From positions 1 to 41,753 of the IMG/VR virus record IMGVR_UViG_3300014911_000013: 41,753 nt of DNA. One strand, 5' to 3'. Below the pieces are notes generated by a model. That model saw only the letters and a program-made list of their open reading frames with translations. It was not told the DNA's origin and made no database searches. How positions within the stretch are numbered: the stretch's first letter is position 1; each line of letters opens with the position of its first letter. The translations under genes were made by a program, and so were the position numbers. Shown here piece by piece: positions 1 to 41,753 of the stretch. This stretch comes from a virus.

Positions 1-830
1 ACCTTCTCCCGTCGTGAGCGTATTTTGTGCGATATGAGTTCCGCGAACCGGTGGATCTCCCGCGGCACCCTGTACGACTGCGCCAGAACACGCTCGCGGT
101 CGCCGGGCAATGGAGGGTCGAAGAATGCCCGTGGCTCCGCACCAGACCATTCATACAGCGATTGATCGTCGTCTCCGAACAGCGCCAGGAACCTGGTTCG
201 CCACGCTCGGAGCACGTCCAGTTGGAGCGGCGTATGATCCTGCGCCTCGTCCACGAGGACGACCTGCTGCGCCGGTAATACCCCGCCCCCGCGGCACGCC
301 TCGAGCCACATTGTATAGTCCATGTAGCCCGCGTCCTCACACCAGGCCTTCCAGTCTCTGTAGATCTCTCTCGCTTGCTCGTCCCACCGCGAGACCGGCC
401 ACATCCGCTGCCGATATTCCACCATACGTTCGAATGCGAGCGACCCGCGCGACATACGCGTCTCAGGCGCCTGTTCGTCCTCGTCGTCGTCGCTTACCCG
501 TCGGAGGCGCGGCACCTCGTCTGACCATCGCGCCGCGAAGCGCGGTACATCGAGGAACTCCTCGATCTTCGTCTCCGCCGGTGGCCCAGCCCCGAGCGCG
601 CGCTTGCACCGCGCGTGTAGCGTCGTCACGTTGTCCTTCCCCAGCAGCGTGACGAGATCAGTCCCGCTCCCATCGTCTCTGCCCGCCGCTTCGCGCACCG
701 CCGCACGCGTCAGGGAACAGACCGACACCTGGTCTTCTCCGAAGACGTCCGCCGCGCGAACCGCCCAGCGGGTTAGCTCTGTCGTCTTGCCCGTGCCAGG
801 TGGGCCGAAAATTCTATACTCCGCTGTCAT
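1..830 (-). CDS. UvrD/Rep-like superfamily I DNA helicase (3' end cut by window edge)
   Basis: The reading frame starts at ATG 830 and stays open to the window edge, giving 276 codons of the N-terminal part. Visible SF1 motifs are a Walker A loop GPPGTGKTT at residues 9-17, a Walker B/DEAD-equivalent VDEAQD near residue 193, motif III GDDDQSLYEW near residue 215, and a SYRVP segment near residue 253, all in UvrD/Rep order. Motifs V and VI lie outside the window. It overlaps the end of the Prim-Pol gene by 17 bp, so it belongs to the same replication operon. Expected role: ATP-driven unwinding during phage replication or recombination. It could equally be a RecD2- or PcrA-like accessory helicase; the family level is firm, the subfamily is not. 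Confidence 0.85.
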   Translation of the reverse strand, partial: MTAEYRIFGPPGTGKTTELTRWAVRAADVFGEDQVSVCSLTRAAVREAAGRDDGSGTDLVTLLGKDNVTTLHARCKRALGAGPPAETKIEEFLDVPRFAARWSDEVPRLRRVSDDDEDEQAPETRMSRGSLAFERMVEYRQRMWPVSRWDEQAREIYRDWKAWCEDAGYMDYTMWLEACRGGGVLPAQQVVLVDEAQDHTPLQLDVLRAWRTRFLALFGDDDQSLYEWSGAEPRAFFDPPLPGDRERVLAQSYRVPREIHRFAELISHKIRSRREK

Positions 831-2223
831 TCCACTCTACTCCTCTCACTATCCGCGTCCTGCCCTCCACCGTCCGGAACTGGCGCCGTTCCGCGCCAGC
901 TGCGCCGAGACGCTGCGACGCCTGCCGGAGCGATATGTTAATCCGCCACCGTGCGGACATGTGCCTACAGAAGTCTTCCAGGCTGAACCACGCCTTGCCG
1001 TTGCGATAGAACGCCCCGCTCGCTGGCACCTCACCCTGCGCCATGGAGACCTCGGAGAGATAGAGTCGCACGTAGTGCATTATCTCCCCCGCCGCTGTGG
1101 CTTCGCCGCCGGTCTCCACATCCCGCGCTACATCCAGGATTCGCTGCGCGACCTGCTCGTGCGTAGGCACCGACGTGGCGCTCCGGCGACGGATAACAAT
1201 CTTTGTAGCCTCCGCGACCGCGGTCTGTAGCCCGCGCGGGCTCATCAGCTGCTGCGTGCTGACGGCCACCGACCCCTGGTCAAATACGAGCTCGAGCGTA
1301 GTTGGCTCGCCGGTGATTCTTCGGACGTCGCGCAGGCGCACCCCATCACCGAGGAGTGAAGAGATAATCTCAAGCTTCTGCTCTCTGTCCACCGTCTCCT
1401 CGTCTCTCTCGCGATGCATTATAGACTCGATGACGGTCGTCAGTTCATCACGTTCCAATGGAGGTTGACACTTCTCGTTCCACGCTGACAGAAGCGTCTC
1501 CGCCTCAGTCCTCGACAGCCCAAGCCCGAAATAACGCCCCGCCAGTCGCGCAGCAGTCTGGTTCCGCTTGCCGGTGGGCGTGCCATGCACCAGCGCACTG
1601 TCATACCACGACAGCGCCGCGTCATCCTGCGTACCATGACGACCGCGCCGCCGCTGGAAGACAGAGAGATCGATTTCCGGCAATTCAACGTCGAAGATGC
1701 TCCGGCCAGGCAGCCACTCGTATCGCGACCCGCTGGCATGCCTCGATGGCGGCACGACGACAAATGCGCCCTCGGCGCGGATATCCACGCCTGGCAGGAC
1801 GCGCACCCCCGTCCGCGGCGCCAAGGTCGCGTCCTTAGGCCAGCGAACGTACACATGCCACCCGCCGCCCCCCGTCCGCACCGTCGGCGCCAGCGGCAGC
1901 TCACCGTCCTTAAGCCCGAGCGCCTCGGACAGCGCCTCCTTGCCCTCCTCGCTGTCTATGTCGAGGACGATGACGCCTGAGACCTCTCCCGTGACCACTC
2001 CCAGATTCGAGTCCGGATGTCTTCTCAGTTCCGCCTCGATGATCTCCTCAGTCGCAGCGACGCTGCACCGTTCACGCCACCGCCCCCGGGGATGCTTCCC
2101 GGGGCGGTCGCAGTTTTCGTCACCGCACGTGCACGTGCCGTCGTCGTTAATTCCGTGCACGGCTACAACTGATAAGCCAGCTCTCACCAGTGCTTTCGCA
2201 TCATCTATGATGCTGTCGTGCAT
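814..2223 (-). CDS. Bifunctional primase/polymerase (Prim-Pol family)
   Basis: This is a 469-residue protein starting at ATG 2223, with GGAGG seven bases upstream; the longer frame to 2271 lacks a good site. The N-terminal ~190 residues match the archaeo-eukaryotic-type Prim-Pol domain: a Cys/His/Lys-rich loop ending PGKHPRG, the metal-binding pair D88/D90 in IVLDIDSE, a TGGGGWHVYV segment, and VVVPPSRHASGSRYEW. Residues about 205-270 look like the PriCT-1 domain that usually follows it. The C-terminal ~80 residues look like a small helical/winged domain. Known role of the family: primer synthesis and limited DNA polymerisation at phage or plasmid replication forks. The usual fused helicase domain is absent; the neighbouring SNF2 and UvrD-like genes may supply unwinding. 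Confidence 0.88.
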   Translation of the reverse strand: MHDSIIDDAKALVRAGLSVVAVHGINDDGTCTCGDENCDRPGKHPRGRWRERCSVAATEEIIEAELRRHPDSNLGVVTGEVSGVIVLDIDSEEGKEALSEALGLKDGELPLAPTVRTGGGGWHVYVRWPKDATLAPRTGVRVLPGVDIRAEGAFVVVPPSRHASGSRYEWLPGRSIFDVELPEIDLSVFQRRRGRHGTQDDAALSWYDSALVHGTPTGKRNQTAARLAGRYFGLGLSRTEAETLLSAWNEKCQPPLERDELTTVIESIMHRERDEETVDREQKLEIISSLLGDGVRLRDVRRITGEPTTLELVFDQGSVAVSTQQLMSPRGLQTAVAEATKIVIRRRSATSVPTHEQVAQRILDVARDVETGGEATAAGEIMHYVRLYLSEVSMAQGEVPASGAFYRNGKAWFSLEDFCRHMSARWRINISLRQASQRLGAAGAERRQFRTVEGRTRIVRGVEWNDSGV

Positions 2224-2290
2224 TACGCTTCCTCCGAACTCACAGCGCGCGGGAGCCTGGTCGGCCCCCACGCGCGTTGATGCTGCTTAT

Positions 2291-2767
2291 TTAGAACGGT
2301 GGCATGTTGTCATCGTCATCTGCCGCCTGCTTCCTGGAGCGCGTGGCCTCCTCCCTCGCACCTCTCGGCGCCTGCTCCGAGTCGAGCGGCTCGACGCGCG
2401 AGACTCGATTGAAGTCACGCTCTTCGCCGTCGCGGCCGCGGCGTCGCTCTGTGGTGATTGTGAGAAGCGCACGGCGGCCGACGAAGTCGTCCGTGTCCCC
2501 GCTCCAGACGCCATCGAGCTCCTCTTTCACGAACGCTGCGATGTGCTGCTTCAGGTTGAACAGCGCGTGCTCCTGGAGACTCGTGTACGATCGGATCTGG
2601 CGCCCGGCATGCTCCCCCAGGGCAATCTCCCACTGCCACACCAGCATCGGATTCCCGGAGCTGCTCTCGCGCTCCTCAGTGCTAAGGAGCTGCGCGACGT
2701 ACTTCCCCGACGGTATCGCTTCCCACGCGGACTCGGCGTTCGACAAATCAATCACGATCTTAGGCAT
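2291..2767 (-). CDS. DUF669-family single-strand DNA-binding-like protein with acidic tip
   Basis: This 158-residue protein starts at ATG 2767 after AGGAGG. The N-terminal ~120 residues have the pattern of phage DUF669 proteins (an early block ending PSGKYVAQL, then MLVWQWEI, then DFVGRRALLTI), a family found in recombination modules and usually treated as SSB-like. The C-terminus is low-complexity and ends DDDDNMPPF, which resembles the acidic, Phe-terminated tip through which bacterial SSB recruits partners. It sits between the flavoprotein and the primase. Likely role: coating single-stranded DNA and docking replication proteins. The function is inferred from family, tip and context. Confidence 0.75.
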   Translation of the reverse strand: MPKIVIDLSNAESAWEAIPSGKYVAQLLSTEERESSSGNPMLVWQWEIALGEHAGRQIRSYTSLQEHALFNLKQHIAAFVKEELDGVWSGDTDDFVGRRALLTITTERRRGRDGEERDFNRVSRVEPLDSEQAPRGAREEATRSRKQAADDDDNMPPF

Positions 2768-2768
2768 T

Positions 2769-4109
2769 TCACCCTCCTAGGATATTTCTCGCGGCTTCTA
2801 TACCGCTTACTGCACATGCGACATGGCTATCTAGATAGCCGCTGGCATTTCCAACCACGTACACGCCTGGCACCCCGCTGACCTGCCAGCCGCGGTCAAC
2901 GGCAATGCGGTATCCATAATACTTCGCCTCGGGCGCGTAGATAACACCATTGGGCAACAAATCCGGCAACGCCTCCGACAGCGCTAAGATGAATCGCGCG
3001 AATGCACCGTGGACGCGCTTCGGAAGCACCCTGCCGAAATCGAACGCTATCGCCTTGTGATTCGTCCGCCGAAGCTTTCTCCTTCGGCCTCGCGCGACAC
3101 GGAGAAATTCCTCAATCGTCTGCACCGCCGTGCCGCCAGCCGCGTCGTTGACCCCTCGCGCCAGCGTGCGGACGTACTCCGGTGGGTCAGAGATCTCGTC
3201 CGTCTGCGCAATCCGCAGGATCAGTGCGAAATTACTGAACTGCGACTTCTTCTCGAGGAGATACGAGTGCCCGTTGACGTTTATGAAGCCCAGGCTCCGG
3301 TGGTTCTCGTTGACGACGAAACCACGCTGGTTGCAGCAGAATGTACGCACCTGCCAGTCGTCGTCGTCAGAGACCAATTTCCAGTCATAGAACTCCTCGA
3401 ACGCAGGCTCCAGCGCCTTCGCCGGTGCCTCGACCCGAAGGCCAAACCCCGCGTGCCCTGGCACCAGCGTGGCGCCCAAGCCGCGCAGCACCCGCTCGCT
3501 CCAGCCAGTCCCCGCGAGCCCGGTCGCGATCACCACAGCGTCGAATTCCTCTGTTCCATCTCGATGCTGAACAGCGACCTTGCCGCTCGACGGAAAGACG
3601 TCGTCAATCCCGCGCCGCACGAACTTGACGCCACGCTCGACGAGGTCGAGGATCTGCAATTGCGTCACAGCGCGGATCCCTTCCGTCCCGAAATGCAGGA
3701 GCGGGTAGGTCTGGAAGGTCAGCCCCGTCCCGCGCCAGTTCGGCGTCTTAGTTGACGAACTCGAAACCAACCGGTACGGGATCCCGCCCGAGCGCGCGAG
3801 CTCCACAAAGCGCTTCCCCACCGCCGCGAGGAGATCGTCGTATGTCGCGGGATCGAAGACATCGAGCCCTTGCGTCCCCCTGCCAAACGTGAGCTTCCCG
3901 TCACTCATACCGCCCGCGCCACCGTCGCCCTCGAGGATCGCGCACGTCTCGCACGGGCAATGGTCGAGCTCAGGCAGGCGGCACTCTGTCCGCGCGGACA
4001 TACGATCTCCGCGCTCGAAGATCGTCACGTCAACCTTGCCCACCAGGCCCTCGGCCGTGAAAAGCCCCGCTGGGCCAGCACCGATAATCGCAACTCGCCG
4101 CTTCCTCAC
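2769..4109 (-). CDS. FAD-dependent dehydrogenase, COG2509-like
   Basis: This 446-residue protein probably starts at GTG 4109, whose G is the last base of the upstream TAG stop, with GGGAGG before it; a TTG at 4124 would add five residues. It opens with a Rossmann FAD-binding loop VAIIGAGPAGL. It carries the COG2509 signatures GDGGAGGMSDGKLTFG (with a CPCETC cysteine cluster just before it), a NVNGHSYLL segment followed by SNFALIL, and a C-terminal FAD motif VPGVYVVGNASGYLDS. The family is annotated as uncharacterised FAD-utilising dehydrogenases; no substrate is known to me. It is unusual inside a phage recombination operon, flanked directly by the Sak4-like ATPase and the SSB-like gene. The family call is firm; the role is unknown. 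Confidence 0.85.
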   Translation of the reverse strand: MRKRRVAIIGAGPAGLFTAEGLVGKVDVTIFERGDRMSARTECRLPELDHCPCETCAILEGDGGAGGMSDGKLTFGRGTQGLDVFDPATYDDLLAAVGKRFVELARSGGIPYRLVSSSSTKTPNWRGTGLTFQTYPLLHFGTEGIRAVTQLQILDLVERGVKFVRRGIDDVFPSSGKVAVQHRDGTEEFDAVVIATGLAGTGWSERVLRGLGATLVPGHAGFGLRVEAPAKALEPAFEEFYDWKLVSDDDDWQVRTFCCNQRGFVVNENHRSLGFINVNGHSYLLEKKSQFSNFALILRIAQTDEISDPPEYVRTLARGVNDAAGGTAVQTIEEFLRVARGRRRKLRRTNHKAIAFDFGRVLPKRVHGAFARFILALSEALPDLLPNGVIYAPEAKYYGYRIAVDRGWQVSGVPGVYVVGNASGYLDSHVACAVSGIEAARNILGG

Positions 4110-4855
4110 TAGTTCCCCTCCCAAAGGCTCAGGATCTTGCTCATGTCCGGATCGAAAATCCCCCGCGCCTGCACCCCCCGTGCTTTGGCGAGGTAGCGCA
4201 TTTTCGTCTCCTCGGAGACATGCTCGCTCAGGAGCAGGTAGCGCCGGAGCCGCGTGTTGCCCTCGTCGTCCGTCTCCTCGAATGTGGTCAGCCTGGCCAA
4301 CACGTCCACAAACGCGCCAGCCTCAACGCCCAGCTGACCCGATAGCTGCGGGCACACCACGCCGAGCCGCTCGTCCGAACGCTCGTGCGCAAGCATTAAG
4401 ACGTGCATCCGCGCCTCCGGATCGTCCTGATACGCAAGATTCCTAAACGCCCTGATGACCTTGCGCATCTGGTCGCCCGTGCGCAACCAGTCCTGTCTGG
4501 TCGGCACTGGCGTTGCTTCGAGATCCTCCGCGCTCGCCCCACTGCCGACGATGCTCGCGAGACTCAACGCCCGCTGCATCTCGGTCAACGTGTCGAGCAC
4601 CACGCACCGATAGCCGCTCTTGCCCGAGGCGAGCATGTCGTAGACCTCCTGGACATCCGCCCACGACCGCGGCCGGACTATATCAACCGCCTTCCCGCGA
4701 ATCGTAAGCGTACCTGCCTCGAAGTCCACTAGCAGCACCGGCGACGTCGCCTCGCAGTCCGCCGCGGTGCCCGCGAGATGTGTCTTGCCAGACCCCGTCA
4801 CACCGTACACAAGGATGTTCAGGAACAGCGTGTCCTCTGCCGATACGATTTTCAT
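4109..4855 (-). CDS. RecA-fold phage ATPase (Sak4-like / AAA_24)
   Basis: This 248-residue protein starts at ATG 4855 with GGAGGG four bases upstream. It has a Walker A loop GVTGSGKT (K24), a DFEAGT segment, and a Walker B strand CVVLDTLTE. This matches the small P-loop ATPases (AAA_24; Sak4 when phage-encoded) that promote single-strand annealing or recombination together with a phage SSB. The nuclease gene ends two bases upstream of its start and the flavoprotein start overlaps its stop, so it is translated as part of one operon. The SSB-like and nuclease neighbours support a recombination role. A general phage NTP-binding protein is the fallback call. Confidence 0.8.
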   Translation of the reverse strand: MKIVSAEDTLFLNILVYGVTGSGKTHLAGTAADCEATSPVLLVDFEAGTLTIRGKAVDIVRPRSWADVQEVYDMLASGKSGYRCVVLDTLTEMQRALSLASIVGSGASAEDLEATPVPTRQDWLRTGDQMRKVIRAFRNLAYQDDPEARMHVLMLAHERSDERLGVVCPQLSGQLGVEAGAFVDVLARLTTFEETDDEGNTRLRRYLLLSEHVSEETKMRYLAKARGVQARGIFDPDMSKILSLWEGN

Positions 4856-4856
4856 G

Positions 4857-5774
4857 CTACCCTCCAGTTTGAGTGTCGCCCGAGATATTACCACCGCCCC
4901 GCCCGTCTTGTTCATACTGTTTCCGACGGTGGTAAGATGTTCTGAGAATGAATTCCCAATCGCCGCCGCTCTGATACACGCGGCAGACCTCGCGGAAGTC
5001 GCACATCGCGCAGCGCACCTGCGCGGGTTGCGGATAGATCAGAACTTCCCTGCCGCGCGTCGCGATCAGCTCGCGATACTGCCCGTACGCGCGTGTCAGG
5101 AACACCTCGATGTGCCTCTTCGTACGCGAGACCACGTGCCGCTCAAACAGCCGCGACCGAACGCGCGGCCCTGGACGCTGCTTCCGCAAGCCGTTCCAGA
5201 TGACCCCTACTACGTGCTCCCCCTCGAGCCCGAGGTCGTCTGCCAGCGCCTGCCCCAACCACACCTGCGCGGACATCTGGTGATCGAGCTCGAGCCACGA
5301 CGGATCGAACCGCTGGAATGTCTTGTGCTCAAGGACGTAGAGATTTCCGTCCTCATAGCTGCGCACCAGGCCGTCCAGGCGCGCGTTGAGAATGCACGCC
5401 GTCCGCCGCCCCGACGGCGCAGGCAGCGGGCGACGAAGGACATGCTCCGTCGCGAGCACCTCGAAGTTGTCGCGATTCTTGTACGTCTCCCTGTACCCGC
5501 GGAGCATCGCGATCCCAAGATCCCGATGATCCCTGTACTCCGTGGGATCCAGGTCGTCCCTGCGCGCGTCCCAGACAGAGACGAAAACGTCCACAAGATC
5601 CCCGCGGCCAGCGTAGTATTCCTCGAGCGCGCGGTGGATCGCCGTGCCGAACTCGAGCGCCACCGCGCTGGCGATAGGCCGCCACCCCTCCCTATACCCA
5701 AGGTGCCATGCCAGCCGACACGACATCGCGTTCAGCTGGCTCGGACTCAGCGTCACTTGCCGTCGCTTTGCCAC
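4857..5774 (-). CDS. PD-(D/E)XK nuclease with likely Fe-S cluster (AddB/Cas4/RecB-like)
   Basis: This 305-residue protein starts at GTG 5774 after GAGGAGG. It shows the order of the PF12705-type nuclease: LSPSQLNAMSC at the N-terminus, the G-x3-H motif GTAIHRALEE (H47, E51), the acidic residue D134 in ARLDGL, and the catalytic E-x-K in VLEHKT (E149, K151). Cysteine C19 plus C255, C258 and C264 (CAMCDFREVC) form the one-plus-three pattern that binds a 4Fe-4S cluster in AddB and Cas4 proteins. Expected role: DNA end processing for recombination with the adjacent Sak4-like ATPase. The first 83 bp overlap the SNF2 gene. No CRISPR array is present, so this is not a CRISPR adaptation protein here. 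Confidence 0.85.
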   Translation of the reverse strand: MAKRRQVTLSPSQLNAMSCRLAWHLGYREGWRPIASAVALEFGTAIHRALEEYYAGRGDLVDVFVSVWDARRDDLDPTEYRDHRDLGIAMLRGYRETYKNRDNFEVLATEHVLRRPLPAPSGRRTACILNARLDGLVRSYEDGNLYVLEHKTFQRFDPSWLELDHQMSAQVWLGQALADDLGLEGEHVVGVIWNGLRKQRPGPRVRSRLFERHVVSRTKRHIEVFLTRAYGQYRELIATRGREVLIYPQPAQVRCAMCDFREVCRVYQSGGDWEFILRTSYHRRKQYEQDGRGGGNISGDTQTGG

Positions 5775-7314
5775 TTCTCAACCTCCTCATCAGTTCATTC
5801 ACTTGCACTTCACGCTTTTGGCTGATAATGTCGAAGATGTGCTCCTCAATGCTGTCTCTCGTCAATATCACCACAGTTTCCACTTCCTCGGCCCTCTGCC
5901 CGATCCGATATATCCTGTCTTCCGCGTGGATATTCCCAGCCGGATGCCAGGCGAGGTCGAGAAAAATCGCCCGCCGAGCCGCGACCAGGTTGAGCCCCTC
6001 GCCACCGACGCCGTGCGTCGCTACCAGCGCCTGCGCGTCCTCCTCAAGCGCCGCAAGCGCACGCTCGCGCTCGCGTGGAGACACGCTCCCCGTGAGCAGC
6101 ACCGCGCGGATGCCCTCGGCGTTGAGCCGCTCGACGGCGCGCTTCGCGAGTTGCTCGAACATCGTGAAGACAACCGCCTTGCCGTCGCCCTCGCGGATGA
6201 CCTCGACCAGCGCGTCTAGCTTGCTGCCGCCCTTATAGTCAGGAAAGACCAGGGACGGATCCAGCGCCAGCTGCCGCAGGCGCGTGACCTCGCTAAGCGC
6301 GCCGTCCGACCACACTTCCTCGTTACCGAAGCGCACCCGGCCGGTCTCGAGCATCTCATCGTACAGCGCCGCCTGCCCAGCAGGCATCTGGTAGCTCACG
6401 ACCCGCCGCGTACGCGTCGGGAGCCCATCGAGCCTGTCCTTCTCCCGCCTTAGGACATACACCGAGAGGATACGCTCCAACGCCTCGCGCTCGCCGTCCT
6501 TGACCCCGCCGACCTTGATTCCGTAGCGCGTCTCGTGCACGTCGAAGAAGCGCCACGCGAACAACCAGTACGACGAAAAGCGCGCCGGATCGACAAGGTG
6601 GAGAAGGCTCCAAATATCCGACGCGACGTTGACCGTCGGGGACGCTGTCAGGAGGAATACCCAGTCCGCCTCCGCGCACATCCGCTTCAGCACGTCGAAT
6701 GTCTGCGTCTTCCGGTTCCGCGCATTGTGCGCCTCGTCCACGATGATGAGGTCAGCGTGCAGATCGTTCAGCAGAATCTGTGCGAAGTTGCAGATGAGGA
6801 ACTCATCAGTCCACGACCCCAGGATCTCCTGCCGCTCGTCCGCATTTCCCGTCAGCGCCAGCGGCGACCTGGTCGTCCAGCGACGGACGTGCTCCGCCCA
6901 GTCTGGGATCTTGGAGTCGTTACAAACGATAACCGCCCTGCGCGGCTTAGCAGCGTCTGCTGCAACTAGAGACATCACCGTTTTCCCAAGTCCTTGGCTA
7001 TCCGCCAGGATACCACGCCGCGCGGCCAGGAGCCAGCGCACCGCGACCCGCTGGTGCGGAAGAAGATCGTCGCGACCAGGGGCGTCGTCCTGCCCCGCGA
7101 GCGATAGGAGCTCCTCCTGACGCTCCCGTATCTCGCGGAACCGCACGCGCAGCGCAGGAGAGATTTGGACTCGACCGCGATTGTGCATGAGAATGCGGCG
7201 GGCGACGTCGCCGCATATAGGAAACGATCGAGGAGGTCTGCCGAAGGGGCAGATTTCTGGCGGGACGTCGCCCTTGAACATCATTCTATCACGATAGAGA
7301 TATAGCGTCCTCAT
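5692..7314 (-). CDS. SNF2-family DNA helicase/translocase
   Basis: This 540-residue protein starts at ATG 7314 in a four-base ATGA overlap with the previous stop. Motifs in order: LPHQRVAVRWLL (Q/I region, ~85-96), Walker A SQGLGKT (K111), DEAH at 193-196, LTASP (III), then in the second RecA lobe VVFTMFEQ, ATHGVGGEGLNLV (V), and the SNF2 hallmark DRIYRIGQ (VI). Stand-alone SNF2 helicases are common in phage replication modules, where they are taken to unwind or translocate on DNA. The last 83 bp overlap the nuclease gene, whose conserved N-terminus requires that overlap to be real. The small upstream gene is coupled to it. Confidence 0.92.
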   Translation of the reverse strand: MRTLYLYRDRMMFKGDVPPEICPFGRPPRSFPICGDVARRILMHNRGRVQISPALRVRFREIRERQEELLSLAGQDDAPGRDDLLPHQRVAVRWLLAARRGILADSQGLGKTVMSLVAADAAKPRRAVIVCNDSKIPDWAEHVRRWTTRSPLALTGNADERQEILGSWTDEFLICNFAQILLNDLHADLIIVDEAHNARNRKTQTFDVLKRMCAEADWVFLLTASPTVNVASDIWSLLHLVDPARFSSYWLFAWRFFDVHETRYGIKVGGVKDGEREALERILSVYVLRREKDRLDGLPTRTRRVVSYQMPAGQAALYDEMLETGRVRFGNEEVWSDGALSEVTRLRQLALDPSLVFPDYKGGSKLDALVEVIREGDGKAVVFTMFEQLAKRAVERLNAEGIRAVLLTGSVSPRERERALAALEEDAQALVATHGVGGEGLNLVAARRAIFLDLAWHPAGNIHAEDRIYRIGQRAEEVETVVILTRDSIEEHIFDIISQKREVQVNELMRRLRSGKATASDAESEPAERDVVSAGMAPWV

Positions 7315-7601
7315 GCTCCGCGCTCCTCCGCGATCTCCGCGAGTTGCGAGGAATATTTTGGCATAGCGCGGAGGACGACGTTCATCTGTTTCTGAGAGAC
7401 CAGCTGGCCCGCGAGCACCCGCTCCGCGATGCTGGTCAGAATCTCCGCATCGCGGGCGTTGAAGCCCACGCCGTTACGATAGACCGTCCGGCCCGTCGCC
7501 TGCTCGTCGGCCTCCTGGCGCGCGTAGATGGCCAGCAGCGCGCGGATGGCCCACCGCGGGTCGCTGCTCACCTTCCGTCGAATCTCTTCCTGGCTGATCA
7601 T
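7311..7601 (-). CDS. Small conserved phage protein upstream of the helicase
   Basis: This 96-residue protein starts at ATG 7601 with GGAGGG upstream and is stop-start coupled to the SNF2 gene. The core RTVYRNGVGFNARDAEILTS and the following QLVSQKQMNVVLRAMPKYSSQL resemble a segment I have seen in other phage and bacterial proteins near helicase genes (arginine/asparagine-glycine-phenylalanine core, then a helix with regularly spaced Lys/Tyr). It is predicted to be helical and soluble, with no membrane segment. I know no established function; the coupling suggests a helicase partner or loader-like accessory, which is inference only. Confidence 0.75.
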   Translation of the reverse strand: MISQEEIRRKVSSDPRWAIRALLAIYARQEADEQATGRTVYRNGVGFNARDAEILTSIAERVLAGQLVSQKQMNVVLRAMPKYSSQLAEIAEERGA

Positions 7602-7680
7602 GCTTCCCTCCGGAATCTCGTTTAGCTCAGCTTAGCACATCCTCGCCGCGAGAGAAATACCCTGCTCACTCCCGGAGGGC

Positions 7681-8052
7681 CTACTCGCCTCGCTGTTTAC
7701 GCCGCCACCGGAGGACATGCGCCAGCGCGTCGCGCGCGTGCCTTCCGCGTACCAGGGCGGCCGCGCACTGCCTGTCCAGCGCCCCCGCCCCAGGCGGCTG
7801 GAGGACGAGCCGTATGCCCTCCTCCTGGCATATCAGTGTGACCGCGCCGATGACCAGTAACGGATCCCTGTAATTGACCGCCCTGCCAGCCGTGCCGCGG
7901 AAGTCCTCCATGACCACGACGTCCGCGCCGCGGATCCAGTCGCGCAGCTCACCAAGCCCCCGGATCTCCGCCGACCGCACGACACCACCCTCCTCCCGCA
8001 CGACGCCCGTCGTCCCGCCAGGGTCAATCCCAACTACGATCTCGCTGCCCAT
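7681..8052 (-). CDS. RuvC-like Holliday junction resolvase
   Basis: This 123-residue protein has an RNase H-like fold pattern: the first strand VVGIDPGGTTG carries D10, VVVMEDF carries E49, and the C-terminal helix RHARDALAH carries D108, matching the acidic triad of RuvC-type resolvases. The chosen start is ATG 8052, ten bases after AAGGGGG that forms the end of the upstream promoter/leader element. A frame-compatible ATG at 8145 would add 31 residues encoded entirely by that repeated element, and I reject it. It is the first gene of the replication block. Expected role: cutting branched DNA before packaging or during recombination. Confidence 0.8.
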   Translation of the reverse strand: MGSEIVVGIDPGGTTGVVREEGGVVRSAEIRGLGELRDWIRGADVVVMEDFRGTAGRAVNYRDPLLVIGAVTLICQEEGIRLVLQPPGAGALDRQCAAALVRGRHARDALAHVLRWRRKQRGE

Positions 8053-8056
8053 GCCC

Positions 8057-8152
8057 GAAATTCCCCCTTTATTTTTGAAGAGAGTGAATCTTATAAAGTT
8101 ATATATCGAACGCGCCTCAAAATTAAGGAGCGGATTGCTTGGCATTGTTTCC
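8057..8152 (-). promoter_or_regulatory. Conserved promoter/leader element, copy 1 (replication block)
   Basis: This is one of three near-identical AT-rich elements in a GC-rich genome. On the minus strand it reads GGCGCGTTCGATATATAA, then CTTTATAAGATTCA, then a pyrimidine/A stretch, then AAATAAAGGGGG. TATAAG is a fair -10 hexamer, but no -35 is conserved at the expected distance. The G-rich end can act as the ribosome binding site of the RuvC-like gene that follows directly. It is interpreted as a promoter with leader for the replication block; a phage-specific factor or activator may be needed. Confidence 0.6.
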
Positions 8153-8165
8153 CCTCAGCCCGCCG

Positions 8166-8260
8166 GAAATTCCCCTTTATTTTTGAAGAAAGTGAATCTT
8201 ATAAAGTTATATATCGAACGCGCCTCTAATTTAAGGAGCGGATTGCTTGGCATTGTTTCC
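8166..8260 (-). promoter_or_regulatory. Conserved promoter/leader element, copy 2 (tandem)
   Basis: This is a tandem duplicate of copy 1, offset by 109 bp. It is almost identical over about 95 bases, including the flank AATGCCAAGCAATCCGCTCC (minus strand) that copy 3 lacks. It differs at the AATTTTG/AAATTAG stretch, one C/T change, and one fewer G in the G-run. It lies between the late-block hairpin and copy 1, in the same orientation. It probably gives a double promoter for the replication block. Confidence 0.55.
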
Positions 8261-8287
8261 TCGTAGCTCGCGCTCGCGCCGGAGGCG

Positions 8288-8327
8288 GAATCTGCACTCG
8301 GACGCCTCAATCTCCGAGTGCAGATTC
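8288..8327 (-). terminator. Hairpin closing the late (virion) block
   Basis: This is a perfect 15-bp inverted repeat (arms 8288-8302 and 8313-8327, 10-base loop), 38 bases after the lysin stop codon and just before promoter copy 2. There is no clear U-run on the minus-strand side, so intrinsic termination is plausible but not proven. Its position between two blocks supports a terminator or RNA 3'-end role. Confidence 0.6.
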
Positions 8328-8364
8328 TTTGCTCCCCGGCCTAGTAGGTCAAGCCGGCGGCGGG

Positions 8365-10380
8365 TTACCATTCAGCGGCTACGATCGCATCCCACTCGCC
8401 TTCTCGGCAGTACAGCCAGCCCAGCGCGAATCCCTGCGCGGCATACACGACCTGGTTGATCGTCACACGGTGCTCCGTCGTCACCGGCACGCCGAGTTCG
8501 AGGGCCCTGGCCCGCTTCGGAAACGCCGCCTCAGGGTTGTACGGGACTCCGCCCGGATAGAGATGGTTCCAGAGGTAGTTGCGGATGTTCTCTACGACAT
8601 CGCCTACCAGGTCGTGCTCGGGTTCCACCACCAGTGCGAATTCCACGTCCACATGGTAGTGGTCTGTACCCACCAGCATGCCCAGGCCGTAGACGGCGTC
8701 AGATGGTGTAGAAGGGCTGATGACCCACGTCGCGTGCGGCCCTGGTTCACCAGGGTCGTGGTACGCGCCCGTCCCCATGCCCGGGCCGACCTCGCCGTTG
8801 CTATTGGTATACGCGACCAGGTAATTCGGCTCCCAATCGAATGCCGTCGGGCTCGGGTTCTCCTGCGGCGCGTCGGGCCAGTGCCATGCCACAGCCCGTC
8901 CCACGTCTGGTTCCCCGTTCGAAGTGACCCGGATGATCTCAGCAGCGTCCCCACGCTTTTCGCGTATCGCTACCAGCCTGAAGACCTCGTGGTCAGGGTC
9001 TGCCTCAGCCCTGCGGATCTCAATTCCGTATGTAGCTTGCAGCTCCTCGAGGGCCACTTCGTTTCCTTGCCAGTCATATGCTTTCACCTGCACTTGTGTC
9101 TCTCCTATCGGATCTGTGATTGGCAAATCTGCCCCGCGCACATACATCGCGAGCTCCCGTTCTATCCCGCTGCCGACGACGTCGAACCCCCGCTGCCGCC
9201 AGTCGTGCGCGGCGCCCGTCTCGAAAATCGCCGCGCAAAGCACCTGGGGATCTTGCTGCAATTGGCTGTCGTACCACTTCAGCCACTCCAGGTACCTGCG
9301 CTCGTCGCCGAACTTACGAAACCCTGCGTGCGGCCCGCCATCGGCCGCCGCCCTGTCCCAACCGACCTCAGTGATGAGGATCGGCGGCACTCGCGGGAAC
9401 CCCTTCAGAGTCTCTAGCGCACGCCTGTAGCGCAGCGTCCGCCAGCCGTCGTCGGGCAGGGACGGCCACCAATATTCGTGGAGCCCTAAATAATCCCCCT
9501 GGATTAGTGCATCCTTGTAATAATCCCAGTGCTCCAGACGTGGCCAGCCGACAGAGAAATTCCCGACCACGACCTTGAAGCCCGCCGCGTGGAATAGCTC
9601 GCATAGCCGCGCTTCGAAGTCGTTGAGACTTCGCATATCGCTTTCAGTCCACGGGATGAATTCGTTGACGCTCTCTACGATGTTGGTGATGTGCCGCCAT
9701 CGCTCGTACGCGCGGATCGTGTGCTCGAAGAAGTGCACCGCTCCAGCCTCGCCCTGACGCACCCAGTCGTCGCGGCTATCGTCAGTCCACTCGCGTCGCC
9801 AGACCAGCGGTCGCGGCCTCCCCGCGGCATCGTAGTGTGCCAGTAGGGCCTGGACGGCGCCGGGTGACACGTTACCCATGACCTTCATCGCCGGATATAG
9901 CGCCTGCTGGAGATGGGCCGTGGCTTGTGGATACGCCTCCTGCACGTGCGCGCCAAGCTTCGTTTGGATAGTCTGCATCAAGAACTCCTCCTCGGCCAGT
10001 TCGCGATATTTACGCAGGAACGGTTGCCAGTATATGCGGTCGAACGCGTCGTCACCAGCGCTCCGCCAACCGCCGCTGTAGTCCTTCACAGCCGACCGCA
10101 GGTCGTCGCGACGGTGGTCAAGGCACTGCCGTAGGATGCGCGCGCTCCAGTCGGCGTTGACCGCGGGATCCAGCAGCTCCTCGCTGTTCGGGCGGTCTGA
10201 GAACGCTCCGCCGTAATCGCTCGGAATGACCTGCCCAAGGCCGGTGGCCAGCGTGTGTGGGTTCACCGCCCGTGCATCCCACCGGCTCTCGATCCACCAA
10301 AGTGCCAGCAGCACCAACGGCCCGACCTGGTGCGTCCGCGCCGCCCCCTGCGCGATCGGCAGCAGTTGCTCTAGCGTCAT
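8365..10380 (-). CDS. Multidomain lysin: lytic transglycosylase plus glycoside hydrolase domain
   Basis: This 671-residue protein starts at ATG 10380, coupled (ATGA) to the previous gene. Residues 1-130 match a soluble lytic transglycosylase: LLALWWIESRWDA with catalytic E31, then TGLGQVIPSDYG and KDYSGGW. Residues ~230-400 look like a clan-A TIM-barrel glycoside hydrolase: VESVNE (E240, acid/base candidate) and ILITEVGW (E338, nucleophile candidate), with a YLGLHEYW strand between. The last ~230 residues form a further beta-rich region with GLGMLVGTDHYHVDV. No signal peptide or membrane helix is seen. It is the last gene of the late block, after the fibre. It could be an endolysin or a virion-bound wall-degrading enzyme; its position after tail genes fits either. 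Confidence 0.8.
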   Translation of the reverse strand: MTLEQLLPIAQGAARTHQVGPLVLLALWWIESRWDARAVNPHTLATGLGQVIPSDYGGAFSDRPNSEELLDPAVNADWSARILRQCLDHRRDDLRSAVKDYSGGWRSAGDDAFDRIYWQPFLRKYRELAEEEFLMQTIQTKLGAHVQEAYPQATAHLQQALYPAMKVMGNVSPGAVQALLAHYDAAGRPRPLVWRREWTDDSRDDWVRQGEAGAVHFFEHTIRAYERWRHITNIVESVNEFIPWTESDMRSLNDFEARLCELFHAAGFKVVVGNFSVGWPRLEHWDYYKDALIQGDYLGLHEYWWPSLPDDGWRTLRYRRALETLKGFPRVPPILITEVGWDRAAADGGPHAGFRKFGDERRYLEWLKWYDSQLQQDPQVLCAAIFETGAAHDWRQRGFDVVGSGIERELAMYVRGADLPITDPIGETQVQVKAYDWQGNEVALEELQATYGIEIRRAEADPDHEVFRLVAIREKRGDAAEIIRVTSNGEPDVGRAVAWHWPDAPQENPSPTAFDWEPNYLVAYTNSNGEVGPGMGTGAYHDPGEPGPHATWVISPSTPSDAVYGLGMLVGTDHYHVDVEFALVVEPEHDLVGDVVENIRNYLWNHLYPGGVPYNPEAAFPKRARALELGVPVTTEHRVTINQVVYAAQGFALGWLYCREGEWDAIVAAEW

Positions 10381-10721
10381 TCGTCAGCCTCGTCGTCTTC
10401 TAGCTTAATCCCCAGCTGCTCGCAGAGATCAAGCACCTCGCGGCCGGACGCGGCGGGCCAGTCCTGCTTGGCCTCGACTCTCTGCTTGAGGAACGCGGCC
10501 AGATTGCGATCTTTGACCTCGATGTCCCATCTCTTGTTAGGATCGTTCCAGGTGAATCCTGTCGGAGTCGACCGCAGGCCGACCTCCTCCTGCTCGTCTT
10601 CGCTCATTTCGAGCAAGTCAATTAGCTTCAACGCCTTGTTGATCGTCCGCAGGTCGCCTTGGACAGAGTTCACAAGCATGAGCAGTTGCAACCGCTGCCA
10701 TGTCGTTAGATTGAGCTTCAT
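10377..10721 (-). CDS. Small conserved protein between fibre and lysin
   Basis: This 114-residue protein starts at ATG 10721 with GGGAGG six bases upstream. It opens LTTWQRLQLLMLVNSVQGDL, then a helical region rich in Leu/Glu, TGFTWND and DIEVKD segments, and an acidic end. It has no membrane segment. It is coupled to the lysin by a four-base ATGA overlap. The pattern looks like small proteins found near tail and lysis genes in other phages, but I know no function. A tail accessory, chaperone or lysis-control protein are all possible. Confidence 0.7.
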   Translation of the reverse strand: MKLNLTTWQRLQLLMLVNSVQGDLRTINKALKLIDLLEMSEDEQEEVGLRSTPTGFTWNDPNKRWDIEVKDRNLAAFLKQRVEAKQDWPAASGREVLDLCEQLGIKLEDDEADE

Positions 10722-10757
10722 CTCTACCTCCCTTGTGTGTATCGTTACAACAGCTGA

Positions 10758-13700
10758 TTAGCTGGCTGCTGCTAATCCGTGATGCTTTAGACATTCATTG
10801 ATTTGGCTGAGAAGTCGCCTTTCCTCATCACCATAAGTAGTATCAGGCTCTATGTCAAAGGCGCTATTTACATAGCGGCCATATACTACTCTGACACCAT
10901 TTACAAAATAAGCCCCTGAGCAATTGACATTACCGCTTACATCCAGCTGATGCTCGGGATCGAAATTACCGATACCAACCTTGCCGTTGAGAGTCATATA
11001 GATAGCGGTCTTGTCTATATCAGCTCCGGTTGCTACTATAATCCTACCCACATACGGTGCGCCGTGCGGAGCCTCTAGCCGGATGCTCCCTATTCCGTCT
11101 CTCTTTGCTCGTATCCTTGTCACAGCGTTTTTCCATACATCCAAATCCACGGCTGGAGAATATGTCCCAACACCGACATGTCCATCAGGATCGATGAATA
11201 AGGCGTCACTGCTTCCGTCATTTGTCAGCATGCGGATGTCATCTGCTTCTAAGGTCAGACGCCCATAGTTCAATCCCTTTTTGACCTTGATTGTCAGATA
11301 TCCCTCGCCTCCGGCGGGCCCACTGCTCTGAGCTATGTAGGCGACGGCATCGTCAAGAATATCCGAACCCCACTTGATCGCTCGGACATCATTGAACCCC
11401 CAGCCTGCTTGTAGCTTAATGCCCTTGGAATTCAGTTCGACTGCGCCTCCTCCTGCCATAGCCTTGCCAGTGGTGGCTTCGATGTAGAACTCTTTGGTGG
11501 TGGCGTCGCTGTAACCAGCAAGTTCACTGCTGCTTATTTCGATACGCGCTCCTCCAGGAATACCGACTGTAAGCTGACCATCGCAGGGATAGAATTCAAC
11601 ATCGTCAAAATACACAGTGGCCGCGTTGTCAGAGTCAATGTTCAAGGCAACTCTCGCGTAGCGTACTCCGTTGGGAGCAGTCGTTACTACCTCTTTTTTC
11701 TCCCAAGAGGTGCTGGCTGGAGAGACAATAGTCAGACTACCAATGACGGAACCAACGCGGTCATACCACTTTACACGGGCCCCCGCACCGCCCGTTCCAG
11801 TGCTATTCCTCACCCAAGCTGCTAAGTAGTAATTGCGACCCTCTTCTACGTAGATTGGTAAGGTATCTACTACTTCATAGCCGTTGACACCATCACCAGT
11901 AGCCTTTAGGCTATATCCGCCAGAGTGAGCTACTGTGTCATCAACCGTGGGAGTAAGTTCACGAATTCTCCACTCTGTTGTATCTCCTGTTTCGAATCCC
12001 GAGTTGGCTACAGCATTATGGCCACGCACGTTGATCTTGTTAGCAGTGATCGAGTGGGCATATATCTTGCCACCATCTATAAGGGTATAATCCTCGCTGT
12101 GTCGCCAATCGTCCGGTGACGTTGAACCTGAGATCAAGATGCGACCAGGTTCGATTAGAGTGGACGCTAAGTTGATCTTGTCTACAACCGTGTCAGCATC
12201 GACATTGCTCATGTCGGTTTTGGCTGCATCACCGCCGGTGACATATATCTGGCCCTGGACGATAAGAGCTGAACCGTTCCATTCGATCCGGTTGTCCCCG
12301 CTAGCATTGCCGAACCAGAAAGTTCCATCGGATGCGATATTGACCCGTTGAGTTGTGGCATCATATGCTTTGAGGCCATCATTGTCGATCTCGACTCGTG
12401 CACCGCCAGGAGAACCTACTAGTATTCGTCCATCTGCTAAATAGAACTCAGCGTCGTCGAAGTAGACGTTTGCGGTGTTCCCCGCCCGAATAGTCAGAAC
12501 AAACCATGCAGTTGTTGCTCCTGTGGGAGCTGTAACAACTGCTTCTTTTTTTGTCCAGGATGTTGAAGCACCGCTATAAGCTTGAGAGTAACTAATTACG
12601 GAGCCATCCTTGTCTCGCCATGTGATATAGCAACCCGCACTACCAGTTCCGGTGCTGTTGCGCACCCAAACACCGAAGTAGTACTTGCGTCCTTCTTCTA
12701 CTGCGAAACCTGTCTGTCTCGCTGGTATCACCTCAGAACCAGAGCTTCCCGTCGCTACTATCGAGTATTTACCGTTGTGAGGATTATACGTAGCGATACT
12801 ACCGGCTAGAGGATCCCAGGACGAGAGATCGCCGGTTTCGAATCCAGGATTTCCGAGCCAGTTTGCTCCATGAGCCAATAGAGCACTGGCTGTCACGGTG
12901 TTCGCATAGATATCTCCACCGTCAATCTTCGTAGTGTCGGTGGGATAAGCCCAGCCCGCCATGTCGTCCGCTGGCACGTCGTCGCTTCCGATGTAGACCA
13001 CGCCGTTGGCGTCAACTCTGAACCGTGGGTCGCTGGAGTTTGGCCCTAGCCAGAACAGAATGTCGCTACCTGACGCTGTTGGTAGCACCTCGCCTCGCAC
13101 GTTATCAGATGCGTCCACCCACTGCTGTTTGAGCCCGTGTATAATGGCGTTCTGGTCACTCAACAAGACATAATGGTCACTGTCCTTACCTGCCCAAAGA
13201 CCGTACTGCGCGCCGAGACCAGCCAGACCGTCTAGCTGCCCCAGACGCACGTGCGCCGTGTGGTTGGCGCCCGTGAATGGATCTGCTCCCTCCCAACTAA
13301 CCACGTCCAGGTACGGCGCGTAGTTGAGGTCAGCAGTGGCGAGCAAATAGCCCTGCCCGCTCTGGCCGTAGTCCGCCACCGCTACGCCCGCTTGGATCGT
13401 CACGCCTACGGAGCCGCTCTTGTGCGTGTACGTGTACCGCTGAGTGCCATCGCCCATGTCCGTCGGGTTGGTGACAACGCCCCACACGTCATACACGCCG
13501 TTGACGTACTCGCTCTTGATACGCACCCAATCGTTAGCGCTAAACAGGAAGCCGCCACCAGGTGGGTCGGTGATGTAGATGTAGGTGGTTCCATCGACCG
13601 CCGGCGTGGTGAAGTCCGCCGCCAGCTTGCCGCTGCTCTTGAAGATGCCCAACGTGCCTGCGTGCGCTTCTATCAGGTCTTTGACGAATACCGTGCAGTG

Positions 13701-15320
13701 CAGTTCGCCACGGATCCATGCGTTAGCGAATTCAACGTCGCCGTCGTGTGCAATCTGCCAGCCCTTGATCCCACTTTGGAAGTTAGCCGATTCGAGATCC
13801 CCCGCCTCGTTCACCTGGATCAGCGCGGTGCCGCCCTCGTCCTGCACCTCCCAGAGATTGGCAGTCTGGCTTCCGCTATTGCGCCGAACTGTGATGCCCT
13901 TGCGATCGTCGGCGCCAGTCCTCACGCCCAGGGCACCGTAGGTGCTTAGATCAGTACCAGCGTTGATACCGACCTTGTCGGCCGATGCGTCTACGAACAG
14001 CGTGTCCGTATCTACTGCAAGATCGTCATCCACCACGAGCGCGCCAGGCGTCCTCAGGATATTCGCTGCACTTCGATACAGCTGGGCATCTCCGCCGAGG
14101 AGGATGCCAGCGGCACTCCCCTGCGCAGGAAGTCTGAGCTGGCGGTTCGCGGTCAGCTCGAGGGCCGTGGCCCAGCTGCTGCCGTCATATGCCTCGATTG
14201 CGAAAGTCCGACCGGCGGCCGCGGCATTCGTGTAGTAGACAATGTTGACATTCCCACCATCGGTGGCGTGGTCGCCGCCGTAAAGCTCGATGTAGCCGCC
14301 GACCTGGTTGAAGCCGCCGAAGATCGAGATCGCCGACGCCGCGTCGCCGGACATGATTGTATCGACGGTCAAGTCCTGGTCTACTACGAGTGAATCCGGC
14401 GTCCTCAAGACGTTCGATGCGTCTCGATAGAGCTGAGTGTCTCCGCCGATGAACAGGCCATTGCTCGAACCCTGACCAGATATGCTGATAGTGCTGGTGG
14501 CTACCAGGTCTGGCAGGTTCAACGTCCCCGTCATTGTGTCGCCGGATTTTCTGACGAACAGATGCGAGAACGCCGCCGCGGCCACACGGAGTGCTACCCT
14601 GCTGTTGTAATCGCCCTCGCAGTAGAGTGTGACGGTAACATCGTTCCCAGAACCAGACACGTTCGCAAACAGCTTCAAGATCAGCCGATCGGACGTGTCG
14701 AGGTCAATGTCATTGGACACCGATGCGCTAAGAACCAGCTGGCTCAACGAGGATGAAAGTTCGTTGCTCTCCTCGCTGGTCATCAGTAAGGTCTCTGAGC
14801 CGAGCGCGTTGCGCTTATAAAGCTGCCAGTACAGCCTCGCGGTCTTGTTGCCTGATGCGAGCGCGAAGAACGTAGCGGTGTAGACGCCCAGGGACAAGAA
14901 CTCCAGTGACGGCTGCTCGCTCTCGGTGGCGAACGACCAGAGAAGTTGACCATCGCCGACCCCCAGCGGGCTGGAGACGAGGGTAGAAGCACTCTCGCCC
15001 GTCTCCTCGGGGAAGAGTGTGTAGTAGCCGCCGATATCGGAGCCGTTGTCTGATAAGAAGAAAGCCCAAGTAGATGCCGCGACCCCAATGTCAACATAGT
15101 TCTTCGTCGCGGCGTCCTGGTCTGCCTCGGGATCTTCCAAGTCTGTGATCTTGTGATCGCCCATTGAGAGATCGTCGGTCATCGGATCATTGCTGGCATC
15201 GAGCTTCAGATACGTACCGCTGAGATCCGGAATGTCCGATGTGGTGATGGTAGATATTATCTCAGTAGAGCTCTCCGTGATGGGCAGGTCGATCTCGCGT
15301 GGAGTTCTGCTCTTAGGCAT
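10758..15320 (-). CDS. Long tail fibre / receptor-binding protein with two carbohydrate-binding-like modules
   Basis: This 1520-residue protein starts at ATG 15320, overlapping the previous stop. The N-terminal part has fibre hallmarks: ATKNYVD, KSGDTMTGTLNLPD, and paired repeats GGDTQLYRDASNVLRTP and GGDAQLYRSAANILRTP. A middle segment has GWQIAHDGDVEFANAWIRG. Two similar ~145-residue modules follow at about 820-965 and 1105-1250, each beginning N-P/S-GFETGD, containing VEEGR-YY and VRNSTGTG, and ending VYFDD; these look like CBM4/9-type jelly rolls. The C-terminal ~130 residues (VGVGTYSPAVDLDV, VGIGNFDPEHQLDVSG) resemble fibre ends. Residues ~790-1520 are encoded by clearly less GC-rich DNA. 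Role: host-surface recognition. Confidence 0.85.
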   Translation of the reverse strand: MPKSRTPREIDLPITESSTEIISTITTSDIPDLSGTYLKLDASNDPMTDDLSMGDHKITDLEDPEADQDAATKNYVDIGVAASTWAFFLSDNGSDIGGYYTLFPEETGESASTLVSSPLGVGDGQLLWSFATESEQPSLEFLSLGVYTATFFALASGNKTARLYWQLYKRNALGSETLLMTSEESNELSSSLSQLVLSASVSNDIDLDTSDRLILKLFANVSGSGNDVTVTLYCEGDYNSRVALRVAAAAFSHLFVRKSGDTMTGTLNLPDLVATSTISISGQGSSNGLFIGGDTQLYRDASNVLRTPDSLVVDQDLTVDTIMSGDAASAISIFGGFNQVGGYIELYGGDHATDGGNVNIVYYTNAAAAGRTFAIEAYDGSSWATALELTANRQLRLPAQGSAAGILLGGDAQLYRSAANILRTPGALVVDDDLAVDTDTLFVDASADKVGINAGTDLSTYGALGVRTGADDRKGITVRRNSGSQTANLWEVQDEGGTALIQVNEAGDLESANFQSGIKGWQIAHDGDVEFANAWIRGELHCTVFVKDLIEAHAGTLGIFKSSGKLAADFTTPAVDGTTYIYITDPPGGGFLFSANDWVRIKSEYVNGVYDVWGVVTNPTDMGDGTQRYTYTHKSGSVGVTIQAGVAVADYGQSGQGYLLATADLNYAPYLDVVSWEGADPFTGANHTAHVRLGQLDGLAGLGAQYGLWAGKDSDHYVLLSDQNAIIHGLKQQWVDASDNVRGEVLPTASGSDILFWLGPNSSDPRFRVDANGVVYIGSDDVPADDMAGWAYPTDTTKIDGGDIYANTVTASALLAHGANWLGNPGFETGDLSSWDPLAGSIATYNPHNGKYSIVATGSSGSEVIPARQTGFAVEEGRKYYFGVWVRNSTGTGSAGCYITWRDKDGSVISYSQAYSGASTSWTKKEAVVTAPTGATTAWFVLTIRAGNTANVYFDDAEFYLADGRILVGSPGGARVEIDNDGLKAYDATTQRVNIASDGTFWFGNASGDNRIEWNGSALIVQGQIYVTGGDAAKTDMSNVDADTVVDKINLASTLIEPGRILISGSTSPDDWRHSEDYTLIDGGKIYAHSITANKINVRGHNAVANSGFETGDTTEWRIRELTPTVDDTVAHSGGYSLKATGDGVNGYEVVDTLPIYVEEGRNYYLAAWVRNSTGTGGAGARVKWYDRVGSVIGSLTIVSPASTSWEKKEVVTTAPNGVRYARVALNIDSDNAATVYFDDVEFYPCDGQLTVGIPGGARIEISSSELAGYSDATTKEFYIEATTGKAMAGGGAVELNSKGIKLQAGWGFNDVRAIKWGSDILDDAVAYIAQSSGPAGGEGYLTIKVKKGLNYGRLTLEADDIRMLTNDGSSDALFIDPDGHVGVGTYSPAVDLDVWKNAVTRIRAKRDGIGSIRLEAPHGAPYVGRIIVATGADIDKTAIYMTLNGKVGIGNFDPEHQLDVSGNVNCSGAYFVNGVRVVYGRYVNSAFDIEPDTTYGDEERRLLSQINECLKHHGLAAAS

Positions 15321-16716
15321 CGTAGTCCTCGTACGCGCACATTATCCAATTCTCATTCTCGTCCTGAATCTCATATTCCATTCCGTAGCTCAGCCAGGAT
15401 ATTTTGTCGAGATCTATCACGCTCGCCTCCCCGTCCGTGTCCGGGAGCCGATATGACAGGCTGCCATCGGCGCTCATTAGCGGGACGGCGCCCTGGCTTC
15501 GATAGCGCAAGTAACGCCATCGGTGAGTGAGCCGAACTCGGTAGTGATGCACCCCCCGCATGTAGGCCGAGTACCCGATATCTGGGTCACCAGGTGGCGC
15601 CGGACGCAGCAGTTGGTGCGGCTGGAAGTGATGTATCATCCACAGGGGACTCTCGCGGGAAGCATCCGGGTAGCAGTCGCTAAGGCTCCCCGCGATCACG
15701 TTCAGAGGTGCCGCCGCCAGCCGGTCGCCGTGCGCGAACGTTGCAGGGACGTGCGTCCGAGTCTCCGAGTCCAGGTCGTGGATATAGATCGTGTTGATCC
15801 CCACGAACGGCCCGTCCGGATAGATCCCCAGCTCAATCTGATAGCGCTCTCCTACGGTCAGCCCGTAAGCAGACAGATCGATGTCCCCGGAATAATCCCC
15901 GTCGGCGACGAAGTCCGCGAGCGGATTGCCCCCATTGAGTCGGCTATACCCCGTCACTGGGTATTTCTCCTCGTTCAGGAAGATCCTCACAAGATCCCCC
16001 GCCTCCATGCCCCACGTAGACAGGTTGTAATGGAGCGCCTTGCGCCCGTCGTAGACGAAACTCCATCGGAATAACGGCTCATAAGCATCTGGTTGCTCGT
16101 GATTGACCGTCCCGACAATGCTCCCGTAAGCGGGCTGCTTCGCGCGATCGTACAGATACTCCGACATCTGCTTCAGCGCGTTGAAGTCCGCTGCCGTCGG
16201 CTCGTTCCCGACCCCATCTGCGAACAGAGGGACGGAGCCTGGCCACGCGGTCAGGCCCACCTCGCCCTTCATCCAGGCCCGCGCGACGAGGGTGCACTCG
16301 CCCCCGCCAACGTAGAACCGTAACCGTAAGATGCCGTCCGACGGCAGGTCGAGGCCGGAGCAATCGAATTCGTTGTTCTCGACTCCGTTGAACCACCGAT
16401 CCCCGGCGTTCCCGTCCGACGCGATGGTCGTCCAGTTTCCTGAGCTGTTTACATACTCAAGATACGCCGCGCCGGATTCCCCCAAGTTGATCCGCGCGGA
16501 GAATACCAGCGTCGGATGCTCCGAGCGGTATTTCGTTTCACCAGCCCAGACCGTCGCGGGCGAGTACCAGCTCCATGTCTGGCGTTGCAGATACTGGATC
16601 GCGTGCGCCTGGCCGTATATCCAGTTCGCGCGCCTGGTCAAGGCGTTCAGCCACGTTGACGCCCCAAGGAATTCTCCATCGGTTAATTCGCGTAGTCCTG
16701 GCCACGCATGCAGCAT
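15313..16716 (-). CDS. Tail tip / baseplate structural protein
   Basis: This 467-residue protein is taken from ATG 16716, which shares its A with the upstream TGA stop and lies 11 bases after GGGAGG; a GTG at 16728 would sit on top of that site. Near the start, LTDGEFLGASTWLNALTRRANW resembles the opening of tail proteins that precede fibres. The rest is beta-rich, with no catalytic motif I recognise. Position between a hub-like protein and the fibre makes it a tail-tip or fibre-attachment protein. It might carry a sugar-binding fold, which I cannot show from sequence alone. Confidence 0.65.
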   Translation of the reverse strand: MLHAWPGLRELTDGEFLGASTWLNALTRRANWIYGQAHAIQYLQRQTWSWYSPATVWAGETKYRSEHPTLVFSARINLGESGAAYLEYVNSSGNWTTIASDGNAGDRWFNGVENNEFDCSGLDLPSDGILRLRFYVGGGECTLVARAWMKGEVGLTAWPGSVPLFADGVGNEPTAADFNALKQMSEYLYDRAKQPAYGSIVGTVNHEQPDAYEPLFRWSFVYDGRKALHYNLSTWGMEAGDLVRIFLNEEKYPVTGYSRLNGGNPLADFVADGDYSGDIDLSAYGLTVGERYQIELGIYPDGPFVGINTIYIHDLDSETRTHVPATFAHGDRLAAAPLNVIAGSLSDCYPDASRESPLWMIHHFQPHQLLRPAPPGDPDIGYSAYMRGVHHYRVRLTHRWRYLRYRSQGAVPLMSADGSLSYRLPDTDGEASVIDLDKISWLSYGMEYEIQDENENWIMCAYEDYDA

Positions 16717-18173
16717 CAGTAGACGCACCTCCCACCATCAGCGGTGCTCAGATGGCTGGTTCCGATGAGGAAGTATTCCGAATCCGCGTGCTCGTAGAAA
16801 TACGAGTAGTCTACCGCTGTTACATCCATGACCAGCGGGATCATTCCAGAGATGCTTATGCCGATTACGACCGCCGTCGTGTTCACGCCAGTCTGCGCGC
16901 CCGAGACCGATATCTTATCCCCGAGCTCAAGATTCGGGTTACACGGCAGACCCCGCAATCTTAGCACCATTGGCGGCGTAGAGAGTCGGTATTGGATAAG
17001 ATCCGCGAGGAGCCGTGCCTGCTCCGGTGTCTGGACGTACCAGTTGCCTCGGGTGCTGAGCTCCTTAGCGTCCGCCGATCCGGAGACGCTATTCGGATCT
17101 GCCGTATACGACTCGCTGGGACGGCCGACGAGCGCCCGGCCGGTGACGTTGAATTTCGTAATGAACGCCTCGTGCCGAGTGTTGTTGTTCGTAAATTCGA
17201 TCTCCCACGTCTGCGCCGACGCGGGACTGGCTGGGCTGATGCTCACGTCCGCCGAGATGTCCTCGCCCCCGCCAGTCACCGCGGCCATCTCGTACCCAGT
17301 GAACTCGGTTAGCGGGAACCTGAATGTCAGCGTTTCCGAACGGCTCTCCCCAGGCGGGATATGCAGCGCGCGGTGGAGTTGGTAAACAACCGCCGCCGCC
17401 GCCTCCTGTCGTGGCTCGTATTCCACGGTGACGACGTTGTATGTGCTGAAATAGTCGCGCTCCGGCACCAGTTCCTGGTAGAAGTCACCGTCCCATGAAT
17501 AGACGACGCTCTCCGTGAGCCAGTGCGTGTATGCCCAGAACCGTATACTGCCGCTCTTGTCCGTGAAGAGTACCCCCGCCTCTGACGCCGCCGCCTGGTT
17601 GAGCTCGTCCCACGCGTTGTCCTTCTCCGCGTATGCGTATGGTATGACGCAATGCGATTTCTCCAAGTCCCCCGCGCCCGGAGTGTACCCTGCCGCATTC
17701 AGCAGCGTCTCTATCCAGTCCCTGGTTGTCTGCTGCGTCGCCAGCGACGTCCGCACCGCCTGCCGCGCCACGTCCTCCCCAAGGTCGCGACAGACCAGCG
17801 TCGCCTCCACGGACGTCTCGCTCTCCCGCACGCCCGTGATGCGCCCGACGAATGCGACCGTGAGGTCTGACGAGTATCCCAGGCTAATCCGGATCTTCTT
17901 GTTGAAGATTCCGTATATATTCGCCTGGCTACCAGGCTTCGCTGCGCTATAGCGCCCATCGGCGTTCTGTACCTCTATGCTGGCCGTCCCGATCGGCGCC
18001 TGCCCCAGGCGGCCCAGGCTGCGGAGTGGATTCTGGAGTGAACGATCTATCCTCAGCCCACCGCTCGAAAGCCGCGACGTCTCATCTACCCATCCCGTCA
18101 CATCGCTCCAGTAGATCTCTACCTTAGCCGCCGGCTGTGCGACGTGATCGTCGTATAGCGTGTCAATGCTCAT
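16716..18173 (-). CDS. Tail hub / tail-associated protein
   Basis: This 485-residue protein starts at ATG 18173 immediately after the previous TAA. Early segments VEIYWSDVTGWVDETSRL, GTASIEVQNADGRYS, and FVGRITGVRESETSVEATLVCRD are typical of phage tail-hub proteins downstream of the tape measure (GRI/TG followed by short beta strands). A middle region with WDELNQAAASEAGVLF and a late NPNLELGDKISVSG segment fit the same hub layout. Context (tape measure, small tail protein, this gene, tip protein, fibre) supports a central tail-tip role. Confidence 0.7.
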   Translation of the reverse strand: MSIDTLYDDHVAQPAAKVEIYWSDVTGWVDETSRLSSGGLRIDRSLQNPLRSLGRLGQAPIGTASIEVQNADGRYSAAKPGSQANIYGIFNKKIRISLGYSSDLTVAFVGRITGVRESETSVEATLVCRDLGEDVARQAVRTSLATQQTTRDWIETLLNAAGYTPGAGDLEKSHCVIPYAYAEKDNAWDELNQAAASEAGVLFTDKSGSIRFWAYTHWLTESVVYSWDGDFYQELVPERDYFSTYNVVTVEYEPRQEAAAAVVYQLHRALHIPPGESRSETLTFRFPLTEFTGYEMAAVTGGGEDISADVSISPASPASAQTWEIEFTNNNTRHEAFITKFNVTGRALVGRPSESYTADPNSVSGSADAKELSTRGNWYVQTPEQARLLADLIQYRLSTPPMVLRLRGLPCNPNLELGDKISVSGAQTGVNTTAVVIGISISGMIPLVMDVTAVDYSYFYEHADSEYFLIGTSHLSTADGGRCVY

Positions 18174-18551
18174 TTACGACGCCGCCTCGATTGCCTCTAT
18201 GGTGAACGTGACCTTGTGCCGCACCACGCCGTCCGCCGTGTACGGCTCGTCTGTCCAATCGTAAACGATGACCGTGTAGGAATCCGTGTCCGTGGTGTCC
18301 CAACTCTCGAATGTAACGCCAGCCGCCGACGCCGCCGCTGCCTCGTACGCATCCAGAAGCGACGCGTAGTCGGAGCCCCCGACGTCGAATGTCGGCTCCC
18401 ACGTCCAGCGCGGCCCCGAACCCAAGGCGTGCTTCCGCGCCACTCCGCTCGCGGAGACGAAGACGCTGTATTGCTGCGCGTCCCGCCGCTCCTTCCCCTC
18501 ATCATCGAGCGGATTTACAAGATTGGTGTACGCCCCAAGTGTCCAACTCAT
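18174..18551 (-). CDS. Minor (distal) tail protein
   Basis: This 125-residue protein starts at ATG 18551, whose A overlaps the stop of the tape measure gene. It opens MSWTLGAYTNLVNPLDDEG and ends with a beta-rich VVRHKVTFTIEAIEA. It is small, soluble, without cysteines or catalytic motifs. Position between tape measure and hub is where a distal tail or minor tail protein usually lies. The function is inferred from position only. Confidence 0.6.
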   Translation of the reverse strand: MSWTLGAYTNLVNPLDDEGKERRDAQQYSVFVSASGVARKHALGSGPRWTWEPTFDVGGSDYASLLDAYEAAAASAAGVTFESWDTTDTDSYTVIVYDWTDEPYTADGVVRHKVTFTIEAIEAAS

Positions 18552-20683
18552 TAAGGCACTCCCAGTAACTGCTTCACTATGGACGTCACCACTTCGGTCG
18601 CTACTGGAGTCATCTTCTTCACCAGCTGGCGCTTGAAATTCGGGTCATCCGCCGCGGTCAACACTCCGGTCTTCATCGAGTCTCCGATAGCGCTCCCAGA
18701 TGTGATCCAATCGTATCCCTCGATCTTCTCAGACAGGCCCTCTGCGATGTCCACTCCGGCATCGATCAGCGGCTGGCCGAACGCCTGAATCGCGAGGGGA
18801 GACATTGGCCCAAGGCCCATTTGGGACAATTGGCCTTGAACCGTCGTCATGATGTTCTCCCAATTGACCTTTGTGGTCATGGCCTCTTCGACGCTCCGGG
18901 CCAGGGCCTCCATGTTGATCGCCTCGGGATGCATCCCCATCTGCCACTCTTTCAGGAACTGCGCCGACGCCCGCTGGATCTCCCCGGGCTGCATTTCCGG
19001 CGTGATCCCTACCGTCGCGGCGTACTCCTCCCACCAACCTTCCTTCATGGCATTGGCCACGGCCTGGCCCGCGTCACCCAGGAAGCTCGCCGCCCGCCTG
19101 GCCATCTCGTCCCAGGTCTCCTCGCGCCCCAGGATCTCCTCAATCTGCTCGCTGAAGTCACCAGTGGTGGGCTGCATGATCGATTCTATGGCAGATTGAT
19201 ACGAGGAAAGGTACGACTCCCAGGCAGACTCCATTGCACTGAGCGCGCTCGCAGACCTACTCGCCATCTCATTCTGCGCGTCGCTGAATTGCGACGTGAC
19301 TTCCGTGTACTCTCTCCCCGCCCAGCGCCAGAGTGCGGCGACGTAGTCGAGTGTCCCCGCCCAACCCGCTTCGAACTCCTGCCGCCACGGCTTGTCAGTG
19401 CCAGCCACTGCCTTCTGGTACGATATGTACGCGCCCCGGATATCCGCGAGGCCCTCAATCGTGGCGTCGAAGTGTCCGCGCAGGCGGGAGAGTGCCCGCC
19501 CTAGTTGGGCGACGTCAACCGACGCCGCAGACATCGCGTCACCAACATCCTCTGTAGCGAACCGCAGTCTCTGTGCGGTGTTGATCATGTGTTCCTGCTC
19601 ACGCTTAGTGAGTAGCTGCTGCCTTCTCAAGTCCGCGAGTGCCTTACCGGCCTCGGCGGACACCTGGCCCACCCGCATGTGCATGCGCGTCCACTGCTCT
19701 GCTGAGAGGATCGTCAGGTCTGTGGCCCTGGCCATGCGGAGCATGGCCTCAGCATTTTCCTGCGGATATGCACCGAATGCTCTGAGAATGTCCGTTATGG
19801 CACTGAGGGGACTCCGAATGTCGGTTCCGAACTTAAGCATCGTAGTGAATGCCTCAGTCTGCGCCTCCGCCCACTCGTCCGTCCCCTTTGTCGCCCCGCG
19901 GAGGAACTCCGCGATTACTCCGGCAAGGGTGTCTATCGTCGGCGCGGCATCGCGCCGCATCTGATTCGTGAGATTCCCGACAGCCGCGCGCAGCTGCGCG
20001 ATCCCGCCCCCAGCGGTGCGTGCCGCGGTGTCCAGGGCTCCGAACTTGCTGATCGCGTCCGCAGTGACGGCGTTAAATAGCGCCTGTTGCTGCTCGGCCT
20101 TGGTCATCTCATCCACGGCCTTCCCCAGCGCCCGCGCGTGCGTCTCGTATGCCTCGGAAAGCTTCACGGTGAATCCGAGGTTGTCCAGGATCATTGGCGA
20201 GAGGCGGCCCAGGCCGACGACCAGGCTGTCCAGCAGGTACTGGAAATCGCCCATACCAGCCGCTGCGGCACGCTGCGCTATGGCGATGAGTTGCGGCATC
20301 TTGGACGCCATCTCCGAGCCCATCAGGAGATACGCCCGATTGTATTGCTGCATGAGCTGGACTTCGGTCAGCATCCCCTGAGATGCCGCCTGCATGGCGC
20401 TCAGGGCCGCCTCCCCGGACGTCCCCGCTGACCGCGCGAAGCGATCGAATGATCGCTCCAGATTTATCATCTGCGAGCCTACTTCGCCTAGCTCCAGGGC
20501 CTCGCCTATTAACTTCCCCGCGGTATAGAACGCCCCGACCAGCCCCCCAACGCCAAGCAGCCGCTTGCCCGTGGTGACAAACGACTGCAACGACTCCTCG
20601 CCCTTCGTGAGTCCGCGGTCTAACTCCCGATTGTCAGCGCTGATGCGGACGAGTAGGCGCGCAACTTCTCCTACAAGGGCCAC
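18551..20683 (-). CDS. Tail tape measure protein
   Basis: This 710-residue protein starts at GTG 20683, whose G is also the last base of the frameshifted chaperone stop (TAGTG). It opens VARLLVRISADNRELDRGL, has a glycine/alanine-rich hydrophobic patch RLLGVGGLVGAFYTAGKLIG, and is otherwise long-helical with Ala/Gln-rich stretches such as ALDTAARTAGGGIAQLRAAV, all typical of tape measures. By the usual ~0.15 nm per residue, the tail would be about 105 nm long, which fits a siphovirus. It directly follows the chaperone pair. Confidence 0.9.
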   Translation of the reverse strand: MALVGEVARLLVRISADNRELDRGLTKGEESLQSFVTTGKRLLGVGGLVGAFYTAGKLIGEALELGEVGSQMINLERSFDRFARSAGTSGEAALSAMQAASQGMLTEVQLMQQYNRAYLLMGSEMASKMPQLIAIAQRAAAAGMGDFQYLLDSLVVGLGRLSPMILDNLGFTVKLSEAYETHARALGKAVDEMTKAEQQQALFNAVTADAISKFGALDTAARTAGGGIAQLRAAVGNLTNQMRRDAAPTIDTLAGVIAEFLRGATKGTDEWAEAQTEAFTTMLKFGTDIRSPLSAITDILRAFGAYPQENAEAMLRMARATDLTILSAEQWTRMHMRVGQVSAEAGKALADLRRQQLLTKREQEHMINTAQRLRFATEDVGDAMSAASVDVAQLGRALSRLRGHFDATIEGLADIRGAYISYQKAVAGTDKPWRQEFEAGWAGTLDYVAALWRWAGREYTEVTSQFSDAQNEMASRSASALSAMESAWESYLSSYQSAIESIMQPTTGDFSEQIEEILGREETWDEMARRAASFLGDAGQAVANAMKEGWWEEYAATVGITPEMQPGEIQRASAQFLKEWQMGMHPEAINMEALARSVEEAMTTKVNWENIMTTVQGQLSQMGLGPMSPLAIQAFGQPLIDAGVDIAEGLSEKIEGYDWITSGSAIGDSMKTGVLTAADDPNFKRQLVKKMTPVATEVVTSIVKQLLGVP

Positions 20684-20904
20684 TAACGTCTCCTCAATTC
20701 ACTCTTCGCCTTCTCGATCAGTTCTTGCTCGGTCTCCTCCCTGTCGCGCAGCGCTTTGCGGTAGCGATAAAACCCTATCCACCGCACGAATTCAGGCATG
20801 TCCATACTCCGCTCGAGCTGCGCCACGGTCATGTGCAGATTCTCTGCCAGCTGATACGTGGCGAAGAGGATGCTATCCTTCGCGAAACGACTGCTCCGCT
20901 TCTT
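20683..20904 (-). CDS. Frameshifted extension of the tail assembly chaperone (gpT-like)
   Basis: Past the stop of the chaperone gene, the +1 (equivalently -2) frame is open from 20904 to a TAG at 20685-20683. It encodes about 66 residues including ILFATYQLAENLHMTVAQLE, MPEFVRWIGFYRYRKAL and a Lys/Glu-rich helix. This is the classic C-terminal half of G/GT-type chaperones and has no start codon or ribosome site suited to separate translation. Candidate slip sites are AAA-G (20902-20905) and TTT-C (20884-20887), where the P-site tRNA can re-pair in the +1 frame. Slip at TTT-C would give a fused product of about 187 residues. Confidence 0.7.
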   Translation of the reverse strand, partial: KKRSSRFAKDSILFATYQLAENLHMTVAQLERSMDMPEFVRWIGFYRYRKALRDREETEQELIEKAKSELRRR

Positions 20905-21247
20905 TCACTGCCTCGACAGTCACCTGGCCGTAGGTGTTCATCCCGGACAGCGCCCAGACCCTGTTCAGCAGCTGCTGGACAGGGCCCCAGACCTTCTCTC
21001 GCAACTCCTGCGCCTGCTCCAGGGTCAGCTCAGGCTCTGCCAGGCCGTACTTCAGCGCCAGCGCTTCCATGCGCTCGGGATTGATCTCCCCAGATTCGTC
21101 CTGCGCCTCTCGAAGCATCTTCGTATGATCCGCTTTGCTGAACGCGCGGATCTTGACGAGTCCGAGCCCAGGCAGATCCACGATCTCCGTTACCGCGTCT
21201 GCCCTCGGCGCGGCGAGCAGCTCCTCAGCAGTTAGGAACTTCGTCAT
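20873..21247 (-). CDS. Tail assembly chaperone (gpG-like)
   Basis: This 124-residue protein starts at ATG 21247 in an ATGA overlap with the tail tube gene. It is helical and acidic, opening FLTAEELLAAPRADAVTEIVDLPG followed by a segment LVKIRAFSKADHTKML, the pattern of tail assembly chaperones that bind the tape measure. It lies between the tail tube and tape measure genes, its universal position in long-tailed phages, and is followed by the overlapping frameshift extension. The short form stops at TAG 20873-20875. Confidence 0.8.
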   Translation of the reverse strand: MTKFLTAEELLAAPRADAVTEIVDLPGLGLVKIRAFSKADHTKMLREAQDESGEINPERMEALALKYGLAEPELTLEQAQELREKVWGPVQQLLNRVWALSGMNTYGQVTVEAVKEAEQSFREG

Positions 21248-21642
21248 GAGACAGTGCCTCGCGTTACCGCGCCGTCGCTCACGATATCGAAACTGTACTT
21301 CACCGCATCAGCACCAGCAGGGCCTGGTCTGAATGAGGTGATACGGCAGTTCCCGCTGAATTTGACCTTGCCTGACGAGTTGCCCTGAGGATAGTACGTC
21401 CACGCCACTGCCGAGTCGCCGTCCCACGCGCTCCAGACAGCATCGTCCAGCGTCGGATCGTAGTCGCCACTGACCGAAATGCTGGCCATCTTGTGTCCCG
21501 CGAGCCGCTGTACCCACGCGGAGCCAAGGATCCTCAAATCCGCGATCTCACGCTCGAACGTCGGGTCGATGCTCTCGATATAGTCGAGGATGCTCACTCC
21601 CGCCAGTTCGAAATCGGCATCAATGCCGTGCCCAAAAGCCAT
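21244..21642 (-). CDS. Tail tube protein, short paralogue
   Basis: This 132-residue protein is a paralogue of the next upstream gene: both share FGHGI near the start, DPTFERxIADxR, WVQRxAG and a YPQG segment. No enzyme motif is present. Position just before the tail chaperone marks it as a major tail (tube) protein. It ends NxxITSF, then a beta-strand FDIVSDG, without the extra C-terminal domain seen in the paralogue. It is probably the main tube subunit or the unadorned form of it. Confidence 0.75.
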   Translation of the reverse strand: MAFGHGIDADFELAGVSILDYIESIDPTFEREIADLRILGSAWVQRLAGHKMASISVSGDYDPTLDDAVWSAWDGDSAVAWTYYPQGNSSGKVKFSGNCRITSFRPGPAGADAVKYSFDIVSDGAVTRGTVS

Positions 21643-21649
21643 CCCTTAC

Positions 21650-22372
21650 CTACCTCCTGCCAAATGCTATGAAGAATGTTGCAGCACTTCCCAACGACAG
21701 CGTCCACGCCGCGCGAATATAGCGCTCGACTGCCGTCTCTGCTGCCACAACCTTCTGTTCACTTGTCTCAGATGTTACGTCAGAGAACGCGACCAGGTCG
21801 CTCCAATCGCTTCCGTTGTCGCTATGCTGAATCTTCGCGGACAGCGTCGCGCCTCCATCTAGCGCTGTCACGATAAGATACGCGCCGCCGCCGTTGGCGG
21901 ATGCGCTTCCGCTATCCACGGTACTTCCTGCGTCCTCGCTACCAGTCCCCGTCTCCTCGCCGAGCGTATGCAAGATCTCCGCCCTGTCCGCGGACGTTGA
22001 GCCGATGACGGTCACGGGCATACGCACTGCATCGTCTCCTGCGGTTATGCTCTCCGAACTCACCAGGTTGACGCTGCAATACGCCACGCCGCCCAACGAA
22101 TCCCCCTGCGGCAGATATGCGAACACCCGCCCCGTGACGCCGTCGAAGATAGACCATACGCTCGGCCCGATGGCGCCCGCCGACGGGTCGTGTACCCCCG
22201 CCAGGGCGATGGTAATCGCCTTGCGACCCGCGACCCGCTGCACCCACGGCGTCGCGAGGACGCGGATATCCGCGATATCGCGCTCGAACGTCGGATCTAC
22301 GCTCTCGACGTATTGCGACAGGTCTACCGTGTGATAATAGACCTTGCTGCTTATTCCGTGGCCAAAGCTCAT
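21650..22372 (-). CDS. Tail tube protein, long paralogue with C-terminal decoration domain
   Basis: This 240-residue protein starts at ATG 22372, coupled to the upstream gene by ATGA. Residues 1-~130 align with the downstream tube protein (FGHGI, DPTFERDIADIR, WVQRVAG, AYLPQGDS). After a Gly/Ser/Thr-rich linker (~140-165) there is a further ~75-residue beta-rich domain (KIQHSDNGSDWSDL and VERYIRAAWTLSL), like the jelly-roll/Ig-like surface domains attached to tube or capsid proteins. Only seven bases separate the two tube genes. It may form part of the tube with surface projections, or one ring at the tube end. Confidence 0.72.
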   Translation of the reverse strand: MSFGHGISSKVYYHTVDLSQYVESVDPTFERDIADIRVLATPWVQRVAGRKAITIALAGVHDPSAGAIGPSVWSIFDGVTGRVFAYLPQGDSLGGVAYCSVNLVSSESITAGDDAVRMPVTVIGSTSADRAEILHTLGEETGTGSEDAGSTVDSGSASANGGGAYLIVTALDGGATLSAKIQHSDNGSDWSDLVAFSDVTSETSEQKVVAAETAVERYIRAAWTLSLGSAATFFIAFGRR

Positions 22373-22773
22373 TCGCTCACCTCAATCGCAAAATCTGCGA
22401 TCACATGCTGATAAACGACTCCCGAATCGTTCTCTACGAACTCGAAGCTGCCGCGCCTCTCCGCGAACCAGAAGGCGCCGTCGGCGACGGCCAGATCTTG
22501 TCTCGTCAGCAGCGTGTCAACTCTGGCCATCGCCTGGTCTGCCGTCTCCTTGCTGAGGCCCTCGTCAACGCACCGAATTTGATAGTGGTACCCTACAACC
22601 AGCCTGGTTCCAAGCGTGTACGAGTCCGTGCTGCTGATCAGGTTGATCACGATGTATGGCAACACAGCGTCGTCTGGAGCTATGCCGCGATAGACGCCGT
22701 TCACCAGGTTCATGAGTTCGGTGTCGCTGGTCAGCTTGTTGTATAGCGCCGTCTCAACTGCGAACGCCGTCAT
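22369..22773 (-). CDS. Tail terminator / tail completion protein (DUF3168-like)
   Basis: This 134-residue protein starts at ATG 22773 with ATGA overlap. Layout matches DUF3168-type tail terminators: an N-terminal helix VETALYNKLTSD, a loop with a short NGVYRGIAPDDAVLPYIVIN strand, then YHYQIRCVDEGLS and a C-terminal strand YQHVIADFAIEV. Known role: caps the tube and joins it to the head connector. Its neighbours (HK97 gp10-like upstream, tube downstream) agree. Confidence 0.75.
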   Translation of the reverse strand: MTAFAVETALYNKLTSDTELMNLVNGVYRGIAPDDAVLPYIVINLISSTDSYTLGTRLVVGYHYQIRCVDEGLSKETADQAMARVDTLLTRQDLAVADGAFWFAERRGSFEFVENDSGVVYQHVIADFAIEVSE

Positions 22774-23192
22774 CGCACTACGGCCTTGAACGCTTTTCCG
22801 AAGATGCCCGCGATCTTCTTGCTCGTCTGCTCTATCGCAGGCCGCAGGAACGGCCTCGGGGCCATCTTCCTCGTTCCGAGCTCAAGATACGCGCCGTATT
22901 CCACGCCGATGATATCGTATTGCAACTTCCCAGACCTCTCGGCCTTCAAACTCGCCGCCAGGGTGCCAGTGTCCGTGGCAGGCGCCTCGCCTGGTGCCGA
23001 TGCGATGTGCACGATCCCACGGTGGCGATACTCGCGCCCGGTCTTCGGCGGGTAATGGATGCGTCGCACCGCGTCCGCGATGATCATCTCGGCGATGATG
23101 TACAGGATCTTCCCCATTTCCACTGGCAACGCCGCGCGCGCCTTCGGGAAATGATCATACTCTACCTCAATCGCCAGTCCCTTGCCGACCAC
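22770..23192 (-). CDS. Head-tail joining protein, HK97 gp10-like
   Basis: This 140-residue protein is taken from GTG 23192, six bases downstream of AGGAGG; the longer frame to 23243 overlaps the previous gene and lacks a site. A helix KILYIIAEMIIADAVRR, a basic TGREYRHRGIVHIAS loop, the A-P-G-E-A-P-x-T-D-T-G-T-L motif, and YLELGTRKMAPRPFLRPA are diagnostic of HK97 gp10/DUF-type minor structural proteins. Role: joining head connector to tail. Confidence 0.85.
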   Translation of the reverse strand: MVGKGLAIEVEYDHFPKARAALPVEMGKILYIIAEMIIADAVRRIHYPPKTGREYRHRGIVHIASAPGEAPATDTGTLAASLKAERSGKLQYDIIGVEYGAYLELGTRKMAPRPFLRPAIEQTSKKIAGIFGKAFKAVVR

Positions 23193-23200
23193 GACGCCTC

Positions 23201-23560
23201 CTACTCTACCAGCGCGACGATGACCCTGCGCGCCGTCGCCCACGCGCCGCCGGAGACCATGCCGACGACCTCATATGTGCTCCCGGATAATTCTACCCTG
23301 TCCTGCGCGGAGATATCCTCGTCAGCCTCCAGCGTGAGCACCCACACGGTCTTCCCCTGCATCTGCTCGGCGATCACGCGCTCCTCTGGCCTGCGCGCGC
23401 TCGCGATGCGACACGCGACGTCCGTCGCGATGACGCTCCACGCTTCCGTGTATCCGCCCGCGCCGTCGCTCGTCAACGACTTGCGCTTTATCGTGCACGT
23501 GCTCGGAAGCGCTTCCTCCTGCACCGAGCGCATTGACAGGATTTCCGCTTCAGTAAGCAT
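23201..23560 (-). CDS. Head closure / head-tail adaptor protein
   Basis: This 119-residue protein starts at ATG 23560, overlapping the previous stop (TAATG). It is beta-rich: CTIKRKSLTSDGAGGYTEAW, then VACRIAS, KTVWVLTLEADEDISAQDRV and STYEVVGMVS. This is the pattern of the stopper/closure family (PF05521-like: description of tested compound, range of strands, then D-x-V). Located before the HK97 gp10-like gene, its usual place. Confidence 0.75.
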   Translation of the reverse strand: MLTEAEILSMRSVQEEALPSTCTIKRKSLTSDGAGGYTEAWSVIATDVACRIASARRPEERVIAEQMQGKTVWVLTLEADEDISAQDRVELSGSTYEVVGMVSGGAWATARRVIVALVE

Positions 23561-23778
23561 TAGCTCCTTATCCCCAGATATGCAGCCACCGCTGCCAGGA
23601 CTGTTGACAAGCTCCCCTGGAGCACCGTGCTGACCGTCTGCCGCTCTTTAATCCTGACGATCTCGCGATCGTGCTCCCGGACGGATCCGTTTATCACCGC
23701 GAGCCTGTCGTTGATTTCGTGCAGACTCTGATGGATCATATCCAAGCGCGCGTCCAAGGACTCCAATGTGACCTGCAT
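23560..23778 (-). CDS. Short coiled-coil protein with C-terminal membrane segment (XhlA-like)
   Basis: This 72-residue protein has an N-terminal ~48-residue coiled coil (heptad pattern in LDMIHQSLHEINDRLAVING and EHDREIVRIKE) and a C-terminal hydrophobic helix STVLAAVAAYLGI. That architecture matches XhlA/haemolysin-type holin partners. It lies directly after the holin-like gene in the operon. Possible role: lysis accessory. A structural role is not excluded because it sits among connector genes. Confidence 0.6.
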   Translation of the reverse strand: MQVTLESLDARLDMIHQSLHEINDRLAVINGSVREHDREIVRIKERQTVSTVLQGSLSTVLAAVAAYLGIRS

Positions 23779-23779
23779 G

Positions 23780-24037
23780 CTATTTCCTCGCTACCGTCCT
23801 CCCGCCTGAGTACAGCCCGCTTGCCGATAGACCGGACAGTAGTCCGAGGAGCTCTACCTGCAACCAGGGCCCCAGGTCGGGCTGGCTCAGCTTAGCCAGC
23901 GTCGCCAGGACGATGCCGAGCGCAGCCGCCAGCGGGGCCGCCCAGCGATTCGGGAGGCCGAAGCTACGCTTCGACATTTCCACCAATGCGATGATCACGC
24001 CCGCTGCCGGAATTCCGTATATCACTAAGCTATCCAT
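23780..24037 (-). CDS. Probable holin
   Basis: This 85-residue protein has an N-terminal membrane helix (LVIYGIPAAGVIIALVEM), a short polar turn with KRSFGLPNR, a second helix APLAAALGIVLATLA, and a third, glycine/serine-rich hydrophobic helix ending SASGLYSGG, followed by a basic tail GRTVARK. Size, helix number and the GLYSGG ending resemble small phage holins. Unusually it is inside the head/connector genes, about 13 kb from the lysin at the end of the block. Predicted action: timed permeabilisation of the cell membrane. Confidence 0.65.
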   Translation of the reverse strand: MDSLVIYGIPAAGVIIALVEMSKRSFGLPNRWAAPLAAALGIVLATLAKLSQPDLGPWLQVELLGLLSGLSASGLYSGGRTVARK

Positions 24038-24236
24038 TAGCCACCACCAGTCTCTCTGTCTCTGTCACGTACTCGATGGGATCCCAGGCATTGTCGCTGA
24101 CGAGCGGCTTCACAGACTCATAGAGTTCGTCGTACGCCGACGCCGAGCCCGCCAGCGCCTTCCAGCGCTCTAGCGCCGCGCGCTCCCTACTCTGCGCCTG
24201 CTCGCGGAATAGCTCCGCACGCTCTTCCTCAGTCAC
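24030..24236 (-). CDS. Small hypothetical protein
   Basis: This 68-residue helical, charged protein starts at GTG 24236, directly after the previous TAG, and its end overlaps the holin-like gene by eight bases. It begins MTEEERAELFREQAQ and has no cysteines, membrane helix or recognisable motif. The tight packing on both sides argues that it is a real gene of the connector/lysis segment. Confidence 0.55.
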   Translation of the reverse strand: MTEEERAELFREQAQSRERAALERWKALAGSASAYDELYESVKPLVSDNAWDPIEYVTETERLVVANG

Positions 24237-24590
24237 CTACGCCTCCGTGGCCAGCGGGCCAGGAAGTTCGACATTGCTCGTGATCCTTCTGCTGTATTGT
24301 CGCGCCATGCGTTCGCAATGCTCAGTTATCTGAGAACGGTCGAATGACGCACCGTCCGCAGTAAAGTCGAAGCGCGAGGCGGCCTTGGCTGCCTTCCAGC
24401 GCCAGCCCTCTGCCGCCCCGCGGTTCAAGTCCCAGGTGGGCTCCCAGTCCTCATCGTCCGGAGCCCGCCCGTCCGCGTCCATTACCTTGCACATCGAGAG
24501 GAGATCGTCCAGTTCCTCGGCGGTCAGCTCAGGATCATTCGAGGACGCAGTCATCCGACTAAGCCTCACCAAAGCCTCCGCCTCGGTCAT
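24237..24590 (-). CDS. Probable head-tail connector-associated protein
   Basis: This 117-residue protein starts at ATG 24590, overlapping by a few bases the major capsid stop (24592) region. It contains LTAEELDDLLSMCKVMDADG, the segment WEPTWDLNRGAAEGWRWKA, and DFTADGASFDRSQITEHC, a pattern typical of small genes immediately downstream of HK97-type capsid genes and often annotated as head-tail connector. No enzyme motif. Connector role is inferred from position and that resemblance. Confidence 0.65.
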   Translation of the reverse strand: MTEAEALVRLSRMTASSNDPELTAEELDDLLSMCKVMDADGRAPDDEDWEPTWDLNRGAAEGWRWKAAKAASRFDFTADGASFDRSQITEHCERMARQYSRRITSNVELPGPLATEA

Positions 24591-24591
24591 G

Positions 24592-25545
24592 CTATGACCC
24601 CTCTTCAGTTAGCAGGACGCCGAACGGATAGCGCTCCGACTCGTCCTCTTCCATGCGATTGATCGGGTTGGGAACCTGCCATGCGATCCGCATGACCGCC
24701 CGCAACGCCACCATATCCTGTTGCGGCAGGTTGTAGACGATGTTCCCGTCCGCATCCTGGATCACTGCCTCAGTCAGCACCTTGTAACTGATGTCCTGCC
24801 TGAGCGCATAGATCATTTGCGACCAATCGCCGCAGATGAGCATCGCGTTCTGCCCGTTGAAGACGCCGTTACGCGGGAACTCGACCGGCTCACCGTCGAG
24901 TTCGTAGCGGTTCCTCTCCTGGACGTTCCTGGAGAAGATCAGCTGCCCGTCAGTCGCGCGCAGTCCCCGCAGGATCCCGCGCATCGAGACGTCCGCGATG
25001 TGACCGGTGATGAAGTACCCGTCCGCCTCGACCAGGCTCACGACTCCGTTCTCAGAGAGAAGGTCGTCGTAGATGTCCGGATTGGTTCCGTAGACTACGC
25101 TGTTACCAGCGGCTACAGCCGCCGTCACGACGTCAGTCGGCCAGGTCGCAGGTGCGTTCGTGCCGAACAGGACGGCCATGTCAAACACCCTGCCCATGGC
25201 CTCAACGATCCGCGGGCGGATCTCGCCCCACACGTCGTAGTCCTGGTCGTCGAGCACAGCCTCCGGAATCGGGACGATGCACGCGAGCTCCTCGGCGTTG
25301 AGATACTTGTTCTCCCACGCCTGCTCGGTGGTCTGCTTCAGGCCGATATCACCAGATACGAAGTACGCCGTTGGCAGCGCACTTAGCACTGGGATGCTCC
25401 GCTGCGCCCTCGGCATGTCCGGCGCGCGGGTGGCCAGGCGCATCACCGCACTCGACTCGGTGACGCCCTGTACGATCTCACGGCTGGTATCCGGTGGGAT
25501 GAGCGCAGCCGCATCACTCCTGCTTATAAGCGAATTGTACGCCAT
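24592..25545 (-). CDS. Major capsid protein (HK97 fold)
   Basis: This 317-residue protein is the right length for an HK97-fold capsid subunit without a delta domain. It has the N-arm region SREIVQGVTESSAVMRLATR, then a segment with E-loop-like SALPTAYFVSGDIG, the P-domain/spine signature EELACIVPIPEAVLDD, and a late LICGDWSQMIYALRQDISY, as in this family. It lies between the scaffold and connector genes. It starts at ATG 25545. Confidence 0.9.
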   Translation of the reverse strand: MAYNSLISRSDAAALIPPDTSREIVQGVTESSAVMRLATRAPDMPRAQRSIPVLSALPTAYFVSGDIGLKQTTEQAWENKYLNAEELACIVPIPEAVLDDQDYDVWGEIRPRIVEAMGRVFDMAVLFGTNAPATWPTDVVTAAVAAGNSVVYGTNPDIYDDLLSENGVVSLVEADGYFITGHIADVSMRGILRGLRATDGQLIFSRNVQERNRYELDGEPVEFPRNGVFNGQNAMLICGDWSQMIYALRQDISYKVLTEAVIQDADGNIVYNLPQQDMVALRAVMRIAWQVPNPINRMEEDESERYPFGVLLTEEGS

Positions 25546-25555
25546 TTATCCTCTC

Positions 25556-26131
25556 CTACCTTCCTGCTGCTCGTCTGATAAAGTCGTTCATTCCGCCGGA
25601 CACTGGTGGCGTCTCGTTCCCAGCGGAGCCGTCCGCTGAACCAGTCGTCGTGCGGAAGAGATCTGGATAGCGCTTCTTCAATGTCTTGAAGTCGTGATCG
25701 CTGACTTCCCCGTCGTCGTAGCTCCCGAGGAGGCCATCTGCCTGCGCAGCTAGATATGCGAGTTGCAGATTCGTCACTCCCTCTCGGAGTGCCTTCTCGA
25801 CGAAGTCCGCGCGCACCTCAGCCGCGGCCACCCTGGCCTCGGCATCGAGCGCCTTGCGCTCCTCCTCAGCCAGCCTGCTGGACAGTTTCTCGAGCTCGGT
25901 CTTCCCCGCTTCCTCGCGCTCCCGCTTGATCTCGTCGAGCTCGCGCTTAAGCGCCTTGGCCTGCTTCTCGAACTGTCGCAGTTTGCGGATAGTCGCTAAC
26001 GCGCGCTCCTTGTCGAAGTCCTCCCCGTCGTCCCCCTGGTCGTCAGACGCCTGGTCTGCCGCCGTGGGCTCCGCGTCGTCGGGTTCCACTACCTGAGTGG
26101 CGTCATCGTTCACATTGTCATCCGGTGGCAT
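25556..26131 (-). CDS. Capsid scaffolding protein
   Basis: This 191-residue protein starts at ATG 26131, four bases after GGGAGG; the TTG at 26143 is part of that site. Residues 1-40 are acidic and disordered (VNDD, DDQGDDGEDF), ~40-110 form a long coiled coil rich in Lys/Glu/Arg (KLRQFEKQAKALKRELDEIK), and the C-terminus is a basic short helix MNDFIRRAAGR, the capsid-binding end seen in scaffolds. Its gene is immediately upstream of the major capsid gene, the standard position. Confidence 0.85.
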   Translation of the reverse strand: MPPDDNVNDDATQVVEPDDAEPTAADQASDDQGDDGEDFDKERALATIRKLRQFEKQAKALKRELDEIKREREEAGKTELEKLSSRLAEEERKALDAEARVAAAEVRADFVEKALREGVTNLQLAYLAAQADGLLGSYDDGEVSDHDFKTLKKRYPDLFRTTTGSADGSAGNETPPVSGGMNDFIRRAAGR

Positions 26132-26173
26132 CTCGCCTCCCAATTAAGCCCGCGCACCTGTCGCGGCATGTGT

Positions 26174-26497
26174 TTATAGTCTCGCCAGCCTCCGAACCGC
26201 CTCTGGCGGCTCTTCGTCCAGCTCTCTGTACAACCTGATAAGCTTCCGTGCGGCCTTCCGCTTCTCAGCCGCCGGTGCATCTACACCGCCTCGCGCTCCC
26301 GCGAGGACACCAGCTGCCGCGTGCACCGCGTTGCGATTCAGCGCGCCGCCTGGCTCGTACACCGGCAGTTTGCAATTGGCCTTCACCTTAGTCTCACCTG
26401 AGGGATTGAGGTCGATGAGGCAGGCTTTGCAGAACGCCGCCGCGCTGCGGTAATCCGCCGCCGTGATCGGCCCCCACGGTTTGTTACTAACAGCCAT
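26174..26497 (-). CDS. Head-associated hypothetical protein
   Basis: This 107-residue protein starts at ATG 26497 after CGGAGG. It contains FCKACLID, a CKLPVYEPGGALNRNAVHAA block, a GARGGVDAP turn, and a C-terminal helix RKAARKLIRLYRELDEEPPE. A similar K-L-P...N-R-x-x-V-x-A-A...A-R-G-G...R-x-L...Y-R-E-L pattern occurs in phage prohead proteins and in C-terminal parts of some capsid-maturation proteins. It sits between the Mu F-like head gene and the scaffold. The function is unproven. Confidence 0.65.
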   Translation of the reverse strand: MAVSNKPWGPITAADYRSAAAFCKACLIDLNPSGETKVKANCKLPVYEPGGALNRNAVHAAAGVLAGARGGVDAPAAEKRKAARKLIRLYRELDEEPPEAVRRLARL

Positions 26498-26593
26498 TTA
26501 TGACCTCCGCAGTAAAAGCCCAGACGGAACCCCAATATCAGTCTATCAGCTCCCAGGGGCTTCTGTAAATACCCGTTGGAAGATGATCGTGCA
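26498..26593. other. Short intergenic gap in the head block
   Basis: About 96 bases hold the ribosome binding site of the following gene (CGGAGG close to the start at 26497). I see no hairpin, promoter-like repeat or frame of note in it. Confidence 0.5.
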
Positions 26594-26788
26594 TCACTCC
26601 TCTCCGCTCCGCTCGCGTAGCGTGACCGACCACTCCCCGCGCTCCGCCGCCTCCCGGTCGAAGCGCGTCGGGATCTTCTTCCCGTCCGTCCCAATGTCGC
26701 GCCTAACTCGCTTGATCCAGTCTTCGTTTTCAGGCAACCTGTCCAGGTTGCCGATGAACCTCACCCTCTGCCATTTCCTACGCGCCAA
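26594..26788 (-). CDS. Small basic hypothetical protein
   Basis: This 64-residue protein is rich in Arg, Lys, Glu: MARRKWQRVRFIGNLDRLPE then DWIKRVRRDIGTDGKKIPTRF. The start is uncertain: TTG 26788, overlapping the end of the head morphogenesis gene by 11 bases, or GTG 26764, which would remove eight residues. The composition is compatible with a nucleic acid-binding or capsid accessory protein, but no family is recognised. Confidence 0.5.
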   Translation of the reverse strand: MARRKWQRVRFIGNLDRLPENEDWIKRVRRDIGTDGKKIPTRFDREAAERGEWSVTLRERSGEE

Positions 26789-28679
26789 CTCTGTTTGCCC
26801 CCTCGTCGAACATTGTCACGACAGACGTCGTGTCCACTATTCCGCCAAGCAATACTACCTCACCTTCCGGCAGGCAGCCAGCGCCTGTCACTGAGGTCGA
26901 GAAGATACGCTCCGCTGGCACCTGAATCCTAAGAACGACTCCCCGGTGGCCCTCCTCCGCACCATACTTCGAGCCCGCGAAGAATTCCGCGGTATCCCTG
27001 TGCACCGTCCAGCTCGACAGCGGGTTGCTTGTATGTGCGATCATGTCGCCGATGCTCATCGACCTCGCCTCTTCAAGAGGCAGGTCTAATCCTCGGAGCA
27101 CTGTGACCGTCCTAATCCCCCGCTCGCGCAGCTCTTCCTGGGTGATCTCATACACCGCGCGCAGGTACGCTCCTGCCTTCTTCTTCGCATCCTCGTAGCT
27201 CCCCCACCCATAAAACGCCATCCGCTCTTCCTGCTCCTTCCACAACCTCCGCGCTCTCTCCTCGGTGTAGAACCCACTGGACGGCAGGCCGAACACTTCC
27301 TGCGCGGTGGTCTGCAACACGACGCTCAGTGGTACCTCGTCGCCGCTCGACGCCGCCCAGGTCGCTGTAAGCTTGTCAGCGACCTCGTAGTCCAGGCCAG
27401 ATCGCTCGCTGACCTGCGTGACGATGCGGTCTTTGAGTTTGGAATATCGCTCACCGGATATGACGTCCTTCGCCTGCTGGATGAGGTCATCTGCACTCAG
27501 TCCTTCAGGGGCAGTCTCCAAGGTGGAGCGCTCATACAGCAGCTGACCAAGGCTGTCCGTATCGTCCAGCCCGCTGGACGGCGTCCCAGGCTGCAACCAG
27601 CCTGGCTGCGTCGGCGGGCCACTCACGGGCGCGCCCAAAACGCTGCGCAAGCTTTTAGCGTAGAAAGTGCGCCCCCAGCGTGGATCCTCGCGCTCGCCGA
27701 CGAAGTCTCTCAGCGTGACCTCGCCCCTCTTCCACGCCTCGTAGCCTGCGTTACCCAGCACGGCCCTCTGCACGTCCTCCGGCTGCTCTCTAAAGATACT
27801 CTCCCCTGGCTCCACGACCACCCGTGTATCTGGCGCCCCTTCGAAGCCCAACTCTTCCCACGATGCCACCCAGGGGATCATGGTGCACCGTCCATTCGGA
27901 TGGTCACCAAGCGTCTCGTCTAGCCCGTGCTGCGTCCCGTGCATCGCCCAGCACATCGGGCACGTGCGCCTGTCCAACGCCGCGTGCCAGATCCAGCCCT
28001 TGACGATGTCGCTGTTCGCCTGGTAGCTGCGCCTCGTAGCCTCGCGATATGCCCGCATGGTCTCCGTCCGCGCGATCCGCAGCGCCCGAACCAGGCCCAC
28101 CCCCGCCGCTCGCCGTATCCGCCTGGATATTTCGCGCGAGTTCAGGCCGAGCGCTACGCCCTGCACCAGCTCGTCCGCCACCGCCTGCCCAGCCTGGCCA
28201 GGTAGCTCATCCAGCAGCGCCCGCAGCGGCGAGCCGTCGTGCAGGAATCCTACCAAGTCCTGCGTCGCCTCTATCGGAAGTCTGTTCCAGTGCACGCGGA
28301 CGCCCTCCGGCGGCGCCAGCAAATCCTCCAGAACGAGTTTCTCAGAGTGCTCCTGCGCAGCCCGTACCGCCTCTCCCTGCTGCTCCAGGATCTGGCTCTC
28401 CGCGAACCCGACGAAGTTGCGCAGCTCCGCCTCCACCTGCTCTTGCAGCTCCTCTAACCTGCGATATCGGAACAGCCACGCAGGGCTCACCTCCTCGCCC
28501 GCATCTTTGGCCTCGCGGATCATCCGTAGGAGATCGTCAGCTTGCTCCTTGATCCGCCGCCAGGTCTGGCCATAGTAGTGCACCATCTCCGACGCCGCGC
28601 GGCGCTCGCTGCGCAGCAGCTCACGACGGAATTTCTCGACTGTCTCGTATATCTGCCCCGGCGACTTCGCCTCTGGCAT
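26778..28679 (-). CDS. Mu F-like minor head protein fused to a putative ADP-ribosyltransferase domain
   Basis: This 633-residue protein starts at ATG 28679. Residues ~150-275 match the SPP1 gp7/Mu gpF head morphogenesis domain: RALRIARTETMRAYREA and the LDRRTCPMCWAMHGTQHG loop (C240, C243, H247) with a later C265. After a linker (350-400), residues ~520-615 show an ADP-ribosyltransferase-like order: R529 in TVLRGLD, a S-S-W-T segment at 555-558 followed by DTAEFFA, a strand VVLRIQVPAERIFST, and the E-x-E pair E605/E607 in PEGEVVLLGG. These correspond to the R-S-E triad of arginine-type ARTs. Family usual length without the extra domain is 300-400 residues. It is expected to be packaged in or at the capsid near the portal; the ART activity is inference. 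Confidence 0.75.
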   Translation of the reverse strand: MPEAKSPGQIYETVEKFRRELLRSERRAASEMVHYYGQTWRRIKEQADDLLRMIREAKDAGEEVSPAWLFRYRRLEELQEQVEAELRNFVGFAESQILEQQGEAVRAAQEHSEKLVLEDLLAPPEGVRVHWNRLPIEATQDLVGFLHDGSPLRALLDELPGQAGQAVADELVQGVALGLNSREISRRIRRAAGVGLVRALRIARTETMRAYREATRRSYQANSDIVKGWIWHAALDRRTCPMCWAMHGTQHGLDETLGDHPNGRCTMIPWVASWEELGFEGAPDTRVVVEPGESIFREQPEDVQRAVLGNAGYEAWKRGEVTLRDFVGEREDPRWGRTFYAKSLRSVLGAPVSGPPTQPGWLQPGTPSSGLDDTDSLGQLLYERSTLETAPEGLSADDLIQQAKDVISGERYSKLKDRIVTQVSERSGLDYEVADKLTATWAASSGDEVPLSVVLQTTAQEVFGLPSSGFYTEERARRLWKEQEERMAFYGWGSYEDAKKKAGAYLRAVYEITQEELRERGIRTVTVLRGLDLPLEEARSMSIGDMIAHTSNPLSSWTVHRDTAEFFAGSKYGAEEGHRGVVLRIQVPAERIFSTSVTGAGCLPEGEVVLLGGIVDTTSVVTMFDEGANRVGA

Positions 28680-28681
28680 CG

Positions 28682-28810
28682 CTAATTCTTACGCTCCACG
28701 TCTATCACGCCGAACTGCCAGAAGAGTCTGGCGAACGTCCAATTGCTGATGACCAGCACCTGGTTTATCGCCCAGGCGACCCACGGATTCATAATCACGC
28801 GCACAATCAC
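28682..28810 (-). CDS. Tiny possible membrane protein between portal and head protein
   Basis: This 42-residue frame starts at GTG 28810, overlapping the portal stop, and ends at TAG 28682, two bases before the next ATG. It is filled with hydrophobic residues and tryptophans (NPWVAWAINQVLVISNWTFARLF and a WQFGVI end), enough for one membrane helix, then a basic VERKN tail. It exactly fills the portal-head protein gap. A short alternative start is ATG 28792 (36 residues). I have no family match, so it is a candidate only. Confidence 0.4.
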   Translation of the reverse strand: MIVRVIMNPWVAWAINQVLVISNWTFARLFWQFGVIDVERKN

Positions 28811-30141
28811 ACCCCCCTCTCGAATTGTGTCAGCAGCTTCTCCCCCAGCTCTGCGTCACCAGCCGTCCGCTCCTCCGCCATACGCTCGATCTCCTCAGGA
28901 CTGTAGCCAAGCTCCGCCAGTAGCTGCTCGCGGCTCACGCCCACCTGCTGCTTGAGCAGCGCCGTCTCAGCCTCCGCCCGCGGATTCCGCGGTGCAGCGT
29001 CTTCCCAGACTGTTGATAACCTGTAGTCTCCCTCGATCTCGCGCATCCGAAGCGCCAGGCTCATGCAGTCTTCCCAGACATCGCCGAACGTCTCCTGCAA
29101 ATTCGTGACGATCGTCGTGAGCCGCGCCTCCGCGGTCTTCATCGCCTCGCCCGAAGGCCAGCCGCCCGGGTCAAGCATGAGGTAGTGAAACGGGACTCCA
29201 GAGACACGCGCGATCTCCGCGCGGAAGGAATTCTGGACTTCCAGGAACTGCTTCAGATTCGCAGGGTCGAACTGACCGAACCGCACGTCGGGATCGCCGA
29301 CCGTCCAGATTCGCTCCACCCCAGGAGTGAATGGCGCCTTCGGCTTGCCCGTGACAGGATCAACCTCGACCTCAAGGCCGGTCGCCCACCGCTGCGGCAG
29401 TGAGACGTACTCCATTGCGACGAGCATATCCGCAACCGATTTGTTGAGTGCGTTCTGGAGCGGAATCACGTCCGCCAGCGCCGACCGCCCGAAGTTCGAC
29501 TCCCCCGTGCTGTCGTTCGCGAAGTGGAATACCGGAACCTGTCCCCAGGGATTCGGCACCACCGGCTCGTCCTCCAGCGGGACGTACCCCCGCGCGTCGC
29601 TAAGCGTGCCGTCCACCGCGCGCGACGTCACGTACTTCTCTATCCTATCTGGGTAGTAGAGATTTAGTCGAATCCGACCATCCTCAAGCCGCCACATCCG
29701 CGCCGCGCGCGTTATCTCGCCGTTCCCCTCGTCGCTGTACGCCACCGACATCCGGATAGCGCAGTTCGGATGAATCATCGGCAGTCCGTCCTGGCCGGGC
29801 CAAACAATCACGTACGCGTCACCATCCCTGAGCGCCATCCGATGCACGACACGTGACTTCCGCCCCATGCGGTTCTCTTGCCAAATGCCCCACGCCACGC
29901 CCGGCACCACGTCCTCCCCAGACTCCGCGCCGAAGCCGATTACAATCAGCCTGTCCGCCAGCGTGTCCACCACGACGCCGCAGAGGTTGTCTGCAAATGC
30001 ACTGAAGAACGATCCGAACGCGTTCCTGAAGCGCTCTGTCGCGAATGTAAGCTTGTGCTCGCCGTTGTAGTACTGCTGCGCAATCCTGTACCCCGGCTCG
30101 CGCGAGAGGATTGAATCTATCGCCCATTTGATGTCGCTCAT
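28807..30141 (-). CDS. Portal protein (SPP1 gp6-like)
   Basis: This 444-residue protein starts at ATG 30141 (coupled to the upstream stop at 30138). It has the portal pattern: a N-terminal AQQYYNGEHKL, a clip/crown core with VVVDTLADRLIVIGF and DGDAYVIVWPGQDG, LNLYYPDRIEKY, VPVFHFAND, the GRSALADVIPLQNALNKSV helix, the FHYLMLDPGG segment before a long helix, and a late MSLALRMREI. Role: dodecameric DNA entry/exit ring in the head vertex, working with the terminase. Its place after the packaging genes is standard, except for the inserted glycan cassette. Confidence 0.92.
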   Translation of the reverse strand: MSDIKWAIDSILSREPGYRIAQQYYNGEHKLTFATERFRNAFGSFFSAFADNLCGVVVDTLADRLIVIGFGAESGEDVVPGVAWGIWQENRMGRKSRVVHRMALRDGDAYVIVWPGQDGLPMIHPNCAIRMSVAYSDEGNGEITRAARMWRLEDGRIRLNLYYPDRIEKYVTSRAVDGTLSDARGYVPLEDEPVVPNPWGQVPVFHFANDSTGESNFGRSALADVIPLQNALNKSVADMLVAMEYVSLPQRWATGLEVEVDPVTGKPKAPFTPGVERIWTVGDPDVRFGQFDPANLKQFLEVQNSFRAEIARVSGVPFHYLMLDPGGWPSGEAMKTAEARLTTIVTNLQETFGDVWEDCMSLALRMREIEGDYRLSTVWEDAAPRNPRAEAETALLKQQVGVSREQLLAELGYSPEEIERMAEERTAGDAELGEKLLTQFERGV

Positions 30142-30746
30142 CTTTGCCTCACTCTCTTCCGTATGTCAGGCCCGCGTCGGCTACCATGCGGCTCACGCGT
30201 GATCGGTGACCACGGCCTCCTGCGCCTCCGCGACGGCCGCACCTCCACGCGCTCCTGCTTGAGCTCCCCAGCCGTTGCGTATACCAGCCATGACTGCGGC
30301 AAGATACACGCCCGCGGCTTCACGATGTGGAAAGCCCTGAGGAACGCCAGCCGCTCGTCCTCGCCCTTCAGACATTCCGACCGCCACGTGACCAGGAACT
30401 CCCGCCCCGCATCGTCGTTGCGCACGAACAGCAGCTCGTACCCGTGGAGCAGCTGCCTCAAGTCAAGCACAACCGACCTGGTTAGCTTTCGCTCATCCAC
30501 CGTGCCCACGTCCGCTGCAAGAGTACCGTAGTTCCAGAGTGGAACTGCCATCTCCCAGGTGTCAAGAAACGAGAAGCCAGCGTCGAGCAGTCTGACAGGT
30601 ATCTTCATCCCGTGCGCAAGGAACAGCGTCTTGTCACCCGACAGCTCCCAATCGTCCGCGCCGCTCCGCACACGGATGCTGTACGGCGCTCCGAGTTGGT
30701 TCGCGATGCCACTGGCGTCGTCTATCGTCGCGATCACATTCGTCAT
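30138..30746 (-). CDS. Unrecognised protein between the glycan cassette and portal
   Basis: This 202-residue protein starts at ATG 30746, coupled (ATGA) to the methyltransferase gene; an upstream in-frame ATG at 30818 lies deep in that gene and is rejected. Segments: DDASGIANQLGAPYSIRVR, DKTLFLAHGMKIPVRLLD, WEMAVPLWNYGTL, and YELLFVRNDDAGREFLVTW, followed by a highly basic C-terminal 40 residues (RPSRRRRRPW). The core looks like a mixed alpha/beta enzyme or nucleotide-sugar related protein, but I cannot assign it. Being in the cassette's run of overlapping genes suggests a shared pathway. Confidence 0.6.
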   Translation of the reverse strand: MTNVIATIDDASGIANQLGAPYSIRVRSGADDWELSGDKTLFLAHGMKIPVRLLDAGFSFLDTWEMAVPLWNYGTLAADVGTVDERKLTRSVVLDLRQLLHGYELLFVRNDDAGREFLVTWRSECLKGEDERLAFLRAFHIVKPRACILPQSWLVYATAGELKQERVEVRPSRRRRRPWSPITREPHGSRRGPDIRKRVRQR

Positions 30747-31195
30747 TTGCGCACCCTCATCCGCGCCAGGAAGCTCGTCTCGGCGTTGTTCAGCCAGGGC
30801 CCCTTGACAATCTCCCACTTCCGCGGCGTATACCAGTGGTACGCGCGCCCCGCCTTCCGATCAGGGTCGAAATAGTCGAGCGCCCCCGGCGAGAGATGCC
30901 AGACATGCGTCGGATCCCTGTACGAGGTCTCGCTGTTCCACATGGGCAGCTTGATGAACAGCTCCGCGCCAGGCCGCAGGATGCGCCAGCACTCGTCCAG
31001 CGCCTCGACCAGCGTGATCCGGAGATGCTCGAACACCGAATGCGCGATGACCACGTCGAACGACTCGTCCGACCAGGGCCACGGTCGCTCGTTGAGGTCG
31101 TGCGTCACGTCGATCTCCTCGCGGTGCTTGACGAGATCGTGGTTCACCGCCCCACTGACGATCGAATTCCCTGCTCCAAGATTCAGGATCTTCAC
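30743..31195 (-). CDS. Class I SAM-dependent methyltransferase (type 11-like, short)
   Basis: This 150-residue protein starts at GTG 31195, overlapping the sulfotransferase stop by four bases and six bases after a GAGGAGG run. It opens with the SAM-binding loop ILNLGAGNS, then D-rich strand VDVTHDLNE, and SFDVVIAHSVFEHL (motif II/post-II), ECWRILRPGAELFIKLP (motif III). It ends YHWYTPRKWEI. It is short for a class I enzyme but has the N-terminal Rossmann core. Neighbours are a sulfotransferase and a UDP-sugar dehydrogenase, so it may methylate a sugar; protein or other targets remain open. Confidence 0.75.
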   Translation of the reverse strand: MKILNLGAGNSIVSGAVNHDLVKHREEIDVTHDLNERPWPWSDESFDVVIAHSVFEHLRITLVEALDECWRILRPGAELFIKLPMWNSETSYRDPTHVWHLSPGALDYFDPDRKAGRAYHWYTPRKWEIVKGPWLNNAETSFLARMRVRK

Positions 31196-31965
31196 GCCTC
31201 CTCCTCTTCGAGCCATACTGCATATGGCGTCCGCTCTATCTCCGCCCGCACGGCGCCCCAGTTCTCGATGATCTCCGGCAGCGGCTGTGGGTTCACGCGG
31301 CGCAAATGGCAATGCAACATAGCCTGCGGCACGCCGAGGAAGTCGCAGATGCGGCTCGACACGTCCCACGGGATCCCCGTCGCCTCACCGTGCCCTGACC
31401 ACGCGATATCCTCGTATGTGAGCTCGAGCAGCTGAGAGAACTCCGCCAGTTTCGTCTTCGCGAACTCGTCCTGCTCACGCAGTTCTTCAATAGCCCTGAT
31501 GATAGACCGCGGCGCCAAGGACACCCGCTCGCGCATCGTGACCGCGCGGAATGTGTGTTGCGGCAGCGTAATGTGACCCGCGCGCGCCTTGCAGTTCAGC
31601 AGGAAGCTCACGGCCTGACGCAGGTAGTTTTCGCGCCGAAGATGAATCACAGCAGGCTGCGCCCTCACCAGGTACTCCCAGACGCCGTCTAGGAATGCCT
31701 GCCGGTATGTGAGTTTGCACATGCTCACATGATAACCAGTTTGGTCGAGCAGCGCCTGCAAGAGATCTACGCGGGTGATCCCGTCTAGGCAGTCGAGCCA
31801 CACGCTCCTGTAATGCAGCGGCTCGCCGCGGTCGCAGAAGATGTGCGGGTGATTACTCAGGCAATGTGCCAGGAACGTCCCCCCGCTTCGCAGCGACGCG
31901 ATGATTACCGCCGGTCGTGCGATGCCCCTGGTCATGTCGTTCTCGGTTATGCTCTCCGCTATCAT
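31192..31965 (-). CDS. Sulfotransferase (Stf0-like, PAPS-dependent)
   Basis: This 257-residue protein starts at ATG 31965, coupled to the dehydrogenase stop. It carries the 5'-phosphosulfate-binding loop SLRSGGTFLAHCLSNHPHIF (residues ~24-43), the RGEPLHY segment, and the 3'-phosphate-binding strand HLRRENYLRQAVSF (~105-120), as in Stf0-type carbohydrate sulfotransferases. Family role: transfers sulfate from PAPS onto a sugar hydroxyl. In a phage it is rare. It lies between a UDP-sugar dehydrogenase and a methyltransferase, so a glycan on the virion or host surface is the likely acceptor (inference). Confidence 0.8.
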   Translation of the reverse strand: MIAESITENDMTRGIARPAVIIASLRSGGTFLAHCLSNHPHIFCDRGEPLHYRSVWLDCLDGITRVDLLQALLDQTGYHVSMCKLTYRQAFLDGVWEYLVRAQPAVIHLRRENYLRQAVSFLLNCKARAGHITLPQHTFRAVTMRERVSLAPRSIIRAIEELREQDEFAKTKLAEFSQLLELTYEDIAWSGHGEATGIPWDVSSRICDFLGVPQAMLHCHLRRVNPQPLPEIIENWGAVRAEIERTPYAVWLEEEEA

Positions 31966-32771
31966 CTCCTCAGCTCCTCGTTGTACGCTCGAACCGCCTC
32001 GATGAGCCGCGCCGGCCGCCCCGTCCTCCTTGCCCACGCGCACAGGTTCGCCGTGTCCTTCGGCAAGCACTTGCCGCCGAAGCCGCGGTTCTCCGGATAC
32101 ACATAGGTGTGACTCCGCGACACCCGCGGGTCAGCCAGCCACAGCTCGCGCAGCTCGTGCCAGTCTACACCAGCCGCCGCGGCGAGATCATAGAATTGAT
32201 TGCAAAATGCGACCTTCGTCGCCAGCCAGGAGTTTTCCATCAACTTGCACAGCTCCGCCGTGCGCGCATCGGTCTGGTAGATGCGCAGCGACGAGTTGGT
32301 GACCAGCGTCCACGCCGTCGCGAATGCCCGCGTCACCTGCCGCGGCCCGCCCAGGATCACGAATGGCAGGCTGTTGCGGAGCGGGTGGTCAACCGTCTCG
32401 CCGTAGTACTCCGGCGAGAAGCAGGTGTTGCTCCCCAGCCACTCGGTCGTCCCGACCTCGACCGTGCTCTTAACGCACCAGTAGCGTACGCGATAATTCC
32501 AGCGCTCATACGCGTGGATGACTTCCGAGCAGTCGCAGCTCCCATCCTCCGCCTCGGGCGTCGGCACGCAGATGAACCCGAGCTCCCAATCCTTACGCTC
32601 ACCCTCAGGGAACGCCGCCAGGTCGTCCGCCACCCGCCGGACGACGCCGTCTACGTCCACGTAGTCCGCATCCGCGAAGAACCGCCCGATCTGCCGACCG
32701 ACATGGCCATAGCCGACGATGAGCGTCGGCGGGTGATGATTGACAACCTCTGGATGCGGCTTAGGCACCAT
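31962..32771 (-). CDS. UDP-glucose/GDP-mannose dehydrogenase, short form
   Basis: This 269-residue protein starts at ATG 32771 with GGAG seven bases upstream and overlaps the glycosyltransferase stop by 11 bases. It has NAD-binding IVGYGHVGRQIG near residue 18, GFICVPTP, a KSTVEVGTTEW segment, a SPEYYGE region, an ENSWLATKVAFCNQF helix, and the catalytic cysteine in GFGGKCLPKD (C235). Normal enzymes are ~390-450 residues; here the sequence stops soon after the catalytic cysteine helix, so most of the C-terminal nucleotide-binding domain is missing. Expected reaction: two-step oxidation of a sugar nucleotide at C6 to a uronic acid. Whether the truncated enzyme works is unknown. Confidence 0.82.
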   Translation of the reverse strand: MVPKPHPEVVNHHPPTLIVGYGHVGRQIGRFFADADYVDVDGVVRRVADDLAAFPEGERKDWELGFICVPTPEAEDGSCDCSEVIHAYERWNYRVRYWCVKSTVEVGTTEWLGSNTCFSPEYYGETVDHPLRNSLPFVILGGPRQVTRAFATAWTLVTNSSLRIYQTDARTAELCKLMENSWLATKVAFCNQFYDLAAAAGVDWHELRELWLADPRVSRSHTYVYPENRGFGGKCLPKDTANLCAWARRTGRPARLIEAVRAYNEELRR

Positions 32772-34443
32772 GCTTTCGCTCCCACTCACTCACCTTCCTC
32801 CACGCCCTTTCACTGTCGATCCGCCCCGGGATTGCGCCCGACCACCTGCGCGCCTGCTTCGGGAAATGCAGAATGCCCGCGGTCTCCACGCCCTCGGAGT
32901 ATGCCGGGAACGTGTTCCACTCGTTCCCCAGGACAAGCGTCCGCGGCGGGTCAGCATACAGCGCCATAAGCAGCGGCCCCTGGTCGCGCTGCGCAAACAC
33001 CTCCCACTCCTCGCGCCACCGCTTGAAGAACCGCTCCACACGCTCGCAGCGCCTGAACGCCCACACGCCACCATTCAGCTGAATCGTGTGAAGTGTCTTG
33101 ACAGCCCTACGCACCTTCCGCATCTCCGCGGCGTTATTTCGCCTGCGGTACGAGAACATCGTGTCCATGAGGTGCGGGTCTTTGCAGATGATGAATTCCC
33201 AACCGTCCTCGATCCACTCGAAGAACCGATACACCGGCGCGGTCACCAGGGTGTCGGCGTCGAGGTACAGCACCGATTCCCACTCCGCCGGACTCAGCTC
33301 GTATGCGCGAAGCTTAGCCCGCCTGCCGCCGATGTCACTGTCCTCCTGCTGGACGAAGACGTCCTCCAGCCCCAGCGGCTCCGCGCCGCATAGGCAAACG
33401 GGGATGTCCGGCATATGCTCCTTGATGCTCTCCAAGAGTCTGCTTGCGCACTTGCGCGCAGGGCCGCCGAACGCGACGACGTAAATCCCCCGCGTCGAGC
33501 CCGTGCCGTGATCTATCGGGTCAGCCATCTTGACCTTCACCTTCGCCTTCTTCCGCACCGTCTGGCGAACCCGCGGCGCGATAGCCTGGAACGCCTGGTC
33601 GTGCGCGGCGACGAAGTTCTCGACAGAGTGCTCCGCCGTCGCGTCACGGAGCGCATCTCTGTCAACACTCCTGCACGTGTCCATGGCCAGGAGCAGCGCC
33701 AGTATCATGCTCTTCGCGTCGCCGCGATTGAAGCGATGTATGCCATTGACGTCCGGCAGCTCATCGTGGAGCCCGACGCCCTTCGAGATCACCACGGGCA
33801 CGCCGCACGCCAGCGCCTCCAGGGTCGGCATCGGGATCCCCTCGACCCGCGACGGCACCAGCAGGATGTCCAAGCCGCGATAGAAGTCAGGCATCTCCGC
33901 CCACTTGTAGCGCCTCGTCGGCACCGGCCAGCCACGGCCGCTCGCTCGCCACTCCACGCGCCCGCCCAGCACCCCCGCCGCGAAGCGAACCAGATTCTCG
34001 CCCTTCCGCTGATTACGATACGTATACCCCGAGACGCCTATGACCACCGGCCCCGACCGCTTGCTCCTGGCGGGCGTGAATCGATCCCGCTCAACCGGCG
34101 CGGGCACCTGCACCGTCGGCCCGCGCGGAGACAGCAGGTCGGTGTAGATCCCAGCGGTGGTTATCCGCAGATCCACCCGCCGCCCCACCGAATCGAATAA
34201 CTTCGCCTTCGAGTTACCAGGGGGCTCCTCCTCGCGATGCGTGAAATACGCCGCCACAGGGACGTCGGGCCAGGGCTTCAGCCGCTGCGCCTCGAAATAC
34301 GCAAGCATGTACAGCGCGTCCGCGTCGTCCTCGATCACGCCATATCGCAGGCTCCATCCCAGGCGCTCCGCTAGATACCTCGCCATGCGCGGGATCACGC
34401 GGTCGTCCCGCCAGTTTCGGCACCAAATCTGCACGTTCACCAC
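32761..34443 (-). CDS. Bifunctional glycosyltransferase (GT-B domain fused to a GT-A domain)
   Basis: This 560-residue protein begins MVNVQIWCRN at 34443. Residues 1-~285 form a GT4-like GT-B domain: DLRITTAGIYTDLLSP, then the donor motif EGIPMPTLEALACG with the E-x7-E pair E201/E209. A basic linker (~290-306) leads to a GT-A domain, residues ~318-530, with YVVAFGGPA, RRAKLRAYELSPAEW, and the metal-binding DxD in VLYLDADT (D395, D397), plus NGGVWAFRRC. Such two-enzyme fusions add two sugars in sequence. It is the first gene of the glycan cassette and overlaps the terminase by seven bases. The acceptor is unknown. Confidence 0.85.
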   Translation of the reverse strand: MVNVQIWCRNWRDDRVIPRMARYLAERLGWSLRYGVIEDDADALYMLAYFEAQRLKPWPDVPVAAYFTHREEEPPGNSKAKLFDSVGRRVDLRITTAGIYTDLLSPRGPTVQVPAPVERDRFTPARSKRSGPVVIGVSGYTYRNQRKGENLVRFAAGVLGGRVEWRASGRGWPVPTRRYKWAEMPDFYRGLDILLVPSRVEGIPMPTLEALACGVPVVISKGVGLHDELPDVNGIHRFNRGDAKSMILALLLAMDTCRSVDRDALRDATAEHSVENFVAAHDQAFQAIAPRVRQTVRKKAKVKVKMADPIDHGTGSTRGIYVVAFGGPARKCASRLLESIKEHMPDIPVCLCGAEPLGLEDVFVQQEDSDIGGRRAKLRAYELSPAEWESVLYLDADTLVTAPVYRFFEWIEDGWEFIICKDPHLMDTMFSYRRRNNAAEMRKVRRAVKTLHTIQLNGGVWAFRRCERVERFFKRWREEWEVFAQRDQGPLLMALYADPPRTLVLGNEWNTFPAYSEGVETAGILHFPKQARRWSGAIPGRIDSERAWRKVSEWERKHGA

Positions 34444-35642
34444 GCTACGATCCTTCGGCTCCGTTGAGGCGTGCTGACCATCGCAAACGCCCCCGCGACC
34501 GCGTCCACCTGGTCGTCGTGCGTAGAGCCATCGCCTGTGAACGATACGAACTCGTCAATAAAATCTCTCACCCAATCTCCTCGCACCAGCGTCAGCTTGC
34601 CCTGCTCCGCCCGCGCAGCCACCGGTAACGCGCGCGTTAACTTGTCCTTGTCGACATCGATACCGCGGACGGAGATGCGCGCCAGCTCGCGACGCCGCAG
34701 CAGCGTCTGCACCGCCGCAATGCCGTGAAGCGACTTCTCGATGCCCTGCTCCACACCAGTGCCTTCAAGCAGCATAGTCTGCAACATAATCCGCTCCTGG
34801 TCTGGCCACTCCCACCGACCACGGATCACGTCGCGCACGTAGACAGTGCCATCGTCCGCCTGCGCCACGGCCGCGGATGCGGTGTAGTCCGCGCTCGTCT
34901 TTGTACTCGCCGCCAAGTCCCAGTACCGCGCCCAGCGCAGCCCACCCGGGGCCGCGTCCACAATGCGGAACCACTCGCGCCTGAACAGCGTCCCCGCCTG
35001 ATCGATGAACTCGCCCTCGAGCTCCTGCTTCGCGAAGAACTCAGTGTACTGACTCCTCACCGCTTCGTAGAATCCCTCTGGCAGGAACGGGTTCTCCAGC
35101 GTCCGGATCCGGAACAGCTCCGTACCTTCCCTGCCGCTGCCGAAGACCTCGTACGTCCAGTGCGCCCGCCCTTTAGGCGTGAACGTCGCAGACAGCCAGC
35201 CAGGCTTGCCACCACCGCCGCGGAGGGACGCGATGACGATCTCGAACGCGTCGCGCTTCATGAGACTCGCCTCGTCCAACCACGCGCCCGCCAGGTTCGG
35301 CCCGCGCGCGCGCTCCGGATCGTCCAACGATCGACAGATGATCTCCGCACCATTCCCAAGCTTGAGCATCATATCGCTCAGATTGATGCTGCGCAGGCAG
35401 TGCATCTGGTCGCAGATTGTGGTCAATGCCCTGAACGTCGCGTCTTTGAGCATTCCGTATGTCGGTGCGTACACACCGAAAAGCAGGCCGCGCGAGTCCG
35501 CAGACATCGCGCGTACCGCCATATCCAATGCTCCAACGTATGTCTTGCCGCTGCCGCGCCCGCCGACCAGCGCGCGGAAGGTCGCCTTTGAGTCCCTAAA
35601 CGCTTTCTGCTTCGGACTCAGCTTGATCCTCAGCTCCCGCAA
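34437..35642 (-). CDS. Terminase large subunit
   Basis: This 401-residue protein is taken from TTG 35642, six bases after GAGGAGG; another TTG at 35657 lies within that site. Walker A is VGGRGSGKT, Walker B AWLDEAS, followed by a coupling strand LSATFTPKGRAHW, and the RNase H-like nuclease residues ARYWDLAAS and THDDQVDAVAG (DD near the C-terminus), in the order found in terminases (ATPase then nuclease). Role: packages the genome through the portal and cuts it. The start overlaps the small subunit by about 47 bp. The glycosyltransferase starts before its stop. Confidence 0.92.
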   Translation of the reverse strand: MRELRIKLSPKQKAFRDSKATFRALVGGRGSGKTYVGALDMAVRAMSADSRGLLFGVYAPTYGMLKDATFRALTTICDQMHCLRSINLSDMMLKLGNGAEIICRSLDDPERARGPNLAGAWLDEASLMKRDAFEIVIASLRGGGGKPGWLSATFTPKGRAHWTYEVFGSGREGTELFRIRTLENPFLPEGFYEAVRSQYTEFFAKQELEGEFIDQAGTLFRREWFRIVDAAPGGLRWARYWDLAASTKTSADYTASAAVAQADDGTVYVRDVIRGRWEWPDQERIMLQTMLLEGTGVEQGIEKSLHGIAAVQTLLRRRELARISVRGIDVDKDKLTRALPVAARAEQGKLTLVRGDWVRDFIDEFVSFTGDGSTHDDQVDAVAGAFAMVSTPQRSRRIVAW

Positions 35643-36033
35643 CCACGACCTCCTCAACCAGCTTCAGCTTCACCTCGCCGTCGTGCATGTGCCGAACCCG
35701 CTGGCCGTACACCTCGGGACGGCGTGATGTGAGAATAAACGTCAATAATTTATCGCTACTTTCTTGAGCACGCTTCCAGGCAATAGCCTCGAGACCATCC
35801 AGCGCCTCTTCCAGCGCCTCGTCCCACGCCGCCTCGAACGTCTTCCAGCGCCGTCGCGCACAGTACGCACCGCCTCGCGTAATACCAGCGGCCTGACAGG
35901 CGGCGCGCACGTTCGCGGTGTTCCGCAGCGCCGCGATAAACCTGGCCATCCACGGCCGCGGCAAGTCGCGCCTCCGGCCGATCAGCGGCCCCAGCTCCCC
36001 TGTACCGCCTTTTCTGCTCTCCCTCTTGCTCAT
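35596..36033 (-). CDS. Terminase small subunit
   Basis: This 145-residue protein starts at ATG 36033, coupled (ATGA) to the methyltransferase stop. It has a N-terminal basic tail, a helix-turn-helix-like segment FIAALRNTANVRAACQAAGI then TRGGAYCARRRWKTFEAAWD, and a central helix ALDGLEAIAWKRAQESSDKLL with a YGQRVR strand, the typical arrangement for small terminases. Role: recognises the packaging site and regulates the large subunit, encoded directly downstream. The C-terminus is acidic. Confidence 0.85.
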   Translation of the reverse strand: MSKRESRKGGTGELGPLIGRRRDLPRPWMARFIAALRNTANVRAACQAAGITRGGAYCARRRWKTFEAAWDEALEEALDGLEAIAWKRAQESSDKLLTFILTSRRPEVYGQRVRHMHDGEVKLKLVEEVVVAGAEDQAESEAESV

Positions 36034-37487
36034 ACCTCCAACTCCGGATTCAAACCATCATCTGCGAATCTCTCCAGGGCGACGGCGACGTAGCGAGGCT
36101 CGCGTTCTGTGGCTATGCATCTCCGCCGCAATCGCTCGCACGCCAGAAGCGTCGTCCCCGACCCGAGGAACGGCTCCCACACCAGGTCGCCCTGCTCGCT
36201 ATAGACCTCGATCGCGCGCAGCGGCAGCTCCAGCGGGAACGCTGCGACGTGATATCGCAACGGCGAGCCTTCGGCGTCGTGCGTACTCCAGACTGCGTGG
36301 ACGGACATGCGCCACTTCCGGCGTGGCAGGCGGCGCTCCTTGCCGCCCTTCGACCTGAACGTCCATACGAAATCATATCCCTCGATGGGCACTCCTGAAA
36401 ATACCCTCCACAAATTCTCCAGCCACTGCTGGGCTACAATATCGTCCTCCAGCAACTCCGTGGATCGTTGCGGCACCCGCCTGATAACCAGCTCCTCCGG
36501 CTCGTCGTCCTCGCCCCCGGGCGCGCGGAACGACCACACGTACTCCCACTCCTGATGGTGTGGGATCGTTGAGTGGTACGACCAGAACGGTGCCGGAAGG
36601 CGCTCGAAGGGCTTCCGCCAGATCCGATTCGCCCAAAGCTTCCAACCGTGACGACGGAAGCGCTCGTTGTAGATGCACGACATCAGGAAGACGCCGTAAC
36701 TCGCGTCCCCCGTAATGCGCTCGACGATGCTCTTGACGTAGATGTCGCCGAAGTTGACGACGAAGTAGCCGCCAGGAATCACAACACGCGCGCCGACCTC
36801 AGCAGTCTTGTCGATCAGCTCCACCAGGTCGCCGAACGCCTCCCCCTCCTCGTACTCCTTACCCACGCCGTAGGGCGGCGACGTCACCGCCATGCGCGCC
36901 CGCTCACCAGCGAAAAGCGCCTCCACCGCCTCGATGTCCGTGCAGTCGCCCACAAGCAGCTTGTGCTCCCCGACCCGCCAGACCTGACCAGGCTCGACCC
37001 CCCACTTCTCGCGCAGCTCCTCCGCCTCGTCCACGCGCGGCTCAGCGGTCTCGTCGGAGTCCGAATCGAACTCCCTACCTATCCCTTCCGCAAGGCTGTC
37101 GAGCAAGTCGCGCACCGCGTCGTTGCCCGTCTGCACGTCGCTCAGAAGATCCGCCAGCGCCTCGGGATCCGTCTCCGCCGCCGCAGCCAGCGGATCCAGC
37201 GTCGCGAGCGTAAGCTTCTCCTCGTCCTCATCGAGGTCAACGTACAGGACAGGTATGGTCGGCTCTTTGCGTGACAGGGCCAGCGCCACGCGCAGGTGGC
37301 CGTCCAGGATGAAGCCGGTGCGCTTGTTCACGATGACCTGCTGCACCCAGCCAACCTCGTCAAGAACGCCCTCCAACGCTCCCCGCTGCGCATCAGGGTG
37401 CGCGCGCCAGTTCCGCGGATTCGCGACGAGATCGCCAGGTGGCACGTCCGCACTACCAACTATCCGATTCCTCCAACGTCGCTTCAC
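36030..37487 (-). CDS. ParB-like domain fused to a DNA methyltransferase (N4/N6 amino group)
   Basis: This 485-residue protein starts at ATG 37487. Residues ~15-110 are ParB/sulfiredoxin-like (NPRNWRAH, FILDGHLRVA). After an acidic linker, residues ~160-485 form an amino-methyltransferase: catalytic motif IV TSPPYG at 202-207, FVVNFGDIY, then motif I at the C-terminal side, EPFLGSGTTLLAC (~438-450), so the permuted beta-class order. TSPPY is common in N4-cytosine and some N6-adenine enzymes. No cognate restriction gene is seen. Role: probably modifies phage DNA against host restriction; ParB-like part may bind DNA or nucleotide. It begins the packaging genes. Confidence 0.88.
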   Translation of the reverse strand: MKRRWRNRIVGSADVPPGDLVANPRNWRAHPDAQRGALEGVLDEVGWVQQVIVNKRTGFILDGHLRVALALSRKEPTIPVLYVDLDEDEEKLTLATLDPLAAAAETDPEALADLLSDVQTGNDAVRDLLDSLAEGIGREFDSDSDETAEPRVDEAEELREKWGVEPGQVWRVGEHKLLVGDCTDIEAVEALFAGERARMAVTSPPYGVGKEYEEGEAFGDLVELIDKTAEVGARVVIPGGYFVVNFGDIYVKSIVERITGDASYGVFLMSCIYNERFRRHGWKLWANRIWRKPFERLPAPFWSYHSTIPHHQEWEYVWSFRAPGGEDDEPEELVIRRVPQRSTELLEDDIVAQQWLENLWRVFSGVPIEGYDFVWTFRSKGGKERRLPRRKWRMSVHAVWSTHDAEGSPLRYHVAAFPLELPLRAIEVYSEQGDLVWEPFLGSGTTLLACERLRRRCIATEREPRYVAVALERFADDGLNPELEV

Positions 37488-37855
37488 TCTACTAACCTCA
37501 CTGCAACCTCGACCACAGCGTTCAGGCCCGCCTCACGAGCCTCCCGCACCAGCCGCCTAGCATCTCCACGCGACAGGCCGCGCACCACGCCCTGTTCGCG
37601 CAGGAGCTCAAGGTCGTTCGTTCGACCGAGCCACGCCCGCGCCGCGTCCTCCACGGAGCGCGCCGTCTGGTAGATCGTTCCCTCTGCGCGGTCAGGGCAC
37701 ATCTCGCGGTGCACCTCCACCGCCGCCTTCCAGGCGCTCTCGCCATCAATCATCTTCATGAGGATCGCGCGGCGCACTTCGCTCCAGTGCTCCGCCGCCT
37801 CACGGAAGAAGCGCATTCGCTCCTCGTACGGCACCGACATCAGTATGTTCGACAC
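37484..37855 (-). CDS. Unrecognised helical protein upstream of the methyltransferase
   Basis: This 123-residue protein starts at GTG 37855 after AGGAGG and is coupled (ATGA-type) to the methyltransferase. Helical and charged, with VPYEERMRFFREAAEHWSE, a DGESAWKAAVEVHREM segment, and a C-terminal GLSRGDARRLVREARE helix. A DNA-binding HTH is possible in the DGESAWKAAVEVH region (looks like a transposase/terminase-type HTH), which I cannot confirm. It may be a small regulator or packaging accessory. Confidence 0.6.
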   Translation of the reverse strand: MSNILMSVPYEERMRFFREAAEHWSEVRRAILMKMIDGESAWKAAVEVHREMCPDRAEGTIYQTARSVEDAARAWLGRTNDLELLREQGVVRGLSRGDARRLVREAREAGLNAVVEVAVRLVE

Positions 37856-37874
37856 TTTTCCCTCCTGTCTATGT

Positions 37875-38081
37875 CTACTGCCCTACTGCCAGGGCAAGTG
37901 ATAGGACGAGCCAAAGTAGAACCGCCAGACCGGCCAGCAGCTGGTCGCCCTCGTCGTACTCCTGCCCGCCGCGCACCCACAGCACGACCTTACCGGCGGC
38001 AACCGCGACCAGCGCGCCGACCAGGACGATCACGTGGATCGCCAACCATCTCAGCAGCACTCCAGATAGCGTCGTGTCCAT
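37875..38081 (-). CDS. Small membrane protein, first gene of the late block
   Basis: This 68-residue protein has two membrane helices (LLRWLAIHVIVLVGALVAVA and GLAVLLWLVLSLALAVGQ) separated by a polar loop GGQEYDEGD. I chose ATG 38081; GTG 38087 is also possible and neither has a strong ribosome site. It lies 58 bp after promoter/leader copy 3. Possible roles: holin-like, superinfection or host membrane function. No family known to me. Confidence 0.6.
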   Translation of the reverse strand: MDTTLSGVLLRWLAIHVIVLVGALVAVAAGKVVLWVRGGQEYDEGDQLLAGLAVLLWLVLSLALAVGQ

Positions 38082-38138
38082 GCCCACAAATCTACCACAT
38101 CTCCCGCCAGCGATATAACAGCATTTCCTCGCCCGCGC

Positions 38139-38209
38139 GAAATTTCCCCTTTATTTTTGAAGAGAATGAATCTTATAAAGTTATATATCGAACGCGCCCT
38201 TAGTTTAAG
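38139..38209 (-). promoter_or_regulatory. Conserved promoter/leader element, copy 3 (late block)
   Basis: The same AT-rich element as at 8.06 and 8.17 kb, 30 kb away, in the same orientation: GGCGCGTTCGATATATAA, CTTTATAAGATTCA, AAATAAAGGGG and AAATTTC. Only two or three positions differ in the ~60-base core, while its upstream flank is different. It is placed just before the first gene of the late block, supporting a promoter rather than a coding role. Confidence 0.6.
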
Positions 38210-38240
38210 AAGGCATTTTGAGCGGATGATCAGATACGCC

Positions 38241-38274
38241 AATCGCCCCGGTGCATTTACACGCCAGGGCGATT
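38241..38274 (-). terminator. Hairpin between early and late blocks
   Basis: Inverted repeat AATCGCCC (38241-38248) with GGGCGATT (38267-38274) and an inner GTG/CAC pair. It lies just upstream of promoter copy 3. It may end early transcripts; no U-run is evident. Confidence 0.4.
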
Positions 38275-38297
38275 AGGCTACAATCCTGGTAGACCCC

Positions 38298-38335
38298 GGC
38301 GCGAGGCCACCGCCCCCTCCCGGTGGCCCCGCGCC
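38298..38335 (-). terminator. Strong GC hairpin after the early gene at 38.4 kb
   Basis: Two-part stem: GGCGCG/CGCGCC and GGCCACCG/CGGTGGCC with one mismatch between them and an 8-base loop. It lies 19 bases downstream of the stop at 38354, so it probably ends the early transcript. No U-run follows. Confidence 0.5.
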
Positions 38336-38353
38336 GTCCACCACGAACCTGGT

Positions 38354-38680
38354 CTAGCAGGCGAGGAAGAACTTGCTTATCTCCTTCGCGAGCGTCGCCT
38401 TCTCCTCGCTGCCCAGTGCCAGTTCTTCGAGGAGCTCGACCGCCGCTTGCAGCGCCTCGTTGTAGCGCGTCTCCGCCGCGCGCAGCTCGTCGCGGAGCCC
38501 CCTGGTGAATGCCGCGTACTCTTTCCGCGTCATCCCGAGCTCCTCTCGCATCTCGTCCGCCGTCTCCCAGTCCAGTTCGTCGTACGGAACTGGGAAGTCC
38601 TCCGCGCGCTCCTGCGCGCGTAGCTTGGCGCCTGTCGCTTTTTCCAGCTCTTCGACGATCCTCTTGGCCTTGGCTTTCAT
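38354..38680 (-). CDS. Small helical hypothetical protein
   Basis: This 108-residue protein starts at ATG 38680 with GAGGAGG five bases upstream; a longer frame to 38713 lacks a site. It begins MKAKAKRIVEELEKATGAKL, has a YDELDWETADEMREELGM middle and a long charged coiled-coil-like C-terminal half ending ISKFFLAC. No catalytic motif. Early gene of unknown function. Confidence 0.7.
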   Translation of the reverse strand: MKAKAKRIVEELEKATGAKLRAQERAEDFPVPYDELDWETADEMREELGMTRKEYAAFTRGLRDELRAAETRYNEALQAAVELLEELALGSEEKATLAKEISKFFLAC

Positions 38681-38731
38681 CGTTGCCTCCTCGTTCGTTA
38701 TCACCACCATCATATCACATGGTGTAAATAC

Positions 38732-39079
38732 CTAGACGACCGCGAGCGCGCGAGCGCCGAGGATCCGTCCGTTCTCGTCCCGGATCAGCGCCGCCGGAAT
38801 CACGACCAGGTAGCCAGCGTCCTCCGGCGTCGGCCCGAGCGCCTGCGCCAGGAGCGCCGAGACCACGTAGACGTGGCCCGGCCTGAACTCTGGCAGGCCC
38901 TGCGGCTTGCCGAAACGCTTCCGGATCACCGGCACGTCCACGCCCTCCGCGCAGACCGTGCCGACGACCTCTGTCTCCTCCTCCAGCCGCGGCGGGCTGT
39001 CGCAGCGGTCGATCGTGATCGACAGCCCGTTGCCGTTGCAGATGGTCACCGGGTGTGGAGTTAGATTAACAATCTTCAT
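38732..39079 (-). CDS. Conserved small protein of the NLTPHPV type
   Basis: This 115-residue protein starts at ATG 39079 with GGAG nine bases upstream. It opens MKIVNLTPHPVTICNGNG and has VPVIRKRFGKPQGLPEFRPG, VYVVSALLAQAL and a late DAGYLVVIPAALIRDENGRI; I recognise this from phage and plasmid hypothetical proteins. Alternative in-frame starts at 39148/39151 would add a 23-residue leader made of the last repeat unit. The ATG region here (GTTGGAGTGATGAAGATT) is the twelfth, diverged unit of the upstream 69-bp array. The function is unknown. Confidence 0.75.
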   Translation of the reverse strand: MKIVNLTPHPVTICNGNGLSITIDRCDSPPRLEEETEVVGTVCAEGVDVPVIRKRFGKPQGLPEFRPGHVYVVSALLAQALGPTPEDAGYLVVIPAALIRDENGRILGARALAVV

Positions 39080-39147
39080 CACTCCAACTCCATCCGGTCG
39101 TGGCGCGTCGGCTGGCACCAAGTCTGGATTTGAACTAATTAATTTCA

Positions 39148-39849
39148 TCATTTCAACTCCATCGAGCCGCGGCGCTCGGCGGCGCCCCTGGTCGGCGTCG
39201 GGCATGGAGTTGAACTAATTAATTTCATCAACTCAACTCTAGACTCCGTGTCGACCTCGGCTGACGCGAAGTCTCGACTTAGACTGATTAATTTCATCAA
39301 CTCAACTCCATCGCGCGCTGCGCCTCCGGCCGACCCGAAGTCTCGACTTAGACTAATTAATTTCATCAATTCAACTCTAGACTTCGCGGCGTCCCCGGTC
39401 GACGCGAAGTCTCGACTTAGACTAATTAATTTCATCAACTCAACTCTAGACTTCGCGTCGCCCTCGGTCGACCCGAAGTCTCGACTTAGACTAATTAATT
39501 TCATCAACTCAACTCCATCGCGCGCGGCGTCCTCGGCCAACGCCAGATCTAGACTTAGACTAATTAATTTCATCAACTCAACTCTAGACTTCGTGCCGAC
39601 CTCGGCCAGCGCCAGATCTAGACTTAGACTAATTAATTTCATCAACTCAACTCTAGACTTCGTGCCGACCTCGGCCGACCCGAAGTCTCGACTTAGACTA
39701 ATTAATTTCATCAACTCAACTCGAGACTTCTGGTCGGCCTCGGCCGACCAGAAGTCTCGACTTAGACTAATTAATTTCATCAACTCAACTCTAGACTTCG
39801 TGCCGACCTCGGCCAACGCGAAGTCTCGACTTAGACTAATTAATTTCAT
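39148..39849 (-). CDS. Possible repeat protein of 23-residue units, read through the array
   Basis: Because 69 is a multiple of three, the array is one open frame of 233 codons on the minus strand. Its units resemble MKLISLSRDFxSAExxxKSRVEL, starting at ATG 39849, whose A is the last base of the upstream TGA stop. It ends with TGA 39148-39150, which overlaps the ATG of the next unit. Synonymous preference is not visible and the opposite strand is open too, so this may be a by-product of the DNA repeat rather than a protein. If translated, it is a repetitive amphipathic polypeptide. Confidence 0.35.
   Translation of the reverse strand: MKLISLSRDFALAEVGTKSRVELMKLISLSRDFWSAEADQKSRVELMKLISLSRDFGSAEVGTKSRVELMKLISLSLDLALAEVGTKSRVELMKLISLSLDLALAEDAARDGVELMKLISLSRDFGSTEGDAKSRVELMKLISLSRDFASTGDAAKSRVELMKLISLSRDFGSAGGAARDGVELMKLISLSRDFASAEVDTESRVELMKLISSTPCPTPTRGAAERRGSMELK
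39721..39760. repeat. Perfect 40-bp palindrome within the array
   Basis: Arms of 19 bases are exact inverted complements around a central TC. It is one of the spacers of the 69-bp array; other spacers carry only the outer 8 bases of the stem (AGACTTCG/CGAAGTCT) or none. It could form a cruciform or RNA hairpin, or bind a dimeric protein. Confidence 0.85.
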
Positions 39850-40580
39850 CAACTCAACTCCGGATCCAGGTGCTCTGCGGTGTACCCCGCGGGTACCGCG
39901 ACCCGCATGCTGACGTGCCCGCCGTGGTACCCCCTGCTGTGCACCACGGACAAGACCTTAACGGCGTCCGTGTCGCCGTCAATCTCCAAGAGATCTAACT
40001 GCCACTCCTTGTACCGCCCCCCTGGTGAGATATAGGCCGCCACGCGGCCATCGTGATCCCGGACAACCACCGGCATCTCCCAGAAGCCCGCGCCGATTTG
40101 ACGGTTCGTCGGCCCGCCGAAGTTGACGGCGACGATTTCCACGTCCGCGTTCTCCTCGGTCTCCTCAATCGCCATCAGCTCCTCTTCGACCCTGTCCAAC
40201 CTCTTGGCGTCGCCGGGCCAATGCGCGCGGACGTACTCCTGCGCCGCCGGGATCGTGACGCGGAGGGCCTCGGCGACGTCGATCCATCGATCGATCGGCC
40301 GTGGGAAGCCGACCGCTTTCCGGAGACCTTCGACGAAGCGGCCGGTCTCCCAGCCCTCGTACCCTGCGATCGCCCGCACGCCCGGGGCCAGCTTCATGCG
40401 ATAATGGTTCGCCGACCACTTGCCGTTTTTCGTGTACCCGTGGCCGACGACCACGGCCACGCCGGGGATCGTCTCCCCGCAGAAGTGGTGCACGCGGTCG
40501 TCCTTGATCAGGACGAGCCACCGCTCACGCCGCCGGTTCCCGATCCCGTCCGACCACTCTAATCCTCTTTCTTCCGCCAT
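39849..40580 (-). CDS. Unrecognised early protein
   Basis: This 243-residue protein starts at ATG 40580 after AGGAGG. N-terminal RRERWLVLIKDDRVHHFCGE, then IPGVAVVVGHGYTKNGKWS, a middle helix-rich region LRVTIPAAQEYVRAHWPG with an acidic Glu-rich stretch, and a C-terminal beta-rich part HVSMRVAVPAG. The gene's last codons already belong to the first unit of the 69-bp array, and its TGA overlaps the first unit's ATG. I do not recognise a family. Confidence 0.65.
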   Translation of the reverse strand: MAEERGLEWSDGIGNRRRERWLVLIKDDRVHHFCGETIPGVAVVVGHGYTKNGKWSANHYRMKLAPGVRAIAGYEGWETGRFVEGLRKAVGFPRPIDRWIDVAEALRVTIPAAQEYVRAHWPGDAKRLDRVEEELMAIEETEENADVEIVAVNFGGPTNRQIGAGFWEMPVVVRDHDGRVAAYISPGGRYKEWQLDLLEIDGDTDAVKVLSVVHSRGYHGGHVSMRVAVPAGYTAEHLDPELS

Positions 40581-40630
40581 TTCTGTCCTCCTGTCGTTTT
40601 GTCGTCTTGCGGCTAGTGTGCCGCCACCAA

Positions 40631-40650
40631 GGCTGTAGTCGCCTACAGCC
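40631..40650 (-). terminator. Hairpin between early genes
   Basis: Perfect 8-bp stem GGCTGTAG/CTACAGCC with tetraloop TCGC, extended partly by CCGCCA/TGGCGG outside. It lies 16 bases past the stop of the 62-residue gene. Could terminate or protect the transcript. Confidence 0.45.
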
Positions 40651-40665
40651 CTGGCGGGCGACGCG

Positions 40666-40854
40666 CTAGCTGGCCTCTTCGCGCTTGCAATAGACGTTGA
40701 TAACCAGGTCGAAGAACGCCCGCGCGCTCTCGTCGGCGTCCCCCTCGAACCGCATCGGCGGGCCGAGGAAAAGAGTGCCCACGAGGGTGTCGTCCTTGAA
40801 GAACTTGATCGTGGCCGCTTCTCGCCCGAGCTCGATCCGTTGGCCTTCGTTCAT
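40666..40854 (-). CDS. Small early protein
   Basis: This 62-residue protein starts at ATG 40854, six bases after GAGGAGGA; the longer overlapping frame upstream is a shadow of the zinc-ribbon gene. Sequence begins MNEGQRIELGREAATIKFFK, contains LFLGPPMRFEGD and ends LVINVYCKREEAS; small alpha/beta. No family recognised. Confidence 0.6.
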   Translation of the reverse strand: MNEGQRIELGREAATIKFFKDDTLVGTLFLGPPMRFEGDADESARAFFDLVINVYCKREEAS

Positions 40855-40879
40855 CTGCTTCCTCCTCTCGTCGTATTCG

Positions 40880-40897
40880 GCGGCGCCCGCGCGCCGC
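40880..40897 (-). terminator. Short hairpin between early genes
   Basis: Stem GCGGCGC/GCGCCGC with a CCGC loop, in the 50-base gap just after the zinc-ribbon gene's stop. Weak candidate for an attenuator or processing site. Confidence 0.35.
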
Positions 40898-40904
40898 TCG
40901 TCTC

Positions 40905-41237
40905 TTAACTGGTTTCCGGCCAGCCCCACAGGTACCGTCCACGTTCGGACACCGGTACGTCCCGTCGGCGCCAGCGCGTCGGCACGTATGTCGTCACCTG
41001 GTCGTAGACCGCACCTCGTATTGGTTCGAAGAAGCGCTCGATTTTCCGCACGTTCCCGTCCTCGCACTCGGCGAGCGCCGCCGCAATCCGCAGCCGCCAC
41101 GGCCGCGCGACCAGCTCGGCGCCGCAGTCCGGACACTCCTCCCGAACCGCGCGAAGCTCCGCGATCTCGTCTGCCCCGAACTCGTACCGCTCCATGTGCT
41201 CGCAGCGCGTGCAATAGAGCTCGAAGTCCCACCTCAC
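40905..41237 (-). CDS. Zinc-ribbon protein
   Basis: This 110-residue protein starts at GTG 41237 with AAGGAGG upstream. Two CxxC pairs form a ribbon: YCTRCE near residue 9 and ECPDCG near residue 35. The rest is Arg/Glu-rich and ends RGRYLWGWPETS. Zinc ribbons of this size commonly bind nucleic acid or RNA polymerase; a regulatory role in early expression is possible but unproven. Confidence 0.7.
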   Translation of the reverse strand: MRWDFELYCTRCEHMERYEFGADEIAELRAVREECPDCGAELVARPWRLRIAAALAECEDGNVRKIERFFEPIRGAVYDQVTTYVPTRWRRRDVPVSERGRYLWGWPETS

Positions 41238-41318
41238 GTCTTCCTCCTTGTCTTCGTCGGCGCCCGCCCCGTCCCGCCGCGTCCGTCGCGCCCCGCGCGG
41301 TCGCGCTCGAGAAGAAGC

Positions 41319-41350
41319 GGTCGCCGGAGCCGTTCCCGGCTCCGGCGACC
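41319..41350 (-). terminator. Probable intrinsic terminator after the last early gene
   Basis: Perfect 13-bp stem GGTCGCCGGAGCC (41319-41331) / complement (41338-41350) with loop GTTCCC, seven bases past the stop at 41358. On the minus strand it is followed by GCTTCTTCTCG, a weak T-rich stretch, so it is the best intrinsic-terminator candidate in the window. Confidence 0.6.
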
Positions 41351-41357
41351 CTCGCCG

Positions 41358-41627
41358 CTAGGCGAGGACTACCACCGCGTTCCCGACCTCGTCCACCAGG
41401 ATCGCGTCCCCCGCTTCGACCGCGGTCGTCCGCGCGGTGAGGCCCTCGTGCGCTTCCTCGCCGAACGCCCAGATCGCGTCGGTTAGGAGCTCTCCGAGCG
41501 GCGCCTCCCAGGTCTCGCCCCAGCGGTCGCCGACGTGTCGGACGCGTGCGTCCTCGCCGTACCTCTTAACTACCTCTCCGAACGCTCCCGGCCAGTTCTC
41601 CTCGAACCGAACTTCTGCTTTTTCCAC
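41358..41627 (-). CDS. Small early protein
   Basis: This 89-residue protein starts at GTG 41627, with AGGAGA seven bases upstream; the frame continues open to 41744 but without a site. Begins MEKAEVRFEENWPGAFGEVV, contains RHVGDRWGETWEAPLGELL and ends AILVDEVGNAVVVLA; soluble, mixed alpha/beta. No family recognised. Confidence 0.6.
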   Translation of the reverse strand: MEKAEVRFEENWPGAFGEVVKRYGEDARVRHVGDRWGETWEAPLGELLTDAIWAFGEEAHEGLTARTTAVEAGDAILVDEVGNAVVVLA

Positions 41628-41675
41628 CGTTCTTCTCCTGTTAAGGTTCTTGCGGCGTTCGCGCCGCCGCCGCTT

Positions 41676-41692
41676 CCGGAGCTCCGCTCCGG
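41676..41692 (-). terminator. GC hairpin before the last gene
   Basis: Short stem CCGGAG/CTCCGG, with further GC-rich complementarity outside (CCGCCGC/GCGGCGG), in the 126 bases upstream of the GTG at 41627. It may close a transcript from beyond the window edge; weak. Confidence 0.3.
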
Positions 41693-41753
41693 CCGTCGCG
41701 GCGGTTCGCCCGCCCGTCCCGTCCGTTCGAGAACAATTTACCACGTTTCGGCC

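Follow-up and report, generated by a model that had tools for sequence, protein, structure and literature searches.

Anti-CRISPR genes have to be produced early and then held down, most of their known controls consisting of one or two operator sites. The Aca repressors are established regulators of acr genes that act through inverted repeats (PMC9410906). Repeats can also be tied to translation starts: in Cluster K mycobacteriophages, the 13-bp SAS/ESAS sequence GGGATAGGAGCCC is found before several genes and a role in translation initiation has been proposed (PMC3203893). A further family relevant to anti-CRISPR activity is that of the Crn4 ring nucleases, which break down the cyclic oligoadenylates of type III CRISPR systems and whose phage copies have been proposed to act as anti-CRISPRs (PMC12830947).

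The window corresponds in full to contig C2 (41,753 bp) of a metagenome-assembled genome (MAG) that measures 1.08 Mb and is 60% complete. The contig is a tailed-virus genome, with genes for terminase, SPP1-type portal, Mu F-like head protein, HK97-type capsid and tape measure, together with genes for a prim-pol, an SNF2 helicase and a DNA methyltransferase, the identified genes lying on the minus strand. A tandem array precedes a gene, hereafter crn4, whose product belongs, judging from its sequence and predicted fold, to the Crn4 family of ring nucleases, and the last unit of the array covers the start codon of this gene. To our knowledge, control by a tandem array of a gene's own start operator is an architecture known nowhere else. 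If the array indeed has this role, a dozen start-site copies before a Crn4 gene would represent a different way of setting an anti-CRISPR switch. The array also offers a concrete place to seek regulation of Crn4, whose family was described only in December 2025.

Anatomy of the array and its surroundings

The features of the region are the following:

38354..38713, minus strand: 119-aa gene directly after crn4, of no family; candidate regulator by position only
38732..39079, minus strand: crn4, 115 aa, Crn4-family ring nuclease by sequence and predicted fold
39058-39860, minus strand: repeat array, between the 243-aa gene and crn4
39058..39090, minus strand: site 12, the crn4 translation start; 24/33 identical to the core; predicted sense RNA hairpin
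39091..39159, minus strand: degenerate unit 11; core 39127-39159, 28/33 to the consensus, dyad 12/16
39160..39239, minus strand: degenerate unit 10, 80 bp; core 39207-39239, 30/33 to the consensus, dyad 12/16
39240..39860, minus strand: nine well-conserved 69-bp units, each a 33-bp core GAGTTGAGTTGATGAAATTAATTAGTCTAAGTC and a 36-bp spacer; ATGs at 39849, 39780, 39711, 39642, 39573, 39504, 39435, 39366 and 39297
39148..39849, minus strand: frame that runs open from the ATG of the first core across the array, its TGA overlapping the ATG at 39148; no sign of amino-acid selection
39849..40580, minus strand: 243-aa gene of no known family, its stop (TGATG) inside the first core

Twelve ATG-centered sites are present, at the nine positions given for the well-conserved units and at 39228, 39148 and 39079. 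The preliminary description had the number of sites right and also correctly placed the last one where the gene at 39079-38732 begins, but its nine intervals of 69 bp have to be corrected: ten of the 11 intervals measure 69 bp and one, from 39228 to 39148, measures 80 bp. The sequence GAGTTGAGTTGATGAAA is exact in nine units and altered in those at 39366, 39148 and 39079. Tandem Repeats Finder reports a period of 69, with 9.4 copies, 86% match and a score of 905. A degenerate 23-nt form of the core occurs 11 times with 0 mismatches, for a chance expectation of 0.00, and allowing up to 3 mismatches gave no further occurrence of the core in the contig. As described earlier, the arrangement GGAG-8-ATG is present where the preceding spacer ends in GATG, and TGATG overlaps occur at both ends of the array (39851-39847 and 39150-39146). 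The array is known from a single, possibly short-read, contig, and its unit number is that of the assembly.

No homologues of the 243-aa and 119-aa genes were found, and family searches of the neighbors recognized no helix-turn-helix or RNA-binding gene beside crn4. A scan confined to bacterial signals returned neither sigma-70 promoters nor intrinsic terminators in the array region, and the array holds no tRNA. Known RNA families were rejected as well, the only Rfam matches being sub-threshold microRNA hairpins that we read as hairpin artefacts. Elsewhere in the contig, an element of about 65-90 bp is present in three copies on the minus strand (8053-8116, 8153-8238 and 38127-38212) that are 89-95% identical and each contain CGATATATAACTTTATAAGATTC; it has the look of a TATA-type promoter module common to these sites. 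A 1520-aa protein of unknown function is encoded at 10758-15320, in the stretch of lowest GC of the contig (down to 51%).

A conserved, dyad-symmetric and non-coding core

Conservation is unevenly distributed within the units. Over the nine well-conserved units, 2 of the 33 core columns are variable versus 23 of the 36 spacer columns (Fisher P 3e-7), and none of 20000 column permutations matched the conservation of the core. Mean pairwise differences are 0.44 in the core versus 9.6 (of 36 positions) in the spacer, a divergence about 20-fold lower in the core. Core conservation extends to synonymous positions, and the variable columns are spread over codon positions 1, 2 and 3 of the MKLISLS frame as 8/9/8, counts that hold for every frame, the period being divisible by three. 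Since variation shows no excess at third positions, the array does not evolve in the manner of a protein, and we rejected a repeat protein on this basis. Among the spacers, a few types of left half and of right half can be distinguished.

About its own center, the core is imperfectly palindromic, forming 9 to 12 of 16 Watson-Crick pairs across its variants; 9 pairs are reached by 1.2% of the 33-mers of the contig and 12 pairs by 0.007%. The conserved block thus has a dyad at its center. The sole two core substitutions in the nine units change a G-U pair of the sense strand into A-U or G-C, which, with two events, is no more than suggestive. An inverted repeat is also contained in the spacer, where it is perfect in the unit at 39780; covariation between the arms of this hairpin is not significant (P 0.08 to 0.17). 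Units are moreover mutually inverted, with dyad centers every 34.5 bp and a complementarity of 45-76% at these centers versus a background of 24%. On either strand, the RNA of the array folds far below its shuffles (z -19.5 sense, -12.6 antisense), which is what the inverted repeats lead one to expect. G-U pairs favor the sense RNA, yet a G/T-rich sense strand predicts a G-U excess anyway, and the excess may simply reflect this composition.

The crn4 gene, its relatives and the host

The crn4 product, which the preliminary description called NLTPHPV-type and left without a family, has no match in Pfam or NCBIfam. A phmmer search against the PDB retrieved Crn4b (9r7b, E 1.6e-7), Crn4a (9sma, 2.4e-6) and Crn4 H15A (3.1e-5). 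The AlphaFold model has a pLDDT of 94.9 and, when submitted to Foldseek, its top seven PDB matches are all Crn4 (E 1e-8 to 1e-7, TM 0.70-0.74), the next match having an E of 0.8. Residues T7, H9 and R100 are invariant across ten sequences (alignment A3), and alignment with Crn4b places H9 and R100 opposite its catalytic H17 and R103 (residues from PMC12830947). By sequence and predicted fold, the product is a Crn4-family ring nuclease, which makes crn4 a candidate type III anti-CRISPR gene.

According to the preliminary description, the units duplicate the region where translation of the downstream gene starts, and this proves to be the case: aligned on the ATG, the crn4 start is identical to the core at 24 of 33 positions, while the best of the 937 other ATGs of the contig reaches 18. 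As the alignment shows MKIVNLTPH to be the conserved start of the Crn4 family, the natural direction is from gene start to array, and we infer that the array derives from the crn4 start rather than the reverse. The two units closest to crn4 are the most degenerate of the array, and the ATG at 39148 (unit 11) is in frame with the crn4 start at 39079. Taken as mRNA, the crn4 start region has a folding energy of -15.5 kcal/mol versus -6.1 +/- 2.3 for its shuffles, 2 of 1000 of which are as low, and the predicted hairpin pairs both GGAG and AUG. This fold is the strongest of 15 Crn4 start regions, the 14 homologues ranging from 0 to -9.4, and ranks third among 35 gene starts of the contig (2 of the 34 others are as low).

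The preliminary description had proposed to take absence from all relatives, with unit numbers drifting neutrally, as the mark of a passive satellite; the array is absent from every relative examined, in searches of finite collections. None of 18 other Crn4 loci (17 loci and one further) has it, nor was it found in terminase-related phages, in 60 host relatives or, by DNA comparison, in phage records and plasmids. The core, allowing 3 mismatches, returned nothing repeated from 398 genomes of the phylum and one isolated match (in G416), and its exact degenerate form is absent from viral contigs and 84,980 species genomes. An ancient function is weakened by this absence. Among the 17 Crn4 loci, a single one, L121, has a start region that matched upstream sequence above all its shuffles (22/33), and no tandem array was found before its Crn4 gene.

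Three observations concern individual relatives. Locus L147, from a genome of the same order (G110), encodes a Crn4 homologue of 35% identity, with no array before the gene. In a phage whose terminase is 65% identical (L015), an unrelated GGC-rich array at 6086-6370 fills the gap before an ATG at 6371; its map position is similar to that of the window's array, which may be a coincidence. Positions 36845-36888, part of the DNA methyltransferase gene, have DNA matches of 82-86% in four genomes of the MAG's order.

Regarding the host, the rpoB of the MAG (locus L101) is one that, from our own reading of its sequence, we take to be archaeal-looking. Its locus has a GC content of 47% versus 61.6% for the contig, a difference that may stem from misbinning of the contig or, alternatively, from a tailed virus having an archaeal host. 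Of 31 genomes from the MAG's family, 9 encode Cas10-like proteins, each scoring under the curated cut-off, which makes a type III CRISPR system plausible in the putative host. Matches to the contig in 211 genomes of the order, sought as CRISPR spacers, were gene-like or isolated, and the seven checked had no repeat-spacer context.

Accounts of the array and described systems

A core that is strictly conserved, dyad-centered and non-coding, and whose twelfth copy lies over the crn4 start, favors control of crn4 through a site of binding or folding. Our preferred, if tentative, account is that the array is a non-coding, dyad-symmetric operator at the crn4 start that has been amplified upstream and regulates crn4. 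An operator built around the crn4 start codon would have been amplified eleven times upstream, each core serving either as a DNA site for a dimeric regulator or as an mRNA stem-loop holding the ribosome site and AUG. Occupation of site 12, the start of crn4 itself, would block its expression, while the copies lying upstream would either concentrate the regulator locally or sequester it, and would fix the threshold at which the anti-CRISPR is switched on or off. An array of protein-binding sites, already envisaged in the preliminary description, is favored. The resemblance of the crn4 start to the core, its predicted hairpin and the precedent of the Aca repressors also speak for this account. 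Against it count the lack of a recognized helix-turn-helix or RNA-binding gene beside crn4, the absence of the array from the other Crn4 loci and related phages examined, the non-significant pairing in the spacer hairpins, the possibly compositional G-U excess and the lack of bacterial promoters and terminators in the scan. We infer the core to be a site for a regulator, crn4 to be the target and the copies to act as a sponge or threshold; the more specific proposition, that tandem copies of crn4's own translation-start operator form a DNA or RNA sponge timing anti-CRISPR production, is rather unlikely.

A rather unlikely, though appreciable, alternative is a passive minisatellite, in which the crn4 start would have been duplicated by slippage and then expanded, spacers varying through template switching in palindromic DNA and cores staying alike through recombination or mutational quiet. 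The restriction of the array to this genome among all those sampled would fit such an origin, as would the degeneracy of the units nearest crn4, expected in an array growing from one end, and the small number of half-spacer types. Pure passivity is nevertheless argued against by the strong conservation of the core, the roughly 20-fold contrast arising within the same units and the conserved block being dyad-centered. Even if passive, the array would still show a strongly patterned core arising by duplication of a gene start.

An origin of replication or a partition site is unlikely. AT-rich, iteron-like 33-bp cores would here bind an initiator or partition protein, with GC-rich hairpins as spacers. 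The AT-richness of the core in a contig of 61.6% GC and the tandem dyad-symmetric sites are compatible with this account and, were the genome circularly permuted, the array would fall beyond the prim-pol gene (814-2271). However, the iteron-type origin raised in the preliminary description gained no positive evidence: GC skew is negative along the whole contig with no switch, a pattern confounded by the main genes all lying on one strand, no replication initiator family is present in the neighboring genes, and one of the copies supplies the start codon to a gene not involved in replication. Usual iterons are also shorter than these cores.

Even less probable is a translation relay or leader ORF, whereby ribosomes restarting at TGATG after the 243-aa gene would translate the array and reach crn4 through the second TGATG, array length setting crn4 output. 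The overlaps at both ends, a frame open over nine 69-bp units and the in-frame ATG at 39148 are in its favor, whereas third positions lack excess variation, a single 23-codon unit would be open with about one chance in three, and the 80-bp interval breaks the frame. Hopping of ribosomes from unit to unit, as had been suggested, is not borne out, since the frame from the first ATG continues through the whole array and makes hopping unneeded; most units, moreover, lack the GGAG used by the genes of this phage.

Finally, a CRISPR-repeat mimic (Racr) or CRISPR-like array, with cores imitating host repeats to trap Cas proteins, is very improbable in spite of its 33 + 36 bp geometry and its position beside a candidate anti-CRISPR gene, where Racrs are often found (PMC10651486): the spacers are homologous to one another rather than unique, which also led us to reject a CRISPR array proper, the core has neither a CRISPR family match in Rfam nor, for an uncertain host, a repeated counterpart in the genome searches above, and it resembles the crn4 start instead, leaving repeat mimicry with no support.

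Described systems share parts of this organization. The Crn4 ring nucleases (PMC12830947) have the same fold and T, H and R residues as the crn4 product, with about 31% identity, and no array is described or was found at their loci. Racrs and phage CRISPR arrays (PMC10651486) share a repeat-spacer geometry near an anti-CRISPR gene, whereas the spacers here are homologous and the searches above gave the core no similarity to CRISPR repeats. Iteron origins likewise consist of tandem AT-rich sites at fixed spacing, but the array has no adjacent initiator and the contig no skew switch. At Aca-controlled acr operators (PMC9410906), inverted repeats upstream of the anti-CRISPR gene are the sites of a dimeric regulator. 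There, each promoter has one or two sites, compared to twelve here with the last over the start codon, and no aca gene or promoter was recognized near the array, the 119-aa gene being without homologues. Aca2 reportedly binds RNA too, at an acr ribosome site. The SAS/ESAS repeats (PMC3203893) are also tied to translation starts in a tailed phage, some with imperfect inverted repeats. They are however dispersed 13-bp single copies before many genes rather than a 69-bp tandem array before one gene, and are unrelated in sequence to a core that reaches into the coding sequence. The Cluster K SAS and the Aca-controlled acr promoters are the closest in kind, and neither consists of tandem copies of a single gene's start.
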